Source: Paraburkholderia ginsengiterrae (GTDB lineage: Bacteria > Pseudomonadota > Gammaproteobacteria > Burkholderiales > Burkholderiaceae). From it: 64,000 nucleotides of DNA. Positions within the stretch are counted from its first letter, which is position 1. Each line of letters opens with the position of its first letter. The position numbers and the translations under genes were made by a program. Location: the NCBI RefSeq assembly GCF_001645125.1, contig NZ_LXKA01000360.1, positions 212,401 to 276,400 of the forward strand, read 5' to 3'. This document shows positions 1-64,000 of the stretch, in pieces. Below the pieces are notes generated by a model that searched no databases, was not told where the DNA came from, and worked only from the letters and a program-made list of their open reading frames with translations.

Positions 1-858
1 GGCGAGTTTGTCGCGTCCTTCGAGTTGCAGCAACATGTCGGCGAGGCTCGTACGCGACACCGGCCCGCCGGTTTCGTTGGCGAGAAACGGCTCGAGCGAG
101 TCGACGTCGATCTGCGTGCTCTCGGCCAGCACGCTGAGCTGGCTGATCAGGTTGCGCAATTGCCGGATGTGGCCTGGCCATGCGTGCTGGCTCAGACGCC
201 GAAGCGCGGCCGGCGAAAACTCGAGCCGGCGCGTGTGCTGCGAGGCGAAGTGATTGACCAGCGCCGGGATGTCCTCGACGCGCTGTTCCAGTCCGGGGAC
301 GGCGAGCACGAAGACCGCGAGCCGGTAAAAGAGGTCCTCGCGGAACAGCCCTTCGCGCGCGAGCTCGCGCAAGTCGCGATGGGTCGCGGCAACAACGCGT
401 CCCGCGAAGTGGAGACTGGTTGACGAACCAATCGGGCGGAAGGTTCGCGTTTCAAGCACACGCAAGAGTTTCGGTTGCAGCGCAAGCGGCAGTTCGCCGA
501 TTTCGTCGAGCAGCAAGGTGCCGGTGCCGACTTGCTGGAGAAGCCCCTGGCGGCTTTCGCCCGCGCCCGTGAAAGCACCTTTGGCGTGCCCGAACAGTTC
601 GGCCTCGACGAGGTTTTCCGGAATCGCTCCGCAGTTCACGTCGACGAACGGCTGATCCTGACGCAGGCTGTGCGCGTGCACGCGACGGGCAACCAGTTCC
701 TTGCCCGATCCGGTCGGCCCGAAAATGAGCAAAGGATGCTCGGTAGGCGCGACCCGGTCGATCATGCGGACCAGTTGACGAAACGCTGGCGCACTGCCTA
801 CGAATGCGCCGGAATCGGGCTTATCGTGAGCAAACGGCGCGACGGGGGTATAACTCAT
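1..858 (-). CDS. sigma-54-dependent activator, 3' end cut by window edge
   Basis: The 286 codons present begin MSYTPVAPF and run off the left edge. An AAA+ sigma-54 interaction domain starts almost at once: Walker A GPTGSGKE at residues 47-54, the sigma-54 contact loop GAFTGA at 94-99, Walker B LLLDEIGE soon after, and an arginine-finger region (FREDLFYRL). Such proteins hydrolyse ATP to open promoters held by sigma-54 polymerase. There is no receiver, GAF or PAS domain in front, only about 16 residues, so this is a PspF-like layout that is either constitutive or controlled in trans. A C-terminal Fis-type helix-turn-helix would lie outside the window. The start is the first ATG of the open frame and no strong ribosome site precedes it. 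The target is not visible here. Confidence 0.9.
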   Translation of the reverse strand, partial: MSYTPVAPFAHDKPDSGAFVGSAPAFRQLVRMIDRVAPTEHPLLIFGPTGSGKELVARRVHAHSLRQDQPFVDVNCGAIPENLVEAELFGHAKGAFTGAGESRQGLLQQVGTGTLLLDEIGELPLALQPKLLRVLETRTFRPIGSSTSLHFAGRVVAATHRDLRELAREGLFREDLFYRLAVFVLAVPGLEQRVEDIPALVNHFASQHTRRLEFSPAALRRLSQHAWPGHIRQLRNLISQLSVLAESTQIDVDSLEPFLANETGGPVSRTSLADMLLQLEGRDKLA

Positions 859-1360
859 CAGGAAGTACGCTCCACACAATTCAATATGATCCGCGCGTGG
901 CGCTACGCGGAAACAGCCGTCGGGAAGACGGCGTTTGTGCATCCATCTGGTGTCTGGCGAAGGCTTCCGGTCGCGTTGCCGGGGCCGTCCGCCGCGAGAA
1001 GAGTCAGAGTATGACGGCTAATTGCGGACATTGTCCTTTCGAAAATTAACCTCGTGACGGCGTATCCGGGATGCCACCGCGGTGGGCTGTGAACAATGTG
1101 TTGTGAGGGCTTGCCGCGATGCTGGGAGTGCGTATGGCCGGTTGATGAAAAGTAACGGTGATATCGGCGGGTAGCGATGATTCTTTAACGGTTCGGGACT
1201 TGGTGCGTGGGCAGCATACGCACCGCGAAAGCGGACATTTCTAATGATCCAGAACCGGACATTTCTATAAAGCTACGACATCTGAAATGTTGATAATTTA
1301 TCTTATGTCAAATTACAAAACCGTTCGCAGACTTCTGTACGAAAACCCACCAGCCCCATA
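859..1360. other. intergenic region, no gene seen
   Basis: About 500 bases upstream of the sigma-54 activator without a convincing coding frame. The part from about 1230 to 1330 is clearly richer in A and T than the surroundings, which fits foreign or mobile DNA. It carries the repeated CGGACATTTCTA motif listed separately. Confidence 0.5.
1232..1267. repeat. two direct copies of CGGACATTTCTA; possible IS end
   Basis: The 12-mer CGGACATTTCTA occurs at 1232-1243 and again at 1256-1267, 24 bp apart. Closely spaced copies of a short motif like this are typical of the terminal repeats of IS21-type elements, and the next feature downstream is a broken recombinase. No transposase gene is present, so this would be an orphan end. 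The IS21 link is from memory of the family and is not proven. Confidence 0.35.
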
Positions 1361-1793
1361 GTGCTCGAGAACCGCAAGGAAGCCGAACGGCTTCTGTTGT
1401 GGTCCGTCGTCCAGATGGACCAGCCGCTTTCGCTGGCGCGTCAGCGCACGCGGCACGCCAAACCGAGGATTACCCGCTACCTGTCGCCCGAGCTCTGGTT
1501 CGAGGTCAAAACCCGGATCCAGAACATGCCAAAGGAAACTGGCCGCGAGCGCGAGCGTTACGCGCGCGTGCGCTGGCTGTTCACCCTGCTCTAGCTCGGT
1601 GGCTTACGGATCACTGAAGTGGGTGAAAACACGATGCGCCGATTCTTCCGCCGTCGGGACGCGAACGGCGACGATCGCAGGTTCGCATATGGCAGACAGG
1701 CAGGTCGGCTTGAGGCTCCTGCGTGACAATCTCGGGCATGCCGACGATCGTCGCCATCGTGAAACCGATGAAAAGCATCGCATTGACTGGTGA
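1361..1793 (+). pseudogene. tyrosine recombinase/integrase relic
   Basis: The frame starting at 1361 reads LENRKEAERLLLWSVV and later RARVRWLFTLL, which matches the middle of Burkholderia tyrosine-type integrases. An in-frame amber stop at 1592-1594 interrupts it, but homology continues past the stop (LGGLRITEVGENTM, the start of the box holding the first catalytic Arg). Around 1670-1700 it moves to another frame, which ends LRDNLGHADDRRHRETDEKH, the typical C-terminal end of the same family. The amino-terminal SAM-like domain and most of the catalytic domain are missing. It cannot be functional. It marks an old integration or rearrangement edge beside the low-oxygen locus. Confidence 0.6.
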
Positions 1794-2426
1794 CCCGGAC
1801 GGCCGACATTTGGCATAAGTTAACGTTGACCACTGATTCGTTCAGCCGCCGTTACCCATCGCGCCGCCGCCAACCGGTTCGAACCGTGCCAAGTATGCTC
1901 TTCGGCTTTCGATACACCTCGGAAGTCAAGATTATTTGATTACCTTGCGCCAAAAGAGCAAGTACGCAGATGCGCAGGATACGGCGAGCAAAATTGCCCA
2001 CATTGGAGCCAAACTGATCAGAACAGCAGTGACGGGTAACATTTGGATTCCTAAAGGCATAACAAAACACGGGTCCGAACAAGCATTCGCCTGCACGGAA
2101 CGGACAGTCTGACCAAACATATTGGTTCCGAGTGGCGATGAATTAATGCTACATCGCTACCTGATGGCAATTCTGTGGCTTCCTGTCGCACTGCCATTGA
2201 TTCATGTCAAGGTTGAGCCACTGCCGAATCGGAAGGCACGGAGTTCTCCATCGTTGACATGTTTGCCCTGCTACGAAATGCGCGCTGCTGGTACTCAAGC
2301 AGCGCCTATCCTTTGAACAACGCGAAGAAGCGGGTGGAACTGCCGACAGCTACAAACGTATGCAAGGCTGGCGCACGACGCCACGATGACGCCCGTTACC
2401 CTCTCAAGACCGTCGATAGTTGTGTC
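1794..2426. other. intergenic region with one doubtful small membrane ORF
   Basis: No recognisable gene. The minus strand at 1932-2120 can encode 62 residues whose last 40 form one hydrophobic segment (MLPVTAVLISLAPMWAILLA), and an internal ATG would give a 42-residue single-span peptide. There is no Shine-Dalgarno sequence in front of either start, so I do not call it a gene. Base composition is lower in GC than in the locus to the right. Confidence 0.3.
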
Positions 2427-2753
2427 ATGAGCCCGGCCATTGTCAACATCACGGCCAGTGAATCGGCCGTCAGCCGTGAGATGACCGGCAAGCTCGTCAC
2501 CCCATTGCGGTCGTTGCAAGAAAGTCAGAAAGATGACAAGGCTTCGTTCGACCGGGCCCCCTGCAGCAACGTGTCGCCTCGCGAAGAGGAAAACCTCGGC
2601 CGTATCGCAAAGGGCCGAACCAACAAGGAAATTGCGCGCGCGATGAACATTGCCGAAACGACGGTCAAGGCCCGCGTGCAGCACATTCCGCGCAAGCGCA
2701 AGCTCGGCTCACGCGTGCAAGCTGCAACTCACGTTGTCGCTCGGGCGTTCTGA
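2427..2753 (+). pseudogene. NarL/FixJ-type regulator, DNA-binding end only
   Basis: From the ATG at 2427 the frame reads a linker (SAVSREMTGKLVTPLRSL) and then a LuxR-type helix-turn-helix: SPREEENLGRIAKGRTNKEI followed by ARAMNIAETTVKARVQHI. This is the C-terminal half of a NarL-family response regulator. The receiver domain with its phosphorylated Asp is absent, and the open frame upstream (from 2259) does not encode one. Several conserved positions are altered (PREEENL where the family has REREVL, and ARVQHIPRK where it has VHVQHILRK), which suggests decay. It might still give a DNA-binding-only peptide, but relic status is more likely. Confidence 0.6.
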
Positions 2754-2769
2754 TATCCCGCACGCCTTC

Positions 2770-3354
2770 CTACCGATTCGCTTCGGGAAGCGTCGCCACG
2801 AACATATCGAAGAGCCTGTCGAAATCGTCTTCGAGCTTTTCGCCATCGAAGGGATCGCGGTTCGCGCCGAACACTTCGTCGAGTTCGCTCCAGTCGGACG
2901 CCGTCAGATATTTCATCGCCGCCGGCAGAATGACTTCTTCCTCCACACTGCGATGATGCTGATAGAAGCTCGCATATTCGTCCACCATCACGCGAAGCGC
3001 AGCGATCGCAGGCGGCCCTTCGAGTTCGTATCGAACAAGTGCGTCTTCGATATTGCGCAAACGGGCATCACCTTGCGCATGCTCGCTGACCAGTGCCGCA
3101 ATGACCTCGTCAAGATCATGGGTTCGCTCACGCAATCGTGCAAACAGGTAACGGTCCTCCTTCGGGTGATGCACCTTCTCGGGATACTCCCGGATGTAGT
3201 AGAGCATTGCCCGAAACACCATCAGCCCAGGTGTTGCCATGCCAGCTTCGCGCAAATGGATGAAATGATTCATCCCCGAGATCACCGTCGTCAACTGCTG
3301 GTGTTCACGCATCATGACCTGAATGGCGTTACGCGCCTGCATCCACGTTCGCAT
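2770..3354 (-). CDS. hemerythrin-domain protein
   Basis: A 194-residue soluble protein with an HHE hemerythrin cation-binding domain. Histidine and acidic ligands are spread over a four-helix pattern (REHQQL, HHPKEDRYLF, EHAQGD, YQHHRSVEEEV). These proteins bind a di-iron centre and handle O2, NO or iron. The start MRTWMQ is chosen over an upstream in-frame ATG because GGAGG lies 7 bases before it. An FNR box 200 bp upstream (3547-3560) with a matching -10 predicts induction at low oxygen. It is a member of the low-oxygen locus. Confidence 0.85.
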   Translation of the reverse strand: MRTWMQARNAIQVMMREHQQLTTVISGMNHFIHLREAGMATPGLMVFRAMLYYIREYPEKVHHPKEDRYLFARLRERTHDLDEVIAALVSEHAQGDARLRNIEDALVRYELEGPPAIAALRVMVDEYASFYQHHRSVEEEVILPAAMKYLTASDWSELDEVFGANRDPFDGEKLEDDFDRLFDMFVATLPEANR

Positions 3355-3546
3355 TCTGATACCTCCGTATGACCGTATCGCCCCCCTTCGAACCTGTCGC
3401 ATCTGCTGGCCACGACTGTCGTCCAGCGTTGCGCACGTTCAGATCCGGTTGCCTGCAGAACACCGCGGGCCTCGGGACATCAATTTCTCGTCTGTCCTTT
3501 CTCTGGGACCGCTACATCTACTATGTGCCGCTCGGGACAACCGAAC

Positions 3547-3560
3547 TTGACACAAATCAA
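3547..3560 (-). promoter_or_regulatory. FNR box for the hemerythrin gene
   Basis: TTGACACAAATCAA differs from the FNR consensus TTGAT-N4-ATCAA at one base. On the minus strand CATAGT (3520-3525) is centred 31 bp downstream and serves as the -10. No -10 fits in the plus direction. Confidence 0.65.
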
Positions 3561-3639
3561 TCCAGTCATCGACTTTTGCAAGCCCAGCTTGCGCACGAAT
3601 TGTCTTGATGTCGCGGGATGACATATCAAGGGCATTGCG

Positions 3640-3672
3640 ATGATCGAGATCAATCCGACTGATCTATGTCAA
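3640..3672 (+). promoter_or_regulatory. tandem FNR boxes for the MBL-fold hydrolase
   Basis: Two boxes lie 19 bp apart centre to centre: ATGATCGAGATCAA (3640-3653, one mismatch) and CTGATCTATGTCAA (3659-3672, two mismatches). The -10-like TCCAAT (3694-3699) is centred 31 bp from the second. The predicted start of transcription is near 3707, leaving a leader of about 36 bases. Confidence 0.65.
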
Positions 3673-3742
3673 TGGCCCGCCAGCCCCTTGCCGTCCAATA
3701 AGAATCGTGCGGAAACGCACGGCTACCCGACGGAGACCGACA

Positions 3743-5107
3743 ATGAAACTGACCTTTCTCGGCGCCAGCGAGACTGTCACCGGCTCGAAGTATTTGCTTG
3801 AGGATACGGGTGTCCGCATCCTCGTCGATTGTGGGCTGTTTCAGGGCGTCAAGAACCTCCGGTTGCGCAACTGGGCTCCCCTGCCCGTTCCCGCCGATTC
3901 GCTCGAGGCTGTGATCCTCACACACGCGCATATAGACCACAGTGGCTACCTTCCGCTGCTCGTACGCAATGGTTTTCGTGGCCCCGTCTATTGCACGCCG
4001 GGAACCGCGGATCTATGCAACATCATGCTGCGCGACAGCGCGCGGCTACAGGAAGAAGAAGCGGACTTCGCGAACCGCCACGGATACTCGAAACACAAAC
4101 CCGCATTGCCGCTCTACACGCTCGACGACGCACAGCGCGCGCTGCAACTGTTCGTACCGCGGGCGTTTGACGAGCCGGTCAATCTGACGCATGGGCTTTG
4201 CTTCCGCTTCCTGCGAGCGGTTCATATTCTCGGCGCAGCCAGCGTGGTTATGTGCCGGAATCACAAAATCCTCGCATTCTCCGGTGACGTGGGTCGACCC
4301 GAGGACCCCATCATGCATGCGCCGACGCGGCTTGTACATGCCGACTATCTCGTCGTCGAATCAACCTACGGTGACCGCCTGCACCCCGACAGCATTCCCG
4401 AGGACGAGCTCGCGCGGATATTCAGCCGCACGTTCGCGAAGGGCGGAATCGTCGTCATGCCGTGCTTCGCGGTGGGACGCGCGCAGGAGATTCTCTACTA
4501 CATTGCAAAGCTCAAGGAAACGGGGCGGATGGCGAATGTGCCCGTCTACCTGGACAGCCCGATGGCAACGAGCGTCACGGAGGTCTACCGCAGACACCTC
4601 AACGAGCATCGGCTGACGGTCTCCGAAGCAAACGCAATCGACAAGGCAGCCATCATGGTTCGAACCGTCGATCAGTCAAAGGAGATTGCGGGACACCACG
4701 GGCCGATGGTGATCATCGCCGGTAGTGGCATGGCAACGGGTGGTCGCGTGCTGCATCACCTGCATCTGTATGCCGACGATCCTCGCAACACGATCGTGCT
4801 CGTGGGCTTCCAGGCGCCGGGCACACGCGGTGCGGCGCTGGCTGCTCACGAACCGTCAATCAAACTGCACGGCGAATACGTGCGCGTGCGTGCAACTGTC
4901 GAGTCGGTCACGTCCCTCTCGGCGCATGCCGATTATCGCGAAATGCTGCAATGGCTATCAGGTCTCGCCGATCCGCCGAAGCGGACTTTTGTAACACATG
5001 GGGAGCCCGCAGCAGCCGATGCAATGCGCAGACGTATTGCGGAAACGTTGGGCTGGCCCTGCGAGGTGCCTGTTTATCAAGAGACCGTGGAACTGGAGGG
5101 GTTATAG
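3743..5107 (+). CDS. MBL-fold beta-CASP hydrolase (RNA-specificity-domain type)
   Basis: A 454-residue protein with the metallo-beta-lactamase Zn motif THAHIDHSG near residue 67, then a beta-CASP region and a C-terminal RMMBL-like part (SAHADYREML). This is the layout of YSH1/CPSF-like exonucleases and RNA-processing enzymes. Bacterial relatives are often annotated as MBL-fold RNA-specificity-domain proteins, and their substrate is not settled. The start MKLTFLGASETVTG is used because CGGAGAC lies just upstream and the fold begins exactly there. It stands alone between FNR-type promoters, so it probably acts under oxygen limitation. Length is normal and all visible metal ligands are intact. 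Confidence 0.88.
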   Translation: MKLTFLGASETVTGSKYLLEDTGVRILVDCGLFQGVKNLRLRNWAPLPVPADSLEAVILTHAHIDHSGYLPLLVRNGFRGPVYCTPGTADLCNIMLRDSARLQEEEADFANRHGYSKHKPALPLYTLDDAQRALQLFVPRAFDEPVNLTHGLCFRFLRAVHILGAASVVMCRNHKILAFSGDVGRPEDPIMHAPTRLVHADYLVVESTYGDRLHPDSIPEDELARIFSRTFAKGGIVVMPCFAVGRAQEILYYIAKLKETGRMANVPVYLDSPMATSVTEVYRRHLNEHRLTVSEANAIDKAAIMVRTVDQSKEIAGHHGPMVIIAGSGMATGGRVLHHLHLYADDPRNTIVLVGFQAPGTRGAALAAHEPSIKLHGEYVRVRATVESVTSLSAHADYREMLQWLSGLADPPKRTFVTHGEPAAADAMRRRIAETLGWPCEVPVYQETVELEGL

Positions 5108-5446
5108 ACCCAATGACGCCTTCAAACGCCCAGTGCTTGACATGGGGCGTCAGATCAGTCGCAGCTCCGCCGCCCGAGCGGCCGCAGCGTGACTATGAGG
5201 CACATCCTCAATGAGAAATGATGAGAGATCGATGTCCGCGATGTGCGCGAGCGACTCCTGCCTCGCTCGCGGTCCAACGATAACAGGGGCGATAAGACCC
5301 GCCCCCGTTGTCATCAGCCGTCATTTGCGGCCGCGAATCTTCGTTCCGCTGCGGGCTCGACCTGAATTAACAGTCCTCGTTGCCCGCACACCTCGCAAGC
5401 TTCGTCGCAACTGCTAATCATTCGTGCCGCCTCAAGCGACGCTGCC
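5108..5446. other. intergenic region, nothing recognised
   Basis: About 340 bases downstream of the MBL-fold gene and beyond the end of the predicted small RNA. No coding frame resembles a known protein and I see no strong hairpin followed by a T run on the plus strand. Confidence 0.4.
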
Positions 5447-5512
5447 AAAAAAAGCCCCTCTCAGACGGCAGGGGTAACTTCCCGCATGGGGGCTTGCGTG
5501 CAGAAAGGCTAT
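5447..5512 (-). ncRNA. candidate FNR-activated small RNA
   Basis: Read leftward, an FNR box (5546-5559) is followed 31 bp later (centre to centre) by the -10 TAGCAT (5519-5524), giving a start near 5512. Only about 65 bases on comes a Rho-independent terminator: stem CCCCT/AGGGG (5470-5474 with 5455-5459), a 10-base loop, one C and seven U (5453-5447). A wider AAGCCCC/GGGGCTT pairing (5489-5495 with 5452-5458) is also possible. There is no open frame between. By position and logic it resembles E. coli FnrS, an sRNA made by FNR in anoxia, although no sequence similarity is claimed. The alternative is that the hairpin ends the K+ channel transcript, whose stop is 196 bp upstream of it, but that would not explain the promoter in between. 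Confidence 0.6.
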
Positions 5513-5545
5513 GGTTTCATGCTAGAACCCGCTGACATTGCAACA

Positions 5546-5559
5546 TTGATCCAGATCAG
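5546..5559 (-). promoter_or_regulatory. FNR box driving the candidate small RNA
   Basis: TTGATCCAGATCAG differs at one base from the consensus. It lies downstream of the K+ channel stop codon, so it cannot serve that gene. The minus-strand -10 TAGCAT fits the 31-bp spacing, while the plus strand has none. Confidence 0.6.
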
Positions 5560-5642
5560 CGGACTACGTTAAGCCTGCCAGACGATCAGGCTCTCAGCAG
5601 GGAGACTTGCCAAGCCTTCGTTGAGCAACTTGCAGAGTTTCC

Positions 5643-6482
5643 TCACGGAGCGTCGCGAGGGCGTAGTTGAACAACGTCATCGCCCCCTCCTCCTGAGATA
5701 TTCAACGCCTTTCGCAACGCGTTGAGCTCCACATGCATCCGGATGATTTCATCGCTCAGACGCTTGATATCGCGATGCATCTCGTGCCGCAGCGCCCGCT
5801 CCTCCTTCCCGATAAACGCCGCAGCGATGCTCGCGAACACGAGCGATAGCATCCCGTAACCCAATAGAACGACGAACGCCGCAAAGACGCGCGACGCAGG
5901 AGTCGTCGGTGCAAAATCACCATATCCGACCGTAGCACCGCTTTTAAAAGCAAGCCATAAACCATCAGCGTAAGAATGCACCCGCGGTTCAAGCCAATAA
6001 AATCCCGCACCTGCCATCGCGAGGACGCACGCCCCTGCGACCAGCAGCCACACCAGACGGTTAGGTGTAAAAAAGCTTCGTAGAGACAGAACAATGCGAA
6101 GCGCCACGAGGCACATGAACGCCATCCGGAGAAACCACTCGGCCGGTTGCCATGGGGTCGCTCCAAAGCCGGCACTGAGCCCAGACCCGATCATGATCAC
6201 CAGGTCGAGTCGGTTATGCGCGAGCCATACCTTTGGCTTTCTGCTCACGTGGTGCATCCAGGTTAGCAACGACGCAAAGCCGGCGAACATGCAAAGGTAC
6301 AGCGTACGTGCAACTGTCAGCGAGAATTGGGCGGTAGCATTCAGTTCAATGTAGAAGGCAGGTATGGCGAGGAAGCTCAACGCGCAAAGCACCCAGCGGA
6401 CGCGGCGCCACGCGCGAATCGCCCGAGGGCCATCGTGCGAGTCCACGCCACCCAGTCCGAAATTGCCGAGCTCGCTGTCCAT
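5643..6482 (-). CDS. two-pore-domain-type potassium channel, Ion_trans_2 family
   Basis: A 279-residue membrane protein. Four hydrophobic segments precede a pore region with the selectivity filter TVGYGDFAP, followed by a last transmembrane helix and a cytoplasmic coiled-coil-like tail (HRDIKRLSDEIIRMHVELNA). The filter identifies a K+ channel, and the layout is that of a voltage-gated-like channel without an evident S4 charge array. I use the ATG at 6482 (MDSELGNFG), and a TTG six codons upstream would also be possible. No RCK or cyclic-nucleotide domain follows. The FNR box at 6611-6624 points at it. Confidence 0.85.
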   Translation of the reverse strand: MDSELGNFGLGGVDSHDGPRAIRAWRRVRWVLCALSFLAIPAFYIELNATAQFSLTVARTLYLCMFAGFASLLTWMHHVSRKPKVWLAHNRLDLVIMIGSGLSAGFGATPWQPAEWFLRMAFMCLVALRIVLSLRSFFTPNRLVWLLVAGACVLAMAGAGFYWLEPRVHSYADGLWLAFKSGATVGYGDFAPTTPASRVFAAFVVLLGYGMLSLVFASIAAAFIGKEERALRHEMHRDIKRLSDEIIRMHVELNALRKALNISGGGGDDVVQLRPRDAP

Positions 6483-6610
6483 GGTTTGATCAGGTGCCAA
6501 ACGAGTTGCCTTCCACTGTGGCAGGTCTACGCGAACTGTCTCCTGTGCGTGACAGGCATACAGGCCAAGGCATCACGCGTTTCAGGCTATCTCAGGTCTC
6601 AGTGCCGTTT

Positions 6611-6624
6611 TTGACGCAGATCAG
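6611..6624 (-). promoter_or_regulatory. FNR box for the K+ channel
   Basis: TTGACGCAGATCAG has two mismatches. TAGCCT (6584-6589, minus strand) is centred 31 bp away and can act as the -10. The leader would be about 95 bases. Confidence 0.5.
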
Positions 6625-6676
6625 GGATACGCCTGACCGCGTTTGCAGTCGTCAAGATTGTCGTGAGCTGCTCTGG

Positions 6677-7237
6677 CTAGCAGGCGAAGAGTTGCGCGCA
6701 TATGGCAGGCGCTTCAGGAACGGGCGGGAATACGTCCCATGATCCACTCCCGTGCCGGAAGAAAATGATGGTCAACGGTCCGCTGGAAATCAACCCTTCC
6801 AGGCGGACATTGCGCACGCGGCTAACCGGATGACGGCCGAGTTGCTCGTGATGCGATTCGACACCGGGTACGTCAGTGGTCGCATGCTCCCACCATTGCT
6901 GCACACGCAGAAAAGTGTCCCGGTAGCACTGAAAAGGCCATATGGCCCACTCGGGTGCCACGAAGCGCGGGTCTGCCAGCGTCTCCTGATCTGTCGCGCC
7001 ATCGGTCTGCTGAGCCGCGGCCCCCATGGCCTCCATCGCGAGATTGAGCCGCTTGCCGGGTGAAACGGCCATATGCAACACCCAGTCGAGCCATGCAAGG
7101 ATCATCGATGCGGGCGACAACCCGCCCGTCAATGCTGCCAAAGCCGCATGCGTCGCTCGATCGCGATCATCGCCATTCGCTCTGCGTAGCGGTGCAACTC
7201 GGCCCCCGTTTTCTCGAACGAGCTCGGGTGAAGTCAT
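6677..7237 (-). pseudogene. phaC: PHA synthase PhaC, truncated N-terminal fragment
   Basis: The first 133 residues match the N-terminal part of class I polyhydroxyalkanoate synthase (PhaC_N: SPASMILAWLDWVLHMAVSP, then FVAPEWAIWPFQCYRDTFL and VPGVESHHEQL). After about nucleotide 6838 similarity stops and an unrelated tail of some 53 residues runs to a stop. The alpha/beta-hydrolase domain with the lipase-like box and the catalytic Cys-Asp-His is missing, so no polymerase activity is possible. Its ATG overlaps the phaB stop (ATGA, 7234-7237), showing the original phaBC operon. A full protein would be about 570-600 residues. Confidence 0.75.
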
Positions 7238-7980
7238 CGCATGTGCATCCCACCGTTGATTGCAATGTCGGCACCGGTGACAAAGGCGGCGTCATCGGAA
7301 CACAGATAAGCGATGAGGCCAGCCACCTCTTCCGGGCGCCCCAGCCGCCCGACGGGAATCTGCGGGAGGATCCTTGTCTGCATGATGTCGTGAGGCACAG
7401 CTTCGACCATCGCGGTCGCCAGATAGCCCGGCGACACTGTGTTCACCGTCACACCGTGCTTCGCGACTTCAAGTGCGAGTGCTTTCGTGAACCCGTGCAC
7501 GCCGGACTTGGCGGCGGAATAGTTGGTTTGTCCGAACGCCCCCCGTGACCCGTTGACCGAGCCGATATTGACGATGCGGCCAAAGCCACGCTCGACCATG
7601 CCCGCAAGCAGCGGTTTGGTCATGTTGAACAGACTGTCGAGGTCGGTGCGCATGACTGCGTCCCAGTCCGTCTTGTTCATCCGCGCAAACGATGCGTCGC
7701 GCGTAACGCCAGCGTTGTTGATCAGTACGTCGACCTTGCCCAGTTCATCGAGCACGCGTTGTGCGCAACGCTCGCACGAATCGAAGTCGGCGACGTCGAC
7801 CTCGTAAGCGCGAAAGTTGCGTCCGGAATCCCGCTCTGTCATGAGCCATGTCGCGACGTGATCGTTGCGCGTCGAGTGAGACATGGCCACAGTCATCCCC
7901 GCGTCGTGAAGAGAACGGCTAATCGCCGCACCGAGCCCACCCATGCCACCTGTTACGAATGCCACACGTGCCGTTCGCAT
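7234..7980 (-). CDS. phaB: acetoacetyl-CoA reductase
   Basis: A 248-residue short-chain dehydrogenase. Glycine-rich NADPH site VTGGMGGLG at the N-terminus, NNAG motif, catalytic Ser in NIGSVNGSRG, and YSAAK with the active Tyr and Lys. It reduces acetoacetyl-CoA to (R)-3-hydroxybutyryl-CoA for polyhydroxybutyrate synthesis and so uses up reducing power when respiration is limited. The start MRTARVAFVTGG has AGGAGG 6 bases upstream, and the longer open frame upstream is not coding. It is first in an operon with the broken phaC and is transcribed from the shared FNR box at 8065-8078. Confidence 0.9.
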   Translation of the reverse strand: MRTARVAFVTGGMGGLGAAISRSLHDAGMTVAMSHSTRNDHVATWLMTERDSGRNFRAYEVDVADFDSCERCAQRVLDELGKVDVLINNAGVTRDASFARMNKTDWDAVMRTDLDSLFNMTKPLLAGMVERGFGRIVNIGSVNGSRGAFGQTNYSAAKSGVHGFTKALALEVAKHGVTVNTVSPGYLATAMVEAVPHDIMQTRILPQIPVGRLGRPEEVAGLIAYLCSDDAAFVTGADIAINGGMHMR

Positions 7981-8064
7981 CTCAGCCTCCTGATGAAATA
8001 TCCGCATTGAGTCGCGCTGCCGTCGTTCGACTGTCTCACTGTATTGGCGGGTCGCAGTTCGCGA

Positions 8065-8078
8065 TTGATCTGCATCAA
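8065..8078. promoter_or_regulatory. perfect FNR box shared by phaB and ackA
   Basis: TTGATCTGCATCAA is a perfect match. It works both ways: TACAGT (8038-8043, minus) for phaB and TAGACT (8100-8105, plus) for ackA are each centred exactly 31 bp from the box centre. Confidence 0.8.
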
Positions 8079-8185
8079 CAGGCTCGCCCGTCTGGCTCAT
8101 AGACTCGAAATCGCACTGTGGTTCGCTCATCAGTTCCATACGAGGCTGACGGGCGTTTTTTCCTGATGTCGCATTGAGGGACGAC

Positions 8186-9436
8186 ATGCCAATTCGCACC
8201 ATTCTTGTCCTGAACGCCGGTTCTTCGAGCATCAAGTTCGCGCTGTTCTCCTGTCCAGAAGGCACAGCGAAGAATGCGAATGTTGAGCCGACGTGCACTC
8301 CGCTGCATCAGGGCGAAGTCAGTGGAATCGGCACCAAACCTGTCCTTCGTATCGACGGTGGACTGCTTGACGCGCCACCGTATTCGCAGCGCAATCCCTG
8401 GCGCGCGGCGCTCGGCGCGATTCTCGAATGGGTCGACGCGATGCGGCATGACATCGTGGTCGTGGCGGTCGCGCATCGGGTCGTGCATGGCGGTGCGCAT
8501 CACATGGCCCCTGTTGTCGTCGACGCCCTGGTTTTCGATGAACTCTGCACGCTGATCCCGCTCGCGCCGCTGCACCAGCCGCACAACATCGATGCCATCG
8601 ACGCCATGCGGCATGCGCTACCCGGCATCCCGCAGATCGCCGTCTTCGATACGTCGTTTCACCAGACACTGCCGCGTGTCGAACAGTTGCTGCCGCTTCC
8701 ACGCGAATGGTTCGATGCCGGGGTGCGCCGGTATGGATTTCACGGTTTGTCTTACGAATACCTGTCGATTGCGATTGCCGACAGATTCGGGGCACCCGCG
8801 CGAGGCCGCGTGATCGCCGCGCACCTCGGAAACGGCGCCAGCCTGTGCGCGATGCTCGCAGGGCAAAGCGTTGCGTCGACGATGGGCTTTTCAGCTCTCG
8901 ACGGCCTAATGATGGGCACGCGCAGCGGTTCGCTCGATCCGGGTGTCGTCCTGCATATGATGGAGGCGCGCGGCATGTCGCATCGCGATATGGGACGGCT
9001 GCTGTACGAGGAGGCAGGATTGAAAGGCGTCTCCGGGTACTCATCCGATGTGCGAGATCTGCTCGGACACGAAGCATCGGACGAGCGCGCGAGAGACGCA
9101 CTGGCGTTGTACGTCCATCGCATCGTCCGCGAAGCCGGCGCGCTGACGGCCTTGCTGGGCGGCCTCGACATGCTGGTTTTTACCGCGGGCATCGGCGAGC
9201 ATTGCGCACCCATCCGCACCCGCGTCTGTGCGGCGTTGCGCTGGCTCGGCGTTGAGATCGACGAACAGGCCAACGCGAACAACGCTCACGTCATCTCGAC
9301 AGCATCGAGCTGGGTGACGGTGGTCGTCGAGCCGACGAACGAGGAGTGGATCGCCGCGCGCAGCGCGTGGCGGTTGCTGGACCGCAGCCGCACGGCGGAT
9401 CCCGGCTCGCCCCGTATGCTATCGAGTCCAGCCTGA
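8186..9436 (+). CDS. ackA: acetate kinase
   Basis: A 416-residue ASKHA-fold kinase. The N-terminal NAGSSSIKFALF phosphate loop, HRVVHGG, the FHQTLP region with YGFHG, HLGNGAS, and GTRSGSLDPG are all present and characteristic. It converts acetyl phosphate and ADP to acetate and ATP, giving substrate-level ATP when oxygen is short. No phosphotransacetylase gene is nearby, but acetyl phosphate could come from phosphoketolase, whose gene is a relic here. The ATG at 8186 is preceded by GAGGGA, and an upstream TTG is rejected. Driven by the shared FNR box. Confidence 0.92.
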   Translation: MPIRTILVLNAGSSSIKFALFSCPEGTAKNANVEPTCTPLHQGEVSGIGTKPVLRIDGGLLDAPPYSQRNPWRAALGAILEWVDAMRHDIVVVAVAHRVVHGGAHHMAPVVVDALVFDELCTLIPLAPLHQPHNIDAIDAMRHALPGIPQIAVFDTSFHQTLPRVEQLLPLPREWFDAGVRRYGFHGLSYEYLSIAIADRFGAPARGRVIAAHLGNGASLCAMLAGQSVASTMGFSALDGLMMGTRSGSLDPGVVLHMMEARGMSHRDMGRLLYEEAGLKGVSGYSSDVRDLLGHEASDERARDALALYVHRIVREAGALTALLGGLDMLVFTAGIGEHCAPIRTRVCAALRWLGVEIDEQANANNAHVISTASSWVTVVVEPTNEEWIAARSAWRLLDRSRTADPGSPRMLSSPA

Positions 9437-9574
9437 TCGACTATTTATTTGCCAATCCCGGTACGTCGCTGTTGCGTTGGCTGCGCCTGCGGAATCGCGC
9501 ACAATGGCATCACAAGGCAATCTGGATCGCTACACGCTGCACAATCGCCTCCCGACACGGCAGGCATACCCCGC

Positions 9575-10984
9575 ATGAAGGCTCGGATGAAAATCAACCC
9601 GGAAACCAGTCGCGCCGCCGGATTGCGCCAGCAAAGCCTGGGCAGAGGCTTCGGCGCGCCCGCCGTACTGACTCTTCTGACCTTCGCCGTGACCGCGGGA
9701 ATCACGCTCGCCGTATCGCGGCTCGTCATGCAGCAGTGGGAAGGCACAGATGAATTGGTCGCGACCCGCGCAGCAACCATTGTCCTCGTCGCCGGCATGG
9801 CGGCCTCGGCGCTCTTTGCCGTCCTTGCGTGGCTGATCGCGACGTCACGCTCCCCCATCAACCCCATGCCGGACGAAGCGCGCCGCAACGAGGCGCGCAT
9901 GATGGGCATCATCCGTTCGTCGATGGAGGCGATCATCACGATCGACGACGCCCAGAACATCCTGATCTTCAACCCAACGGCGGAACGGGTCTTCGGCGTC
10001 ACGGCGATGGATGCGATCGGCATGCCGCTTTCCCGTTTCATTCCGAAGCGCTTCCGTGACGCGCACGTACAACATGTCACCCGGTTCGGCGTCACAGGCA
10101 TCTCCGAGCGGAAAATGGGCCAGCAACGCGTGTTGTACGGCCTGCGCGCGAACGGTGAAGAGTTCCCGCTGGAAGCGTCGATTTCGCAGATACAGGAAGA
10201 TTCAGGCAAGCTCTTTACGGTGATGCTGCGGGATGTCACCGAACGCGTCAAATCGGAGAATGCGCTGAAACAGTCGCGAGAAGAACTGCGCCTGCTATCG
10301 GCCAACCTGCAGAACGTGCGGGAGGAAGAAAAAACGCGCATTGCGCGCGAGCTTCACGACGATCTCGGGCAGCAATTGACGGCTCTGAAGATGGATCTTT
10401 CCGCTGTAGAACAGGATCTGGCTGCCAATCGCGACGCGGCCGGCCCGGTCGACAGCAGCGTGTCGAACCAGTTGCGCGGCATGCGCCGCATGATCGACTC
10501 GACCGTGGCGTCGCTGCGCCGCATCGCCGCCGACCTCCGGCCGGTCATGCTCGACGATCTTGGCCTCGCGCCCGCAATCGAATGGCTCGCGAACGATTTC
10601 ACGAGCCGTTACGGCATCGATATCACGCGCAGAATCGATCCGGGCAACGTCGTCTTTACGAAGGAAGGCGCGACGGCTGTCTTCCGGATCGTCCAGGAGG
10701 CACTCACCAACGTCGCCCGTCACGCCGATGCGACCGCCGTTGAACTGACGCTTCAGGCGAGCGATCAGCACTACCTGCTCCGGATCGAGGACAATGGACG
10801 CGGCGCCAGCCAGCATGCAAGCCCGAATGCCGGTCCGGACAAGTCGTTCGGTCTGATCGGCGTGCGCGAACGCGCGTACATGCTGGGCGGCACCGTCCAG
10901 ATCGACACCGCAGAAAACAAGGGCTTTGCAATCACCGTCAAGTTCCCCTTGCAGTCCGTGCAACAGGAAGAGGCCCACCGATGA
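9575..10984 (+). CDS. PAS sensor histidine kinase, HisKA_3 type, possible haem PAS
   Basis: A kinase of about 469 residues. Two transmembrane helices (roughly 29-50 and 67-88), a PAS domain (about 110-225), then a NarX/DesK-type dimerisation domain with phosphoacceptor His261 in ARELHDDLGQQ, and a HATPase domain (EDNGRG, GLIGVRER). Within the PAS, H164 and R170 (RDAHVQHVTRF) align by eye with the haem-ligating His and the following Arg of FixL, so oxygen sensing is plausible. The ATG at 9575 is chosen among several, with no strong ribosome site. It overlaps the next gene (ATGA), so the two are a translationally coupled two-component pair. Confidence 0.85.
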   Translation: MKARMKINPETSRAAGLRQQSLGRGFGAPAVLTLLTFAVTAGITLAVSRLVMQQWEGTDELVATRAATIVLVAGMAASALFAVLAWLIATSRSPINPMPDEARRNEARMMGIIRSSMEAIITIDDAQNILIFNPTAERVFGVTAMDAIGMPLSRFIPKRFRDAHVQHVTRFGVTGISERKMGQQRVLYGLRANGEEFPLEASISQIQEDSGKLFTVMLRDVTERVKSENALKQSREELRLLSANLQNVREEEKTRIARELHDDLGQQLTALKMDLSAVEQDLAANRDAAGPVDSSVSNQLRGMRRMIDSTVASLRRIAADLRPVMLDDLGLAPAIEWLANDFTSRYGIDITRRIDPGNVVFTKEGATAVFRIVQEALTNVARHADATAVELTLQASDQHYLLRIEDNGRGASQHASPNAGPDKSFGLIGVRERAYMLGGTVQIDTAENKGFAITVKFPLQSVQQEEAHR

Positions 10985-11628
10985 TCAAGGTATTGCTGGC
11001 TGACGACCATACGCTTGTACGCGATGGGCTCCGCCATATCCTCCAGAAGGCAAGCGGATTCGAGGTGGCGGGGGAAGCATGGGACAGCGTCACGACCATT
11101 GCCCTCGTGCGCTCGACCGATGCACATGTGCTCCTGCTCGATCTGTCGATGCCCGGCCGTAACGGCATCGAGCTCATCAAACAGATCAAGGATGAAAAAC
11201 CGGGTCTGCGCGTGCTCGTGCTGACCATGCACGCGGAGCAGCAATATGCCGTGCGTGCGTTCAAAGCGGGGGCATCCGGCTATCTGACCAAGGAAAGCGC
11301 GAGCACGGAACTGGTCGGCGCGGTGACGAAAATCGCTTCCGGCGGTGTCTATGTGAGCCTCGCGATGGCGGAGCGTTTCGCGCAGAATCTCAACGAGCCG
11401 GTCGAAGCTATGCCACATCAGCGCCTGTCCGACCGCGAATTCGACGTCTTCCGGCGCATCGTCGCGGGCCAGAGCATCACGGAGATCGCACACGAGCTGT
11501 GCGTCAGCGTCAAGACTGTCAGCACACACAAGACGCGTATCCTCGAAAAAATGCAGATGCCCAATGAGAACGGGCTCGTGCGCTATGCGATCCGCCACAA
11601 GCTTTTCGACGACGAAAACGACGTCTGA
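10981..11628 (+). CDS. NarL/FixJ-family response regulator
   Basis: A 215-residue regulator. Receiver domain with the acidic pair DD at 8-9, phosphoacceptor D54 (LLLDLSMPG), T82 and K104, then a LuxR-type helix-turn-helix (LSDREFDVFRRIVAGQSITE, followed by KTVSTHKTRIL). It is the partner of the overlapping kinase gene. A candidate DNA target, a 16-bp perfect palindrome, lies 42 bp downstream of its stop codon and in front of the next gene. Full length and intact. Confidence 0.9.
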   Translation: MIKVLLADDHTLVRDGLRHILQKASGFEVAGEAWDSVTTIALVRSTDAHVLLLDLSMPGRNGIELIKQIKDEKPGLRVLVLTMHAEQQYAVRAFKAGASGYLTKESASTELVGAVTKIASGGVYVSLAMAERFAQNLNEPVEAMPHQRLSDREFDVFRRIVAGQSITEIAHELCVSVKTVSTHKTRILEKMQMPNENGLVRYAIRHKLFDDENDV

Positions 11629-11669
11629 CCTTTAACATCCCCTCCCCGCCGCATCACGCAGGAAATCGC

Positions 11670-11685
11670 GTAGGAATATTCCTAC
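11670..11685. promoter_or_regulatory. 16-bp perfect palindrome, candidate response-regulator operator
   Basis: GTAGGAATATTCCTAC is a perfect inverted repeat between the response regulator gene and the receiver gene. LuxR/NarL-type regulators bind such dyads. TATCTT (11704-11709) downstream could be the -10 of a promoter with the dyad near -41. Which protein binds is inferred from position only. Confidence 0.5.
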
Positions 11686-11739
11686 AGCAACTACCCGCGC
11701 TCCTATCTTCGCTTAAATCCCGACCGATATATTTTTGAG

Positions 11740-12174
11740 ATGCGGTCGCCGATACTGGTTGACATGGATACCGCAACGTCAACCCTCGTAACGAAGGTCT
11801 ATCTCGTCGACGACACGCTCGAGGTCAGGCGGCGGTTTGCGCGTCTGCTCGCCGCCATTCCGGGCGTTGCCATTGCCGGTGAATCCGAAGACACGGACGA
11901 GGCGCTGGCAGGCATCCTTGCAAGCCATGCGGACGTCGTTGTCCTCGATATAAGGCTTGCTGGCCAGACGAACCTTGGACTGATCAAAGCACTATCCCGG
12001 GCAAAGCCGACCATCGTGAAGATCGCACTTACGAACTATTCCGGCGCCGCTTTTCGCCGGGCGTGCGAAGTGGCAGGCGCGGATTTCTTCTTCGACAAAA
12101 CGTCGGAGTTCGACAAGGCCTGCCGCACTATCCATTCCATCGTCAACGCGCGTACCGCGCGACATGCTGTTTGA
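11740..12174 (+). CDS. stand-alone receiver-domain protein
   Basis: A 144-residue protein (136 if the ATG at 11764 is used) made only of a CheY-like receiver: acidic pair in YLVDDT, phosphoacceptor Asp in VVLDIRL, and the conserved Lys in FFFDKTSEF. There is no output domain. It may act as a phosphate sink or pass a signal by protein contact for the neighbouring kinases. Neither possible start has a clear Shine-Dalgarno. It ends just before the FNR gene and is probably cotranscribed with it. Confidence 0.8.
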   Translation: MRSPILVDMDTATSTLVTKVYLVDDTLEVRRRFARLLAAIPGVAIAGESEDTDEALAGILASHADVVVLDIRLAGQTNLGLIKALSRAKPTIVKIALTNYSGAAFRRACEVAGADFFFDKTSEFDKACRTIHSIVNARTARHAV

Positions 12175-12187
12175 ACAGGAGCTGATC

Positions 12188-12970
12188 ATGCAAGTTGCAC
12201 CAGCCCGCGAAGCACAACGCCTTTCGGCGCACGCCCCTACCGTGATACCGATTCATGCCGTCACGCCGGGCAGCGTGTCACGGCACGGTACGCCCCGCTG
12301 CTCAGCCTGTTCAATGCGCTCGATCTGCATGCCGCCCGAGCTGAGCGCCGACGAACTGGCCAAACTCGATGCGGTCATCTGTACGACGCGTTCCGTCAAG
12401 CGCGGCGACACGCTCTACCGGGCAGGCGACATGTTCCAGAGCATTTACGCTGTGCGTGTCGGTTCGTTCAAGACTGTGCTCATGCACCGCGATGGCCGTG
12501 AGCAGGTCACCGGCTTTCAGATTGCAGGTGAAGCGCTCGGTCTCGACGGTGTTTGCGGCGGCAACCACAACTGCGATGCGATCGCTCTCGAAGACAGCAT
12601 CGTCTGCATCATTCCCTTCGCGCAACTCGAAGCCATCTGCCGCGAGATCAAATCGATGCAGCATCACATCTATCAGATGATGAGCAGCGAGATCGTCCGC
12701 GAATCGAGCCAGATGATGCTGCTTGGCACGATGACAGCCGAACAGCGGGTCGCGACGTTTCTGCTCAATCTGTCCAGACGCTTCAAGGCGCGCGGATTCT
12801 CGCCTGCGGAATTTCATCTACGCATGACACGCGAAGAAATCGGCTGTTATCTCGGCATGAAGCTCGAGACAGTAAGCCGCATGTTCTCGAAGTTCCAGCG
12901 AGAGCGGCTCGTGCATGCCAACGGCAAGACGGTCCACATCGTCGATCCGGAAGGACTCGCACAGGTCTGA
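12188..12970 (+). CDS. fnr: FNR-type oxygen-sensing transcription regulator
   Basis: A 260-residue CRP/FNR-family protein. The N-terminal cysteines C38, C41 and C47 have the C-x2-C-x5-C spacing of E. coli FNR, and C140 (SIVCIIPF) fits the fourth ligand, so a [4Fe-4S] oxygen sensor is expected. A cyclic-nucleotide-like beta roll and a long dimer helix follow. The C-terminal helix-turn-helix contains ETVSRMFSKFQ, whose E-x2-SR set is the one that reads TTGAT half-sites. Start at ATG 12188 after CAGGAG, and an upstream ATG is less well placed. It is the obvious candidate to bind the boxes found across this window. Confidence 0.93.
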   Translation: MQVAPAREAQRLSAHAPTVIPIHAVTPGSVSRHGTPRCSACSMRSICMPPELSADELAKLDAVICTTRSVKRGDTLYRAGDMFQSIYAVRVGSFKTVLMHRDGREQVTGFQIAGEALGLDGVCGGNHNCDAIALEDSIVCIIPFAQLEAICREIKSMQHHIYQMMSSEIVRESSQMMLLGTMTAEQRVATFLLNLSRRFKARGFSPAEFHLRMTREEIGCYLGMKLETVSRMFSKFQRERLVHANGKTVHIVDPEGLAQV

Positions 12971-13021
12971 CGCGATCTTGCAGGATTCGGTACGTCGCAT
13001 ACGTGCCGACCGTCTGGAAGG

Positions 13022-13035
13022 TTGATCTGCCTCAA
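13022..13035 (+). promoter_or_regulatory. FNR box left in front of the nitroreductase relic
   Basis: TTGATCTGCCTCAA has one mismatch. The box sits only 6 bases before recognisable internal coding sequence, and no good -10 is found 31 bp on, so the promoter's downstream part seems to have been deleted. Confidence 0.55.
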
Positions 13036-13040
13036 AGCAG

Positions 13041-13682
13041 TTGCGCTTCGCGTTGCAATACGCAGTGCTTGCCCCGTCGAATCACAACACGCAACCCTGG
13101 CAATTCATTGTCGATGGCGATACGGTACAGGTATGCGCTGACCGGATGCGCGCGCTTCCGGTTGTCGATCCATTCGATCGCGAGCTGCTCATCAGTTGCG
13201 GTGCGGCACTCTTCAATCTTCGCGTCGCACTCGGTCGCTTCCGTCTGGCCTACGCTATCACCCTGTTTCCATCCGAGTCGGACCCCGACATCGTGGCGCT
13301 CGTGCGCGTATCACGCGAAGGTCATTGGGACGCGCAACTCACGGGCCTCTTTGGCGCGCTGACGGCGCGCGTGACAACGCGAGCGCCATTCGTTAATGAA
13401 CCCATCCCGGCATCGCTGCAACAGAAACTGATTGATGCGTGCGACGCGGAAGGCACGATGGCATGCTGCGTGGATGGACTTGTTGAACGCCAAGCCATCG
13501 CGGACCTGATTGCCGAGTCGGACCAAATGCAATTCGCCGATCCGCGTTTTCGTCGCGAACTCGCGAGCTGGATTCATCCGCAGCGACGCAACGACGGCAT
13601 GCCCGCTTACGGCACCGCTGTTGGCGGGTTGCTCGATTTTGCGTCACCACTTCTGAAGCTTCGTCCACATGCATCCCTTTGA
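13041..13682 (+). pseudogene. Acg-type nitroreductase relic, truncated at both ends
   Basis: About 213 residues match the N-terminal two thirds of the Acg family of FMN-binding nitroreductase-like proteins (YAVLAPSNHNTQPWQF, then DRELLISCGAALFNLRVAL and GGLLDFASPLL). The family is usually about 320-340 residues. Here the first codons are missing, with a stop 6 codons upstream of the TTG at 13041 and no ATG, and the C-terminal third is replaced by a quick stop after LKLRPHASL. Members are typical of low-oxygen and dormancy regulons. Deletions at both ends make this non-functional. Confidence 0.7.
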
Positions 13683-13692
13683 CCTGGCTCAA
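13679..13692 (+). promoter_or_regulatory. FNR box for the cytochrome c operon
   Basis: TTGACCTGGCTCAA has two mismatches. TAGATT (13714-13719) is centred 31 bp downstream. The predicted start of transcription is near 13727, 23 bases before the GTG start of the cytochrome gene. Confidence 0.65.
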
Positions 13693-13749
13693 GAACGATC
13701 ACCGGCCGCACGATAGATTGAAAGTATCCGCTATCAAGGAGCCCTTGCC

Positions 13750-14094
13750 GTGATCCGCGCGCCTCTATCCGCATTACTCGTCTTCGCGTCAGGCTGCTTG
13801 CTGGCCGCATCACAAACCGCGTTCGCGCAGCGCAATGAACCAACTGAACTGGTCGATCAGCAGCATTGCATGTTCTGCCATACGTCGGATGCGCCGTTCC
13901 TCGCTCCGTCGTTTCATCAGATAGCCGACCGGTACCGCGACCAGCCCAACGCGACGGCCGTGCTCGAACACAAGCTGCGGATGGGCGGACGCGCGCACTG
14001 GGGCGATACGGCCATGCCGTTGCCCGCGGAGCGTGGCGGCCCGCTATCCGCGGCTGATGCGCACACGCTGATCGAATGGGTGATGTCCCAGTGA
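13750..14094 (+). CDS. small periplasmic c-type cytochrome
   Basis: A 114-residue protein with a Sec signal peptide (hydrophobic stretch ending SQTAFAQ) and one haem-binding CMFCH motif near residue 40, with a methionine (TAMPLPAERG) as likely distal ligand. It would carry electrons in the periplasm. Start GTG with AAGGAG 10 bases upstream. It is first of three genes after the FNR box at 13679-13692, and its role at low oxygen (terminal oxidase or other respiratory partner) is inferred. Confidence 0.82.
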   Translation: MIRAPLSALLVFASGCLLAASQTAFAQRNEPTELVDQQHCMFCHTSDAPFLAPSFHQIADRYRDQPNATAVLEHKLRMGGRAHWGDTAMPLPAERGGPLSAADAHTLIEWVMSQ

Positions 14095-14142
14095 TGCGTT
14101 GCGCGCTGGAGGTCTGAATCATCGTTTTCAAAGGAGGCTTTG

Positions 14143-14565
14143 ATGAGAATCACCGTCCACCTCGATACATTCGAATGCGCCGATCTCGCCGTCTACGCCA
14201 TTCTCTGGCTCGACCGCGAAGCACGCAAATGGTCGCGTGAGGGGCATGCTGTAATCGATGTTCCTGAATGGGGCAAGCTCGGCTATTCGAACGGCGGCAC
14301 GCGAATTTATGACGCTGCGGGTACGCATCGATTCTGCGAGTTGTCGGGTCTCGATCTCACCTCACCGGGAGGTCCGTTCGAAGGCGAATCAGGCCAAGTG
14401 CTCTGGTACCGACACGCACATCGTGCGCCCGTGGTCGGTCAATGGCATGTGCAGTGCGTCGACGAGCATGACGTGGAGCCCGAAAACGGCGTCTTTGCAG
14501 ATGGAGACGTAGTGTTACATCCGTCTACATGGCGTCAACCTGGAGCACCTGATGATTCTGCGTGA
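14143..14565 (+). CDS. conserved hypothetical protein in the cytochrome/phosphoketolase operon
   Basis: A 140-residue soluble protein I do not recognise. It is rich in His, Trp and acidic residues ([20 protein letters not shown]), with no signal peptide or membrane segment. AAGGAGG precedes the ATG at 14143 at good spacing, so it is a real gene. Its last codons overlap the start of the phosphoketolase frame, indicating coupled translation. Operon context suggests a low-oxygen metabolic role. Confidence 0.7.
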
Positions 14566-15712
14566 ATACAGAAATGATTTGCCTCTGTCCGCCGACCAGC
14601 TCTATCGCATCGACGCCTGGTGGCGAGCCGCCAACTATCTTTCAGTCGGGCAAATTTATCTGCTCGCCAATCCGCTCCTGCGTGAGCCACTCGAACCCGC
14701 TCATGTAAAGCCGCGCCTTCTCGGACATTGGGGCACGACGCCCGGCCTGAATTTCATCTATGTGCATCTGAACCGGCTCATCAACGAACACGACATCGAC
14801 ATGCTGTTCATTGCTGGCCCGGGGCATGGCGGTCCTGCCGCGCTCGCCAACGCCTGGCTCGAAGGCACGTACAGTGAAACGTACGCGAACGTGCCGCAGG
14901 ACGCAGCGGGCATGGCCACGCTCTTCAGGCAGTTCAGCTTTCCGGGCGGCGTGCCGAGCCATGTCTCCGCACATACGCCTGGCTCGATTCATGAGGGTGG
15001 CGAACTCGGCTATTCGCTGTCGCACGCGTTTGGTGCAGCATTCGATCATCCGAATCTGATCGTTGCGTGCGTGGTTGGCGACGGCGAAGCCGAAACTGGC
15101 CCTCTCGCCACGGCATGGCATTCGAACAAATTCCTGAACCCCGCCACCGGCATTGGAATCTGGGAGTGGGCAAGCAATGACGCAGGCAGCAATCCCGACG
15201 TCGTCATGGCGTGTGCGGGCGACGTGCCCACGCTGGAAACGCTGGCGGCTGTCGATCTGTTGCACGCGCACCTGCCTGCACTGCGCGTGCGAGTCGTCAA
15301 CGTTGTCGATCTGATGACGCTCGAATCGTCCACTGCTCATCCGCACGGGCTCAGTGACGACGAGTTCGACACACTCTTTACCGTTGACCGTCCTGTGATT
15401 TTCGCCCATCACAGCTATCCCGCATTGATTCACCGGCTCACCTACCGCCGTCGGAATCACGCGAACTTCCACGTCCACGGCTTCATCGAGGAAGGGGCAA
15501 CGACGACTCCTTTCGACATGACCGTATTGAACAGACTCGATCGCTTCCATCTGTGCGAAGCGGTGATCGATCATGTCGAAGGCTTGGCGTCGCAAGCCGC
15601 GCATGTTCGGCAGGCGATGCGGGACAAACTTGTCGAACATCGACAGTATGTCGATCAGCATGGAGACGATCTGCCCGAAATCAGAAACTGGCGATGGCTC
15701 GTCCAAACATAA
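14552..15712 (+). pseudogene. xfp: phosphoketolase with a large in-frame internal deletion
   Basis: The 386-residue frame joins the N-terminal about 199 residues of phosphoketolase ([19 protein letters not shown], then [20 protein letters not shown] and [12 protein letters not shown]) to the C-terminal part ([20 protein letters not shown], later [17 protein letters not shown] and PEIRNWRW). Family members are about 790 residues, so roughly 400 are missing, with the junction near nucleotide 15150. The reading frame, start and stop are kept. The missing part includes the rest of the thiamine-diphosphate site, so xylulose-5-phosphate cleavage is not expected. I class it as a relic, though a shortened protein could still be made. 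Confidence 0.8.
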
Positions 15713-15759
15713 GGCAGGGAGCGGCGCAGAAACTACGGGCCGTTGGTGGCATTGATCCC

Positions 15760-16020
15760 TTACGGCATGTCAACCGCTTTCTTGACCTGAAATGCCTCAG
15801 AACGCTTGAGTTCGATCCAGACCGCTCCTTCGCGCAGCCCCGCGAGCACGGCTTCGCGCTCAGTGGGAAATGTCTCGTGATTCCTGAAGGCATGCGTAAA
15901 TTCGCCGTTCTGGGTACGATGGCTTACGTGAATTTCGCCGCAAAATTGGCCGTCCGTTGCCGGTATGGTTTGGACCCGCACGGACCACTCATTTTCCTCG
16001 ATCTTCCCTGTCAGTGCCAC
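15760..16020 (-). CDS. small conserved hypothetical protein
   Basis: An 86-residue protein (GTG start, VALTGKIEENEWSVRVQ) with AAGGAG 5 bases upstream. It looks like a small alpha/beta fold with an N-terminal beta-hairpin and a C-terminal helix (EREAVLAGLREGAVWIELK). Proteins of this type are often found near stress genes in Burkholderia, but I do not know the function. It follows the Hsp20 gene on the same strand, 93 bases downstream, and may share its transcript. Confidence 0.6.
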   Translation of the reverse strand: MALTGKIEENEWSVRVQTIPATDGQFCGEIHVSHRTQNGEFTHAFRNHETFPTEREAVLAGLREGAVWIELKRSEAFQVKKAVDMP

Positions 16021-16113
16021 GGTCACTCCTTTGATGCAAAGTGGGCCGCGAGCCACGCTTTACCTGGCTAACGCGACGACGGCCCAGTTCTCTCAGGCTT
16101 GTTTGCACAGCAT

Positions 16114-16545
16114 CTAATTGATTTCGATCCGCTTGCGATCGGAAGACGCTTTCTTCGGCAAGGTCAAAGACAGGACACCGTCTTTATATTCGGCCGTCGC
16201 TTTGCACTCGTCGATCACGCTGGCGAGGGTAAATGACCGGCTGAATGATCCCGAGTAACGTTCGCGCCGAATCACCCGTTCGCCTTCTTTTTGTTCTTTG
16301 CTGCGTTCGACCTTTGCGTTGATCGTCACGGCCGAGCCTTCGATCTGGACGTCGATGTTGTTTCGATCAATGCCCGGCAGTTCCGCTTTGACCGAATAGG
16401 CCGTGTCGGATTCGGCGACGTCGATCTTGATCGGAGACAGGTCGGGTTCCTCTGCGACCGACAGGCCTTTGAAAGGCCGGAAGAGACCGTGAAACAGTTC
16501 AGGAATGGGATCCATGAACGGGTCGTAACGAGTCAGGTTGCTCAT
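16114..16545 (-). CDS. Hsp20 / alpha-crystallin small heat-shock protein
   Basis: A 143-residue holdase chaperone. The alpha-crystallin domain spans about 35-135 (IKIDVAESDTAYSVKAELPG, NIDVQIEGSAVTINA, YSGSFSRSFTLA, and the closing GVLSLTLPKK). It prevents aggregation of unfolding proteins without ATP. The start MSNLTRYDPF is chosen because GGAGAG lies upstream, and the earlier in-frame ATGs are not supported. An FNR box 180 bp upstream places it in the low-oxygen regulon, with a leader of about 145 bases. Confidence 0.92.
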   Translation of the reverse strand: MSNLTRYDPFMDPIPELFHGLFRPFKGLSVAEEPDLSPIKIDVAESDTAYSVKAELPGIDRNNIDVQIEGSAVTINAKVERSKEQKEGERVIRRERYSGSFSRSFTLASVIDECKATAEYKDGVLSLTLPKKASSDRKRIEIN

Positions 16546-16724
16546 AGCATGCTCTCCAGAAATATTCGTGCCGTATGCCGGCATGTGCTTCAGGGGCGTC
16601 ACCGGCAGATCGAACGTGCGGCGCGCAGCCAGGTGGCAGGGATGCCCCTGAGATGACCTCTAAGCGCCCGCGTCGCGTGCTTTGCGTCCGTACTGTCAGC
16701 GTATCGTTGGGCGCGCTGGCACGA

Positions 16725-16738
16725 TTGATCCAGGTCAA
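16725..16738 (-). promoter_or_regulatory. FNR box for hsp20
   Basis: TTGATCCAGGTCAA has one mismatch. TACGCT (16698-16703, minus) is centred 31 bp away as a weak -10. Confidence 0.6.
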
Positions 16739-16855
16739 CGGGCTACTCGCCTGCTTGCCACTTGCCGCCGGGACGGAGACCTTCACGCGGTCGTCGAACG
16801 CGGCAGAACACAGCCTCACGCGCACATCCCATGAGGTAGATCATGTGATCGAAAA

Positions 16856-16869
16856 CTGATATAAATCAA
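16856..16869 (+). promoter_or_regulatory. FNR-like box before the second histidine kinase
   Basis: CTGATATAAATCAA has one mismatch. No -10 sits at 31 bp in either direction, unlike most other boxes here, so it may repress, act from another position, or be inactive. Confidence 0.4.
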
Positions 16870-16914
16870 AGGCATGAGGCAGGTCGTGCCTCACCACACA
16901 CGCGTGGAGGCGCG

Positions 16915-18015
16915 ATGGGACCGTCGAGTAGCGAACCTTCCCGCTTTGCCGGCGCGGCGTCCGTATCCGACGTTCCGCTTGAGGACCGCTACTTTCTGTT
17001 GATCGAGGCGGTTGAGGATTACGCGATCTTCATGCTGGACACTTCCGGATGCGTGACGAGCTGGAACCCGGGTGCGCAGCGCATCAAGGGTTACACGCCT
17101 GACGAGATCATCGGCCAGCATTTCTCGGCGTTTTATACCCCAGAAGATATTGCTGCGGGCAAACCCACCCGCGAACTCGAAATCGCCGCAGCCAAAGGCC
17201 GTGTCGAAGACGAAGGTTGGCGGGTGAGGCGTGATGGCTCGCGCTTCTGGGCCAATGTGGTCATTTCTGCGGTGTGCGACGCGTCTGGCGCCTTGCTCGG
17301 CTTCGCCAAAGTGACGCGCGACATGACCGAACGAATGCGCCTCGCGGAACTCGAACGCGCCGTCGAAGTGACGACCCAAGTGCAAATCACACGGGAGAAC
17401 GAGCAGAAGCGCATCGCCCGCGAACTCCACGACGACCTCGGACAGCAATTGACCGCGCTGAAGATGAGTGTCGCCCTGCTCGAATCAAACCTGGCCGACC
17501 AGACTGTAGCGGCGTCTCTCATATCGGAAACGCATGAACTGCAGACGCAGATCGATTCAATGGTGGCTTCGCTGCGGCGTATCGCCGCCGATTTGCGGCC
17601 GCCGCTACTCGATGACCTTGGACTGACATCCGCACTCGACTGGCTCGCGGAAGATTTCGTGAAGCGCTATGGCGTCGATGTGACCGTGCATGTTGAATCG
17701 GACGAGCCCGCGTTCAACGAATTCGCGTCGACGACACTATTTCGCATCGTTCAGGAGGCGTTGACCAATGTCGCACGCCATGCGAGCGCAAGCCGCGTGA
17801 GAATCGAGATGGCTTGCGCGGAAGACACCCTCTCGCTCGAAATCGAAGATAACGGAATGGGTGTGGCGCTGGACCGTCCGCCTGAAAAGACTTCGTTTGG
17901 CTTGCTTGGCATTCGTGAGCGGGTGCGGCAGTTGCAAGGCAGCGTATCGTTTTTCAGCTCACCAGGCAGCGGATTTCGCATTTCGATCCGCGTGCCGCTC
18001 GCCGCGCTCGAGTAA
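16915..18015 (+). CDS. soluble PAS histidine kinase, HisKA_3 type
   Basis: A 366-residue cytoplasmic kinase: one PAS domain (about 25-140, FMLDTSGCVTSWNPGAQRIK then FWANVVI), a dimerisation domain with phosphoacceptor His172 in ARELHDDLGQQ, and a HATPase domain (IEDNGMG, GLLGIRERV). The catalytic half is very like that of the kinase at 9575, pointing to a common origin. It lacks membrane helices and has no adjacent regulator, so it may act on the response regulator at 10981 or the lone receiver at 11740. The PAS has no FixL-like haem His. GGAGG precedes the ATG. Confidence 0.88.
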   Translation: MGPSSSEPSRFAGAASVSDVPLEDRYFLLIEAVEDYAIFMLDTSGCVTSWNPGAQRIKGYTPDEIIGQHFSAFYTPEDIAAGKPTRELEIAAAKGRVEDEGWRVRRDGSRFWANVVISAVCDASGALLGFAKVTRDMTERMRLAELERAVEVTTQVQITRENEQKRIARELHDDLGQQLTALKMSVALLESNLADQTVAASLISETHELQTQIDSMVASLRRIAADLRPPLLDDLGLTSALDWLAEDFVKRYGVDVTVHVESDEPAFNEFASTTLFRIVQEALTNVARHASASRVRIEMACAEDTLSLEIEDNGMGVALDRPPEKTSFGLLGIRERVRQLQGSVSFFSSPGSGFRISIRVPLAALE

Positions 18016-18064
18016 CCGAAGGGTAGCGCGGGTGGCACAACGCTGGTTCGGGGTGCTTGCGATG

Positions 18065-19753
18065 TCAAGATACAGTCGACGAAGGAAGACTGCAGCTGGC
18101 GGCGAGTACTCGATTTCGCCCTTCGCTCTTTGCCTCATATAGCGCCTTGTCGGCAGCCCGTATAAGCTCCGTAGGCTCACCCGAACCTTGAATCGGGATC
18201 CGGGCGACAACACCTGCGCTTATCGTGACGAACCCAGTTGGGTTGCCCGTGTGCTCAATGTCCAACCCCCGAATAGCGTGACGGATGTTGTCTGCGATGA
18301 CTACGGCGCGAGCGGCATCGGTATTCGGAAGAAGCACTGCAATCTCCTCTCCACCATAGCGGGCGGCAAGATCTCCTGGACGTCCGGCTGTCAGGTCCCT
18401 GACGAGACGGCTAATCGTCCGCAGGCATTCATCCCCCGCCGCATGCCCGTAAATGTCGTTGTATTGTTTGAAGCAATCGACATCCAGCATGATCAATGCA
18501 AGAGGACTCGCGTGACGCGTGGCACGGCTATATTCGTTATGCAATGTGACATCGAATTGCCGGCGATTCGCGAGCTGTGTCAGGCTGTCCTGCAATGCAA
18601 GTTGTTCAAGCGTCCGATTGAGTTGTTCAAGGGAGGCATGGGCACGTGTCAGCTCCGCCTCTGCAGCAGTTCGCAATTCCATCTGCCGGATCAGATGCCA
18701 GCCGAACAAACCCACCACGACGACAAGGCAAAGCACGCCGGCAGAATGCCAGATCGTGTCGCGCCACCAATGGTGCAAAATCTCGTCCTTGGACAACGCA
18801 GCGGCCACAAAGACCGGGTAGTTTGGGAGGTTGCGGTAATTGTTCAGCCGCGTGACGCCGTCCTGCGCCGATTTGATGAAAGCCGTTCCGGCCGGACCCT
18901 TCGTCGTGTAATAGCGGTACAGCTCAGTTTTCCGCATATCTTTACCGATCATTGCGACATCGAACGGTCGACGAACCAGCATCACACCACTATTCAGGAC
19001 GAGTACAACGGCTCCCGCCTTGCCAATCTGAAGACTATCGTAGAAAGACCTGAAAAAATCGACATCGACGGTCGCCACGACAACACCGCCAAAACTGCCA
19101 TCCGGTTTATTGATTCTCCTTGAAACGGGAATAACCCACTTTCCACTTGACCGGCTGATTACGGGGACACCAATGTGCGGGCCAGGATCAACGTTATACC
19201 GATGAAAAACGAAATATTCGCGATCCGAGTTGTTGAACCGGTTAAGTGGGGTCGACGTAGAATTGACGATCCAGATTCCGTTTTCGTCATAGACAAAAAT
19301 ACCGACAAGCTGGGGAAGCTCCTGTTGGCGCATCACCAGAACGTCGTGCAGTCGTTTAAGCGCGGCTGGGCCGGTTCCGCCATGCTGCACGCGCTCAACG
19401 ATGCCCAGCAATGCCGTGTCTGCTTCCTTGAACGTGTCGTCGGCCTGCTGAACCATCGCCCGTGAAAGATTCGAGGCGGCGACATCCATTTCGCCCAGAT
19501 GGACTGACCGGGCGCTCCAACTTCGCCAGCCATCGAGCACGACGAAGCACAGGCAGACGATCGCGACGAAAGCGATCGCTCGCCAGATAATGGGCGGTCG
19601 ATACGAAATCAAACGGGTCTCCGTGGGCACCTTGCAAGCAACTGGCGGCACAATCTTTTGCAGGAAAAGCCGCCACTGTTGCCAACGTATGCAAGATATA
19701 TCGGCAGCCACACGCGAATCTTGACATCGGTCTGATTGCACCTGAGTTGACAT
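18065..19753 (-). CDS. diguanylate cyclase with periplasmic dCACHE sensor
   Basis: A 562-residue membrane protein. One transmembrane helix near 56-76, a periplasmic double-CACHE sensor (about 80-340, with HIGVPVISRSSGKWVIPVSR), a second transmembrane helix near 350-372, a short coiled coil, and a GGDEF domain. The active-site loop is GGEEI, an accepted variant of GGDEF, with an RPGD inhibitory site five residues before it. It should make cyclic-di-GMP and be subject to product inhibition. No EAL domain. It is the only c-di-GMP enzyme in the window. The start is the first ATG and is not supported by a strong ribosome site, so the first 20-40 residues are doubtful. Confidence 0.9.
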   Translation of the reverse strand: MSTQVQSDRCQDSRVAADISCIRWQQWRLFLQKIVPPVACKVPTETRLISYRPPIIWRAIAFVAIVCLCFVVLDGWRSWSARSVHLGEMDVAASNLSRAMVQQADDTFKEADTALLGIVERVQHGGTGPAALKRLHDVLVMRQQELPQLVGIFVYDENGIWIVNSTSTPLNRFNNSDREYFVFHRYNVDPGPHIGVPVISRSSGKWVIPVSRRINKPDGSFGGVVVATVDVDFFRSFYDSLQIGKAGAVVLVLNSGVMLVRRPFDVAMIGKDMRKTELYRYYTTKGPAGTAFIKSAQDGVTRLNNYRNLPNYPVFVAAALSKDEILHHWWRDTIWHSAGVLCLVVVVGLFGWHLIRQMELRTAAEAELTRAHASLEQLNRTLEQLALQDSLTQLANRRQFDVTLHNEYSRATRHASPLALIMLDVDCFKQYNDIYGHAAGDECLRTISRLVRDLTAGRPGDLAARYGGEEIAVLLPNTDAARAVVIADNIRHAIRGLDIEHTGNPTGFVTISAGVVARIPIQGSGEPTELIRAADKALYEAKSEGRNRVLAASCSLPSSTVS

Positions 19754-19787
19754 GAGCGATCGCCGTCAACCCGCCAGTGCGATGCGA

Positions 19788-19801
19788 ATGATCCAGATCA
19801 A
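19788..19801 (+). promoter_or_regulatory. FNR box for carbamate kinase
   Basis: ATGATCCAGATCAA has one mismatch. The -10-like CCTAAT (19824-19829) is centred 32 bp downstream, giving a start of transcription near 19836. Confidence 0.65.
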
Positions 19802-19885
19802 TCGGTCCCACTCCATACGGTGACCTAATTCACTTATGTGAAGACAGCCACGGTGCTCGTGGCACCACGCGGACCGGAGGACATC

Positions 19886-20797
19886 ATGCGAATTCTGATT
19901 GCGCTAGGCCGATCTGCGTTAGTGCGGCGCGGCGAACCGATGACCATGGCTCACCAGATGGCTAATATCCGCCGTGCCGCGCTGCAAATCGCCCGGCTTG
20001 CCGACGGCAACGAACTGGTTGTCACGCATGGCAACGGCCCCCAGGTCGGCCTGCTGGCCTTGCAGGCCACTGCAGCCACTGGTGTGGCGGGCGCGGCTCC
20101 GCTCGATGTGCTCGGCGCCGAGTCGGAGGGCATGATCGGCTATCTGCTCGAGCAGGAACTGGCCAACGCGCTGCCCGCCCAGCGCCAGGCCGCGACACTG
20201 CTTACGCGCGTCGAAGTCGACCCCCAGGATCCAGCCTTCCGGCATCCCGCCAAGCCGATCGGCCCGGTTTATACGGAAGCGGAAGCCGAACGTCTGACGA
20301 GTCGTACCGACTGGATCTTTGCGCGGGACGGGAACGAATTCCGGCGCGTCGTTGCGTCACCGAAGCCGCAACGCATCATGGCGCTTCAGTCCATTGAATG
20401 GCTGCTCGAGCGCAACGTGGTCGTGATTGCTGCCGGCGGCGGGGGAATTCCGGTCAGTGCCGCACACGATCGACAGACGCGCTCCGGCGTGGAGGCCGTG
20501 ATCGACAAGGATCTGTGCAGCGCCCTGCTGGCCACGGATATGGGTGCCGATCTGCTGCTGATTGCAACCGATGTGGATGCGGTCTATGCCGACTGGCACA
20601 CGCCGTACGAACGGATACTGAGCCAGGTATCCGCTGCCGGCCTGCGGTCGATGCCCTTCCCCGCCCACTCGATGGGCCCGAAAGTCCAGGCTGCATGCGA
20701 TTTTGTCACGCGCACCGGCAAGCGCGCGGTGATCGGTTCGATCGATCATATCGAGGCAATGGCAGCTGGAACGACAGGAACTCAGATCACGCTGTAA
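19886..20797 (+). CDS. arcC: carbamate kinase
   Basis: A 303-residue amino-acid-kinase-fold protein (family about 310). Motifs: VVTHGNGPQVG for ATP and carbamate binding, VVIAAGGGGIPV, AVIDKDLCSALLA and the C-terminal GPKVQAACDF. It makes ATP from carbamoyl phosphate, as in the arginine deiminase pathway, again substrate-level energy without oxygen. arcA and arcB are not in the window, so the carbamoyl phosphate source is elsewhere. Start at ATG 19886 after CGGAGG. Controlled by the FNR box upstream and ended by the hairpin at 20845-20870. Confidence 0.88.
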   Translation: MRILIALGRSALVRRGEPMTMAHQMANIRRAALQIARLADGNELVVTHGNGPQVGLLALQATAATGVAGAAPLDVLGAESEGMIGYLLEQELANALPAQRQAATLLTRVEVDPQDPAFRHPAKPIGPVYTEAEAERLTSRTDWIFARDGNEFRRVVASPKPQRIMALQSIEWLLERNVVVIAAGGGGIPVSAAHDRQTRSGVEAVIDKDLCSALLATDMGADLLLIATDVDAVYADWHTPYERILSQVSAAGLRSMPFPAHSMGPKVQAACDFVTRTGKRAVIGSIDHIEAMAAGTTGTQITL

Positions 20798-20844
20798 GCG
20801 GCCTGCGGAGGCGCCCCGCGCACCCGCGGTTTCTCCGCCCATGC

Positions 20845-20870
20845 CGGCGGCCGAACCGTTTCGGCCGCCG
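20845..20870. terminator. hairpin between convergent arcC and CBS genes
   Basis: A perfect 11-bp stem (20845-20855 with 20860-20870) closed by a 4-base loop lies between the two convergent genes. There is no T run, so it may work with Rho or as a bidirectional barrier. Confidence 0.55.
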
Positions 20871-20890
20871 CCTGCCGGAGCCGGAGCGCG

Positions 20891-21580
20891 CTAGATGCCG
20901 GGCATCACCGGATACGGCTCGGTGTGATCCTCCACACGCTTGACGCCGGGTATGCTTTGCGCCGCCACACGGACGGCGTCAATGGCTTCCATCGAATGAA
21001 AAATGCCCCACAGGTGCACGACTCCACCGGTGACGACGATATTGCGGCCGGCGAAGCTCCACTTACGGCCAGCCAGCTCGCCCATCAGCATCGCACGGAT
21101 CTCGGCGTCCGGGAGCGTCACATCGGCTGCCGGCTCATCCGGCACGCTGGCGAGTGCCTGCACAAGGTTGGCGCGGCTCACGATGCCCACGAGCTGGCCC
21201 GCCTTCGTCACGGGTACGCGTTTGATGCGCCGCGTCTCGAGAATACCGGCCACCTCGGCGAGCGGCGTGTCGGGCTGAACGCTGATCGCGCCAGTGGTCA
21301 TCACGTCACGCACTTTCGTCGCGTGCGTTTTGATGTAATCCCGCGCTTCATGGCTAGCCGACCAGAATTCGAGCCACGAGGTTCGCGCACGCTCGTCAGT
21401 ACCGATTTCGCTGCGGCGAAGCAGATCGCCTTCGCTGATCATGCCGGCGATATGGCCGTCGGTGTCCAGCACCGGCGCACCGCTGATGCCGTTATCGACA
21501 AAGATTTTTGCAACCTCCCGCACGGTCATGTCGGGGGTGACGGTTATGACATTGCTGGTCATGACATCGGATGCGCGCAT
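20891..21580 (-). CDS. CBS-pair and BON domain protein
   Basis: A 229-residue protein with two CBS domains (MTSNVITVTPDMTVREVAKI and MTTGAISVQPDTPLAEVAGI) and a C-terminal BON-like domain (about 165-225, VVHLWGIFHSMEAIDAVRVA). CBS pairs bind adenosine nucleotides and report energy state, while BON domains bind membranes or other proteins. ATG at 21580 with AAGGAG upstream. The FNR box at 21704-21717 is its own promoter. Confidence 0.88.
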   Translation of the reverse strand: MRASDVMTSNVITVTPDMTVREVAKIFVDNGISGAPVLDTDGHIAGMISEGDLLRRSEIGTDERARTSWLEFWSASHEARDYIKTHATKVRDVMTTGAISVQPDTPLAEVAGILETRRIKRVPVTKAGQLVGIVSRANLVQALASVPDEPAADVTLPDAEIRAMLMGELAGRKWSFAGRNIVVTGGVVHLWGIFHSMEAIDAVRVAAQSIPGVKRVEDHTEPYPVMPGI

Positions 21581-21703
21581 GGCGAGTCTCCTTGAAAATT
21601 AGGATCCTTGAATTCATGGCTCCGGTGCGTTTCGATAGGTCCGCATCTGGGCACCGGCAAGCCCTCGTGTGGTCTAGATTAGGTGCGCGCCGCGCCCTGT
21701 CAT

Positions 21704-21717
21704 TTGACTTGGATCAC
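21704..21717 (-). promoter_or_regulatory. FNR box for the CBS-BON gene
   Basis: TTGACTTGGATCAC has two mismatches. TAATCT (21676-21681, minus) is centred 32 bp away. Confidence 0.5.
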
Positions 21718-21736
21718 GCATCCCAACGATGCGTGC

Positions 21737-22387
21737 CTATCTCACCACCAGATTGTCGACCAGCGCATGAACCCCAGGCGCCGACCATGCCGCACCGCGC
21801 ACCGCCACGCGTTCCGCCACTGAATCGACGGTACCTGTTAGCGTGACCGTTCCTTCATGCACCTTCACCTCAATATGCTTCGCTTCGCGTTCGGCGTGGC
21901 GTTGCAGCGCTTTGCCGATCTGTTCGCCGATATCCTGCGCCGCTGCGTTGCCACCTATCCGGATGAGGTTCGATACCCCCGTCACCCCACGCATCTGTGA
22001 AATTGTGTGCGTGGCGACGTGGCTCCGATACGCGCAATCAACCTCGCCGCTCAGTGTCACCCGGCCTTTCTCGACCTGCACCTTCACCGCCTCTTCGCTC
22101 AACCCGACTGTCCAGTGCATGATGGAGCGAACAGCATTGGCGATTTCTTCATCTGTTCGCACATCCGAATTCAGCAGGCGGATGTCCATTTCCACGACGA
22201 CAGCCTTGACACCGGCGACACGCTGCGCCGCTTTCTCTGCCGCGAGCTTTTCCGCAAGACTTGCGGGATGGCCAGATAGCGTCACGACCCGATCGCGCAC
22301 TTCGACACCGATGTCCGTGATGTTGACCGCCGGATCCCACGCCAGCTCTTCTTCGACCTGCCGTTTCAATTCCATGTCCGATTTCAT
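21737..22387 (-). CDS. triple-BON-domain protein
   Basis: A 216-residue protein made of three BON domains (about 5-70, 78-145 and 150-215), each with the pattern VxVxxGxVTLSG (RDRVVTLSGH, EKGRVTLSGE, HEGTVTLTGT). Related to OsmY-like stress proteins, but it has no signal peptide and so is probably cytoplasmic. Start MKSDMELKRQ after AAGGAG. Third gene of a leftward operon behind the FNR box at 24025-24038. Confidence 0.85.
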   Translation of the reverse strand: MKSDMELKRQVEEELAWDPAVNITDIGVEVRDRVVTLSGHPASLAEKLAAEKAAQRVAGVKAVVVEMDIRLLNSDVRTDEEIANAVRSIMHWTVGLSEEAVKVQVEKGRVTLSGEVDCAYRSHVATHTISQMRGVTGVSNLIRIGGNAAAQDIGEQIGKALQRHAEREAKHIEVKVHEGTVTLTGTVDSVAERVAVRGAAWSAPGVHALVDNLVVR

Positions 22388-22467
22388 TGCGTGCTCCTTA
22401 TGTTTGCGCTCGGACGGTGCCCTCGTCGGCAACTTCAGCGTGACGGGATTCATCGTCGACACCGCCG

Positions 22468-23508
22468 TTACGGCATTTCGATAATCACCTTCAATGCATG
22501 GGAATCCGCGGCCCTTCCGAAAGTCTCATAGGCGTTCAACACGTCCTCGAACTGGAAGCGGTGCGTAATCAGGCTGGCGGGATCAAGCCGGCCGGAGCGC
22601 ACCGTTTTCAGCAACATGGGCGTGCTGACCGTATCGACGAGGCGCGTCGTAATGGAAATATTCCGATCCCACAGCGACTCGAGGTGCAGGTCAGCCTTCA
22701 CACCATGCACGCCGACATTGGCGATCACCCCGCCCGGAGCGATCAGCGCCTCGCACAACTCGAACGTTTCAGGCACACCTACAGCCTCGATCGCACAATC
22801 CACGCCGACGCCGCCGGTGAGTTTCATCAGGGCCGCCACCGGCTCGCTCATCCGGCTGTCGATGCATGCGGTTGCCCCGAAACGGCTCGCCGCTTCCAGC
22901 CGATGCGCATCGCGATCGATCATGATGATCTGGGCCGGCGAGTAAAACTGAGCGGTGAGCAGCGACGCCAGTCCGATCGGACCCGCGCCGACAATCGCCA
23001 CCGTGCTGCCGGGCTGCACCTTCCCGTTGAGGACCCCGCACTCGAAGCCGGTTGGCAGGATGTCGGACAGCATCACGAGCGCTTCTTCGTCGGCGCCGGC
23101 GGGAATCGGGTAAAGACTCGTCTCCGCGTGCGGAATGCGCACGTATTCAGCCTGGGTTCCGTCGATACGGTTGCCGAGAATCCAGCCGCCGGTCGTGCAG
23201 TGCGAATACATGCCGCGCCGGCAATACTCGCATTTGCCGCAAGAGGAAATGCACGAGATCAGCACATGATCGCCCTCCTTTAACGAACTGACAGCCGTGC
23301 CGACCTGGTGCACGATGCCCACTCCCTCGTGTCCCAAAATGCGGCTGGGCTCGCACGTTGGAACATCGCCCTTCAGAATATGAAGGTCCGTGCCGCAGAT
23401 CGTGGTGCGAGTCACCTTGACGATAGCGTCGGTGGCGCTGGCGAGTTGCGGCATGGGCCGCTCATCGAGCGACTTCTTGCCAGGGCCGTGATAGACAAGT
23501 GCTTTCAT
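22468..23508 (-). CDS. zinc-dependent alcohol dehydrogenase, threonine-dehydrogenase-like
   Basis: A 346-residue MDR-family enzyme. Catalytic zinc ligands in ICGTDLH and GHEGVG, structural zinc cysteines in CGKCEYCRRGMYSHC, and the NAD-binding GAGPIGLAS. It reduces or oxidises an alcohol/aldehyde with NAD(P), and in anoxia it could regenerate NAD. Start MKALVYHGPG after GGAGG. Second gene of the operon with the 117-residue hypothetical protein upstream and the BON protein downstream. Confidence 0.9.
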   Translation of the reverse strand: MKALVYHGPGKKSLDERPMPQLASATDAIVKVTRTTICGTDLHILKGDVPTCEPSRILGHEGVGIVHQVGTAVSSLKEGDHVLISCISSCGKCEYCRRGMYSHCTTGGWILGNRIDGTQAEYVRIPHAETSLYPIPAGADEEALVMLSDILPTGFECGVLNGKVQPGSTVAIVGAGPIGLASLLTAQFYSPAQIIMIDRDAHRLEAASRFGATACIDSRMSEPVAALMKLTGGVGVDCAIEAVGVPETFELCEALIAPGGVIANVGVHGVKADLHLESLWDRNISITTRLVDTVSTPMLLKTVRSGRLDPASLITHRFQFEDVLNAYETFGRAADSHALKVIIEMP

Positions 23509-23565
23509 CGACAACCTCCGTTGATCAGTCGGGCCTGCCATGAGGCCGGAATCAGGTTTGCGAAT

Positions 23566-23919
23566 TCAGATGTGCGCGATGCCGCGCTCGAGCAGCCGTT
23601 CTGCCGCATCGAATGACGCCCGCACTGCGTCATCGGGATCCTCACTCTGGCGATGCTTGAGTGGCATCAGTTCACCCGAGCGCAGGACCAGATCGAGCCG
23701 CGCGTCGAACAGGAGATGGCTCGGCATCGCGTCCTGCGCGGCGCTACGCGCACCGGATGTCTCGCTCAACGCCCGCCCATGAACGGCCTCGATCGCAAGA
23801 TGGCATCCCGAAATGGTTTTGCCGAACCGCTCGAGGCGCACCAGTTGCGCTGCCGCCTCCGACTCGATTTGCGCGGAGCCGGCAAATCCGAGGTAGACGA
23901 TCTGCATATCGATTCCCAT
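23566..23919 (-). CDS. hypothetical protein heading the ADH-BON operon
   Basis: A 117-residue protein, function not recognised. It begins MGIDMQIVYLGF, with a short alternating beta/alpha pattern and a C-terminal helix (ASFDAAERLLERGIAHI). GGAGG stands 5 bases before the ATG, so it is expressed. First gene behind the FNR box at 24025-24038. A remote relation to universal stress proteins is possible, but I see no nucleotide-binding motif. Confidence 0.65.
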   Translation of the reverse strand: MGIDMQIVYLGFAGSAQIESEAAAQLVRLERFGKTISGCHLAIEAVHGRALSETSGARSAAQDAMPSHLLFDARLDLVLRSGELMPLKHRQSEDPDDAVRASFDAAERLLERGIAHI

Positions 23920-24024
23920 GCTGCCTCCGCCCGTGCAGTTCTATCCTTTGACCATTGCGACAATGAAAGCCGCATTCGGCAGCGAGCCCATGCGGAGATC
24001 ATCCGCGCTAATCGCGCGCCGGGA

Positions 24025-24038
24025 TTGACCTGCATCAA
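24025..24038 (-). promoter_or_regulatory. FNR box for the hypothetical-ADH-BON operon
   Basis: TTGACCTGCATCAA has one mismatch. GATGAT (23998-24003, minus) is centred 31 bp away. Confidence 0.65.
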
Positions 24039-24104
24039 CGGCGCCGCCCGCTGCGACTTTTTTGCCGGATTAATCACGCGGCGCCGCTGAACGATGGCTC
24101 CCGA

Positions 24105-24118
24105 TTGATCCAACTCAA
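24105..24118 (+). promoter_or_regulatory. FNR box for the Nramp-related transporter
   Basis: TTGATCCAACTCAA has one mismatch. TATGGT (24140-24145) is centred 31 bp downstream. Confidence 0.65.
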
Positions 24119-24188
24119 CGAGCATCCGCGCTGCGCGGGTATGGTCCAGCCCATACGTCCACGGCCATCACCCCTCGGGGACCACCAC

Positions 24189-25535
24189 ATGAACGACTCC
24201 CGATACCCTGGCACGCTTGCCCAAGAAGATGTCGTAGCGGAACCTGATAGAACACCGTCGAGACGCCAGGGCGCGATACTTGCGCAACTGAAGGAACACC
24301 CGCTCGCGCGGGTTGGGCCCGGTCTCATCACCGGCGTCGCCGACGATGACCCAAGCGGCATCGCCACGTATTCGCAGGCCGGCGCGCAATTCGGCCTGAA
24401 CATGCTGTGGACCATGCCCCTTGCGTTTCCATTGATGGCGGCCGTCCAGTGCATGTGCGCGAATCTGGGCCGCGTGACGGGCAAGGGTCTGGCCGCCAAC
24501 ATCAAGGAGGTGTTTCCGCCGGTCGTTCTGTATGGCGTGGTCGCGCTACTGCTCGTGGCCAACACGCTGAACATCGCCGCCGACGTGGCCGCGATGGGCG
24601 AAGTCGCGCAACTTGTCACCGGCGTAAACCGTCACATGATGACCGTATGCTTTGTGTTCGCCACGCTGCTGTTGCAGATCTTCGTGCCGTACCATCGCTA
24701 CGTCTTTTTTCTGAAGTGGCTGACCGTTTCGCTGCTTGCCTATGCGGCAGTTCTGTTCGTGGTCCATGTACCGTGGGGCGACGTCGTCCTGCGCACGCTC
24801 TGGCCGCACTTCACCGTTGACGCGAGCTCGGCGGCGGTCGTGGTCGCCGTGTTCGGCACCACGATCAGCCCATACCTGTTCTTCTGGCAGGCCTCAGAGG
24901 AAGTCGAGGACATGCACGCGCATGCCGGCGGTGCCCCGCTCGTGGGCGACCCGCGCGCCGCGCGCGTGGAACTGCGGCGCATCCGCTGGGACACGTGGAG
25001 CGGCATGCTCTACTCGGATCTCACCGCCTACTTCATCATCCTCGCGACGGCGGTGACGCTGCATGCCGCCGGCGTGACCGACATCACCACCGCCGCCCAG
25101 GCGGCAAGCGCGCTGCGGCCGCTCGCGGGCAACCTGGCCTATCTGCTGTTCGCACTCGGCATACTCGGTGTGGGTTTTATCGGTGTGCCGGTGCTGGCCG
25201 GATCAGGCGCCTATGCATTGGCGGAGGCCATGGGATGGCCGGAAGGACTCGAGCAAACGCCGCGCGACGCACGCGGTTTCTACGGCCTGATCGCCGTGAG
25301 CGTGCTGGCCGCGCTGGTCATCCAGTATTCGTCGATCAACCCCATGAAAGCGCTGTTCTGGAGTGCGGTTATCAACGGCGTGGTGGCCGTGCCGCTAATG
25401 GTGGTCATCCTCCTGCTCGTCTCGAAACGCAGGGTCATGGGCGACTTCACCGCGAGCCGGCCGCTCCTCGTGCTCGGCTCGATCGCGACCGTGGTCATGG
25501 GCGCGGCAGCGATCGTGATGCTGTTACCGGTCTGA
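24189..25535 (+). CDS. Nramp-related divalent metal transporter
   Basis: A 448-residue inner-membrane protein with about 11 hydrophobic segments and the LeuT-like Nramp fold. In place of the canonical DPGN of helix 1 it has DDDPSGIATYS, and in helix 6 FGTTISPYLFFWQASEEVED without the Met-Pro-His of Mn/Fe Nramps. Such changes are typical of Nramp-related proteins that may carry Mg2+ rather than Mn2+ or Fe2+, so the substrate is uncertain. Start at ATG 24189. FNR box upstream. Confidence 0.85.
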   Translation: MNDSRYPGTLAQEDVVAEPDRTPSRRQGAILAQLKEHPLARVGPGLITGVADDDPSGIATYSQAGAQFGLNMLWTMPLAFPLMAAVQCMCANLGRVTGKGLAANIKEVFPPVVLYGVVALLLVANTLNIAADVAAMGEVAQLVTGVNRHMMTVCFVFATLLLQIFVPYHRYVFFLKWLTVSLLAYAAVLFVVHVPWGDVVLRTLWPHFTVDASSAAVVVAVFGTTISPYLFFWQASEEVEDMHAHAGGAPLVGDPRAARVELRRIRWDTWSGMLYSDLTAYFIILATAVTLHAAGVTDITTAAQAASALRPLAGNLAYLLFALGILGVGFIGVPVLAGSGAYALAEAMGWPEGLEQTPRDARGFYGLIAVSVLAALVIQYSSINPMKALFWSAVINGVVAVPLMVVILLLVSKRRVMGDFTASRPLLVLGSIATVVMGAAAIVMLLPV

Positions 25536-25547
25536 GCGGAGCGTGAA

Positions 25548-25814
25548 TCAGCAAGTCCATTCGAGCGTCGCGTATTGCGCCAGATGACGTTTCAACGTAT
25601 TCACGAACAGCAACAGCGATGGGGCCGCCGCACCGCGGTGCACTTCAGCCGCGCGCACCTTGTATTGCGCGACAGGCGCCCGGCCGGCCAGCGCACGCAT
25701 CTCGTCAAAGGCGGCCTGACTGCCGAAGCCGCCGCAACTGCAAAAGAACGCGACATGTCTGAACTTCAAGCGGTTCTCCTCCAGAGCAAACACAAGGACG
25801 CACACGGGCGTCAC
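25548..25814 (-). pseudogene. flavodoxin-like protein, C-terminal fragment
   Basis: The 88 codons encode the second half of a flavodoxin-fold protein (FRHVAFFCSCGGFGSQAAFD, then LAGRAPVAQYKVRAAEV). The N-terminal half with the FMN phosphate-binding loop (T/S-x-T-x-x-T) is absent, and none of the three frames upstream encodes it. An FNR box and a -10 (AGCTTA on the plus strand, 25827-25832) lie directly in front, so a deletion seems to have joined the promoter to the 3' half of the gene. Unlikely to bind FMN. Confidence 0.6.
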
Positions 25815-25853
25815 GGATTTGCTCAGAGCTTAGGCTGCAGCTGGCGGTGGCTC

Positions 25854-25867
25854 ATGACGCAGATCAA
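25854..25867 (-). promoter_or_regulatory. FNR box before the flavodoxin fragment
   Basis: ATGACGCAGATCAA has two mismatches. TAAGCT (25827-25832, minus) is centred 31 bp away. Confidence 0.5.
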
Positions 25868-25900
25868 GCTCCGTCGTCACGCGCAACGCCGGAGCTGCCG

Positions 25901-25914
25901 TTGATCTGCATCAA
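25901..25914 (+). promoter_or_regulatory. perfect FNR box for the universal-stress operon
   Basis: TTGATCTGCATCAA is perfect and identical to the box before ackA. TAGACT (25936-25941) is centred 31 bp downstream, also as at ackA. Confidence 0.8.
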
Positions 25915-25987
25915 TGGGCCTGCGGCGATCGTTTCTAGACTCAAGCTCACGTATCACGTGCCCCTGTCCCCTCCTGGAGCGACCGCC

Positions 25988-26824
25988 ATGAGCTACAAAA
26001 CTATCGCCGTCCATCTGGACACCAGCGCGAATGCCCATCCGCGATTCGAAATCGCGCTGCGCCTCGCCAAACAGTTCGATGCACATCTGATCGGCGCATT
26101 TGCCGTCTTCAGCCCGGACCCGCGCTCGCTCCATGTCATGGCAGGGACTGCGGAGTACTACAGGCAGCACGAAGCAAGGCGTACGGAACGGCGCGCGGCA
26201 CTGGAACGGCTATTTCACGCCGAACTCCGGCGCGCCGGGGTTCCGGGCGAATGGGTGGCCATCGACGAACCTGCCAGTGTCGCCATCCCTCGCGCAGGCC
26301 GCTGCGCCGATCTGATCGTGGCCGGCCAGGACAATCCGGCTGATCCGGAATCCTACGTCGGCGACTTTTTCCCGGAAAACCTGATTCTGTCCAGTGGCCG
26401 CCCGATATTGCTGGTGCCGTACGCGAGCAACGAAAGGTCCACGGGCGACCGGGTGCTGGTGGCGTGGGATGGTAGCCGCGAAGCCACGCGGGCCGTGCAC
26501 GACGCGCTGCCGTTCATGCGCACGGCGAAAAGCACCACGATCCTTGCCGTCAACGGCGAGCATGGAAGTCAACGCACCCGGATACCAGGCGCGGACATCG
26601 CCACCGTGATTGCCCGGCACGGCGTGCACGTCCAGGTCACCGACATCGAAACGGGACCGGGTGGCTCGGTCGGCGAGGTGCTGCTCTCGCAGGTGGCCGA
26701 CGGCGGCGCCGATCTGCTCGTGATGGGCGGCTACGGCCACGCCCGCTGGCGCGAGCTGGTGATGGGCGGTGCCACGCGCACGATTCTGCGCTCGATGACC
26801 GTGCCGGTGCTGATGTCGCACTGA
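25988..26824 (+). CDS. tandem universal stress protein
   Basis: A 278-residue protein of two UspA-like domains (YKTIAVHLDTSANAHPRFEI at the start, and VLVAWDGSREATRAVHDAL from about 155). The C-terminal domain has GGYGHARWRELVMGGATRTI, a variant of the ATP-binding G-x2-G-x9-G-S/T motif. First of three usp genes behind the perfect FNR box. It is closely similar in layout to the gene at 27366, so a duplication is likely. Start after GGAG. Confidence 0.88.
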   Translation: MSYKTIAVHLDTSANAHPRFEIALRLAKQFDAHLIGAFAVFSPDPRSLHVMAGTAEYYRQHEARRTERRAALERLFHAELRRAGVPGEWVAIDEPASVAIPRAGRCADLIVAGQDNPADPESYVGDFFPENLILSSGRPILLVPYASNERSTGDRVLVAWDGSREATRAVHDALPFMRTAKSTTILAVNGEHGSQRTRIPGADIATVIARHGVHVQVTDIETGPGGSVGEVLLSQVADGGADLLVMGGYGHARWRELVMGGATRTILRSMTVPVLMSH

Positions 26825-26859
26825 GCGCGGAGCCTTCTCTTTCTTTGGGAGTGTTCGCC

Positions 26860-27369
26860 ATGTACAAACGGATTCTGGTTGCCGTTGACGGCAGCGAAAC
26901 CTCGTCGCGTGCGCTGACCGCCGCCGTTGAACTGGCGCGCGAGTCGGATGCCCGACTGCAGCCGCTGTACGTCGTGGACATGCCGCTGATGTCTTACGAT
27001 GTACCCGGCTACGACCCATCCTACGTGCGGGACGCGCTCGTGGAGGACGGCCGCCATGTCCTCGCCGACGCTGCCGCGCGAATGGCCAGCAGAGACGTTA
27101 CGGGCTCGCCTCGCATGGTCGAAACCGATCTGATGAGCGGTGACGACATCGCCCGAAGCATCCAGCTTGCCGCGCGCAAATTTGGCGCCGACGTCGTGGT
27201 GATGGGCACGCACGGCCGTCGCGGCGTGCGGCGACTGGTGCTCGGCAGCGTCGCCGAACATTTTCTGCGCATCGCCACCTGTCCGATCTTGCTGATCTCC
27301 GCGCATTGCGCATCGTCGGCTACAGACGTTACCCGGTCCTCGAACGAACCGGCCAAGGAACCTTCATGA
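26860..27369 (+). CDS. single-domain universal stress protein, ATP-binding type
   Basis: A 169-residue UspA-fold protein. ILVAVDGSETSSRAL at the N-terminus and GTHGRRGVRRLVLGSVAE, the full ATP-binding motif G-x2-G-x9-GS, near residue 123. Second gene of the usp operon, 35 bases after the first, and its stop overlaps the next ATG (27366-27369). A short extra tail (CASSATDVTRSS) follows the fold. Confidence 0.9.
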   Translation: MYKRILVAVDGSETSSRALTAAVELARESDARLQPLYVVDMPLMSYDVPGYDPSYVRDALVEDGRHVLADAAARMASRDVTGSPRMVETDLMSGDDIARSIQLAARKFGADVVVMGTHGRRGVRRLVLGSVAEHFLRIATCPILLISAHCASSATDVTRSSNEPAKEPS

Positions 27370-28193
27370 ACTGCAAAACGCTGCTGGTGCACCTCGACGA
27401 CAGCGCCCATAGCGCCGCCCGGCTCGACTACGCGCTCGTTCTGGCCGCACGCTTCCACGCACATCTGATCGGTCTCTATGCCGTTTGTCAGGAACCGGCA
27501 GAGCCGATCTTCCTGCATGGAGAGGCAATCTGGAACGCCGGCTACGAGGCGCAGCGGAACAACAACCGCAAACGTGCAGAAGCGGCCTTTCTCGCCGCGA
27601 CGGATCGCGCGGCGTGCAACGCCGAATGGCGTGCGCCCGACGGAGCGCCGGCCGCGACGGCGATTCTGCACGCGCGGCATGCCGATCTACTGATTCTCGG
27701 CCAGGACGTTCCGGAAGATGGGAGCACATATGGCGCGCGCCACTTCGTCGAGGACATCATCATGGGTTCGGGCCGCCCAGCAATCGTGCTGCCCTATGCT
27801 GGACCAGTCCGGCCACAGGTAGAAAACGTGATGATCGCGTGGGACGGCGGCCGGGAAAGCGCGCGAGCCGCGACCGATGCGCTGCCGCTCATCCGCCGAG
27901 CCAGGTTCGTCACCATAATGAAAGTTCAGCGTCATCCGCACAATGGCGAGCCGACCGGGATCGACGTGGCCGACTGGCTGGCGCGGCACGGCATCGACGC
28001 AAGCTTCACGGCCACACCCAAGGTGCGGGGCGTCGACACGGGCACCATGCTGCTCAATTCGCTGGCCGACCGCCATGTCGATCTGCTCGTGATGGGCGCA
28101 TATGGTCATGCGCGGGCTCAGGAACGGGTGCTCGGCGGCGTCACCCGTACTATGTTGCAATCGATGATCGTGCCCGTGCTGATGTCGCATTAG
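27366..28193 (+). CDS. tandem universal stress protein
   Basis: A 275-residue protein with two UspA-like domains (KTLLVHLDDSAHSAARLDYA, then VMIAWDGGRESARAATDALP). Same layout and ending (VPVLMSH) as the gene at 25988, pointing to duplication within the operon. The C-terminal domain keeps GAYGHARAQERVLGGVTRTM. ATGA overlap with the preceding usp gene indicates coupled translation. Confidence 0.88.
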   Translation: MNCKTLLVHLDDSAHSAARLDYALVLAARFHAHLIGLYAVCQEPAEPIFLHGEAIWNAGYEAQRNNNRKRAEAAFLAATDRAACNAEWRAPDGAPAATAILHARHADLLILGQDVPEDGSTYGARHFVEDIIMGSGRPAIVLPYAGPVRPQVENVMIAWDGGRESARAATDALPLIRRARFVTIMKVQRHPHNGEPTGIDVADWLARHGIDASFTATPKVRGVDTGTMLLNSLADRHVDLLVMGAYGHARAQERVLGGVTRTMLQSMIVPVLMSH

Positions 28194-28220
28194 GTAGCGG
28201 ATTGACACCGAACGGGCGCG

Positions 28221-29207
28221 CTAACGGATTTTGAGCACTGCCGCACCTGTCAGCCGGCCATCACGCAGGTCACGCAGTGCCCGATTGGCATCGGTCAGAG
28301 GATAGGTCGTGGTTGCGATCTCGAAGCAGATTTCGTCTGCAATACGCATGAAGGCAAGCCCATCGTCGCGGGTCAGATTCGCGACTGACACCACGCGCCG
28401 TTCGCCCCACAAAAACGCATAGGGGAACGACGGAATGTCGCTCATGTGAATCCCGCCGCACACCACCACACCGCCTTTCGCGACCGCTCGCAAGGCTTTC
28501 GGAATCAGGGCACCGACGGGTGCGAAAAGCAGCGCCGCGTCGAGCTCGTCAGGCGGAGCATCCTCGCTGCTGCCCGCCCACGCCGCGCCGAGACGCAGCG
28601 CGAGTTGCTGGGCGGCGTGGTCTCCTGGCCGTGTAAACGCATACACCGTACGCTGCTGATGACGCGCGACCTGCGCGACGATATGCGCTGCAGCGCCGAA
28701 TCCGTAGATGCCGATCCGCTGCGCGCTGCCCGCCATGCTCAAGGTGCGATAGCCGATGAGGCCGGCGCATAGCAACGGCGCCGCCTCGATGTCCTTATAG
28801 TGCTGCGGCAGATGGAAGCAGTAGCGGCTGTCGGCGACGGTGCGTTCCGCGTAACCGCCGTCAATCGTATAGCCCGTGAAAACGGGCTCGTCGCAGAGAT
28901 TTTCCCGCGCCGACAGACAGTAGCGGCAATGCCCGCAGGTGTGGCCGACCCATGGCACCCCCACGCGGTCGCCGACGGCGAACCCGGTCACGCCCGAGCC
29001 GAGCGCGGCAACCGTGCCGACGATTTCGTGCCCCGGAATCACGGGCTGTTTGGGATGCTCCAGTTCACGATCGACCAGATGAAGATCGGTGCGGCACACA
29101 CCACATGCGTGAATGTCGATCAGGATTTGCCCGGCTCCAGGTGTCGGATCTGGCAGCACCTGCTCACGCAGCGACGGCGTCTTGCCGTCGAACACCATCG
29201 CACGCAT
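28221..29207 (-). CDS. zinc-dependent alcohol dehydrogenase, propanol-preferring type
   Basis: A 328-residue MDR enzyme: catalytic zinc motifs CGVCRTDLH and GHEIVG, structural zinc region CGHCRYCLSARENLC, cofactor loop GFGAAAH. Typical of the AdhA subfamily that reduces short aldehydes to alcohols or the reverse. Start MRAMVFDGKT after GGAG. It lies convergent to the usp operon. Unlike most neighbours I find no good FNR box upstream, so it may depend on readthrough or another regulator. Confidence 0.9.
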   Translation of the reverse strand: MRAMVFDGKTPSLREQVLPDPTPGAGQILIDIHACGVCRTDLHLVDRELEHPKQPVIPGHEIVGTVAALGSGVTGFAVGDRVGVPWVGHTCGHCRYCLSARENLCDEPVFTGYTIDGGYAERTVADSRYCFHLPQHYKDIEAAPLLCAGLIGYRTLSMAGSAQRIGIYGFGAAAHIVAQVARHQQRTVYAFTRPGDHAAQQLALRLGAAWAGSSEDAPPDELDAALLFAPVGALIPKALRAVAKGGVVVCGGIHMSDIPSFPYAFLWGERRVVSVANLTRDDGLAFMRIADEICFEIATTTYPLTDANRALRDLRDGRLTGAAVLKIR

Positions 29208-29356
29208 AGGATTTTCTCCACGATCCTGCTGTAGCCGCCGACACCCGGTGACATGCGGACGCGATCCAGGCGACACGCGTCTGTCTCCAGAATAGGGGCT
29301 AAGCGCGATCCGTCAAATTTGCGCCTCGACGCCACCCGGCATCAACCTCACGTTGT

Positions 29357-29815
29357 TCACGTCGCGCCTGCCGCATCGCGGACCAGCAGCACGGGACAGG
29401 TCGAGCGCCGAAGGAATTGCTCCGCTACGCTGCCCATCGTCATACGCTGGATCCCGCGGCGTCCGTGGGTACCCATCACGACAAGGTCCACGCTATGTCC
29501 CTGCACGTAACGCAGCAGGCAGGTAGCGACGTCCTCGCTGATGTTGTCCGTCTCTGCTGTATCGACCTTGCACGCAACGTTGCTCCTGGTTGCCTCCATA
29601 CGCGCATCCGCCAGGATCCGATCGCCTTCAGTCCGCAATGCCTCGACCATCGAAAACTGGTCGTGGTTGGCCAAATAGGCAAACATCGCAAAACGGTCGA
29701 GCACGTACAGCGCCGTCAGGGTGCCGTCAGCCAGCTTCGTCATGCTGATAGCTTCCTTTAGCGCCCTCTTTGATGCGTTGCTGCCATCCAGTGCGACCAC
29801 GATATCTTTGTACAT
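29357..29815 (-). CDS. single-domain universal stress protein
   Basis: A 152-residue UspA-fold protein with the ATP-binding motif GTHGRRGIQRMTMGSVAEQ near residue 120 and the N-terminal IVVALDGSNASKRAL. Start MYKDIVVAL is preferred over the ATG two codons upstream because of its spacing from GAGAG. FNR box at 29970-29983 upstream. Fourth usp gene of the locus. Confidence 0.9.
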   Translation of the reverse strand: MYKDIVVALDGSNASKRALKEAISMTKLADGTLTALYVLDRFAMFAYLANHDQFSMVEALRTEGDRILADARMEATRSNVACKVDTAETDNISEDVATCLLRYVQGHSVDLVVMGTHGRRGIQRMTMGSVAEQFLRRSTCPVLLVRDAAGAT

Positions 29816-29969
29816 GACCATTCTCTCAGGTAACCCGCTTACGAATTCGCGCCTGATGGCGTTTCAACCGCATCGTCAGCGCAACGTCCGTTGGAGGTAC
29901 GCTCGCCGCGTGACAAACAAGGCTAACGGCACTCACGAGCTCATCATCGGCGCCTTCCAGGCCTGTGAA

Positions 29970-29983
29970 TTGATTTGTGTCAA
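29970..29983 (-). promoter_or_regulatory. FNR box for the usp gene at 29357
   Basis: TTGATTTGTGTCAA has one mismatch. GATGAT (29943-29948, minus) is centred 31 bp away. Confidence 0.65.
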
Positions 29984-30059
29984 TCGCGCACGTACCACCG
30001 CTGCCCGGTCCTGCCGAAAATCCGGCGTTTCGCCGCGGCGGCGGCGTATTTGACCGGCA

Positions 30060-30073
30060 TTGATTCAGATCAA
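30060..30073 (+). promoter_or_regulatory. perfect FNR box before the AcoR-type activator
   Basis: TTGATTCAGATCAA is a perfect match. GACTAT (30095-30100) is centred 31 bp downstream as a weak -10, giving a start near 30107. Confidence 0.6.
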
Positions 30074-30285
30074 ACCGCTTATACGTATCGGGACGACTAT
30101 GCGTTATCTCTCATCGACCACAGACTTCGGCCAGCCGGCCCGTTCGACCGGTGCGCCAGGGGGCGATCTCAACGGCGACGACGCTTTGTCCGCGCGCAAT
30201 TGCTGCAAATCTGGCGCAGGACTTGCTTAACGTAGTATCGACACAGCCTCGGCAAACGACCGGGGCCGACCCGCAGGAGGAGACA

Positions 30286-32253
30286 ATGCGCGATGAGGTC
30301 TATCCCGCCGTAACATCCATCGCGACACGTGAGGCCGGCTGGCTCACGCCGTCGATTCAGAAATCCCACCAACGCTCCGAAACCTTTGGCCTGAGCGCCT
30401 CGATGCGGCCGGACTATGATGTGCTGCCGGCCGCCGACCTTGCACTGAAGCTCGAGCAAAGCCGCGTGCTCTGCGCACATGCCACACCGGTCATGGAGAC
30501 GCTGCACGAGCAGATCGTCAACACGCAAAGCATGATCGTGCTGACCGACGCACAAGGGCTGATCCTTCATTCGATTGGTGACGATGACTTTCTGCGGCGA
30601 GCAGAGAAAGTGGCACTACGCCCGGGCGCGAACTGGGCCGAGGACCGTCAAGGCACAAATGCAATCGGCACGGCGCTTGCGGAACAATGCCCGACGGTCG
30701 TCCATGGTGAGCAGCACTATCTGACGGCAAACCGCTTTCTAACCTGCTCCAGCGTGCCGATCCTCGATCCGTACGGCGATCTGATCGGCGTACTCGACGT
30801 CACCGGCGACCACCGGAGCTATCACCAGCACACCATGGCGCTCGCGAAAATGTCCGTGCAGATGATTGAAAACCATCTGTTTACCAATACCTTTCGCGAG
30901 ACGTTACAAATCGTCTTTCACGGCCGCCCGGAATTTCTCGGCACCTTGATGGAGGGTATCGTCGCGTTCACCTGCGATGGCCGCTTCCTGTCGGCTAATC
31001 GCAGCGCGCAATTTCAGCTGGGCCTGCCGCTCGCCGGCCTGCGCGCGCACACGCTGTCATCGCTCTTCGGTCTGACTAGCGCGCAACTGATTGACCATCT
31101 TCGAGTCAGCCGGGACCGGCATCTGTCACTGAACCTGAACAACGGCTCGGTGGTCTGCGCGCACGTCGAGTTCCGGCGCGCCACCTACGCCGATGACGGC
31201 CGGCCGCCGCAGGAGCGTCGAGAATATCGCGCGACACACAGCGCGGAGCAACCGGCGCCCGCCGCGCTGTCGAAACTCGGCTACCTGGATACCGGCGACC
31301 CGCAGATCAGCGCCGTGATCGGCAAAATCCGCAAAGTGATCGGCAAGGACATTCCGATCCTGATTACCGGCGAGACAGGTACCGGCAAGGAACTGCTCGC
31401 CCAGGCGATCCACAACGACTCCCCGCGGCGCTCCGGTGCGTTCGTCGCGGTCAATTGCGCGTCGATCCCGGAAACGCTGATCGAATCCGAACTGTTCGGC
31501 TATGAGGAAGGCGCGTTCACCGGCGCGCGGCGCAAAGGTGCCACCGGAAAATTGCTGCAGGCCAACGGCGGCACGCTGTTTCTCGACGAAATTGGCGACA
31601 TGCCCTATCCGCTGCAAGTACGGCTGCTGCGCGTGCTGCAAGAGCGGCTGGTCAATCCGCTCGGTTCGTCAAAGTCGACTCCGGTCGATATCGCCATTAT
31701 TTGCGCGACCCACCGGGACCTGCGCGACATGATCGCGCAGAACCGGTTCCGCGAAGACCTGTATTACCGCCTGAACGGCATGGTGGTCAAATTACCGCCG
31801 CTGCGCGAACGTACGGATCTGTCCGCGGTGATCCAGAAGATGCTGCAATGCGCGTCGTCCGAAAACGCCGACGGGCAACGCCTAAGCGTCGCCGAAGACG
31901 TGATGGCCTTGTTCGAGCAGTGCGCGTGGCCAGGCAACTTTCGTCAGCTCGGCAATCTTCTGCGCACAGCGGCCGCCATGGTCGATGCGGATGGCGAGAT
32001 CCGTCGCGAGCACTTACCCGACGACTTCTTTGATGGCCTACGCACTATCACCGCAGCGCCCGTGGGTTCCCATGACGCATTGCAGCTCCCAACTGGCCGC
32101 CTGGAGGATGTCGCCGTCAGCGTCATCGTCAAGGCTGTGGCGCAGCATGGCGGCAACGTGTCGGCCGCCGCCCGTGCGCTTGGGGTCTCACGTAATACGA
32201 TATATCGCAAACTACCGGCGCAGGGTGTGAGCAACGCCGAAAACGCAACCTGA
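30286..32253 (+). CDS. AcoR-type sigma-54-dependent activator
   Basis: A 655-residue regulator. An N-terminal GAF-like sensor (about 60-200) and a PAS-like stretch (about 215-300) are followed by an AAA+ domain with Walker A GETGTGKE at 362-369 and the sigma-54 loop GAFTGA at 409-414, and by a C-terminal Fis-type helix-turn-helix (VSAAARALGVSRNTIYRKL). AcoR relatives sense acetoin, alcohols or aldehydes and switch on alcohol oxidation genes. AGGAGGAG precedes the ATG at 30286. It stands next to four genes or operons carrying -24/-12 promoters, so it is the likely activator of pqq, the PQQ dehydrogenase, the aldehyde dehydrogenase and the TonB receptor. Confidence 0.92.
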   Translation: MRDEVYPAVTSIATREAGWLTPSIQKSHQRSETFGLSASMRPDYDVLPAADLALKLEQSRVLCAHATPVMETLHEQIVNTQSMIVLTDAQGLILHSIGDDDFLRRAEKVALRPGANWAEDRQGTNAIGTALAEQCPTVVHGEQHYLTANRFLTCSSVPILDPYGDLIGVLDVTGDHRSYHQHTMALAKMSVQMIENHLFTNTFRETLQIVFHGRPEFLGTLMEGIVAFTCDGRFLSANRSAQFQLGLPLAGLRAHTLSSLFGLTSAQLIDHLRVSRDRHLSLNLNNGSVVCAHVEFRRATYADDGRPPQERREYRATHSAEQPAPAALSKLGYLDTGDPQISAVIGKIRKVIGKDIPILITGETGTGKELLAQAIHNDSPRRSGAFVAVNCASIPETLIESELFGYEEGAFTGARRKGATGKLLQANGGTLFLDEIGDMPYPLQVRLLRVLQERLVNPLGSSKSTPVDIAIICATHRDLRDMIAQNRFREDLYYRLNGMVVKLPPLRERTDLSAVIQKMLQCASSENADGQRLSVAEDVMALFEQCAWPGNFRQLGNLLRTAAAMVDADGEIRREHLPDDFFDGLRTITAAPVGSHDALQLPTGRLEDVAVSVIVKAVAQHGGNVSAAARALGVSRNTIYRKLPAQGVSNAENAT

Positions 32254-32443
32254 CCCACTGTGACACGAGTGCTCCAATTTGCAACAACGGTGTACTCGAA
32301 CTGAACAGTGCGTTGCAGGTTTCGCCGCTACATACAGCCAGATTCTGTGCAACAAGCCTTGGATCCATTCACAACACCACATCCGTTCGGCATGCGAAGC
32401 ATGTGTTGGAACCCGCATGCCTACGGAGCACGAATTGACAGGT

Positions 32444-32460
32444 CCGGCACAGACTTTGCA
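32444..32460 (+). promoter_or_regulatory. sigma-54 promoter of pqqABCDE
   Basis: CCGGCACAGACTTTGCA carries GG at 32446-32447 and GC at 32458-32459 with the required 10 bases between. Transcription would start near 32471, 56 bases before pqqA. Confidence 0.75.
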
Positions 32461-32526
32461 TTCGATTGATACGACCGCTTTCTCAATGCGGTTTCTCAAT
32501 CACATGTCGTATTCAAGGAGACAACC

Positions 32527-32601
32527 ATGCAATGGACTACACCGGCTTATTCCGATCTGCGTTTCGGTTTTGAAATCACGATGTATATCGCCAATCGCTG
32601 A
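32527..32601 (+). CDS. pqqA: PQQ precursor peptide PqqA
   Basis: A 24-residue ribosomal peptide, [20 protein letters not shown] plus four more residues. Glu16 and Tyr20, the two residues that PqqE joins and from which PQQ is built, are in the conserved E-x3-Y spacing. AAGGAGA lies before the ATG. The sigma-54 promoter is just upstream and pqqB follows. Confidence 0.93.
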
Positions 32602-32666
32602 AGCAACGATGAAACGCCGCACGCCTCTCATAGTGAGGGTGCGTGACGGCGCCCGGAGCATCGCTC

Positions 32667-33590
32667 ATGAAGATCAAGATTCTTGGTTCAGGCGCAGGCG
32701 GCGGATTGCCCCAATGGAACTGCAACTGCACGAACTGCAACCGGGCCCGCTATCAGACCGGAGACGTGCTGCCGCGTACCCAGTCGTCGATTGCAGTGAG
32801 CGATGACGGCATTGACTGGATTCTGATCAACGCCTCGCCGGACCTGCTCGCCCAATTGCGAGCGAATCCGGAACTGCAGCCCGGCCGCTCGATCCGCGAT
32901 AGCGCCATCGCCGCGGTGGTTTTGATCGACGCTCAGATCGATCACGTCACTGGTCTGCTGATGCTGCGCGAACGCACTGCGCCCTTGCCGCTGTATGCAT
33001 GTGCGCCCGTGTTCGACGATCTTTCGACCGGGTTGCCGCTCGTGCCGCTGCTCGAACACTACTGCGGTGTCGAGCGTCATGAGATCGCGCTCAACCAGAC
33101 GTTCACGGTCGCACCGGTGGAAGGCATCCGCTTCACCGCATTGCCGATCGAGAGCAAGGCACCACCCTATTCCCCACGTCGCATGGACGCCGCACCCGGC
33201 GACAACATCGCATTACTGATCGAAGACCTTGCCAGCGGCGCGCGTGTATTCTATGCGCCCGGTCTCGCGAATGCACCGGAGCCCGTGGTCGCTGCGATGC
33301 GCTCCGCGCAACTCGTGCTGGTTGATGGCACGTTCTGGTCGGCCACGGAGATGATCGATCTGGGCCTGTCCACTCATCTTGCGGCCGACATGGGTCATCT
33401 TGCGCAGTGCGGCCACCGTGGTCAGCCAGGGATGGTCCAACTGCTCGATGCGTTGCCCAACGCGACACGCAAGGTGCTGATTCACATCAACAACACCAAT
33501 CCGATTCTCGACCCGCACTCCGCCGAATACGCCGTGATACGCGCACGCGGTATCGAAGTGGCACGCGACGGAATGCAATTCCAGGTATAG
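32667..33590 (+). CDS. pqqB: PqqB, MBL-fold hydroxylase in PQQ synthesis
   Basis: A 307-residue metallo-beta-lactamase-fold protein. Typical start [20 protein letters not shown] with a CNCTNC cluster, and [10 protein letters not shown] where other family members have HxHxDH. PqqB takes part in hydroxylating the cross-linked Tyr of the processed peptide. ATG at 32667 after CGGAG. Length and motifs normal. Confidence 0.95.
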
Positions 33591-33592
33591 CC

Positions 33593-34312
33593 ATGAACGC
33601 CCCCCTGCCTGCCGCGGTTACGCACGCCGCCCCCTGGCCGCCCGCCGAATTCGAGGCACGCCTGCGTGCGCTCGGCGCGCACTATCATATTCATCACCCG
33701 TTCAACGTGCTGATGAATAGCGGCCGATGCTCGCCGCAGCAGATTCGCGGCTGGGTCGCCAACCGCTTCTATTACCAGATCAACATCCCGCTCAAGGATG
33801 CCGCGATCCTGTCCAATTGCGAGGACCGGCAGACGCGGCGCCTCTGGATTGAGCGGCTGCACGATCACGATGGCTACGGCGACAATCCAGGCGGAATCGA
33901 AGCATGGGCACACCTCGCAGACGCTGTCGGCATTGAGCGCAACGCATTGTGGTCGCTCGAGCATGTGCTGCCCGGCGTGCGCTTCGCCGTCGACGCCTAT
34001 GTCAATTTTGCGCGCCGTGCGCCGTGGCAGGAAGCGGTCTGCTCTTCGCTTACGGAAATGTTCGCGCCGCAGATCCACCGCGACCGGCTGGCCGGCTGGC
34101 CGGACCTGTACCCGTGGATCGATGCGCAAGGATTGCAGTACTTTCGCAGTCGCATTCCGCTTGCACAGCGCGACGTCGAACACGGACTCGCCGTTACGCT
34201 CAGCCACTTCAGGACACCCGACGCGCAACGGCGCGCCCTCGACATCCTGCGCTTCAAGCTCGACATTCTGTGGTCGATGCTCGACGCGATTGAAAAGGCG
34301 TACCCCGCATGA
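33593..34312 (+). CDS. pqqC: PqqC, final oxidase of PQQ synthesis
   Basis: A 239-residue all-helical, cofactor-free oxidase that closes the ring and oxidises the intermediate to PQQ. Motifs [31 protein letters not shown] and [10 protein letters not shown] are diagnostic. It begins 3 bases after the pqqB stop and overlaps pqqD (ATGA). Confidence 0.96.
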
Positions 34313-34590
34313 ACGCCCCTCGCCACGATCACCACGCCAGTGCGCGGCCGCACCTGCGAATGATGTTCCGCCTGCAGTGGGAAACCGCTCAGGATGCCTA
34401 TGTCTTGCTCTACCCGGAAGGCATGGTCAAACTCAATCCGAGTGCTGGCGAGATTCTCGCGCGCTGCGACGGAACCCGGGAAATGGACGACATCATCGAG
34501 GAATTGGAAGACCTGTTCAACACGTCGGATCTGGCCGCCGATGTGTATCGCTTCATCGATCATGCGCGGCAACGCGGCTGGCTGGATTGA
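34309..34590 (+). CDS. pqqD: PqqD, PqqA-binding chaperone
   Basis: A 93-residue peptide-binding protein (RRE-like fold) that presents PqqA to Pqq[21 protein letters not shown] is characteristic. Overlaps pqqC by 4 bases, and pqqE begins 2 bases after its stop. Confidence 0.95.
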
Positions 34591-34591
34591 C

Positions 34592-35740
34592 ATGAGCACG
34601 ACCACCTCCCCCCTGGACCAGCGAGCGTCTCCGCCCCTGTGGCTGCTGACGGAACTCACGTATCGCTGCCCACTGCACTGCGCGTTCTGCTACAACCCCG
34701 TCGACTTCGCCAGCCATGGCGCTGAACTCGATACGGACACCTGGCGCGACGTGATCACGCAGGCGCGCGGCCTGGGCGCTGCACAAATTGGTTTCTCAGG
34801 CGGCGAACCGCTGGTGCGCGATGACCTGGAAACGCTGGTCGCGCATGCCCGTGGACTCGGTTTCTACACGAATCTGATTACCTCGGGCGTCGGACTTAAC
34901 GAGCAGCGCATCGCCGCGCTGAAAGAGGCGGGCCTCGATCATATCCAGCTCTCGTTCCAGGACTCGACGCGCGAGCTGAACGATTTCGTCTCCAGCACGA
35001 AGACCTTCGACCTGAAACACCGTGTCGCGCGCCTCATCAAGGCTCACGGCTACCCCATGGTCCTCAACTGCGTGCTGCATCGCTATAACCTGCCCCATGT
35101 CGCGCAGATCATCGACATGGCGCTGGAAATGGGGGCTGACTACCTCGAACTGGCAAACACACAGTACTACGGCTGGGCGATGCTCAACCGTGAACAGTTG
35201 ATGCCGACCTCAGAGCAACTGCAGGAGGCCGAGGCGATGGTCAACCGGTACCGCGAGCGCGTCGGCGATCGCTGTCGCATCCTGTTCGTGGTCCCCGACT
35301 ACTTCGAATCGCGCCCCAAGGCCTGCATGAACGGCTGGGGTTCGGTATTTCTTGGCATCGCGCCGGATGGAACCGCGCTGCCATGCCATGCGGCGCGCTC
35401 GCTGCCGGGTCTGAGCCTGCCCCGTGTGCAGGACACTGCGTTGGCAGATATCTGGTACCACAGCCATGCGTTCAATGCTTTTCGCGGCGATGACTGGATG
35501 CGCGAACCCTGCCGGAGTTGCGACGAACGTGGGGCCGATCACGGAGGTTGTCGCTGTCAGGCGTATCTGTTAACCGGAGACGCCGCGGCCGCCGATCCGG
35601 TGTGTGCAAAATCGGCTCATCACGAACAGATCGAACAGGTGGTGACGCTGGCCCGGCGGCCTGCCCGTGACGGCGCGTGTGACACCCAGGCGCAGCCGCT
35701 GATTTTCCGCAGCAGAGAGAACTCGCTGCGTTTGGGGTGA
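34592..35740 (+). CDS. pqqE: PqqE, radical SAM PqqA cross-linking enzyme
   Basis: A 382-residue radical SAM/SPASM enzyme. The radical SAM cluster cysteines are in CPLHCAFC near residue 26, followed by FSGGEPL, and the SPASM cysteines are near the C-terminus (CRSCDERGADHGGCRC). It forms the Glu-Tyr carbon-carbon bond in PqqA. Last gene of the operon, with a strong terminator after it. No pqqF/G protease gene is here, so the peptide is trimmed by a protease encoded elsewhere. Confidence 0.96.
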   Translation: MSTTTSPLDQRASPPLWLLTELTYRCPLHCAFCYNPVDFASHGAELDTDTWRDVITQARGLGAAQIGFSGGEPLVRDDLETLVAHARGLGFYTNLITSGVGLNEQRIAALKEAGLDHIQLSFQDSTRELNDFVSSTKTFDLKHRVARLIKAHGYPMVLNCVLHRYNLPHVAQIIDMALEMGADYLELANTQYYGWAMLNREQLMPTSEQLQEAEAMVNRYRERVGDRCRILFVVPDYFESRPKACMNGWGSVFLGIAPDGTALPCHAARSLPGLSLPRVQDTALADIWYHSHAFNAFRGDDWMREPCRSCDERGADHGGCRCQAYLLTGDAAAADPVCAKSAHHEQIEQVVTLARRPARDGACDTQAQPLIFRSRENSLRLG

Positions 35741-35791
35741 TCCCTGAATCTTGCGTGAGACGGGGTGAGATGGCGGGTTCGACCGAAAAAA

Positions 35792-35838
35792 CCCGGCGAT
35801 TCTCCTGAATAACGGAGAATCGCCGGGCAGTTTTTTTT
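35792..35838. terminator. bidirectional terminator between pqqE and the cytochrome fusion gene
   Basis: A perfect 14-bp stem (35792-35805 with 35814-35827), 8-base loop, then eight T after three bases on the plus strand. Six A just before the stem supply the T run for the minus strand. Confidence 0.9.
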
Positions 35839-35856
35839 AACGCGCGTAAATCGGGA

Positions 35857-37098
35857 CTATTGCGAAGGGCCCGCGTTGAGCGGCGTCTTCGAAGCCTTGG
35901 CGTTGTCGTCCGTCAGCTTGGTAGAGCCAGCGCTATAGCCGTTCGAATACAGCAGAAAGGCCATGATGTCGGCATACTCCTGGGGTTTCATCTTGCCAGG
36001 GCGGTCAGCGGGCATATTGTTCGTCATGTACCCGTACACCCCGCCGATGGTCAGCTTGGCGTTTGCCGCCGGCGCAAACGCCGGACCGCGCAACGCGGGC
36101 GCATTCAATCCTTGCAGGTTGGGCCCGTGGCATTTCGCGCACGCGCCCGAGTACAGGGTCTTGCCGTGCGCCACCTGTGCGCTGTCGAATCCCGGGGCGT
36201 CGGCTGCGGTGCTCGCATCGACCTTGATGATGCGCCCTTGCTCAGCCCCGTGACCGGCTGCTAACGTCATACTCCATGCCGCATAGTCGCTGCGAGCGGG
36301 GCCGTCGCGATAGGCAAACGTAGCCGCCGCGGCTTGGGCTGTCTGCGCCGTCTCAGGAAGTGTCCACTTACGCGTCAACGCCGCCAGCCGCCCATCGGAC
36401 GCCATCTTCTCCAGCGCGGCATCGACGCGCGGCTGCAGCGCCGCGCCGTTCTTCCCGAACGCGAACACCAGTTGCCAGTCGGCATACGGCGAGGCGGCGC
36501 CCGCAATCCGGAAGTGCTGCCCGGGGTGCGTGATCGAATACGCCACGACCGCCGGGTACCAGACGATTGCACGGTGTGCGTGTCCGCTCGCCACGGCGTC
36601 GACCGTGAGTGCCGCCGTGTTCTCCAGGTCGAGTCTCACGTTGGGCTGCTGCACGGCGATCAGTTGCGCAGGGCTTGCATAGGTTGCCGCAACGACTTCC
36701 GCGCCGCCAGTCGGCGCGGACGATTCGCGCGTGGTGACGCTAACATAGCCAGAGCGCAGATAGCCACGCGAAAACGTCATCCTGGCGCCGGCGCCATCAG
36801 CGACGCTCGAGCGAGGAAAGCCGGCGATCACGTCGCATTTTCGCGCTAGCGCCTTGTTGAGTTCTTTCAGCGAAACGCCATCGTCGTCACTACCGTCGAA
36901 TCCCCCAGGGGCAAGCGACAGCGCAATACCTGCGGTACGAAGCGCTTCGCGCGCGACCGCTTCGTCGAGCGCAACGGATGGGCTGCCGGGAAATGTGCAA
37001 ACACGTACGCCCGCAGCCGCGCTGGCAGGTTCCGGTATGAGTGTGCCGGTGGCCAGCAGAACACTGGCAAGGGCAAGGCAGTTAAGTCGGGTATTCAT
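35857..37098 (-). CDS. periplasmic binding protein fused to cytochrome c
   Basis: A 413-residue secreted protein: signal peptide (about 1-28), an SBP_bac_3-type domain (about 30-250) like the MxaJ/XoxJ proteins of methanol oxidation, then a class I cytochrome c domain with haem motif C320-AKC-H324 and likely distal Met361. XoxJ-type proteins help activate quinoprotein dehydrogenases and XoxG-type cytochromes accept their electrons, and here the two are one chain. It lies 90 bases downstream of the PQQ dehydrogenase gene, in the same operon, so it is probably that enzyme's partner and electron acceptor. Confidence 0.85.
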   Translation of the reverse strand: MNTRLNCLALASVLLATGTLIPEPASAAAGVRVCTFPGSPSVALDEAVAREALRTAGIALSLAPGGFDGSDDDGVSLKELNKALARKCDVIAGFPRSSVADGAGARMTFSRGYLRSGYVSVTTRESSAPTGGAEVVAATYASPAQLIAVQQPNVRLDLENTAALTVDAVASGHAHRAIVWYPAVVAYSITHPGQHFRIAGAASPYADWQLVFAFGKNGAALQPRVDAALEKMASDGRLAALTRKWTLPETAQTAQAAAATFAYRDGPARSDYAAWSMTLAAGHGAEQGRIIKVDASTAADAPGFDSAQVAHGKTLYSGACAKCHGPNLQGLNAPALRGPAFAPAANAKLTIGGVYGYMTNNMPADRPGKMKPQEYADIMAFLLYSNGYSAGSTKLTDDNAKASKTPLNAGPSQ

Positions 37099-37188
37099 GA
37101 TCTCGCTTCCGGAAAAGGCCGGGCCGCCACGGCAGGCTGGCTACATCCATGCAGGTATCGCCAGATTGTCGTGGCGGTCACGTGAACA

Positions 37189-38919
37189 TCAGCCGTGGTG
37201 GTTGAGTGCAAACACATACAACGTGCCACCGCGTGGCACCTTCTCCGCCGCCTTCGCCATCGGCCCACCCCAGATCGGGTTCGCGCCGCCGTAACCCGCG
37301 AGAATGGCGACGTACTCCTGACCGTTGACCTCGAATACGGACGGTTGCGCGACAACCCCGCTCGCCAGTTTCGGGCTTTGCCACAGCACCTTGCCGGTCG
37401 CTTCGTCGAATGCATACAGGTGACCGTCGAGCGAGCCACTGAAGGCGAGCCCCCCGGCCGTGGTCGCTACGCCACCATTCCACGGCAGCTTGCTCCAGTG
37501 ACTCCAGATTTTCTTGCCGGTGTCGACATTGATCGCCTGCAGCTCGCCATAACCCTTGCTGCCAGGTTCCGGCTTGATCTCGAAGCCTTCGCCGAGATAC
37601 GGCAACCCCTCCATATAGTTAACCGATTTGCCGGACAGCGACATGCACGCATGCAAAGCCGGAACGACCGCAATATGCTTGTCAGGGTCGTACGAGACCG
37701 ACCACCAGTTCTTGCCGCCAAGGAAGCTCGGACAGGTTTCGATTGTCGTGCCGGCCTTGGGATACTTCGACGCATCCTGGATTGGCACGCCGTCCGGCGT
37801 ATAGCCGGTCACCGACGTTGCCGTCACGAACGGTTTCGCATAAATCAGCTTGCCGGTGCTGCGGTCGATTGCGTGAAAAAAGCCATTGCGGTCCGCGTGG
37901 ATGATCGCGTCATAGTCCTTGTTCTCATACTTGATCGTGGCAAGCACCGGTGTGTTGACACCGTCGTAATCCCACGTGTCGTGTTTCGTGTACTGGTAAT
38001 GCCACTTGAGATCGCCAGTTTTCGGATCGAGCGCGAGCAGCGAGTCGGAGTACAGGTTGTCACCCGGCCGCAGATCGGCGAGCCAGGGGCCCGGATTGCC
38101 GACACCCCAGTAGAGTGTTTTCGATGCGGCGTCATAGGTGCCTGTCAGCCAGGCCGGGGCGCCTCCATGATCCTGCATTCCGTTCGGCCACGTGTCGCCG
38201 CCCTTTTCGCCTGCCGCCGGCACCGTGAAGCGCTTCCACAGCACGTTGCCGTTATCGGGATTCAATGCCGCAATAAAACCGCGCGCGCCGTATTCGCCAC
38301 CGGCGCTGCCCACCACCAATGCGCCGTCGAGCGCGAGTGGCGCCAGCGAGAACGCGTAACCTAGTCCCGGTTCGAACATCTGCTTGCGCCAGACAAGCGT
38401 GCCGGTTTGCGCATCCAGCGCGACGACGTCGCCGCTCAACATCGCGACGTAGACATTCTTGCCATACAACGCGACACCACGGTTGATCACGTCGCAACAC
38501 GCCGTCTTGAACGACTCCGCGCCGAGCTTGGGTTCGAACTTCCAGAGTTGCTTGCCGGTCACGGCGTCGAATGCGTATACGTTGTCCTTCGGCGTGGTCA
38601 CGAAGAGAAAACGGCCATTGATGATTGGCGTGGCCTCGAATCCCTGCTGCAGATCCGCCGGAAATTTGTAGCTCCAGACCTGCTTGAGATCCTTGACGTT
38701 GGCTGCGTCGATCTGTTTGAGCGGCGAATGCGCCTGGCCGTTATAGGTGCGGTAATACGTGAGCCAGCCGGGATCGCTTTGCGCGGCTGTCAAACGCTCA
38801 TAGGTGACCGCTGGATAGACATCGGCCGCTGCTGCCGACGCGAATACCACACTGACGGCGGCGGCCACGCTCATTGCAAGCGCCGTGGGCCGCTTCGCCG
38901 AAGCTAAACGTGCTTTCAT
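37189..38919 (-). CDS. PQQ-dependent alcohol dehydrogenase, probably lanthanide-dependent
   Basis: A 576-residue periplasmic quinoprotein with a signal peptide (about 1-32) and an eight-bladed propeller. The vicinal C141-C142 pair that stacks on PQQ, metal ligands E209 and N275, and catalytic D317 are visible. D319, two residues after the catalytic Asp (WDYDGVN), is the extra Asp that distinguishes lanthanide enzymes (XoxF, PedH) from calcium enzymes, which carry Ala or Ser there. The nearby HADRNGFFHAIDR favours the ethanol-type (PedH/ExaA) group. Start MKARLASAKR after GGAGA, 74 bases downstream of the predicted sigma-54 transcription start. Confidence 0.92.
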   Translation of the reverse strand: MKARLASAKRPTALAMSVAAAVSVVFASAAAADVYPAVTYERLTAAQSDPGWLTYYRTYNGQAHSPLKQIDAANVKDLKQVWSYKFPADLQQGFEATPIINGRFLFVTTPKDNVYAFDAVTGKQLWKFEPKLGAESFKTACCDVINRGVALYGKNVYVAMLSGDVVALDAQTGTLVWRKQMFEPGLGYAFSLAPLALDGALVVGSAGGEYGARGFIAALNPDNGNVLWKRFTVPAAGEKGGDTWPNGMQDHGGAPAWLTGTYDAASKTLYWGVGNPGPWLADLRPGDNLYSDSLLALDPKTGDLKWHYQYTKHDTWDYDGVNTPVLATIKYENKDYDAIIHADRNGFFHAIDRSTGKLIYAKPFVTATSVTGYTPDGVPIQDASKYPKAGTTIETCPSFLGGKNWWSVSYDPDKHIAVVPALHACMSLSGKSVNYMEGLPYLGEGFEIKPEPGSKGYGELQAINVDTGKKIWSHWSKLPWNGGVATTAGGLAFSGSLDGHLYAFDEATGKVLWQSPKLASGVVAQPSVFEVNGQEYVAILAGYGGANPIWGGPMAKAAEKVPRGGTLYVFALNHHG

Positions 38920-39003
38920 CCTTGTCTCCTGTTGAATTGTCGACGCGAGGCCGTGCGGCGGCGCCATCGTCTGGTGATCGCAGACTGCCTGCGGACCATT
39001 CAA

Positions 39004-39019
39004 GGCAAGTCGCGTGCCA
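39004..39019 (-). promoter_or_regulatory. sigma-54 promoter of the PQQ dehydrogenase operon
   Basis: On the minus strand TGGCACGCGACTTGCC is a near-consensus -24/-12 element, with the GG and GC separated by 10 bases. Start of transcription near 38993. Confidence 0.8.
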
Positions 39020-39275
39020 CTGACCGCAGAGTTGCCGCGAGCCATGATGGCTCGCGAAAAGCCGGTGCGGCGTGACGGTGACACGGCCGCCGCGGTACGC
39101 GAGCAGCGTTGCAGGTTGGCGCAGTAAGGCGGTCATGTGTTGCTAAAAGTGACAGTCGCCACCGTCGTGGTTCGAACGGTGCACAGGACTACTCCATACG
39201 TCACCATGCTCACACTCCACGAGATACGCGATGCGCCAATGCCCGTACGCCGCGCGAGACACCGGCAAGGGTCAA

Positions 39276-39291
39276 TGGCACGCTTCTCGCT
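39276..39291 (+). promoter_or_regulatory. sigma-54 promoter of the aldehyde dehydrogenase
   Basis: TGGCACGCTTCTCGCT has a perfect -24 part and a weaker -12 part, GG and GC 10 bases apart. Start near 39302, 91 bases before the ATG. Confidence 0.65.
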
Positions 39292-39392
39292 GCGGGCTCC
39301 GCACGATGAAGAGCGTCAGCACGGTGGACACACCGAGCCCACCCAGACCTTCTCCATCGACACCGGTCACACAACTATTGGAGGAGTCAGGC

Positions 39393-40913
<1,521 letters not shown>

Positions 40914-40928
40914 CCAATCAAATACAGC

Positions 40929-40967
40929 CCTGGAGCGGTGCGAGGCCCGCTCCAGGCAAGCAGTTTT
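40929..40967. terminator. terminator between the convergent ALDH and TonB-receptor genes
   Basis: A perfect 10-bp stem (40929-40938 with 40947-40956), 8-base loop, followed after seven bases by TTTT. Confidence 0.65.
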
Positions 40968-40990
40968 ATACGCCCACTGCCGTCTCCGCC

Positions 40991-43276
40991 CTACTTCCAC
41001 GCATAGCGCAAACCGACCCACACGCCACGCGGCGCGCCCATACCGAGAAACTGCTCGTTGGTCACGGCGCCGGGCGAGAACGAATGGCCGGGACCATTGA
41101 AATAATTCTGTCCGAGGACGCCGAAATCGGCATAGCGCTTGTCGAACAGATTGTTGACGTGCGCGAACAGTTGGAGCTGCTTCGTGACCTGATAGGTCGT
41201 GTCCAGATCGACGATCGCATAGCCCGGGATGCGCCCATTGCCGTCCTGATTGTTCTCGTCGCCGCGGGCAAATATCGAGCTGCGATACAGAATGTTTGCA
41301 CCTACATTCCATTTCGCGCTTGCCGCATAATCCAGACGCAGCTTCAGTGTGTTTTCCGGAATGCCGGGGATATGGTCGCCCGGATGCACCGTGATGTTGC
41401 CTTGAGCATTGGCGCTCGAGTTGCTCGCGCTTTGCTCCACAAAACTGCTCTGATACGTTGCGCGGAGATATGAATAGCCCGCGTTCACAGTAAGCGGCCC
41501 TGTCTGCGCGCGCGCATTGATTTCGAACCCTTGCCGCCGTGTGGTGCCGACGTTCTGGAAATATCCGGTCGAGGTCGATGCCCCGTTGCTGCTGACAAAC
41601 GCTATGTCGTCGTGGAGATCGGTGCGGAACAACGCCGCGCTCCAATGAATCGCCGACGATAACGTGCCACGTGCCCCCACCTCAAACGTGCGCGATACAA
41701 CGGGCTTTAACGCCGGGTCGGCGATGAAATCGTTTGGCAGCGAACAGGGCGCGGCCGGGTCGGCGCAGGCCAGCTCGATGGCCGTCGGTGTGCGCGTGCC
41801 TTCGCTGTAGTTCGCATAAGCCGTCAACCAGGAACCCGGGTTATACGTCACCCCCAGCGCCGGATTGACCCGCGAAAAACTGTGCGAGCCATTCAACAAT
41901 GGTTGCATGCCGCTGAGATCCTCGATATCGACGTTGGCGTGGTTGTAGCGCGCAGAGGCCGTCAGCGCGATTGTGCGGGTCAGGGAAAGCGTGTCGGTCA
42001 CGAACACACTGAGGTTGCTGTTACGTGTGGACGCGTCGGTATGTAACGTGTAACCGTCAGTTCCGACGGTCTGCCGGTCCACGCTGAACTGCGCATCCTG
42101 CGAGTACTGCGTGAAGCCGGTGTTGGCAAAATCCCCGCTGACGCCTGCCGTCAACTGGTTGTCCATGCCCGCGACTTTGCTGGCGACACCTAATTGCAAC
42201 GCGAATCCGTAGCTTTCCTGCGAGATCACGGAGTGCACGTTCTGCGCGGGCGTGGTATCGATCGCGCCCGTCGCAGGATCGATGGAACCGTAATCTCCAT
42301 TGACGTTGCTGGAGAGATTGTCGTTGTTGTAGTGCCGGTAATACGCATTGCCGGAGGCCTGTAACGCATCGCTGAAGTCGTGCTTGCCGGACAGGTTCAG
42401 CATGATTGCCCGATTCTGGTTCTCGTCGGGATACGTGTACGCCTGACGAGGATTGTCGAGAAACGAGCGAGGAATGGTCTGCGTTCCCTGCAACTCATTA
42501 TCGGCTGCAGTGAGGCTTAGCTCGACCGTGGTGCGGGCGTCGGTATATCCGGCCTTGCCGAACAGTTGCTTCACGCGGCTGGGGTTATGCTCGGCCCAAC
42601 CCTGATCGGCTTCGTCATTGGCAGTGACGAAATAGTCAAAGTGTCCCAACTGGCCGCCTTGCGTGAACACCACGCTCCTGCGTCCGAACGAGCCGCCCTC
42701 CACTTCGATGCTGCCACCGGGATTGTCGCGGCCATTTCTGGTGGTGATTGCAATCGCACCGCCGAGCGTGTTCAAACCGAATAGCGGATTGGACCCAGGC
42801 ATGACCTCGATGCGCTCGATCGCCGATTGTGCCAGCAGGTCCCAGTTGACCACGTCGCCAAATGGTTCGTTGATCCGTACGCCGTCCTGGAACACCGACA
42901 GGCCCTGAGGTGTGCCGAGGAGCGGCGAAGCGGTGAAACCCCGATAGTTGACGTCCGGCTGATAGGGGTTGCCCTGACTTGAATTGAGCGTCACGCTCGT
43001 GACGTTCTGCTCGAAGTAGGCCGTGATGGTATTCGGATGTTGCGCCTCGATGTCCTTCGCGCTGACGATCTGCACGGCAGCTGGTACCTCGGTGAGCGGC
43101 ATGCCGAGCCCGGTCAGCGGCGCGGTGCCGACCACGGTCACGGCCGGCATCACCTGAGCAGGTACCGGCACGGGCCCGCTTTGCGCCGTTGCGCATGTGC
43201 TCTGGGCCATGGCGAGCATGCCTGCTATGGCGGCAGCGATGCGCGTGCGTCGGCAGTCGTCGCGATGCGACTTCAT
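40991..43276 (-). CDS. TonB-dependent outer-membrane receptor
   Basis: A 761-residue outer-membrane transporter. Signal peptide (about 1-31), a plug domain (about 50-170, VNYRGFTASPLLGTPQGLSV, GLNTLGGAIAITT) and a 22-strand-type barrel ending in aromatic LRYAWK. The sequence between signal and plug is short, so there is no N-terminal signalling domain. Substrate not determinable from sequence. Its own -24/-12 promoter and position beside a lanthanide-type quinoprotein suggest uptake of a lanthanide chelate or PQQ-related compound. Iron siderophore is the alternative. GGAGGAG precedes the ATG. Confidence 0.9.
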   Translation of the reverse strand: MKSHRDDCRRTRIAAAIAGMLAMAQSTCATAQSGPVPVPAQVMPAVTVVGTAPLTGLGMPLTEVPAAVQIVSAKDIEAQHPNTITAYFEQNVTSVTLNSSQGNPYQPDVNYRGFTASPLLGTPQGLSVFQDGVRINEPFGDVVNWDLLAQSAIERIEVMPGSNPLFGLNTLGGAIAITTRNGRDNPGGSIEVEGGSFGRRSVVFTQGGQLGHFDYFVTANDEADQGWAEHNPSRVKQLFGKAGYTDARTTVELSLTAADNELQGTQTIPRSFLDNPRQAYTYPDENQNRAIMLNLSGKHDFSDALQASGNAYYRHYNNDNLSSNVNGDYGSIDPATGAIDTTPAQNVHSVISQESYGFALQLGVASKVAGMDNQLTAGVSGDFANTGFTQYSQDAQFSVDRQTVGTDGYTLHTDASTRNSNLSVFVTDTLSLTRTIALTASARYNHANVDIEDLSGMQPLLNGSHSFSRVNPALGVTYNPGSWLTAYANYSEGTRTPTAIELACADPAAPCSLPNDFIADPALKPVVSRTFEVGARGTLSSAIHWSAALFRTDLHDDIAFVSSNGASTSTGYFQNVGTTRRQGFEINARAQTGPLTVNAGYSYLRATYQSSFVEQSASNSSANAQGNITVHPGDHIPGIPENTLKLRLDYAASAKWNVGANILYRSSIFARGDENNQDGNGRIPGYAIVDLDTTYQVTKQLQLFAHVNNLFDKRYADFGVLGQNYFNGPGHSFSPGAVTNEQFLGMGAPRGVWVGLRYAWK

Positions 43277-43357
43277 ATGTCTCCTCCGTGGCGCGCCAGG
43301 CTACGTGGCCCTACGCGTTCTATTCGTTGACAGCGATGTTCGATGTGTTCGCTTTCA

Positions 43358-43374
43358 AGCAACATCGGTGCCGG
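43358..43374 (-). promoter_or_regulatory. sigma-54 promoter of the TonB-dependent receptor
   Basis: On the minus strand CCGGCACCGATGTTGCT has GG and GC 10 bases apart and an excellent -12 (TTGCT). Start near 43347, about 70 bases before the ATG. Confidence 0.75.
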
Positions 43375-43431
43375 ATATAGACGCAGTGCGACTGAAGTCG
43401 AGCGCTTTGCCGTGCCGGCCTGCGTTCATGT

Positions 43432-43443
43432 GACACCCGTGTC
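43432..43443. promoter_or_regulatory. dyad GACAC-CC-GTGTC, possible activator site
   Basis: A perfect 5-2-5 inverted repeat about 90 bases upstream of the receptor's transcription start, a usual distance for a sigma-54 enhancer site. A related sequence, GACACGAGTGCT (32262-32273), lies about 200 bp upstream of the pqq start. Confidence 0.4.
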
Positions 43444-43588
43444 GATTTGGTACAGCCGGTGTTGCGAACTGGGACACTGAACGCACACCAGCGGACCACA
43501 CCTGATCGAAACAAGGCTGTATAGGGAGTCTCGCGACCGGCACGCATGTTGCGATCCGTATGGCAATCAGAATCCGGGAGTGGCGCGC

Positions 43589-44428
43589 ATGATTACTTCA
43601 TCGCTGAATGGCGCACACGCGGTACGGCGCAGGATGCATCGCCCGCCGCGTGACATGGCGGTGAATCTGCCAGTGCGCGTCGCGGCGTGCCGGCTGCCAC
43701 CGCAGTCTCCCCGTCTATTCGACGACCTTCGCGGTACGCGCACCCATGCCATTGCGTTAGTTATGCTTGCTATCCATTGCACGATTGCGTTCGAGGCATG
43801 GCGTGTGGCCGTTGAAAAGGTGGAATACACGGCGCCGCGTGCGCTGGACTTGCTATTCGACGTACGTGCCGCCAACCCGGAGCCGGTTATGACGGAGCCT
43901 GAACGACCATCCTCGAGCTCGCCACGCCGTAGCAGCGAAATGGCCACACCGAAAAATACCGCACAGTCGTTACCGTCGAAGCCACTCCCGAAGACCGCGC
44001 AGAACCATGCATCAAGGCGGCAGCCTGCGCCGCCGAGTTCAATTGAGACTTCAGCGCCACCACCGGCGTCCACACACGCCGATGGTGAACCACTCACTGC
44101 GTCGGCCGCAAAACCGCCGGACGTCCAGCCGCTGCCAGAACAGCTCACTGAACCCAGCTTCGGCGCTGCCTACCTGCGCAATCCTCCGCCGAGCTATCCC
44201 GGCGTGGCGCAGCAACGCGGCTGGCAAGGCACCGTACTGCTCAAGGTTCATGTAGACGCCAGCGGCCGACCTGACCACGTTGGACTCGCGTCGTCGAGCG
44301 GGCACGATTCGCTCGATGACGCCGCCATCGAAGCCGTCACCAACTGGCGTTTTGTGCCGGCGCGGCGCGGCGATCTGGCGACAGATGGATGGGTCCAGGT
44401 ACCCATCGTATTCAAACTGGGAACCTGA
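43589..44428 (+). CDS. tonB: TonB-family energy transducer
   Basis: A 279-residue protein: cytoplasmic N-terminal part, one transmembrane helix (HAIALVMLAIHCTIAFEAW, about 52-70), a Pro/Ser-rich periplasmic linker and a C-terminal TonB domain (about 195-279, YPGVAQQRGWQGTVLLKVHV, AIEAVTNWRFVPA). It transmits proton-motive force to outer-membrane receptors. The cytoplasmic tail of about 50 residues is longer than usual. ATG 43589 after GGGAG. First of tonB-exbB-exbD and divergent from the receptor. Confidence 0.88.
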   Translation: MITSSLNGAHAVRRRMHRPPRDMAVNLPVRVAACRLPPQSPRLFDDLRGTRTHAIALVMLAIHCTIAFEAWRVAVEKVEYTAPRALDLLFDVRAANPEPVMTEPERPSSSSPRRSSEMATPKNTAQSLPSKPLPKTAQNHASRRQPAPPSSIETSAPPPASTHADGEPLTASAAKPPDVQPLPEQLTEPSFGAAYLRNPPPSYPGVAQQRGWQGTVLLKVHVDASGRPDHVGLASSSGHDSLDDAAIEAVTNWRFVPARRGDLATDGWVQVPIVFKLGT

Positions 44429-44432
44429 GGCT

Positions 44433-45143
44433 ATGAATATGTCTGACTTCGCTACACAACTCATCGTCGATTTATCGCTTGGTATGCTCGCGGCCTGTTC
44501 GTTACTGACGTGGTTGCTGATTGTGTATAAAGGCTGCGCCTATTGGCGTATTGCTTCTGAGAACCGGCGCTTCACGGCGCTGTTCTGGAGTACGGCCGAG
44601 CGCGACCCATCAGGCATTCCCAATGGCCCATCACACGCATCGAAGTGTCCTAAGGCGCGAGTGGCGCGCGCCGGATTCTCGGCGTGGTCGGGAGTCGCCC
44701 CTATGGAGACGACGACAGCGAATGCGGAACTGCTTGCCTGGGACCGCCAGGAATTGCTGGATCGATTCCTGAATCAGCAGATCCAGCGGGAAAGGCGCGC
44801 GCTTGAGCGCGGTTTGACGCTGCTTGCATCGATTGCCGGCACTGCGCCTTTTATCGGGCTGTTCGGCACGGTGTTCGGCATTATCCACGCGCTGCACGCT
44901 GTCGCTGTGGGCAGCGCGAGCGGGATAGAGGGTGTGGCCGGCCCGGTCGGCCAAGCGCTGACGGCGACGGGTATCGGAATTGCGGTCGCCATTCCCGCGG
45001 CACTGGCCTACAACCTCTTCGTGCGCCGCGTTCACATCTTGATTGCCGATCTCGAAGACTACGCGGCGGATCTCGTCAACGTGGCGCAACGCAACGGTTT
45101 TCGCGCGGTTTCCAGCGCTCATCGGGCCGAGGTACTCACATGA
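44433..45143 (+). CDS. exbB: ExbB proton-channel subunit (MotA/TolQ/ExbB)
   Basis: A 236-residue inner-membrane protein with three hydrophobic segments and the family core LASIAGTAPFIGLFGTVFGI plus GQALTATGIGIAVAIPAALA. It forms the stator with ExbD that powers TonB. Starts 4 bases after the tonB stop and overlaps exbD by 4 bases. Confidence 0.9.
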   Translation: MNMSDFATQLIVDLSLGMLAACSLLTWLLIVYKGCAYWRIASENRRFTALFWSTAERDPSGIPNGPSHASKCPKARVARAGFSAWSGVAPMETTTANAELLAWDRQELLDRFLNQQIQRERRALERGLTLLASIAGTAPFIGLFGTVFGIIHALHAVAVGSASGIEGVAGPVGQALTATGIGIAVAIPAALAYNLFVRRVHILIADLEDYAADLVNVAQRNGFRAVSSAHRAEVLT

Positions 45144-45562
45144 TTTTGCGTTCGAACGCAAACGCCACGCACGAGCCGCTCGCTGAAATCAACATCACGC
45201 CGCTTGTCGACGTCATGCTGGTACTCGTCGTGATTCTTCTGGTCATGGCGCCAATGTTGAGCAGAACGCTGCACATCGATCTGCCGAGGGTCGCGGCCAG
45301 CACGCCTGAGGCGCGCGATCACGCGGTAACCGTCAGCCTCGATGCGCACGGCAAGCTTTCGATCGACGGCCGCGACCTCGCCACGGACCAACTCGAGCCG
45401 ACACTCCGGCTCATCGCCGCGCGGAGTGACAGGATCGTGGTGAACCTGCATGCCGATCGAAGCCAGCCATTCGGGGCGGTTGCGAATCTGCTCGCCAGAA
45501 TCGGCCATGCGGGCATAGCGCACGTCGCAGTCGCCACGGCGAATGAGGGGCAACGGAATTGA
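45140..45562 (+). CDS. exbD: ExbD stator subunit (TolR family)
   Basis: A 140-residue protein with one transmembrane helix. The proton-carrying Asp is in NITPLVDVMLVLVVILL. The rest is periplasmic. ATGA overlap with exbB. Completes a private energy unit for the receptor at 40991. Confidence 0.92.
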   Translation: MILRSNANATHEPLAEINITPLVDVMLVLVVILLVMAPMLSRTLHIDLPRVAASTPEARDHAVTVSLDAHGKLSIDGRDLATDQLEPTLRLIAARSDRIVVNLHADRSQPFGAVANLLARIGHAGIAHVAVATANEGQRN

Positions 45563-45919
45563 TATGACCCGGCTATGCACTTCATGTCCTATTGCAGGCG
45601 CATGAATATTGAGCACGAACCTCTTCGCTCCTCAGCCTCGTCGAGGGCCGGCGGATGCCCGCCCGTCTTCGGTGTCGCGTCCAATGCCTGGTCTTTGATG
45701 CCGGTTGGGCAACTTTGGATGTAAAGAGTTGAAGAGCTTGCAGAGAGAAACCGGAACAACGCGCCCGGGCAACGAGTGACACCAGGTTTTATGTCACTTT
45801 CGGATCGGGGGGAGTAAATGACGCCGATCGCTCCATGAAGGGCCGTCGACCCGGTGCGACATCCGGATCGGTACTCAAGGTGCAGCGGCCACGCGTCGAA
45901 TCGCATGGTAAGACCGGAG

Positions 45920-46011
45920 TTCTTAAGGTTTGTCCAACGCCTGCCCGCACGCGCTGACGCGTGCTTGCGAGCCCGCCGACATGGGCAGCCGTCGAACAAA
46001 CCTTAAGAGAA
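45920..46011. repeat. 92-bp nested inverted-repeat element
   Basis: A perfect 12-bp inverted repeat, CTTAAGGTTTGT (45922-45933) with ACAAACCTTAAG (45996-46007), encloses CTGCCC/GGGCAG (45941-45946 with 45983-45988), which encloses GCACGCG-CTGA-CGCGTGC (45947-45964). The whole can fold as one long stem with a side hairpin. It could be a MITE-like element, a structured RNA or a recombination site. No function is known to me. Confidence 0.55.
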
Positions 46012-46066
46012 GCTGGCAGACGCCTCCTTGTCCTTCCGGATCCGCCGCGCCTGTCAGGAGGCGGTT

Positions 46067-46093
46067 GCCGCGATAATGCCGCGTTATCGCGGC
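46067..46093. repeat. 10-bp perfect inverted repeat
   Basis: GCCGCGATAA (46067-46076) and TTATCGCGGC (46084-46093) with a 7-base loop. No T run follows, so it is not a classical terminator. Confidence 0.5.
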
Positions 46094-46483
46094 CAGCCGT
46101 CCGGCCCGTCAGAGCGCGAAAAACTGAGCACATTCAGCCCCGCCTGTCAGACGTCGGGCGACCTGGATCGGCCACTTCAGTCCGTCGCCTCATCGCGACC
46201 GCAACTGCCGCTTCCAATGTACAACAGACATTCGCGCGATCGTCTATCTGCGCGGGCAAGCGGGCATTCCCGATGGCCGCGTCGGTTTTTAAGGACTTCA
46301 ACAAAGCCGATGCGCGTCGAAGCGAACTCGGCCAACGCATTTTGACCGGCGCACGTATGCGGTCGCCTAACGAAGTCTCCCCAGTGACGCTCTGCGCGCA
46401 GATCTCGATCGTCTCGAGTGGTACCTTCCGCCGCCTGCTGCAACCTGGCCTGCCTGGCCGCGTCACTGGCCGTTGACGAACCC

Positions 46484-48292
46484 TTACGACGCGAGACTGC
46501 GGCGCCGCAACCGCTCGGCAACCGAGATTAGAATCGTCACGAAAACGAACAGGCAGGTCGAAACGGCAGCGATTGTCGGCGAGATCTGCATCGTCGTTTC
46601 ATCCCAGAACTGCTTGGGCAATGTCGTACTCAGACCACCCGAGGTGAAGAGCGCAATCGTCAGTTCATCAAACGATGTAGCGAACGCAAACAAGAGCGAC
46701 GAAAGTATGCCGGCACTCAGGATCGGGAAGGTAATGCGCCGCAGCGTGGTGAACGGCCGCGCGCCCAGGCTCTGCGCGGCCAGATCAAGTCGCGTGTCGT
46801 AGTTGCGCAGCACCGCCATCATAGTGATGACGACATAGGGCACCGCCACCACGGTATGGCCGAGCACTAGCCCGAGCGACGAGCCGACAAGGCCGATCTT
46901 CGCGAAGAAATAAAAGACGCCCACCGCGAGAATCATCCGCGGCACGACGAGCGGCGCGAGAACAAAAGCAAGGAATGCCGCGTTCCAGCGCAATCCGCCG
47001 CGCACAAGCAGAAAGGCCGCGGGCGTGCCAATCGTCATCGAGAGCACGCCCGTGCCGGCGCCCACCAGCAGCGAACGCGTGGCGGCCTGCATCCAGAGCG
47101 GCGAATCGACCACCTGCCGATACCACTGCAGTGACACTCCATGCGGCGGCCACGCAAGGCCCGAAGCCGAATCGAACGAGAGCGGAATCATCAGGAACGC
47201 AGGCGCGCTCAGGAACACGAGAATCAGCGACACGACGACGCGTGCCGTGCGGCTCTCGCCCTCGACGGCGCGCTTGCGGCGCTTTGGCAGCAGGCCGATC
47301 AACGCGTCGGTGGCGTTGGCCAGCGCTACAAGCAGCGCATTGCCTAGCCGGCGGCTCACGCCTGCGCCTGTTTCCGCGGCGCGCGGCGAACTGCTACTGC
47401 CGCCCGTCATCGTCGAAAGACCCACCATCCGGTCGTAGACGACGAACACGACCAGCACCACTGCAAGCAGCAGCACCGAGATCGCGCCAGCGAAGCCCCA
47501 GTTCAGCGCTTGCAGCACCTGGTCGATGATCAGCTGCGTGATCATCGTTTCGTGGCGGCCGCCCAGCAGCGTGGGCGTGATGAAGAAGCCGATAGCGGTG
47601 ACGAACACCATCAGCGCTGACGCGAACACGCCAGGCAGCGAGAGCGGAAACCAGATTCGCCAGAACGCCGTACCCGGCCGCGCGCCAAGCGTCGAGGCCG
47701 CGGCCGGCAAACGCCGGTCGATGTTCTCCATAACCGAGAGCATTATCATGATCGCGATCGGCATGAGCGCGTGTGTCATGCCGACGATCACCGCAGGCAA
47801 GTTATAAAGCATCTCGAGCGGCCGTTCGACCAGGCCCAGACGCTCGAGTGTCCAGTTGATTACGCCGTTGCGCCCGAGCAGCACGACCCAAGCGAAGGTC
47901 CGGACGAGAAAGCTGGTCCAGAACGAAAGCAGCACCCAGTACAGCAACCGGTGCTTGCGCCCGCGCGTAGCCGCCGAAATCAGATACGCGACCGGATAAG
48001 CAATGAGCACCGAAAAAAACGTGGTGAGCAGCGAGATCTTCATGGTGGTCCACAAGACGTCCACATAGACCGAGGAAGCGAAGAGTCGCTGATACTCGGT
48101 CACCGTGAAGCCGTTCCGGTTGTGGATGCTGAGCAGCAGTAGTTGCCCGACTGGATAGATCAGGAACACCACGAGCAACCCGATCACGGGCGCGGCCATC
48201 GCCGCGATTCTGGCCGACCGGCGCCAATGCGAATGTCGGCGCCGTTGTGGCAACTCGCGCTCGTTGCCAGCGAGGAGTGCGGTATCGTTCAT
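46484..48292 (-). CDS. ABC permease, PotB-PotC fusion
   Basis: A 602-residue inner-membrane protein in which two permease domains of the spermidine/putrescine type are joined in one chain (about 30-295 and 345-600). Each half has six predicted helices and its own EAA loop (AASTLGARPGTAFWRIWFPL and AAQSLGARPFTTLRRITFPI) for contact with the ATPase. Polyamine, thiamine and iron importers usually have two separate subunits, although AfuB-type fusions exist. It follows the ATPase gene by 3 bases and ends the operon. Confidence 0.9.
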   Translation of the reverse strand: MNDTALLAGNERELPQRRRHSHWRRSARIAAMAAPVIGLLVVFLIYPVGQLLLLSIHNRNGFTVTEYQRLFASSVYVDVLWTTMKISLLTTFFSVLIAYPVAYLISAATRGRKHRLLYWVLLSFWTSFLVRTFAWVVLLGRNGVINWTLERLGLVERPLEMLYNLPAVIVGMTHALMPIAIMIMLSVMENIDRRLPAAASTLGARPGTAFWRIWFPLSLPGVFASALMVFVTAIGFFITPTLLGGRHETMITQLIIDQVLQALNWGFAGAISVLLLAVVLVVFVVYDRMVGLSTMTGGSSSSPRAAETGAGVSRRLGNALLVALANATDALIGLLPKRRKRAVEGESRTARVVVSLILVFLSAPAFLMIPLSFDSASGLAWPPHGVSLQWYRQVVDSPLWMQAATRSLLVGAGTGVLSMTIGTPAAFLLVRGGLRWNAAFLAFVLAPLVVPRMILAVGVFYFFAKIGLVGSSLGLVLGHTVVAVPYVVITMMAVLRNYDTRLDLAAQSLGARPFTTLRRITFPILSAGILSSLLFAFATSFDELTIALFTSGGLSTTLPKQFWDETTMQISPTIAAVSTCLFVFVTILISVAERLRRRSLAS

Positions 48293-48295
48293 GGC

Positions 48296-49417
48296 TCACC
48301 CCGCAATTGCGACCGCATCGCTGGGCGACCACGACAGCGTGAGCGTCTGGCCAATCTCGTACTGTGCACCGAGACGGTTGGTCGGAAACGACGCGACAAG
48401 CCCTGAAGCTTCGCCCGCGTGCTGCCGCTGCTTCATGTAGAGCCTTGTCATGCCGCCGCTGACCACAATGTCCGTCAGCAACGCGGACATAGTTTCGCTG
48501 TTATCTGCCTCTGCATGGCCTTTGCTGCTACCGTTACTGTTACCGCTGACACGCAGATTCTGAGGGCGCAGCATCAGCTTCACCTTCTTGCCCGATTGCA
48601 CATGCGGGTCGTACACCATCGCACTCCCCTTGTCGATGCCTTGCATCGCCACGCGCACCTGATCGCCTTCGCGCGCGGTTACTTTTGCATCGAGCAGGTT
48701 CGACTCGCCAAGGAAGTCGGCCACGAAGACGCTCTTCGGACGGAAGTACAGGTCGGCGGGCGAGCCGAGCTGCGCGATCGCACCCGCATTCATCAGGCAG
48801 ATGCGATCGGACATCGTCATCGCCTCTTCCTGATCGTGTGTCACGTAAATAATAGTCGTGCCGAGCTCGCGGTGAATGCGCTTGATCTCCAGTTGCATGT
48901 GATCGCGCAGCTTCTTGTCGAGTGCGCCGAGCGGCTCGTCCATCAAAATGATCGACGGCCGATATACCAGGGCGCGTGCAAGTGCAATGCGCTGCTGCTG
49001 CCCGCCCGAAAGCTCACGCGGGTAGCGCCCGGCAACATGCGGCAGGTGCACCATCTCCAAGGCATCGGTCACGCGTTTCTTCGCACTCGCGGTGTCGATC
49101 TTGCGCATTTGCAGCGGGAACGCGATGTTCTCCGCCACCGTCATATGCGGAAAGAGAGCGTAGTTCTGGAACACCATGCCAATGTCGCGATCGTACGGCG
49201 CACCGTGGGTGACGTCTGCGCCGTTGATGCGGATGGAGCCGCTGTCGGCCTGCGCGAGGCCCGCAATCAGGCTTAATAAGGTTGTCTTGCCCGAACCGCT
49301 TGGGCCGAGCAATGTGAGGAACTCGCCCGGGGCCACGTCGAGGTCGGTTGGCGCAAGCGCCACGAAGTCGCCGTAGCGCTTGCCCAGACCCGATATCTGG
49401 AGATTGAGGGTTGCCAT
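48296..49417 (-). CDS. ABC transporter ATP-binding protein, PotA type
   Basis: A 373-residue ATPase: Walker A GPSGSGKTT, Q-loop FQNYALFPHMTV, signature LSGGQQQR, Walker B IILMDEPLGALD, switch HD in VTHDQEEAM, and a C-terminal TOBE-like regulatory domain from about 280. It energises the fused permease encoded next. The internal start MATLNLQISG is used because AAGGAG lies before it. The binding protein of this system is probably the Tat-exported one at 53235. Confidence 0.92.
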   Translation of the reverse strand: MATLNLQISGLGKRYGDFVALAPTDLDVAPGEFLTLLGPSGSGKTTLLSLIAGLAQADSGSIRINGADVTHGAPYDRDIGMVFQNYALFPHMTVAENIAFPLQMRKIDTASAKKRVTDALEMVHLPHVAGRYPRELSGGQQQRIALARALVYRPSIILMDEPLGALDKKLRDHMQLEIKRIHRELGTTIIYVTHDQEEAMTMSDRICLMNAGAIAQLGSPADLYFRPKSVFVADFLGESNLLDAKVTAREGDQVRVAMQGIDKGSAMVYDPHVQSGKKVKLMLRPQNLRVSGNSNGSSKGHAEADNSETMSALLTDIVVSGGMTRLYMKQRQHAGEASGLVASFPTNRLGAQYEIGQTLTLSWSPSDAVAIAG

Positions 49418-49632
49418 TGGAACTCCTTGCATCACTCGTCAACAACGATCGCCAACCACCTGGCGCGTGGGCTCGAACCGAGGTGGCCACGCAACTCGCA
49501 TCGGCCTATTGCCTTATCTATCCGACCGGGCACAGTCATGGTCAGCCGCTCGAACAGTTTCGTGCGCGGCCGCTGAAGCAGACCCGCGAATTCACGATGC
49601 AAGGCGGCTTGAGGCTCCCTCTCCTGCAACCT

Positions 49633-50541
49633 CTACCCCGGCACCCACGCTTGCGGCAGCGCCGAGAGCGCCGCGCGCAGCCGCTCGACCGTGGCCGCCG
49701 CAGGCTCCACGAGCGGCAAGCGCACGGACCCAAGCGACTGGCCCAGCAGCTCGAACGCCTTTTTCGCCGGCCCCGGATTGACTTCGCTGAACAGCGCATC
49801 GAGCAGAGCGGTGAGCTTGCCGTGCTCGCGCAGCGCCGCGGCTGCGTCGCCGCTCGCCGCGCTGGTGTGGATGTGCGTCCACGGTTTCGGCAGCAGGCTC
49901 GCTGAGGCGAGAATGCCGCCCGTCGCCCCAAGCAGCACATGCTGCACGTACAGCAGATCGTCGCCGCTCAAGATCGCCAGATGATCGCCGCTCACCTCGA
50001 CGGTCCGGGCAAACACGGTGAGATCCGTGTTGCACGCCTTCATGCCGATAATCGAGCCGTCGTCGCGCGCCATGGCCGCGACCATCGCGGGCGGCGTCGC
50101 GTAGCGCGTGCGCGACGGAATGTCGTAGAGCAGAAGCGGCACGCCGACTGCCTCGCGATAGCGGGCGAAGTATGCACGCACGCCGGCATCGGTCGGCGTC
50201 ACGTAGAAAGGCGTGACGAGCAACAGGCCGTCCGCACCGACATCCACAAACGAGCGGCCCGCGTCGAGCGCTTCGGCATAGCCGGGCGACACCACGCCGG
50301 CAACCACCGGCACCCGCCCACGCGCGGCATCGACGGTCGCGCGCACGACCTGTGTACGCTCAGCCGGCGAGAGCGCAGTGTATTCTCCCGTGCCGCCAAC
50401 TGGCACAAGACCCGTTGCGCCATTGGCGATCAACGTCTCGACGAGCGTGCGCAAGCGCTCGACGTCAATGGCGCCGAGCGCGTCGAATGGCGTGGGAAAT
50501 GCCGGGAACATGCCTTTCAAGGCGGATCGTTCAAGTGTCAT
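49633..50541 (-). CDS. DapA/NAL-family lyase (dihydrodipicolinate synthase-like)
   Basis: A 302-residue TIM-barrel enzyme of the class I aldolase DHDPS/N-acetylneuraminate lyase family. GGTGEYTALSPAER (substrate carboxylate loop), the active Tyr in LLYDIPSRT and the Schiff-base Lys in IIGMKACNTD are present. It would add or remove pyruvate, or decarboxylate/dehydrate a keto-sugar acid. True lysine-pathway DapA is unlikely in this catabolic setting. About 215 bases without a gene separate it from the ATPase downstream. Confidence 0.88.
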   Translation of the reverse strand: MTLERSALKGMFPAFPTPFDALGAIDVERLRTLVETLIANGATGLVPVGGTGEYTALSPAERTQVVRATVDAARGRVPVVAGVVSPGYAEALDAGRSFVDVGADGLLLVTPFYVTPTDAGVRAYFARYREAVGVPLLLYDIPSRTRYATPPAMVAAMARDDGSIIGMKACNTDLTVFARTVEVSGDHLAILSGDDLLYVQHVLLGATGGILASASLLPKPWTHIHTSAASGDAAAALREHGKLTALLDALFSEVNPGPAKKAFELLGQSLGSVRLPLVEPAAATVERLRAALSALPQAWVPG

Positions 50542-50573
50542 GAGTCGGTGTCCTGTCACGTAGTGAACTTGCG

Positions 50574-51986
50574 TTACAGCAGCTTGCCGGGATTCATGCG
50601 GCCATCCGGATCGAGCGCGTGCTTCACGGCACGCATCATGTCGATCTCCACTGCGCTTTTGTAGTGCGCGAGTTCGGCGCGATGCGCTCGGCCAATACCA
50701 TGCTCTGCGCTGATGCTGCCACCGTACTGCACCGCCGTGCCGTTGACGACCTTGCCAATCGCATCGACACGCGCGTCGGCGTCGCTCACGCGCGCCCAGG
50801 CAGCATGTGGAAACAGCACGATCGAATGGATGTTGCCGTCGCCCACGTGGCCGACGTAAAGAAAGCGCGCGCCATCGACAAGGCCGGCCTCGATCAGTTT
50901 CGCCTCGGTTGTCGCGAGGCACCGCGGGATCTGCGAGATCGGCAATGAGATATCGTGCGTGACGCTGATGCCGCAACGCACGTTCGCTTCCGAGACGATG
51001 TGGCGGATATGCCAGAGAGCGGCAGCCTGGGCCGCGCTCGCCGCCGCTGCGGCGTCGAGCGCGAGACCCGCTTCGAGCGCAGCGCCAATGACGTCTTCGA
51101 GCATCGCTTGCAGCGGCGCATCGTTCGACGGATCGGCGAGCTCGATCAGCAGCACCCATGGCGACTGGCCATCGAGCGGATCGCGCGTGCCCGGCACGTG
51201 CTCGTAGACGACATCGAGTTGGCTGCGCGACATCAGCTCGAACGAGGTCAGCGCGTCGCCGCATACGGCGCGGCAGCGCGCGAGCAGTTCGATGGCCGCA
51301 TCGGCGGAATCGAGCGCGACCCATGCGGTGGCGCGCGAGTGCAGCGCGGGAAAGAGCTTGAGCACGGCGGCAGTGACGACACCGAGCGTGCCCTCCGCGC
51401 CGATGAACAACTGCTTGAGGTCGTAGCCCGTGTTGTCCTTGCGCAGTCCTCGCAGGCCGTCCCAGATGCGACCATCGGGCAATACGGCCTCGATGCCGAG
51501 GACGAGCGCGCGCATACTGCCGTAGCGCAGCACAGCCGTGCCGCCCGCGTTGGTCGAGATATTGCCACCGACCTGGCAAGAGCCCTCGCTTGCGAGCGAA
51601 AGCGGAAAAAGCCGGTCTACCGAAGCCGCGAGTTCCTGGATTTGCTGCAACGTGCAACCGGCTTCGACCGTGACCGTATCGTTGCCGGTATCGATAGCGC
51701 GGATCTTTGTCATGCGCGCGAGGCAGATCACGACGGCGTCGCCCGCTTCGGACGGCGTGGCGCCACCCACGAGACCGGTGTTGCCACCCTGCGGCACAAC
51801 GCCTATGCCAAGCTCAGCGCACAGCTTTAGCACCTGTGCGACTTGCACGGTACTCGATGGCTTGACGATGGCGCACGCCTTGCCGCGATAGCGGCCGCGC
51901 CAGTCGGTAAGCAAAGGCTCGGCGTCGCCCTCGGCGACGAATCCTGATGAGCCGACGATTTCCCGCAGCGATTCGATTAAGTTCAT
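50574..51986 (-). CDS. FAD-binding 2-hydroxyacid dehydrogenase, GlcD type
   Basis: A 470-residue flavoprotein of the vanillyl-alcohol-oxidase fold: FAD domain (PQGGNTGLVGGATP, GSCQVGGNISTNAGGTAVLRYG) and C-terminal cap with GHVGDGNIH and EHGIGRAH. Family members oxidise D-lactate, glycolate or D-2-hydroxyglutarate. Its ATG overlaps the stop of the FMN dehydrogenase gene, so the two are coupled and may act on the two stereoisomers or successive intermediates. Confidence 0.9.
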   Translation of the reverse strand: MNLIESLREIVGSSGFVAEGDAEPLLTDWRGRYRGKACAIVKPSSTVQVAQVLKLCAELGIGVVPQGGNTGLVGGATPSEAGDAVVICLARMTKIRAIDTGNDTVTVEAGCTLQQIQELAASVDRLFPLSLASEGSCQVGGNISTNAGGTAVLRYGSMRALVLGIEAVLPDGRIWDGLRGLRKDNTGYDLKQLFIGAEGTLGVVTAAVLKLFPALHSRATAWVALDSADAAIELLARCRAVCGDALTSFELMSRSQLDVVYEHVPGTRDPLDGQSPWVLLIELADPSNDAPLQAMLEDVIGAALEAGLALDAAAAASAAQAAALWHIRHIVSEANVRCGISVTHDISLPISQIPRCLATTEAKLIEAGLVDGARFLYVGHVGDGNIHSIVLFPHAAWARVSDADARVDAIGKVVNGTAVQYGGSISAEHGIGRAHRAELAHYKSAVEIDMMRAVKHALDPDGRMNPGKLL

Positions 51987-53203
51987 GAATGGAGGAGCCT
52001 TGAAGCAGGAGGAGAGGAACACACAGCGCACAAGGACTGCGGGGGCACATCGACGATCCGCTCATGCAGCGTCTCGACGCTCGTGCAGCCGAGTAGTGTC
52101 ATGGTCGTCACGATCTCCTCGTAGAGCAGCGTAAGCACGTGAGCGACTCCGGCATCGCCGCGCGCGGCGAGACCGTACAACGGCGCACGCCCGAGCAGCA
52201 CGCCGCGCGCGCCAAGCGCGACGGCTTTCACCACGTCGGCGCCACGCCGTACGCCGCCGTCGACGAACACGTCGAACGAGGCGCCGAGCGCACCGGCCAC
52301 TGCCGGCAAGACTTCGATCGGTGCAAGCGAGCCTTCGAGCTGCCGGCCACCGTGATTCGACAGAACGACGCCATCGGCCCCGTGGTGCTGGGCGAGGCGT
52401 GCGTCCTCGACGGTCATGACGCCCTTGATCAGCACACGACCCTTCCAGTGCCGGCGCAGCCACGCAATGTCGCGCCATGTCAGCGAAAGGTCCATCTGGC
52501 GCGCGAGGGCTTGCGCCTGGCGTTGCAGATCCGGCGCTTCGCCGAGGCTCTTTGCGAGGTTGACGAGCTGCGGCGTGCCATGACGCACGATCTGCAACGC
52601 CCAATGCGGATGGCACAGCAAATCGAGCATCAGCTTTGGTGTAACGGGTAGCGGCAGACGGTAGCCGTTGCGGATATCGTGATCGCGCTTGCCGTGAACA
52701 GGCGTATCGACGGTCACGAGCAGCGTGCTATAACGCGCTTCGGCCGCTCGCCGCATGATGCTTTCGGCAATGCGGCGATCCCGCTGCACATACAGTTGCA
52801 TCCACAGCTCGCCATCCGGCGCTGCCGCGCGCACGTCTTCGAGCAGCGAGGTGGAGGCGCTCGACAGCGCGAATGGAATGCCACGTGCCGCGGCGGCGCG
52901 CGCAAGTACCTGGTCGGCGTTCGGCCAGAAAAGGCCATTCAGGCCCGTAGGCCCGACCACCATCGGCGCGGCGCTTGCATAGCCGCATAGCGGCGCCGCC
53001 GGAGAAACGCACGACACGTCCTCCATAACGCGCGGCGCGAAGTGCACCTCGGCAAAAGCCGCTCGATTGCGCGCGAGCGTGTGACCACCTTCCGCGCCGC
53101 AATCGAGATAGTCGAAGGCGATTCTGGCAAGCCTTCGTCGAGCGGCTTCACGATAGTCGGCGACGCTCGCAAAGCCGCGCGTGGACGAGTAGAAGAGACT
53201 CAT
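51983..53203 (-). CDS. FMN-dependent L-2-hydroxyacid dehydrogenase
   Basis: A 406-residue TIM-barrel flavoenzyme (lactate/mandelate/glycolate oxidase family). FDYLDCGAEGG at the start, the active-site His in LSNHGGRQLEG, and GGVRRGADVVKAVALGAR for FMN phosphate are present. It oxidises an L-2-hydroxy acid to the 2-keto acid. I use ATG 53203, and a TTG seven codons upstream is also open. The C-terminus (CAVCSSPPASRLLHS) extends past the family end. Confidence 0.9.
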   Translation of the reverse strand: MSLFYSSTRGFASVADYREAARRRLARIAFDYLDCGAEGGHTLARNRAAFAEVHFAPRVMEDVSCVSPAAPLCGYASAAPMVVGPTGLNGLFWPNADQVLARAAAARGIPFALSSASTSLLEDVRAAAPDGELWMQLYVQRDRRIAESIMRRAAEARYSTLLVTVDTPVHGKRDHDIRNGYRLPLPVTPKLMLDLLCHPHWALQIVRHGTPQLVNLAKSLGEAPDLQRQAQALARQMDLSLTWRDIAWLRRHWKGRVLIKGVMTVEDARLAQHHGADGVVLSNHGGRQLEGSLAPIEVLPAVAGALGASFDVFVDGGVRRGADVVKAVALGARGVLLGRAPLYGLAARGDAGVAHVLTLLYEEIVTTMTLLGCTSVETLHERIVDVPPQSLCAVCSSPPASRLLHS

Positions 53204-53234
53204 TCGATTAGCAGTCCAAGTCAAGCAACGGCAC

Positions 53235-54326
53235 CTAGCTCAGCACCCATTCGTTGAAGCGCTCAATCGCCGCATCTTGGTGCGCGGGCCAGTACGCGGG
53301 ATCAATCCGCACGCCCCGGCGCAGGTTGTCGGGCCACGTAGGCAGGTATTTCGCGCGCTTGGGGTCGATGAACTGGAACGCTTCCGGCTGCGTTGGCCCG
53401 ACCGCGAGTGCGCTCGCCACCTGGGCCTGGCGCTTCGGGTCCGCGCAGAACGCAATGAAACGGCGGCACGCATCGACGTTGTCGCCGCCTTTGAGAATGC
53501 CGAAGCCCTGCGGGCCATAGATGTGGCCGTTCCACGAAATGGCCAGCGGCGCGCCGCTTTCGATAGCCGGCAGCACGCGTGCGATCCAGCTCGAGGCAAG
53601 TGCCACTTCGCCGGAGCGCAGAATCTGTTCGCACTGCGCGCCGGTCGTCCACCAGATGTCGATATGCGGCTTCACCGCGTCGAGACTCTTGAAAGCCGCG
53701 TCGAGATTGCACGGATACATCGAACCCGGCGCCACGCCGGCCGCCATCAGCGATTCCTCAATTGTGTCGAAGGGGAACTTGCGTAACGCGCGGCGGCCCG
53801 GAAAGGTTTTCGCATTCCAGAAGTCGGCCCACGACGAAGGCGCCGCGCCATTCTTGAACACATCGGCGTGATACACCATGACCGTCGCGTAGACGTTGTG
53901 TCCGATGGCGTACGGATCCGCGAACTGCGCGGGAATCTTCGCGACGGCCGGGTCTTTCTCCAGCTTGATCGGCTCGAGATACACCTTCTGGCCGCGCGAA
54001 AGCAGATAAACCGCGGGGAAGCTTAGCTCCGCCATGTCCCACGTCTTCGCGCCGGTATCGACAATGCTCCTGATTTGCGCGGTTGGCTCCGCACCCGAGG
54101 CAACGCCAACGACTTCAATGCCGGTCGCAGCCTGAAAGGGCTTGTATAGTGTTTTCGTATAGACATCGGTATAGACGCCGCCCGAGTCGCGCACCACAAG
54201 GCGCTTCGTGTCAGCCTTGGCCGATGTCCAGATGGCCGGCATTGCCAAACCAGCGGTGCTGGCCACGCTGAGGCGAATGAAATCGCGCCGCGAAGCGGCG
54301 AATGGCTTTCTATGATCGTTTGCCAT
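53235..54326 (-). CDS. Tat-exported ABC substrate-binding protein
   Basis: A 363-residue periplasmic binding protein of the PotD/AfuA class. Twin-arginine signal SRRDFIRLSVASTAGLAMPA near residues 12-31, then the two-lobed fold (LVVRDSGGVYTDVYTKTLYK, TWDMAELSF). Ligand unknown. Polyamine, iron or thiamine-like compounds are known for the class. First gene of the lower operon, which also holds the FMN and FAD dehydrogenases, the lyase and the second ABC importer. Confidence 0.88.
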   Translation of the reverse strand: MANDHRKPFAASRRDFIRLSVASTAGLAMPAIWTSAKADTKRLVVRDSGGVYTDVYTKTLYKPFQAATGIEVVGVASGAEPTAQIRSIVDTGAKTWDMAELSFPAVYLLSRGQKVYLEPIKLEKDPAVAKIPAQFADPYAIGHNVYATVMVYHADVFKNGAAPSSWADFWNAKTFPGRRALRKFPFDTIEESLMAAGVAPGSMYPCNLDAAFKSLDAVKPHIDIWWTTGAQCEQILRSGEVALASSWIARVLPAIESGAPLAISWNGHIYGPQGFGILKGGDNVDACRRFIAFCADPKRQAQVASALAVGPTQPEAFQFIDPKRAKYLPTWPDNLRRGVRIDPAYWPAHQDAAIERFNEWVLS

Positions 54327-54496
54327 GAGATATCCCTTTAAAGGCGAGTGACGAAGTCAGCCGATCCGCGAAGCCGCATGGTGGATCGACATTGCGCTCA
54401 TCATCGACCTGCGTGCGACGCGCGGCCACGCGATTTAATGACACCATCTGATGCACTTCGGTCATGATGCGCATGCTGTTCAGCAACGTTTCCCGC

Positions 54497-56515
54497 TCAA
54501 GCCGTCAGTTCCGGCTCCTTACGCTGCGCGGCCAGCGCCGGATATTCGGCAACCAGTTCCTCAAACAGCGTGGCGACGATATCCGCGCCTCCCGGCGCCT
54601 CGTTGCGAGCCACGCGTGCGGCGAGACGGTCGAACATCTGATGTTTGAGAAAGAAGCGCCAGCCAACCGCCACCGATTCGAGGCGCTCGCAAAGCGCCGC
54701 ATAGCGTGCCTTCGTCCATATGGCCTCGTGAGCGCGGCGGTTCGGGCCGTAATCGAAGAAACCGTCGTCGAGTTCGCGCGCGTCGCCCATTGACCCACGC
54801 AATGCCGCTGTCGCCTTCGCGTCCATCGCACCATTTGCCCAGACCACACCATAGACTTCTCGCGCCTGCTGCGCAGATACGCAGCCGCGAAGTACGTCAC
54901 GCTCGACGGCTTCGACCGGGCGGAGCGTCGGCGCCCCGTAGCCGCCGCCACCGTTTCCTTCGAGACGAATCACATCGCCAGGCTTGCAGGCCACGAGATC
55001 GGTATTGCCGAGCACGGTTTCGCTCGCGCTGCGCGGATTGTGCGTGAACACCGACGTGCGCCCCGCCCTGCCACCCTTGACGCCCCACGAACTGAACAGC
55101 GTGCGGTCGCGATTGCGCGCCGTGACGAGTGTGTTCGGCGCGGATACCTTGAACTCCATCACAATCGCAAGGCCGCCACGATACTGGCCCGCGCCGCCGC
55201 TATCACAAACGAGGCCATACTCCTGAATGCGGATTGGCACCTCTGCTTCATTGATTTCCACCGGCGTATTGCGCAGAAACGCCATGTTCGCACCCGACGC
55301 ATCGGACCCGTCGCCGGCCGACGAGCCGCCTGCACCACCGCCTACCGGCCCAATCGAGGCCATGATCGTGCGGCCCGTCGCATCGGTCGTCTTCACGTTG
55401 AGCAGGCACACGCTCGACGCCGGGCACGCGGGCATGCGCTCGGGCAGCGCCTGTGCGAACACGCCAAACACCGCCGCCTGCACTACCACACACGTAAGCG
55501 TGCGCATGCCGACCGCCGCCGGCGCCAGGGGATTAAGCACGCTGCCCAACGGCATCTCGCACGTCGCGATGCGCAACATGCCGGCGTTGAGCAGAATGTC
55601 GGGGTTGAGCGAGTACAGCACGTAGTTCAAGCCGACCAGCAACAGTGCGTGCCGTGGATGACCGCCAGTCGGCACGTTCATCGACGATGCGAGTTGCGGA
55701 TCACTGCCCGTAAAGTCGAAGTGCAGCAGACCGTCGGCCACTGTGAGCGTGAGCGCAATACGCATCGGCTTGCCGCCCACGGCATCTTCATCGACGTATT
55801 CGGCGAAGAAATACCGGCCGTCAGGAATCGTGCGCGCCACCGCGCGTGCCTGGCTCTCCGAATAGTCGAGCAGTTGACCAATGCCAGCCTTGAACGCCTC
55901 CACGCCGAAGCGCTCGACGATTTCGAGCACACGGCGCTCGCCCGTCGCCAGGCTCGCGATCTGCGCCTTCAGGTCGCCGACGTTTTGCGCGGGGGCGCGC
56001 ACGTTCGCCATCATCCACGCCAGCAGCGTTTCGTTGAGCACGCCGCCCTCCACTACCCTCGTCGGCGGAAAACGAATCCCTTCCTGATGGATCTCGGTTA
56101 GCGTACGCGAAAGCGAGGCCGGCACCGCGCCGCCCATATCGGTGTTGTGAATGTGGCCCGCTACGAAGCAGATAATCTCGCCCGCGTAGAACACCGGCTT
56201 CCACATCACGACGTCAGGCGTGTGCGTGGCCACGTAGCCGCTGTACGGGTCGTTGGTCATGCACACGTCACCGGGCCGGTAATCGCTGAAGGAGCGAATC
56301 AGCGGACCGTAGTCGAGTCCCACGTACCAGGTCGCGCCGAACGTGCGCGGCGAAGCAAAGGTCAGTCCGTCGATGCTCGTCAGCGCACACGAAAAATCTT
56401 CGGTTTCCTTTACGAACGTTGAATGTGCGGTGCGCACGAGCGTATAGGCCATGCTCTCGGCGGCCGCCACGCAATAGTTCGCGAAGATCTGCAGTTCCGA
56501 TTTGTCGAATTTCAT
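54497..56515 (-). CDS. hyuB: hydantoinase/oxoprolinase HyuB
   Basis: A 672-residue HyuB-family subunit. The N-terminal region (FANYCVAAAESMAYTLVRTA, FVKETEDFSCAL) and the HNTDMGG motif are typical. The C-terminal 80-90 residues (from about 585) extend beyond ordinary HyuB proteins and may be a regulatory or assembly part, as in acetophenone or acetone carboxylase-type relatives. It works with HyuA to open a cyclic amide or activate a carbonyl using ATP. Start 9 bases after the hyuA stop. Confidence 0.9.
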   Translation of the reverse strand: MKFDKSELQIFANYCVAAAESMAYTLVRTAHSTFVKETEDFSCALTSIDGLTFASPRTFGATWYVGLDYGPLIRSFSDYRPGDVCMTNDPYSGYVATHTPDVVMWKPVFYAGEIICFVAGHIHNTDMGGAVPASLSRTLTEIHQEGIRFPPTRVVEGGVLNETLLAWMMANVRAPAQNVGDLKAQIASLATGERRVLEIVERFGVEAFKAGIGQLLDYSESQARAVARTIPDGRYFFAEYVDEDAVGGKPMRIALTLTVADGLLHFDFTGSDPQLASSMNVPTGGHPRHALLLVGLNYVLYSLNPDILLNAGMLRIATCEMPLGSVLNPLAPAAVGMRTLTCVVVQAAVFGVFAQALPERMPACPASSVCLLNVKTTDATGRTIMASIGPVGGGAGGSSAGDGSDASGANMAFLRNTPVEINEAEVPIRIQEYGLVCDSGGAGQYRGGLAIVMEFKVSAPNTLVTARNRDRTLFSSWGVKGGRAGRTSVFTHNPRSASETVLGNTDLVACKPGDVIRLEGNGGGGYGAPTLRPVEAVERDVLRGCVSAQQAREVYGVVWANGAMDAKATAALRGSMGDARELDDGFFDYGPNRRAHEAIWTKARYAALCERLESVAVGWRFFLKHQMFDRLAARVARNEAPGGADIVATLFEELVAEYPALAAQRKEPELTA

Positions 56516-56524
56516 GGTCGGCCT

Positions 56525-58576
56525 TCAAGATTGGATGGTGCGGTTCACCAGAACCAGATTGCCGTATGCGTCGACGTTCACCGTAAAGCCGGGCAACACA
56601 CAGGTGGTCGCGTCGTCCTGCGATATCACCGCGGGGCCGTCGAACGTTTGACCCGCGCGCAAATCGGCGCGGCGATAGAGCGGAATGCGGTGCGAGGCGT
56701 CGTCCATCCATACGTCGATCTCGCGCAGCGGCACTGGAACGGCGACGCTTGCTTCGATTCGCTCGAGTTCGGGCTTTGGCGTGGCCGAGGCGATGACGAG
56801 CCGCAGCGCGACGACCTGGATTCCGGCCCCGGCGTCGCTGTGACCATAGAGACGGTCGTGCTCGCGATGGAACGCCGCCCGAATCGCCGCAACATCGCGC
56901 CCTGCTATCGCGGCTGCGTTGATTGGCGTCTCGATCTCGAACGACTGACCGCGATAACGCATGTCGGCCGTGAGCACGAGGGAGGCGCCCTCGCTGTGGC
57001 CGATCTGGTGCGCCATCCACGCGCGGGCCTCAGCTTCGAGTACCTTCGCGTCTTCGGCCAGCAGCGCCAGTGTCACATCGTTCAGCTCGTAGTAGGTCGT
57101 CTTGACGAAATCGTTCTTGATGTCGGCAATGAGGCCGCCCAATGCACTCAGCACGCCTGGTGTGACCGGCACCGTCACGTTCGGCATATTCAGCGCGCGC
57201 GCGAGGTAGCAGCCAAGCATCGGACCCGCGCCGCCGAACGGCAGCAGCGTGAATGTGCGCGGATCGATGCCAAAACGCGAAACGAGCCGGCTCGTTCCTG
57301 CATACATGCTCGACGTCGAAACGCGGATGATCGCCTCGGCCGTTTGCTCGACACTCTTGCCGAGGCGCTCGGCGAGCGCGCCGATCGCACGGCGTGCGGC
57401 CGTGCGATCGAGCGTGACTGAGTTGTAGCCCAGATCGGACTGGCCGAGTATGCCCATCACGGCGAAGGCGTCGGTGATCGTGGGCTGCTCGCCGCCGCGA
57501 CCATAGCATACCGGTCCTGGATTCGACCCCGCGCTGTTGGGCCCTACCTTTAGTACGCCAAAATCATCAACCCAGGCAATAGAGCCGCCTCCGTCGCCGA
57601 TCGACGAGACCGATACCGAGGGAATATGAATCTGAAAGTCCCCGATATACTCGCCCGTCGCATACTGAACGTTGCCGTCGACGATCAACGCGACGTCTGC
57701 CGTGGTGCCGCCGATATCGAGGCTCATGCAATTCTTGATACCGCACTGACTGGCGATATACGCGGCGCCAATCACGCCCGACGCGGTGCCGGACAAGATC
57801 ATCTGCACGCAGTTCGTCTTGCCGTTTTCGGCGCTCATCACGCCACCGTTAGATTTCGTCACCTTCAGCTCAGCCGGCACCCCCACCTCAGCGAGCGCCG
57901 ACTGCAAACGCGTGAGATAGTTCGCCACCTTCGGCTGCACATAGCCGCTGATGATCGCCGTGGAGGTGCGCTCATACTCGCGGATGATCGGCCACACCTC
58001 GTGTGAGCACGACACGAACAACTCCGGGCAATGCTTCGCAATCAGCGCCTTCACCGCGTTCTCATGCTGCGGATTGCGGTATGCATGCAACAGCGAGATC
58101 ACCACGCCTTCGCAGCCGGCGGCCCGAATACCCTCGATTGCCGCGAGCACGCTCGCTTCGTCGACCGGCGCCTCCTCGCTGCCGTCCGCCGCCAGTCGTC
58201 CTTTCACGCCGAACACGCGATCGCGCGGGATCAGCGGCTCCGGCCGCTTCGACAGCAAGTGATACATGTCGGGAATCTTCAGGCGCGCAATCTCCAGCAC
58301 GTCCTCGAACTTCTCCGTCGTGACGAGCGCAAGACGCAGCCCCTTGCGCTGCACCACGGCGTTCACGCCGACCGTCGTTCCGTGCGTGAAATAAGCCACC
58401 TCTTTCGCGTCTATACCGTAGCGCTCGATCAGCCCCGTCATCCCGGCCAGCACTTCGCTACCGGGATTGTCGGGCCGAGAGAACACCTTGAGCGTGCGGA
58501 TCTTGCGTGAGTCCTCGTCCAACACCGCAAAGTCGGTGAAGGAACCGCCGATGTCCACTCCGATTCTTAAACTCAT
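56525..58576 (-). CDS. hyuA: hydantoinase/oxoprolinase HyuA
   Basis: A 683-residue ASKHA-type ATPase subunit. N-terminal Hydant_A_N domain (RIGVDIGGSFTDFAVLDED, THGTTVGVNAVVQR) and the main domain with SLDIGGTTADVALI and PFGGAGPM. Together with HyuB it performs ATP-dependent ring opening (hydantoin, 5-oxoproline) or carboxylation. Substrate unknown here. It follows a Pot-type binding protein gene, so the imported solute is presumably its substrate. Confidence 0.92.
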   Translation of the reverse strand: MSLRIGVDIGGSFTDFAVLDEDSRKIRTLKVFSRPDNPGSEVLAGMTGLIERYGIDAKEVAYFTHGTTVGVNAVVQRKGLRLALVTTEKFEDVLEIARLKIPDMYHLLSKRPEPLIPRDRVFGVKGRLAADGSEEAPVDEASVLAAIEGIRAAGCEGVVISLLHAYRNPQHENAVKALIAKHCPELFVSCSHEVWPIIREYERTSTAIISGYVQPKVANYLTRLQSALAEVGVPAELKVTKSNGGVMSAENGKTNCVQMILSGTASGVIGAAYIASQCGIKNCMSLDIGGTTADVALIVDGNVQYATGEYIGDFQIHIPSVSVSSIGDGGGSIAWVDDFGVLKVGPNSAGSNPGPVCYGRGGEQPTITDAFAVMGILGQSDLGYNSVTLDRTAARRAIGALAERLGKSVEQTAEAIIRVSTSSMYAGTSRLVSRFGIDPRTFTLLPFGGAGPMLGCYLARALNMPNVTVPVTPGVLSALGGLIADIKNDFVKTTYYELNDVTLALLAEDAKVLEAEARAWMAHQIGHSEGASLVLTADMRYRGQSFEIETPINAAAIAGRDVAAIRAAFHREHDRLYGHSDAGAGIQVVALRLVIASATPKPELERIEASVAVPVPLREIDVWMDDASHRIPLYRRADLRAGQTFDGPAVISQDDATTCVLPGFTVNVDAYGNLVLVNRTIQS

Positions 58577-58597
58577 GAACTTGATCCCCTGTTGAGG

Positions 58598-59629
58598 TCA
58601 ACGACCGATCTGCTTGTTCCACTGTTCGACCCACTGGGGCGTCTTTTGCGAAATCACGTCGAACGGCAGCCACATCGAGTCGTTGTCTTTTGCCACTCGC
58701 TGTGCCACCTTGTCCGTGTACTTCACATCCTTGTTCGATGCCGAATACTGCATCGCATTGGCGAAACAGCTTTGGCCCTCGGCCGACGCAATCTCGTTCA
58801 TGAACTGGAAGCCAAGCGGCGAACCGTTCTTGACTTTCTGCACCATTGTCGGGAACGCCACCGCGCCCGGCTGCGGATTGACATAGCCGATATCCGGGTT
58901 GTTCGCGTCGTGCTCGGCCCACGCGCGGCCGTCGAAGTACATCGCCATGTCGATATCGCCCGATTTGAGCGCGATGAGCGGGGAGTTCGGCTCGCTATAG
59001 AACGTGACGTTGCCGCTCCGCTGCATCTTCTTGATCTCGTCGAGGCCGGGCTGAACGTTGTCGAGGCTGCCGCCATACACCTTCGCGAACAGCCCGATCA
59101 GTCCCTGCGCAGTTCCCACATAGGCGATTCCGGGCAACGCGACGTGCCACTTGCCGGCGATCGTGCCGTCGACAAACTCTTTCCAGGTCTTCGGCGGATT
59201 CGGCACGGCCTTCTTGCTGTACATCAGACCAAAGTCGCCATAGGCGATCGGAAAGCCATACCCCTTGCCGTACGCAATCATGTCCGGCTTGATGTCCTTC
59301 AGGTTCGGGATCGCGGTCGTATTGATCGGCTCGACGAGCCCGCGCTGACGCGCGATCTCGCCGCTATCCACGAGACCGATCATCACGTCGATAGGCGGAT
59401 GCGCGGGGTTCGCGCCGATCTGGTTAATCCACTGCATTGGGCTGCCGAGGATCACGTCTACCGACTTGCCGGTCTGCTTTTCGAACGGCTGCACGAAGCA
59501 CTTGCGGTACGCCTGCTCCCACGCGCCGCCGTATGCAGTCACTGTCAGGTCGGCTGCCTGCGCGGCGATCGCGGCGACACAAAGCGAAAGAGTCAGTGAG
59601 ACTACACGTAATGCACGAGAGGCTTTCAT
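58598..59629 (-). CDS. ABC substrate-binding protein, PotD class
   Basis: A 343-residue periplasmic protein with a Sec signal peptide (about 1-25, ending AAQAA) and the PotD-like fold (LTVTAYGGAWEQAYRKCFVQ, PFEKQTGKSVDVILGS, ALKSGDIDMAMYFDGRAW). It captures the solute for the upper importer. Start MKASRALRVV after GGAG. Fourth gene of the upper operon. Confidence 0.9.
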   Translation of the reverse strand: MKASRALRVVSLTLSLCVAAIAAQAADLTVTAYGGAWEQAYRKCFVQPFEKQTGKSVDVILGSPMQWINQIGANPAHPPIDVMIGLVDSGEIARQRGLVEPINTTAIPNLKDIKPDMIAYGKGYGFPIAYGDFGLMYSKKAVPNPPKTWKEFVDGTIAGKWHVALPGIAYVGTAQGLIGLFAKVYGGSLDNVQPGLDEIKKMQRSGNVTFYSEPNSPLIALKSGDIDMAMYFDGRAWAEHDANNPDIGYVNPQPGAVAFPTMVQKVKNGSPLGFQFMNEIASAEGQSCFANAMQYSASNKDVKYTDKVAQRVAKDNDSMWLPFDVISQKTPQWVEQWNKQIGR

Positions 59630-59675
59630 TTGGACTCCATAGCGTGATAGTGTGGCAAGCGAATCGGCAATCATG

Positions 59676-60497
59676 TCATTGCGTCGTCAACGCGCGCAGG
59701 CCGTAGGTTTTTTCGACGATCAGCAGCAGCAGCACTGTAATGCCCATCTGCACGGTGCTGATTGCCGCAATGGCGGGATCAAACTGGTTCTGTAGATAGG
59801 ACAGCATGACGACCGGCAGCGTCGTGACGTTTGCGGTGCCAAAGAAGTACGACACGCCGAGATTGTCGAGCGACACGAGAATCGAAAAGAGCCCGCCCGC
59901 GAAAATGCCGGGGGCGATCAGCGGCAGCGTTACATGGCAGAACGTCTGCCATTGGCTTGCACCCAATACAGCTGCCGCTTCGAGGTACGAAGCCTGCGTG
60001 TTGCGGTACGTGGCGAGCGTAGTGCGCATCACATACGGCACCGACACCACCGTATGCGCGATCAGCAGGGCCGTGAAAGACACGCCAATGCCAATATTCG
60101 AGAGAAAGTACAGCAGCGAAAGACCGATCACCAGCGCCGGTATCGCAATGGGCGCGAGCAGGAATGTAGTGAGCGCGGTAGCCATGCGGCCGCTGCTGCG
60201 GCCCACGCCGATCGCAGCCGGCACGGCGACCAGGATCGCGATGAACGATGCGCTAAGCGCCAGATATAGGCTCGTCAGTAGCGAGTCGACAAACGGCCGG
60301 TACTCCCAGAGCCGGTGATACCAGCGCAGCGAGAAGCCGCTGATCGGCACCGCGATCGATTCGTCCGCCGAGAACGACACGAGCACAACAACCACGATCG
60401 GTGCGATCAACGCGACGAAGAAAAGCGCCGTGAAGCACGAGAGCGATGCGGCGCCGGCGCGTGCCGCGTGTTTGTCCAGCGTACCGGCCCGCATCAT
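59676..60497 (-). CDS. ABC permease, PotC type
   Basis: A 273-residue inner-membrane permease with six helices and the EAA loop EAAAVLGASQWQTFCHVTLP. GGAGAG precedes an ATGATG start that overlaps the stop of the upstream permease gene. Pairs with the PotB-type protein. Confidence 0.9.
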   Translation of the reverse strand: MMRAGTLDKHAARAGAASLSCFTALFFVALIAPIVVVVLVSFSADESIAVPISGFSLRWYHRLWEYRPFVDSLLTSLYLALSASFIAILVAVPAAIGVGRSSGRMATALTTFLLAPIAIPALVIGLSLLYFLSNIGIGVSFTALLIAHTVVSVPYVMRTTLATYRNTQASYLEAAAVLGASQWQTFCHVTLPLIAPGIFAGGLFSILVSLDNLGVSYFFGTANVTTLPVVMLSYLQNQFDPAIAAISTVQMGITVLLLLIVEKTYGLRALTTQ

Positions 60498-61390
60498 TGC
60501 GACTCTCCTTTGCCGCCTGCCAGGCGCAGCTGAATATATAGACAGCCGAGCACGATTACGAGCAGCAGGTTGCCCATGGCGCTTGCGAAGCTCAAGTCCT
60601 GGGTCAGCGAGAACTGTTGAAAGATCAGGAGCGGCAGCGTGACCACGCTGCCGTCGCCGAGCAGGAGCTGAGTGACGAAGCTGCCGCTCGTCAGCATGAA
60701 CACTAGTACGCAACCCGTCATGATGCCTTCGGCTGCAAGCGGCAACGTGACGAGCACGAAGGTCCGAATCGCACCCGCGCCAAGAATGCGCGCTGATTCT
60801 TCGAGCCGCCGGTCCACGCCGCGCAGAACCGGCACGATCGAAAGCACCATGAATGGCACCATCACATGCACGATGCCGATATACACGCCTAGCGGCCCCC
60901 CAAGCACGTGCAACGGCCGCTCGATCAGATTCAGCCACAGCAGTAGGTCGTTCACAGGCCCGTGGCGCCCGAACAGCACTCGCCAGCCAAACGTGCGCAT
61001 GATGATCGAGGTGAGCAGCGGCGCGATCAGCAGGAATAGCATCGGCATAGCCAGGCGTCCCGCGCGGCGTACCATGAAGTGCGCAACGGGATAGCCGATC
61101 GCAAGGCACAGCAGCATCGAAACGAAGCTGACCTGGAGCGTTTCGACAATCACGCCGCGATAGTATGGATCGAAGTACAGCTTCTCGTAGTTCGCGAGCG
61201 GATTGCCGCTTGCCGTGGATAAGTTCGTATCGAGCCCGAAGCTCCGCACGGCATTGCCGATCAGCGGGAGCGCGAAGAACACGAGTAGCAGCACGACCGC
61301 CGGGGCGCACAGCAGCGCCACGCGAGCCGCAGCGGAGCGCGCGCGGCTGCGCGATAGCGGCACCGACGAAGTGATGGTTGGCGATGACAT
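60494..61390 (-). CDS. ABC permease, PotB type
   Basis: A 298-residue inner-membrane permease with six helices and the EAA loop EESARILGAGAIRTFVLVTL. It overlaps the ATPase gene upstream by one base and the PotC-type gene downstream by four, so the three are tightly coupled. Confidence 0.9.
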   Translation of the reverse strand: MSSPTITSSVPLSRSRARSAAARVALLCAPAVVLLLVFFALPLIGNAVRSFGLDTNLSTASGNPLANYEKLYFDPYYRGVIVETLQVSFVSMLLCLAIGYPVAHFMVRRAGRLAMPMLFLLIAPLLTSIIMRTFGWRVLFGRHGPVNDLLLWLNLIERPLHVLGGPLGVYIGIVHVMVPFMVLSIVPVLRGVDRRLEESARILGAGAIRTFVLVTLPLAAEGIMTGCVLVFMLTSGSFVTQLLLGDGSVVTLPLLIFQQFSLTQDLSFASAMGNLLLVIVLGCLYIQLRLAGGKGESQ

Positions 61391-62625
61391 CAGCGCGCTC
61401 CTTCGCTAGCGAGCGGGGTCGAGCGGCCGAAGGGCGTCGAGTGCGCACCCGACGCAGGGAGCGGCACTTCGTCGGGCTCGAGCGTGATCACATCGTGTGG
61501 CGCGAACGATACCGTCACGGCTTCGCCGCGCGCATGGCCGGCGTGATCGGTGGAAAACGCTTGCTGGCACGCATAGACACCGGAGCCGAGGCCCGGCACG
61601 TCAAGCTCGTATGAATGCTGCGAACCGCGGAACACATGCTGCACGATCCGGCCGCGAAATTGCAGGTGTCCGGGCTTCGGCGCGTTCAGTGCGATTTTTT
61701 CGGGGCGCACGGCCAACTCGAGCGCGTTCGGCAAGTCGCGTTGCAGGGATTGCGGCAACGCAAGCGTGAGTTCGACGCCAGGTTCAGCGCCCACGGGCGA
61801 GGTCATCACTGTCATTGTGTGGGCGCTGCGCGCGCTCACTCGGCACGCGAAGATATTGGCGGCACCGAGGAATTCGGCGACGAAGCGATTGCGCGGATGG
61901 TCATAGACTTCGCGCGGCGCACCGGTTTGCAGGATGCGACCATGGCTCATCACGACGATGCGATCACTCATCGTCATCGCCTCTTCCTGGTCGTGCGTGA
62001 CCATCACACTCGTGATACCGAGGCTCTGTTGCAGGCTGCGAATCTCGAACTGCATGCCTTCGCGCAGGTTCTTGTCGAGTGCGCCAAGCGGTTCGTCCAG
62101 CAGCAGCACGGACGGATCATTCACGATCGCGCGCGCCAGCGCGACGCGCTGCTGCTGACCGCCCGAAAGCTGAGAGATGCGGCGCTCGCCATACTCCGGC
62201 AGGCGAATGAGGTCGAGCATGCGCTTCGTCGCCGCCGCAATCTCCGCCTTTTTCGCACCTGCCATGCGCAGACCGAAGCCAATGTTCCCACCGACTGTCA
62301 TGTGCGGGAACAGGCTGTAGTTCTGAAACACCATGCCGAGGCCGCGCTTGTTCGGCGGTAGTGCCGAAACGTCCGCGCCGCCAATCTGCACAGTTCCCGT
62401 ATCAGGGAAATCGAAGCCGGCGATCAGGCGCAGCGTCGTGGTCTTACCGCAGCCCGAAGGACCGAGAAGCGACACGAGTTCACCCGGCTCCACGTTCAGC
62501 GTAAGCATGTCCAGCGCGAGCGCGTTGCCGTAGCGCTTGCTCACGGCCTCGAGCGCGAGACTCTTCGAACCCGCTTTGGAAGTTGCGGAAGATCTGTGCG
62601 CTGTCGCTTGAGGAGGGCAATTCAT
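61390..62625 (-). CDS. ABC transporter ATP-binding protein, PotA type
   Basis: A 411-residue ATPase with Walker A GPSGCGKTT, Q-loop FQNYSLFPHMTV, signature LSGGQQQR, Walker B VLLLDEPLGALD and TOBE domain after about 290. It heads the upper operon: ATPase, two permeases, binding protein, hyuA, hyuB. AGGGAG before the ATG. A short low-complexity tail ends the protein. Confidence 0.92.
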   Translation of the reverse strand: MNCPPQATAHRSSATSKAGSKSLALEAVSKRYGNALALDMLTLNVEPGELVSLLGPSGCGKTTTLRLIAGFDFPDTGTVQIGGADVSALPPNKRGLGMVFQNYSLFPHMTVGGNIGFGLRMAGAKKAEIAAATKRMLDLIRLPEYGERRISQLSGGQQQRVALARAIVNDPSVLLLDEPLGALDKNLREGMQFEIRSLQQSLGITSVMVTHDQEEAMTMSDRIVVMSHGRILQTGAPREVYDHPRNRFVAEFLGAANIFACRVSARSAHTMTVMTSPVGAEPGVELTLALPQSLQRDLPNALELAVRPEKIALNAPKPGHLQFRGRIVQHVFRGSQHSYELDVPGLGSGVYACQQAFSTDHAGHARGEAVTVSFAPHDVITLEPDEVPLPASGAHSTPFGRSTPLASEGAR

Positions 62626-62668
62626 TCGAACTCCCTAATACTGGAACGGGATTAGTCGGTCTTGTTCA

Positions 62669-63304
62669 TCAAGCCGCGGGCAGGACGTTCGATAACACAC
62701 GCATTTCCTGATCGAGCGCGTGAATCAGTCGTTCGAGTTGGCGGTCGAGCCATTCGGCTTCGTGCCCCGCGAAAAAGGTGTCGAGGAAAATTCCTCGCAT
62801 CGTCGAAAGCAGGAACGGCAGCAGCATAGTCAAAGCGCGCTTTGTATGTGGCCTGAGCGCGACATTGGTATTGATCGCCTGGTACATTTGCTCGCGCGTG
62901 CGGGCACGATGCGCTTTCAGCGCGTCGTACATTTCGCTATCTGGACGCAGGCCGAGGTTGATCTCCCACACGGCCCAATAGCGCCGGCTGCCATAGAACG
63001 ACCACAGCGAGGTGACGATCGCGCGCGCCGGCGCGTCATCGTGTAGGTCGGCATCGCGCAGCGCGCGCAAGAGCGCAAGCGCCTCATCAGCAAGCTCGTC
63101 GAGCACCGCGAAAAGCAGGCTTTCCTTGGTCGGGAAATGATGGTGCAACGCGCCCGTCGTCACGCCCGTGTGCAGCGCGATGGCTGCGGTCGTCGTCCTC
63201 GCAAACCCTTGCTCACTCAGCAGTGCGATTGTGGACTGCACGAGCGCGGCCCGCGCGAGCGCGGTTCGATCTGCCTGGGTGCGACGCTTTTCTGCAAGTG
63301 ACAT
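62669..63304 (-). CDS. TetR-family repressor
   Basis: A 211-residue regulator. N-terminal helix-turn-helix (ALLSEQGFARTTTAAIALHT, GVTTGALHHHFPTKESLLFA) and a C-terminal ligand domain. It is the first gene of the leftward cluster, 43 bases before the ATPase gene, and probably represses itself and the cluster. A perfect dyad (63333-63350) lies 29 bases before its ATG. The inducer is unknown, probably the transported solute or a breakdown product. GGAGAG precedes the ATG at 63304. Confidence 0.9.
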   Translation of the reverse strand: MSLAEKRRTQADRTALARAALVQSTIALLSEQGFARTTTAAIALHTGVTTGALHHHFPTKESLLFAVLDELADEALALLRALRDADLHDDAPARAIVTSLWSFYGSRRYWAVWEINLGLRPDSEMYDALKAHRARTREQMYQAINTNVALRPHTKRALTMLLPFLLSTMRGIFLDTFFAGHEAEWLDRQLERLIHALDQEMRVLSNVLPAA

Positions 63305-63332
63305 CACTGCTCTCCGTGAGGTCCCATTTAAG

Positions 63333-63350
63333 ATACCAACTGATTGGTAT
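63333..63350. promoter_or_regulatory. TetR operator, perfect 7-4-7 dyad
   Basis: ATACCAA-CTGA-TTGGTAT is a perfect inverted repeat directly upstream of the TetR gene, where a bound repressor would block its promoter. Confidence 0.7.
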
Positions 63351-64000
63351 GTAAGTTACGACGGCCACAAAAACGATTCCACCCAGGACAAACCCTGGCC
63401 ATGACAGATGGCACGCATGCTGTCCCTCCCTTCTACCAAGGTCTTCCAGGACGGCGAACAGTTCACTTGCCTGCCGACTTTTTCAACAGACTCGTGCGTC
63501 AACGGTCATTCAGCGTTATCCCTCTCGCTGAGCGATTTCCGATCAAACTTGAAGTCAGCAGGCAGGCGACCACGATACTTCCGCAGACGCTCGATTCGTT
63601 CATCGACGGCGGGCTTTCTACTCACAGAGAACGCGCCAGATTTGTCGGCGTAGATTTCGATGTGGTCAACCGATGCCCCACAATCGTCATTGTGATCATT
63701 CGACCGACGGACGACCTCAACGTGAAGTCGAAATTGACGTGCGGTTTCGAACGGACGAAATGGTCGACTCTCTTGCAACGCGCGCCGATCCGTTTGAGTG
63801 GTTTCGCCGTGATAATGCGGCTTATCACAGCATAGGCAGTATCGACGCGACCGACGCCACGTTTCGTCTTGAAGCACAGCGGTCGTTTGCTGCTGGCCCT
63901 GCTGACCGGTTGTTGGCCTAAGCCGACGTTTGACTGTCGGCACTTGTAGGGAAGCTTCGGGTTGCTTCTTTGCCGTTCGGACCAGCGCCTCACCCCATGC
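63351..64000. other. terminal region with doubtful ORFs only
   Basis: The minus-strand frame 63506-63943 ends ERIERLRKYRGRLPADFKFD plus about a dozen residues, which recalls the tail of AbrB/MazE-like antitoxins. But its N-terminal half does not resemble that fold, there is no ATG with a ribosome site, and no toxin gene is adjacent. I regard it as a possible decayed gene and do not call it. Confidence 0.35.

Follow-up and report, generated by a model that had tools for sequence, protein, structure and literature searches.

A candidate FNR-dependent promoter and a predicted 66-nt RNA behind a K+ channel gene of Paraburkholderia

A candidate FNR promoter was found in a gene-free spacer within a low-oxygen gene cluster of Paraburkholderia type, with a likely transcription stop about 66 bases further on, and a very short RNA may be made from it under oxygen limitation. 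The stretch of P. ginsengiterrae DNA analysed, here called the window, is 64,000 nt long. An earlier, sequence-only reading of the window had placed an FNR-activated small RNA next to a K+ channel gene, and the location is correct, an Ion_trans_2 gene lying upstream on the same strand (Table 1). The explanation that we are slightly more inclined to accept than to doubt is a genuine class II FNR-dependent promoter behind the K+ channel gene, from which a non-coding RNA of 66 nt is transcribed up to an intrinsic terminator. Box, spacing, -10, a hairpin with U7 and the lack of any frame of at least 100 aa under the promoter are read directly from the DNA.

Table 1 Features of the spacer and of the surrounding locus. 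Strict-pattern sites are matches to TGATNNNNATCA-N22-TANNNT.
Feature	Position	Strand	Remarks
FNR box CTGATctggATCAA	5559-5546	minus	One mismatch to TTGATNNNNATCAA; centre ~41 bases upstream of predicted +1
-10 hexamer TAGCAT	5524-5519	minus	21 bases past the FNR box
Predicted non-coding transcript, 66 nt	5512-5447	minus	Start inferred from the -10
Intrinsic-terminator-like hairpin AAGCCCC...GGGGCUU with U7 tail (5453-5447)	5495-5447	minus	Folding
Decayed two-FNR-box promoter block	5440-5348	minus	Resembles block downstream of channel gene in G107 (L043)
Phosphate acetyltransferase fragment, 54 aa	5314-5150	minus	Model positions 44-91, E 5e-12
Beta-CASP metallo-hydrolase	3707-5107	plus	Next intact gene on the other side of the candidate
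K+ channel gene (Ion_trans_2)	5643-6482	minus	Upstream of the candidate; ORF from TTG reaches 6500
FNR-like box of channel gene, CTGATCTGCGTCAA	6624-6611	minus	Two mismatches; 21 bases, then TAGCCT
PhaC (poly-beta-hydroxybutyrate polymerase), cut to 186-aa frame	6677-7237	minus	~135 aa align
FNR-family regulator, CxxCx5C cysteines, likely activator	12164-12970	plus	232.5 bits against curated Fnr cut-off of 228 bits
Strict-pattern sites	candidate; divergent pair 8065/8078 (acetate kinase, short-chain dehydrogenase); 25902		Genome-wide pattern search

The promoter and its regulator

On the minus strand, the interval 5559-5447 consists of the FNR box, 21 bases, TAGCAT, six bases and then, from A5512, 66 bases ending in GGGGCTTTTTTT. 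A5512 was taken as the predicted +1 by rule from the position of TAGCAT. The box, earlier called near-perfect, has a single mismatch. The entire window was scanned for boxes with at most one mismatch combined with a -10 of at least 4/6 matches, gaps of 20-24 bases being allowed; nine pairs were obtained, against a mean of 0.085 expected from 200 Markov sequences, and every one of them has a gap of 21. The -10 described earlier as correctly spaced shares the spacing of all nine window pairs, and in relatives, too, most FNR-like boxes near the channel gene have this gap. The window holds about twice the expected number of boxes with up to two mismatches (36 versus 16.6).

The strict pattern given in Table 1 occurs four times in the 8.53-Mb genome of the organism, all four within the window, and its reversed form, used as a control, is absent from the whole genome. 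The three strict sites other than the candidate all stand at frames of at least 100 aa. A frame of that size lies within 700 bases of the start at seven of the nine window FNR promoters, the candidate at 5559 having none and the promoter at 2210 (minus) preceding a 62-aa frame. This last frame (1932-2120, minus), directly behind its promoter, contains a hydrophobic stretch and possibly encodes a small membrane protein. In the leader of the acetate kinase gene ackA (8065-8188, plus), a possible leader terminator lies downstream of the FNR promoter, a hairpin with T6 (-13.1 kcal/mol) whose end is 24 bases away from the ATG at 8186.

An FNR protein is encoded in the genome, one frame scoring above the curated cut-off, and that frame is in the window (Table 1); its CxxCx5C motif holds what we take to be the Fe-S cysteines. 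A second match elsewhere in the genome reaches 226.5 of the 228 bits and has one stop inside the match. With its box centred near -41 and a -10 at fixed spacing from it, the candidate has the arrangement of a class II FNR-dependent promoter, relative to the inferred start; in the class II fnr1 promoter of Herbaspirillum the site is reported to be centred at -42 (PMC5934665). Because of the spacing, the genome-wide rarity of the pattern and the FNR gene in the same locus, the candidate promoter is taken as real, and the predicted activation by FNR gains support from the same three observations.

The same FNR box is followed on the plus strand, also at 21 bases, by GACGAT (5581-5586), a weak -10 with 3/6 matches, and this site could drive antisense transcription across the end of the channel gene. 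The channel gene itself has an FNR-like box (Table 1), and similar boxes with TAGCCT recur at the channel genes of relatives. A relative of the channel gene is present at 13 named loci, 11 of them from Paraburkholderia. The candidate was considered as a duplicate of the channel promoter, boxes and -10s being alike, and this origin was rejected when 30 of 200 shuffles reached the alignment score.

The predicted RNA and its terminator

With +1 at A5512 and the T7 run at 5453-5447, the length of the predicted RNA is 66 nt. The canonical AAGCCCC/GGGGCUU stem encloses a large structured loop with an inner hairpin (-16.9 kcal/mol), and an alternative fold that recruits the 5' end of the RNA is slightly better (-19.0 kcal/mol); either fold sets the stem against the U tract. 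A G+C-rich hairpin directly before a U tract, as in an intrinsic terminator, is thus present, with -16.8 to -18.6 kcal/mol and U7. It is absent from the list produced by a simple terminator scan of the window, probably because that scan allows loops of 3-8 only. Of the Rho-independent terminator with seven U proposed earlier, the hairpin and the U7 stand, in a less ideal form with a large loop.

At the 15 runs of T6 or longer in the window, the candidate hairpin ranks second, the only stronger one being that at 35791. The region 35750-35840, which can form this perfect and very strong hairpin (-31.6 kcal/mol), has T runs on either strand and is likely a two-way terminator. Among 4000 random 110-nt stretches with the dinucleotides of the spacer, none combined T7 with a hairpin of -16 kcal/mol or below, a threshold set after the candidate had been seen, and T7 alone occurred in 0.5% of such stretches.

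The statement that no reading frame lies inside the unit proved nearly right, the exception being one 8-codon ATG frame (5487-5461, minus) inside the hairpin, with no visible ribosome-binding site. All parts of the complete transcription unit that had been proposed are present on the minus strand, and the short terminated transcript predicted from them is plausible. At low oxygen, an Fe-S FNR protein, such as the one encoded in the window, would bind 5559-5546, RNA polymerase would start near A5512, and transcription would stop in the U tract ending at 5447.

Taken as a whole, the RNA has no more structure than its shuffled versions (z -0.28), 65 of 200 of these having a fold at least as good. 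Its positions 4-11 are unpaired with a probability of only 19-34% and compete for the terminator arm, which pairs with the 5' end with a mean probability of 0.47, so that the 5' end is largely paired.

A rearranged spacer and other explanations

A search of the other 144 genomes of the genus did not recover the DNA of the unit, save for one match of about 50 bases (G067) that was judged by eye to be a chance match within a coding region, and in a 399-genome sample of the family only matches of 20-30 bases, in seven other genomes, were obtained. The combination of box, -10 and GCTTTTTT at 40-70 bases is present in one of the 145 genus genomes, that of this organism; as the reversed control also gives one, this count alone is no evidence. 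The design of box, -10 and terminator is not common in the genus. A plasmid collection gave no match, and in Rfam nothing reached the gathering score in the window, where four matches far under threshold fall in 5380-5660, none of them FnrS. Conservation, which the earlier reading had proposed to look for in related species, was seen neither in the genus (145 genomes, that of this organism among them) nor in the family sample. By these comparisons the unit is lineage-specific, and its origin probably lies in the rearrangement by which the channel gene came to stand here.

That rearrangement, with its remnants, is absent from the sequence-only reading. Two syntenic relatives, G050 and G051, were located through acetate kinase, and in both of them matches to the metallo-hydrolase, phosphate acetyltransferase, PhaC, the dehydrogenase and acetate kinase follow in the same order, with no channel match among these five. 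At the same place in G050, phosphate acetyltransferase has an open frame of 356 codons and that of PhaC extends as far as 5770; G051 has a stretch matching the phosphate acetyltransferase fragment. In the window, the channel gene stands between the fragment of phosphate acetyltransferase and that of PhaC. Pfam gave no match for the former fragment (5314-5150). No phosphate acetyltransferase match over the model cut-off was found in the organism's own genome, where a 358-codon frame on contig C223 is a distant relative (60 bits). In G106 (L069), phosphate acetyltransferase is intact and a likely FNR promoter stands upstream of it.

Between the U tract and the decayed promoter block (5440-5348) there are six bases. 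The alignment of this block with its counterpart in G107 scores 53, which none of 1000 resampled sequences reaches; the G107 block carries two FNR boxes, and both are spoiled in the window copy. In 15 other relatives no score above shuffles was obtained for the block, though the alignments of L041 and L042 fall on the same place. The DNA from the candidate to the phosphate acetyltransferase fragment contains no recognisable phosphate acetyltransferase in any frame and resembles another block. A 35-aa CxxC frame in this region (5421-5317) was rejected as a hidden gene, with matches in 16 of 300 genomes (E <=0.1, own included) and a best non-self E of 0.004. Homology of 5642-5447 to channel downstream regions was likewise rejected after comparison with 15 relatives on both strands: the best of the 30 scores (L034, same strand) is unremarkable, since one of 60 resampled sequences reaches it and 30 comparisons were made.

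The candidate thus adjoins a probable breakpoint, with its promoter intact and decaying DNA around it. In a patch so rearranged, with remnants of genes and of a promoter, an orphan relic has to be taken seriously as an alternative: the FNR promoter would have survived from a gene or promoter region that was lost in the rearrangement of the locus, and any short transcript would be a functionless by-product. The phosphate acetyltransferase fragment and the two-box remnant in the spacer speak for this explanation, as do the shortened PhaC, compared with the long open frames of G050, and the lack of conservation of the unit. The promoter, however, is intact in box, spacing and -10 while the neighbouring DNA is in decay, a terminator 66 bases on is unexpected in view of the random stretches, and neither in the genus genomes nor in the family sample was a relative found with this very DNA before a gene. 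A relic is considered unlikely, but it is the main rival.

The hairpin might also do no more than end the channel mRNA, with a promoter that is weak or inactive. Channel gene and hairpin share one strand, the last U is 196 bases past the channel stop codon and no other terminator was detected between them by the scans; a terminator common to the upstream mRNA, as in small RNAs derived from 3' UTRs, is compatible with this layout. The downstream sides of channel genes in relatives argue otherwise. From 58 channel loci, a subset of the channel matches found, 36 distinct stretches were retained after those sharing the same first 60 bases or shorter than 290 bases had been dropped, and a terminator-like site on the same strand within 300 bases was seen in only one of the 36, as a weak T5 hairpin; five of the 36 have such a site on the opposite strand. 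The candidate stop is therefore not a standing part of the channel gene, although it can still end a read-through channel mRNA. As the promoter is, in addition, one of only four strict patterns in the genome, an origin of the hairpin in the channel mRNA alone is improbable.

Last, promoter and T-rich stretch might once have formed a regulated 5' leader, possibly with an attenuator, of phosphate acetyltransferase or another gene. For acetate kinase, part of this locus, FNR promoter and start are likewise separated by a hairpin with T6, and the intact gene of G106 is preceded by TTGAGTTAGATCAA, 21 bases and TACTAT, located at -261 from the point matching the first codon of the fragment (-245 for the candidate), with a T5 run shortly before the start codon. 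This leader, however, is not similar to the candidate in sequence, its score being equalled by 119 of 200 resampled sequences, and its T5 run is not preceded by a hairpin. A box with up to two mismatches lies within 450 bases in six of 29 intact relatives, with a fitting -10 in G106 only; L052 has a box at the matching distance without a -10, and G050 and G051 have no such box there. Neither L052, lacking the -10, nor L069 of G106, lacking the similarity, was thus retained as the source of the promoter among intact phosphate acetyltransferase genes. In G050 and G051 the promoter matching that of ackA precedes a universal-stress-protein-like frame instead, and the T runs in the leader before this gene leave no room for a hairpin. 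With the DNA between candidate and fragment resembling another block, and no relative in 145 genomes having the same leader before a gene, a former leader is very improbable.

A possible role in regulation

If the RNA of the preferred class II promoter acts at all, the likeliest form, by analogy, would be a small base-pairing RNA of the Hfq type, which would share its terminator with any read-through channel mRNA. In a target scan of 13 gene starts of the window, some of them chosen by eye, the duplex energies were no better than those of shuffles, 51 of 200 shuffles being as good as the best duplex. The likeness to FnrS of E. coli in logic and size, drawn earlier, did not gain support at the level of a regulatory RNA: conservation, an Rfam match at threshold and a target signal at the 13 gene starts were all lacking, and in place of a conserved accessible pairing region there is a mostly paired 5' end with no homologue found. 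An FNR-activated promoter without a protein gene and a short RNA, both predicted for the candidate, are what it has in common with FnrS; it differs in having no Rfam relation to FnrS at threshold and no target signal at the window gene starts. FnrS ends at an intrinsic terminator and is about twice as long as the 66-nt RNA, and an FNR-dependent small RNA also exists in Neisseria.

FNR-dependent small RNAs are known in enterics, where FnrS is described as an FNR-activated, separate gene and NarS of Salmonella as a 3' UTR-derived RNA, controlled by FNR and NarL and released by RNase E from the narK mRNA (PMC8139620). The candidate resembles NarS in its place behind a membrane transport gene and, by prediction only, in its response to FNR, and differs from it in the separate promoter predicted for it, NarS being cut from narK mRNA. 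An MBL-fold protein and universal stress proteins, in a low-oxygen context, are what the locus has in common with the low-oxygen-activated (lxa) locus of another organism, Burkholderia cenocepacia (PMC6127331, PMC9104464). Some B. cenocepacia RNAs (RIT1, RIT10 and RIT81) are listed in a review table as rising at low oxygen (PMC10987360). In the portions of the literature returned by our search, no FNR-dependent small RNA was described in Burkholderia or Paraburkholderia.

A bolder reading, which we regard as doubtful, is that the rearrangement left an intact FNR promoter before a terminator and so gave rise to a newborn oxygen-controlled small RNA, 66 nt long, restricted to one lineage, made at low oxygen and regulating genes. 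If confined to one lineage and driven by a strong promoter, such a unit would show cleanly how promoter remnants can give rise to small RNAs.
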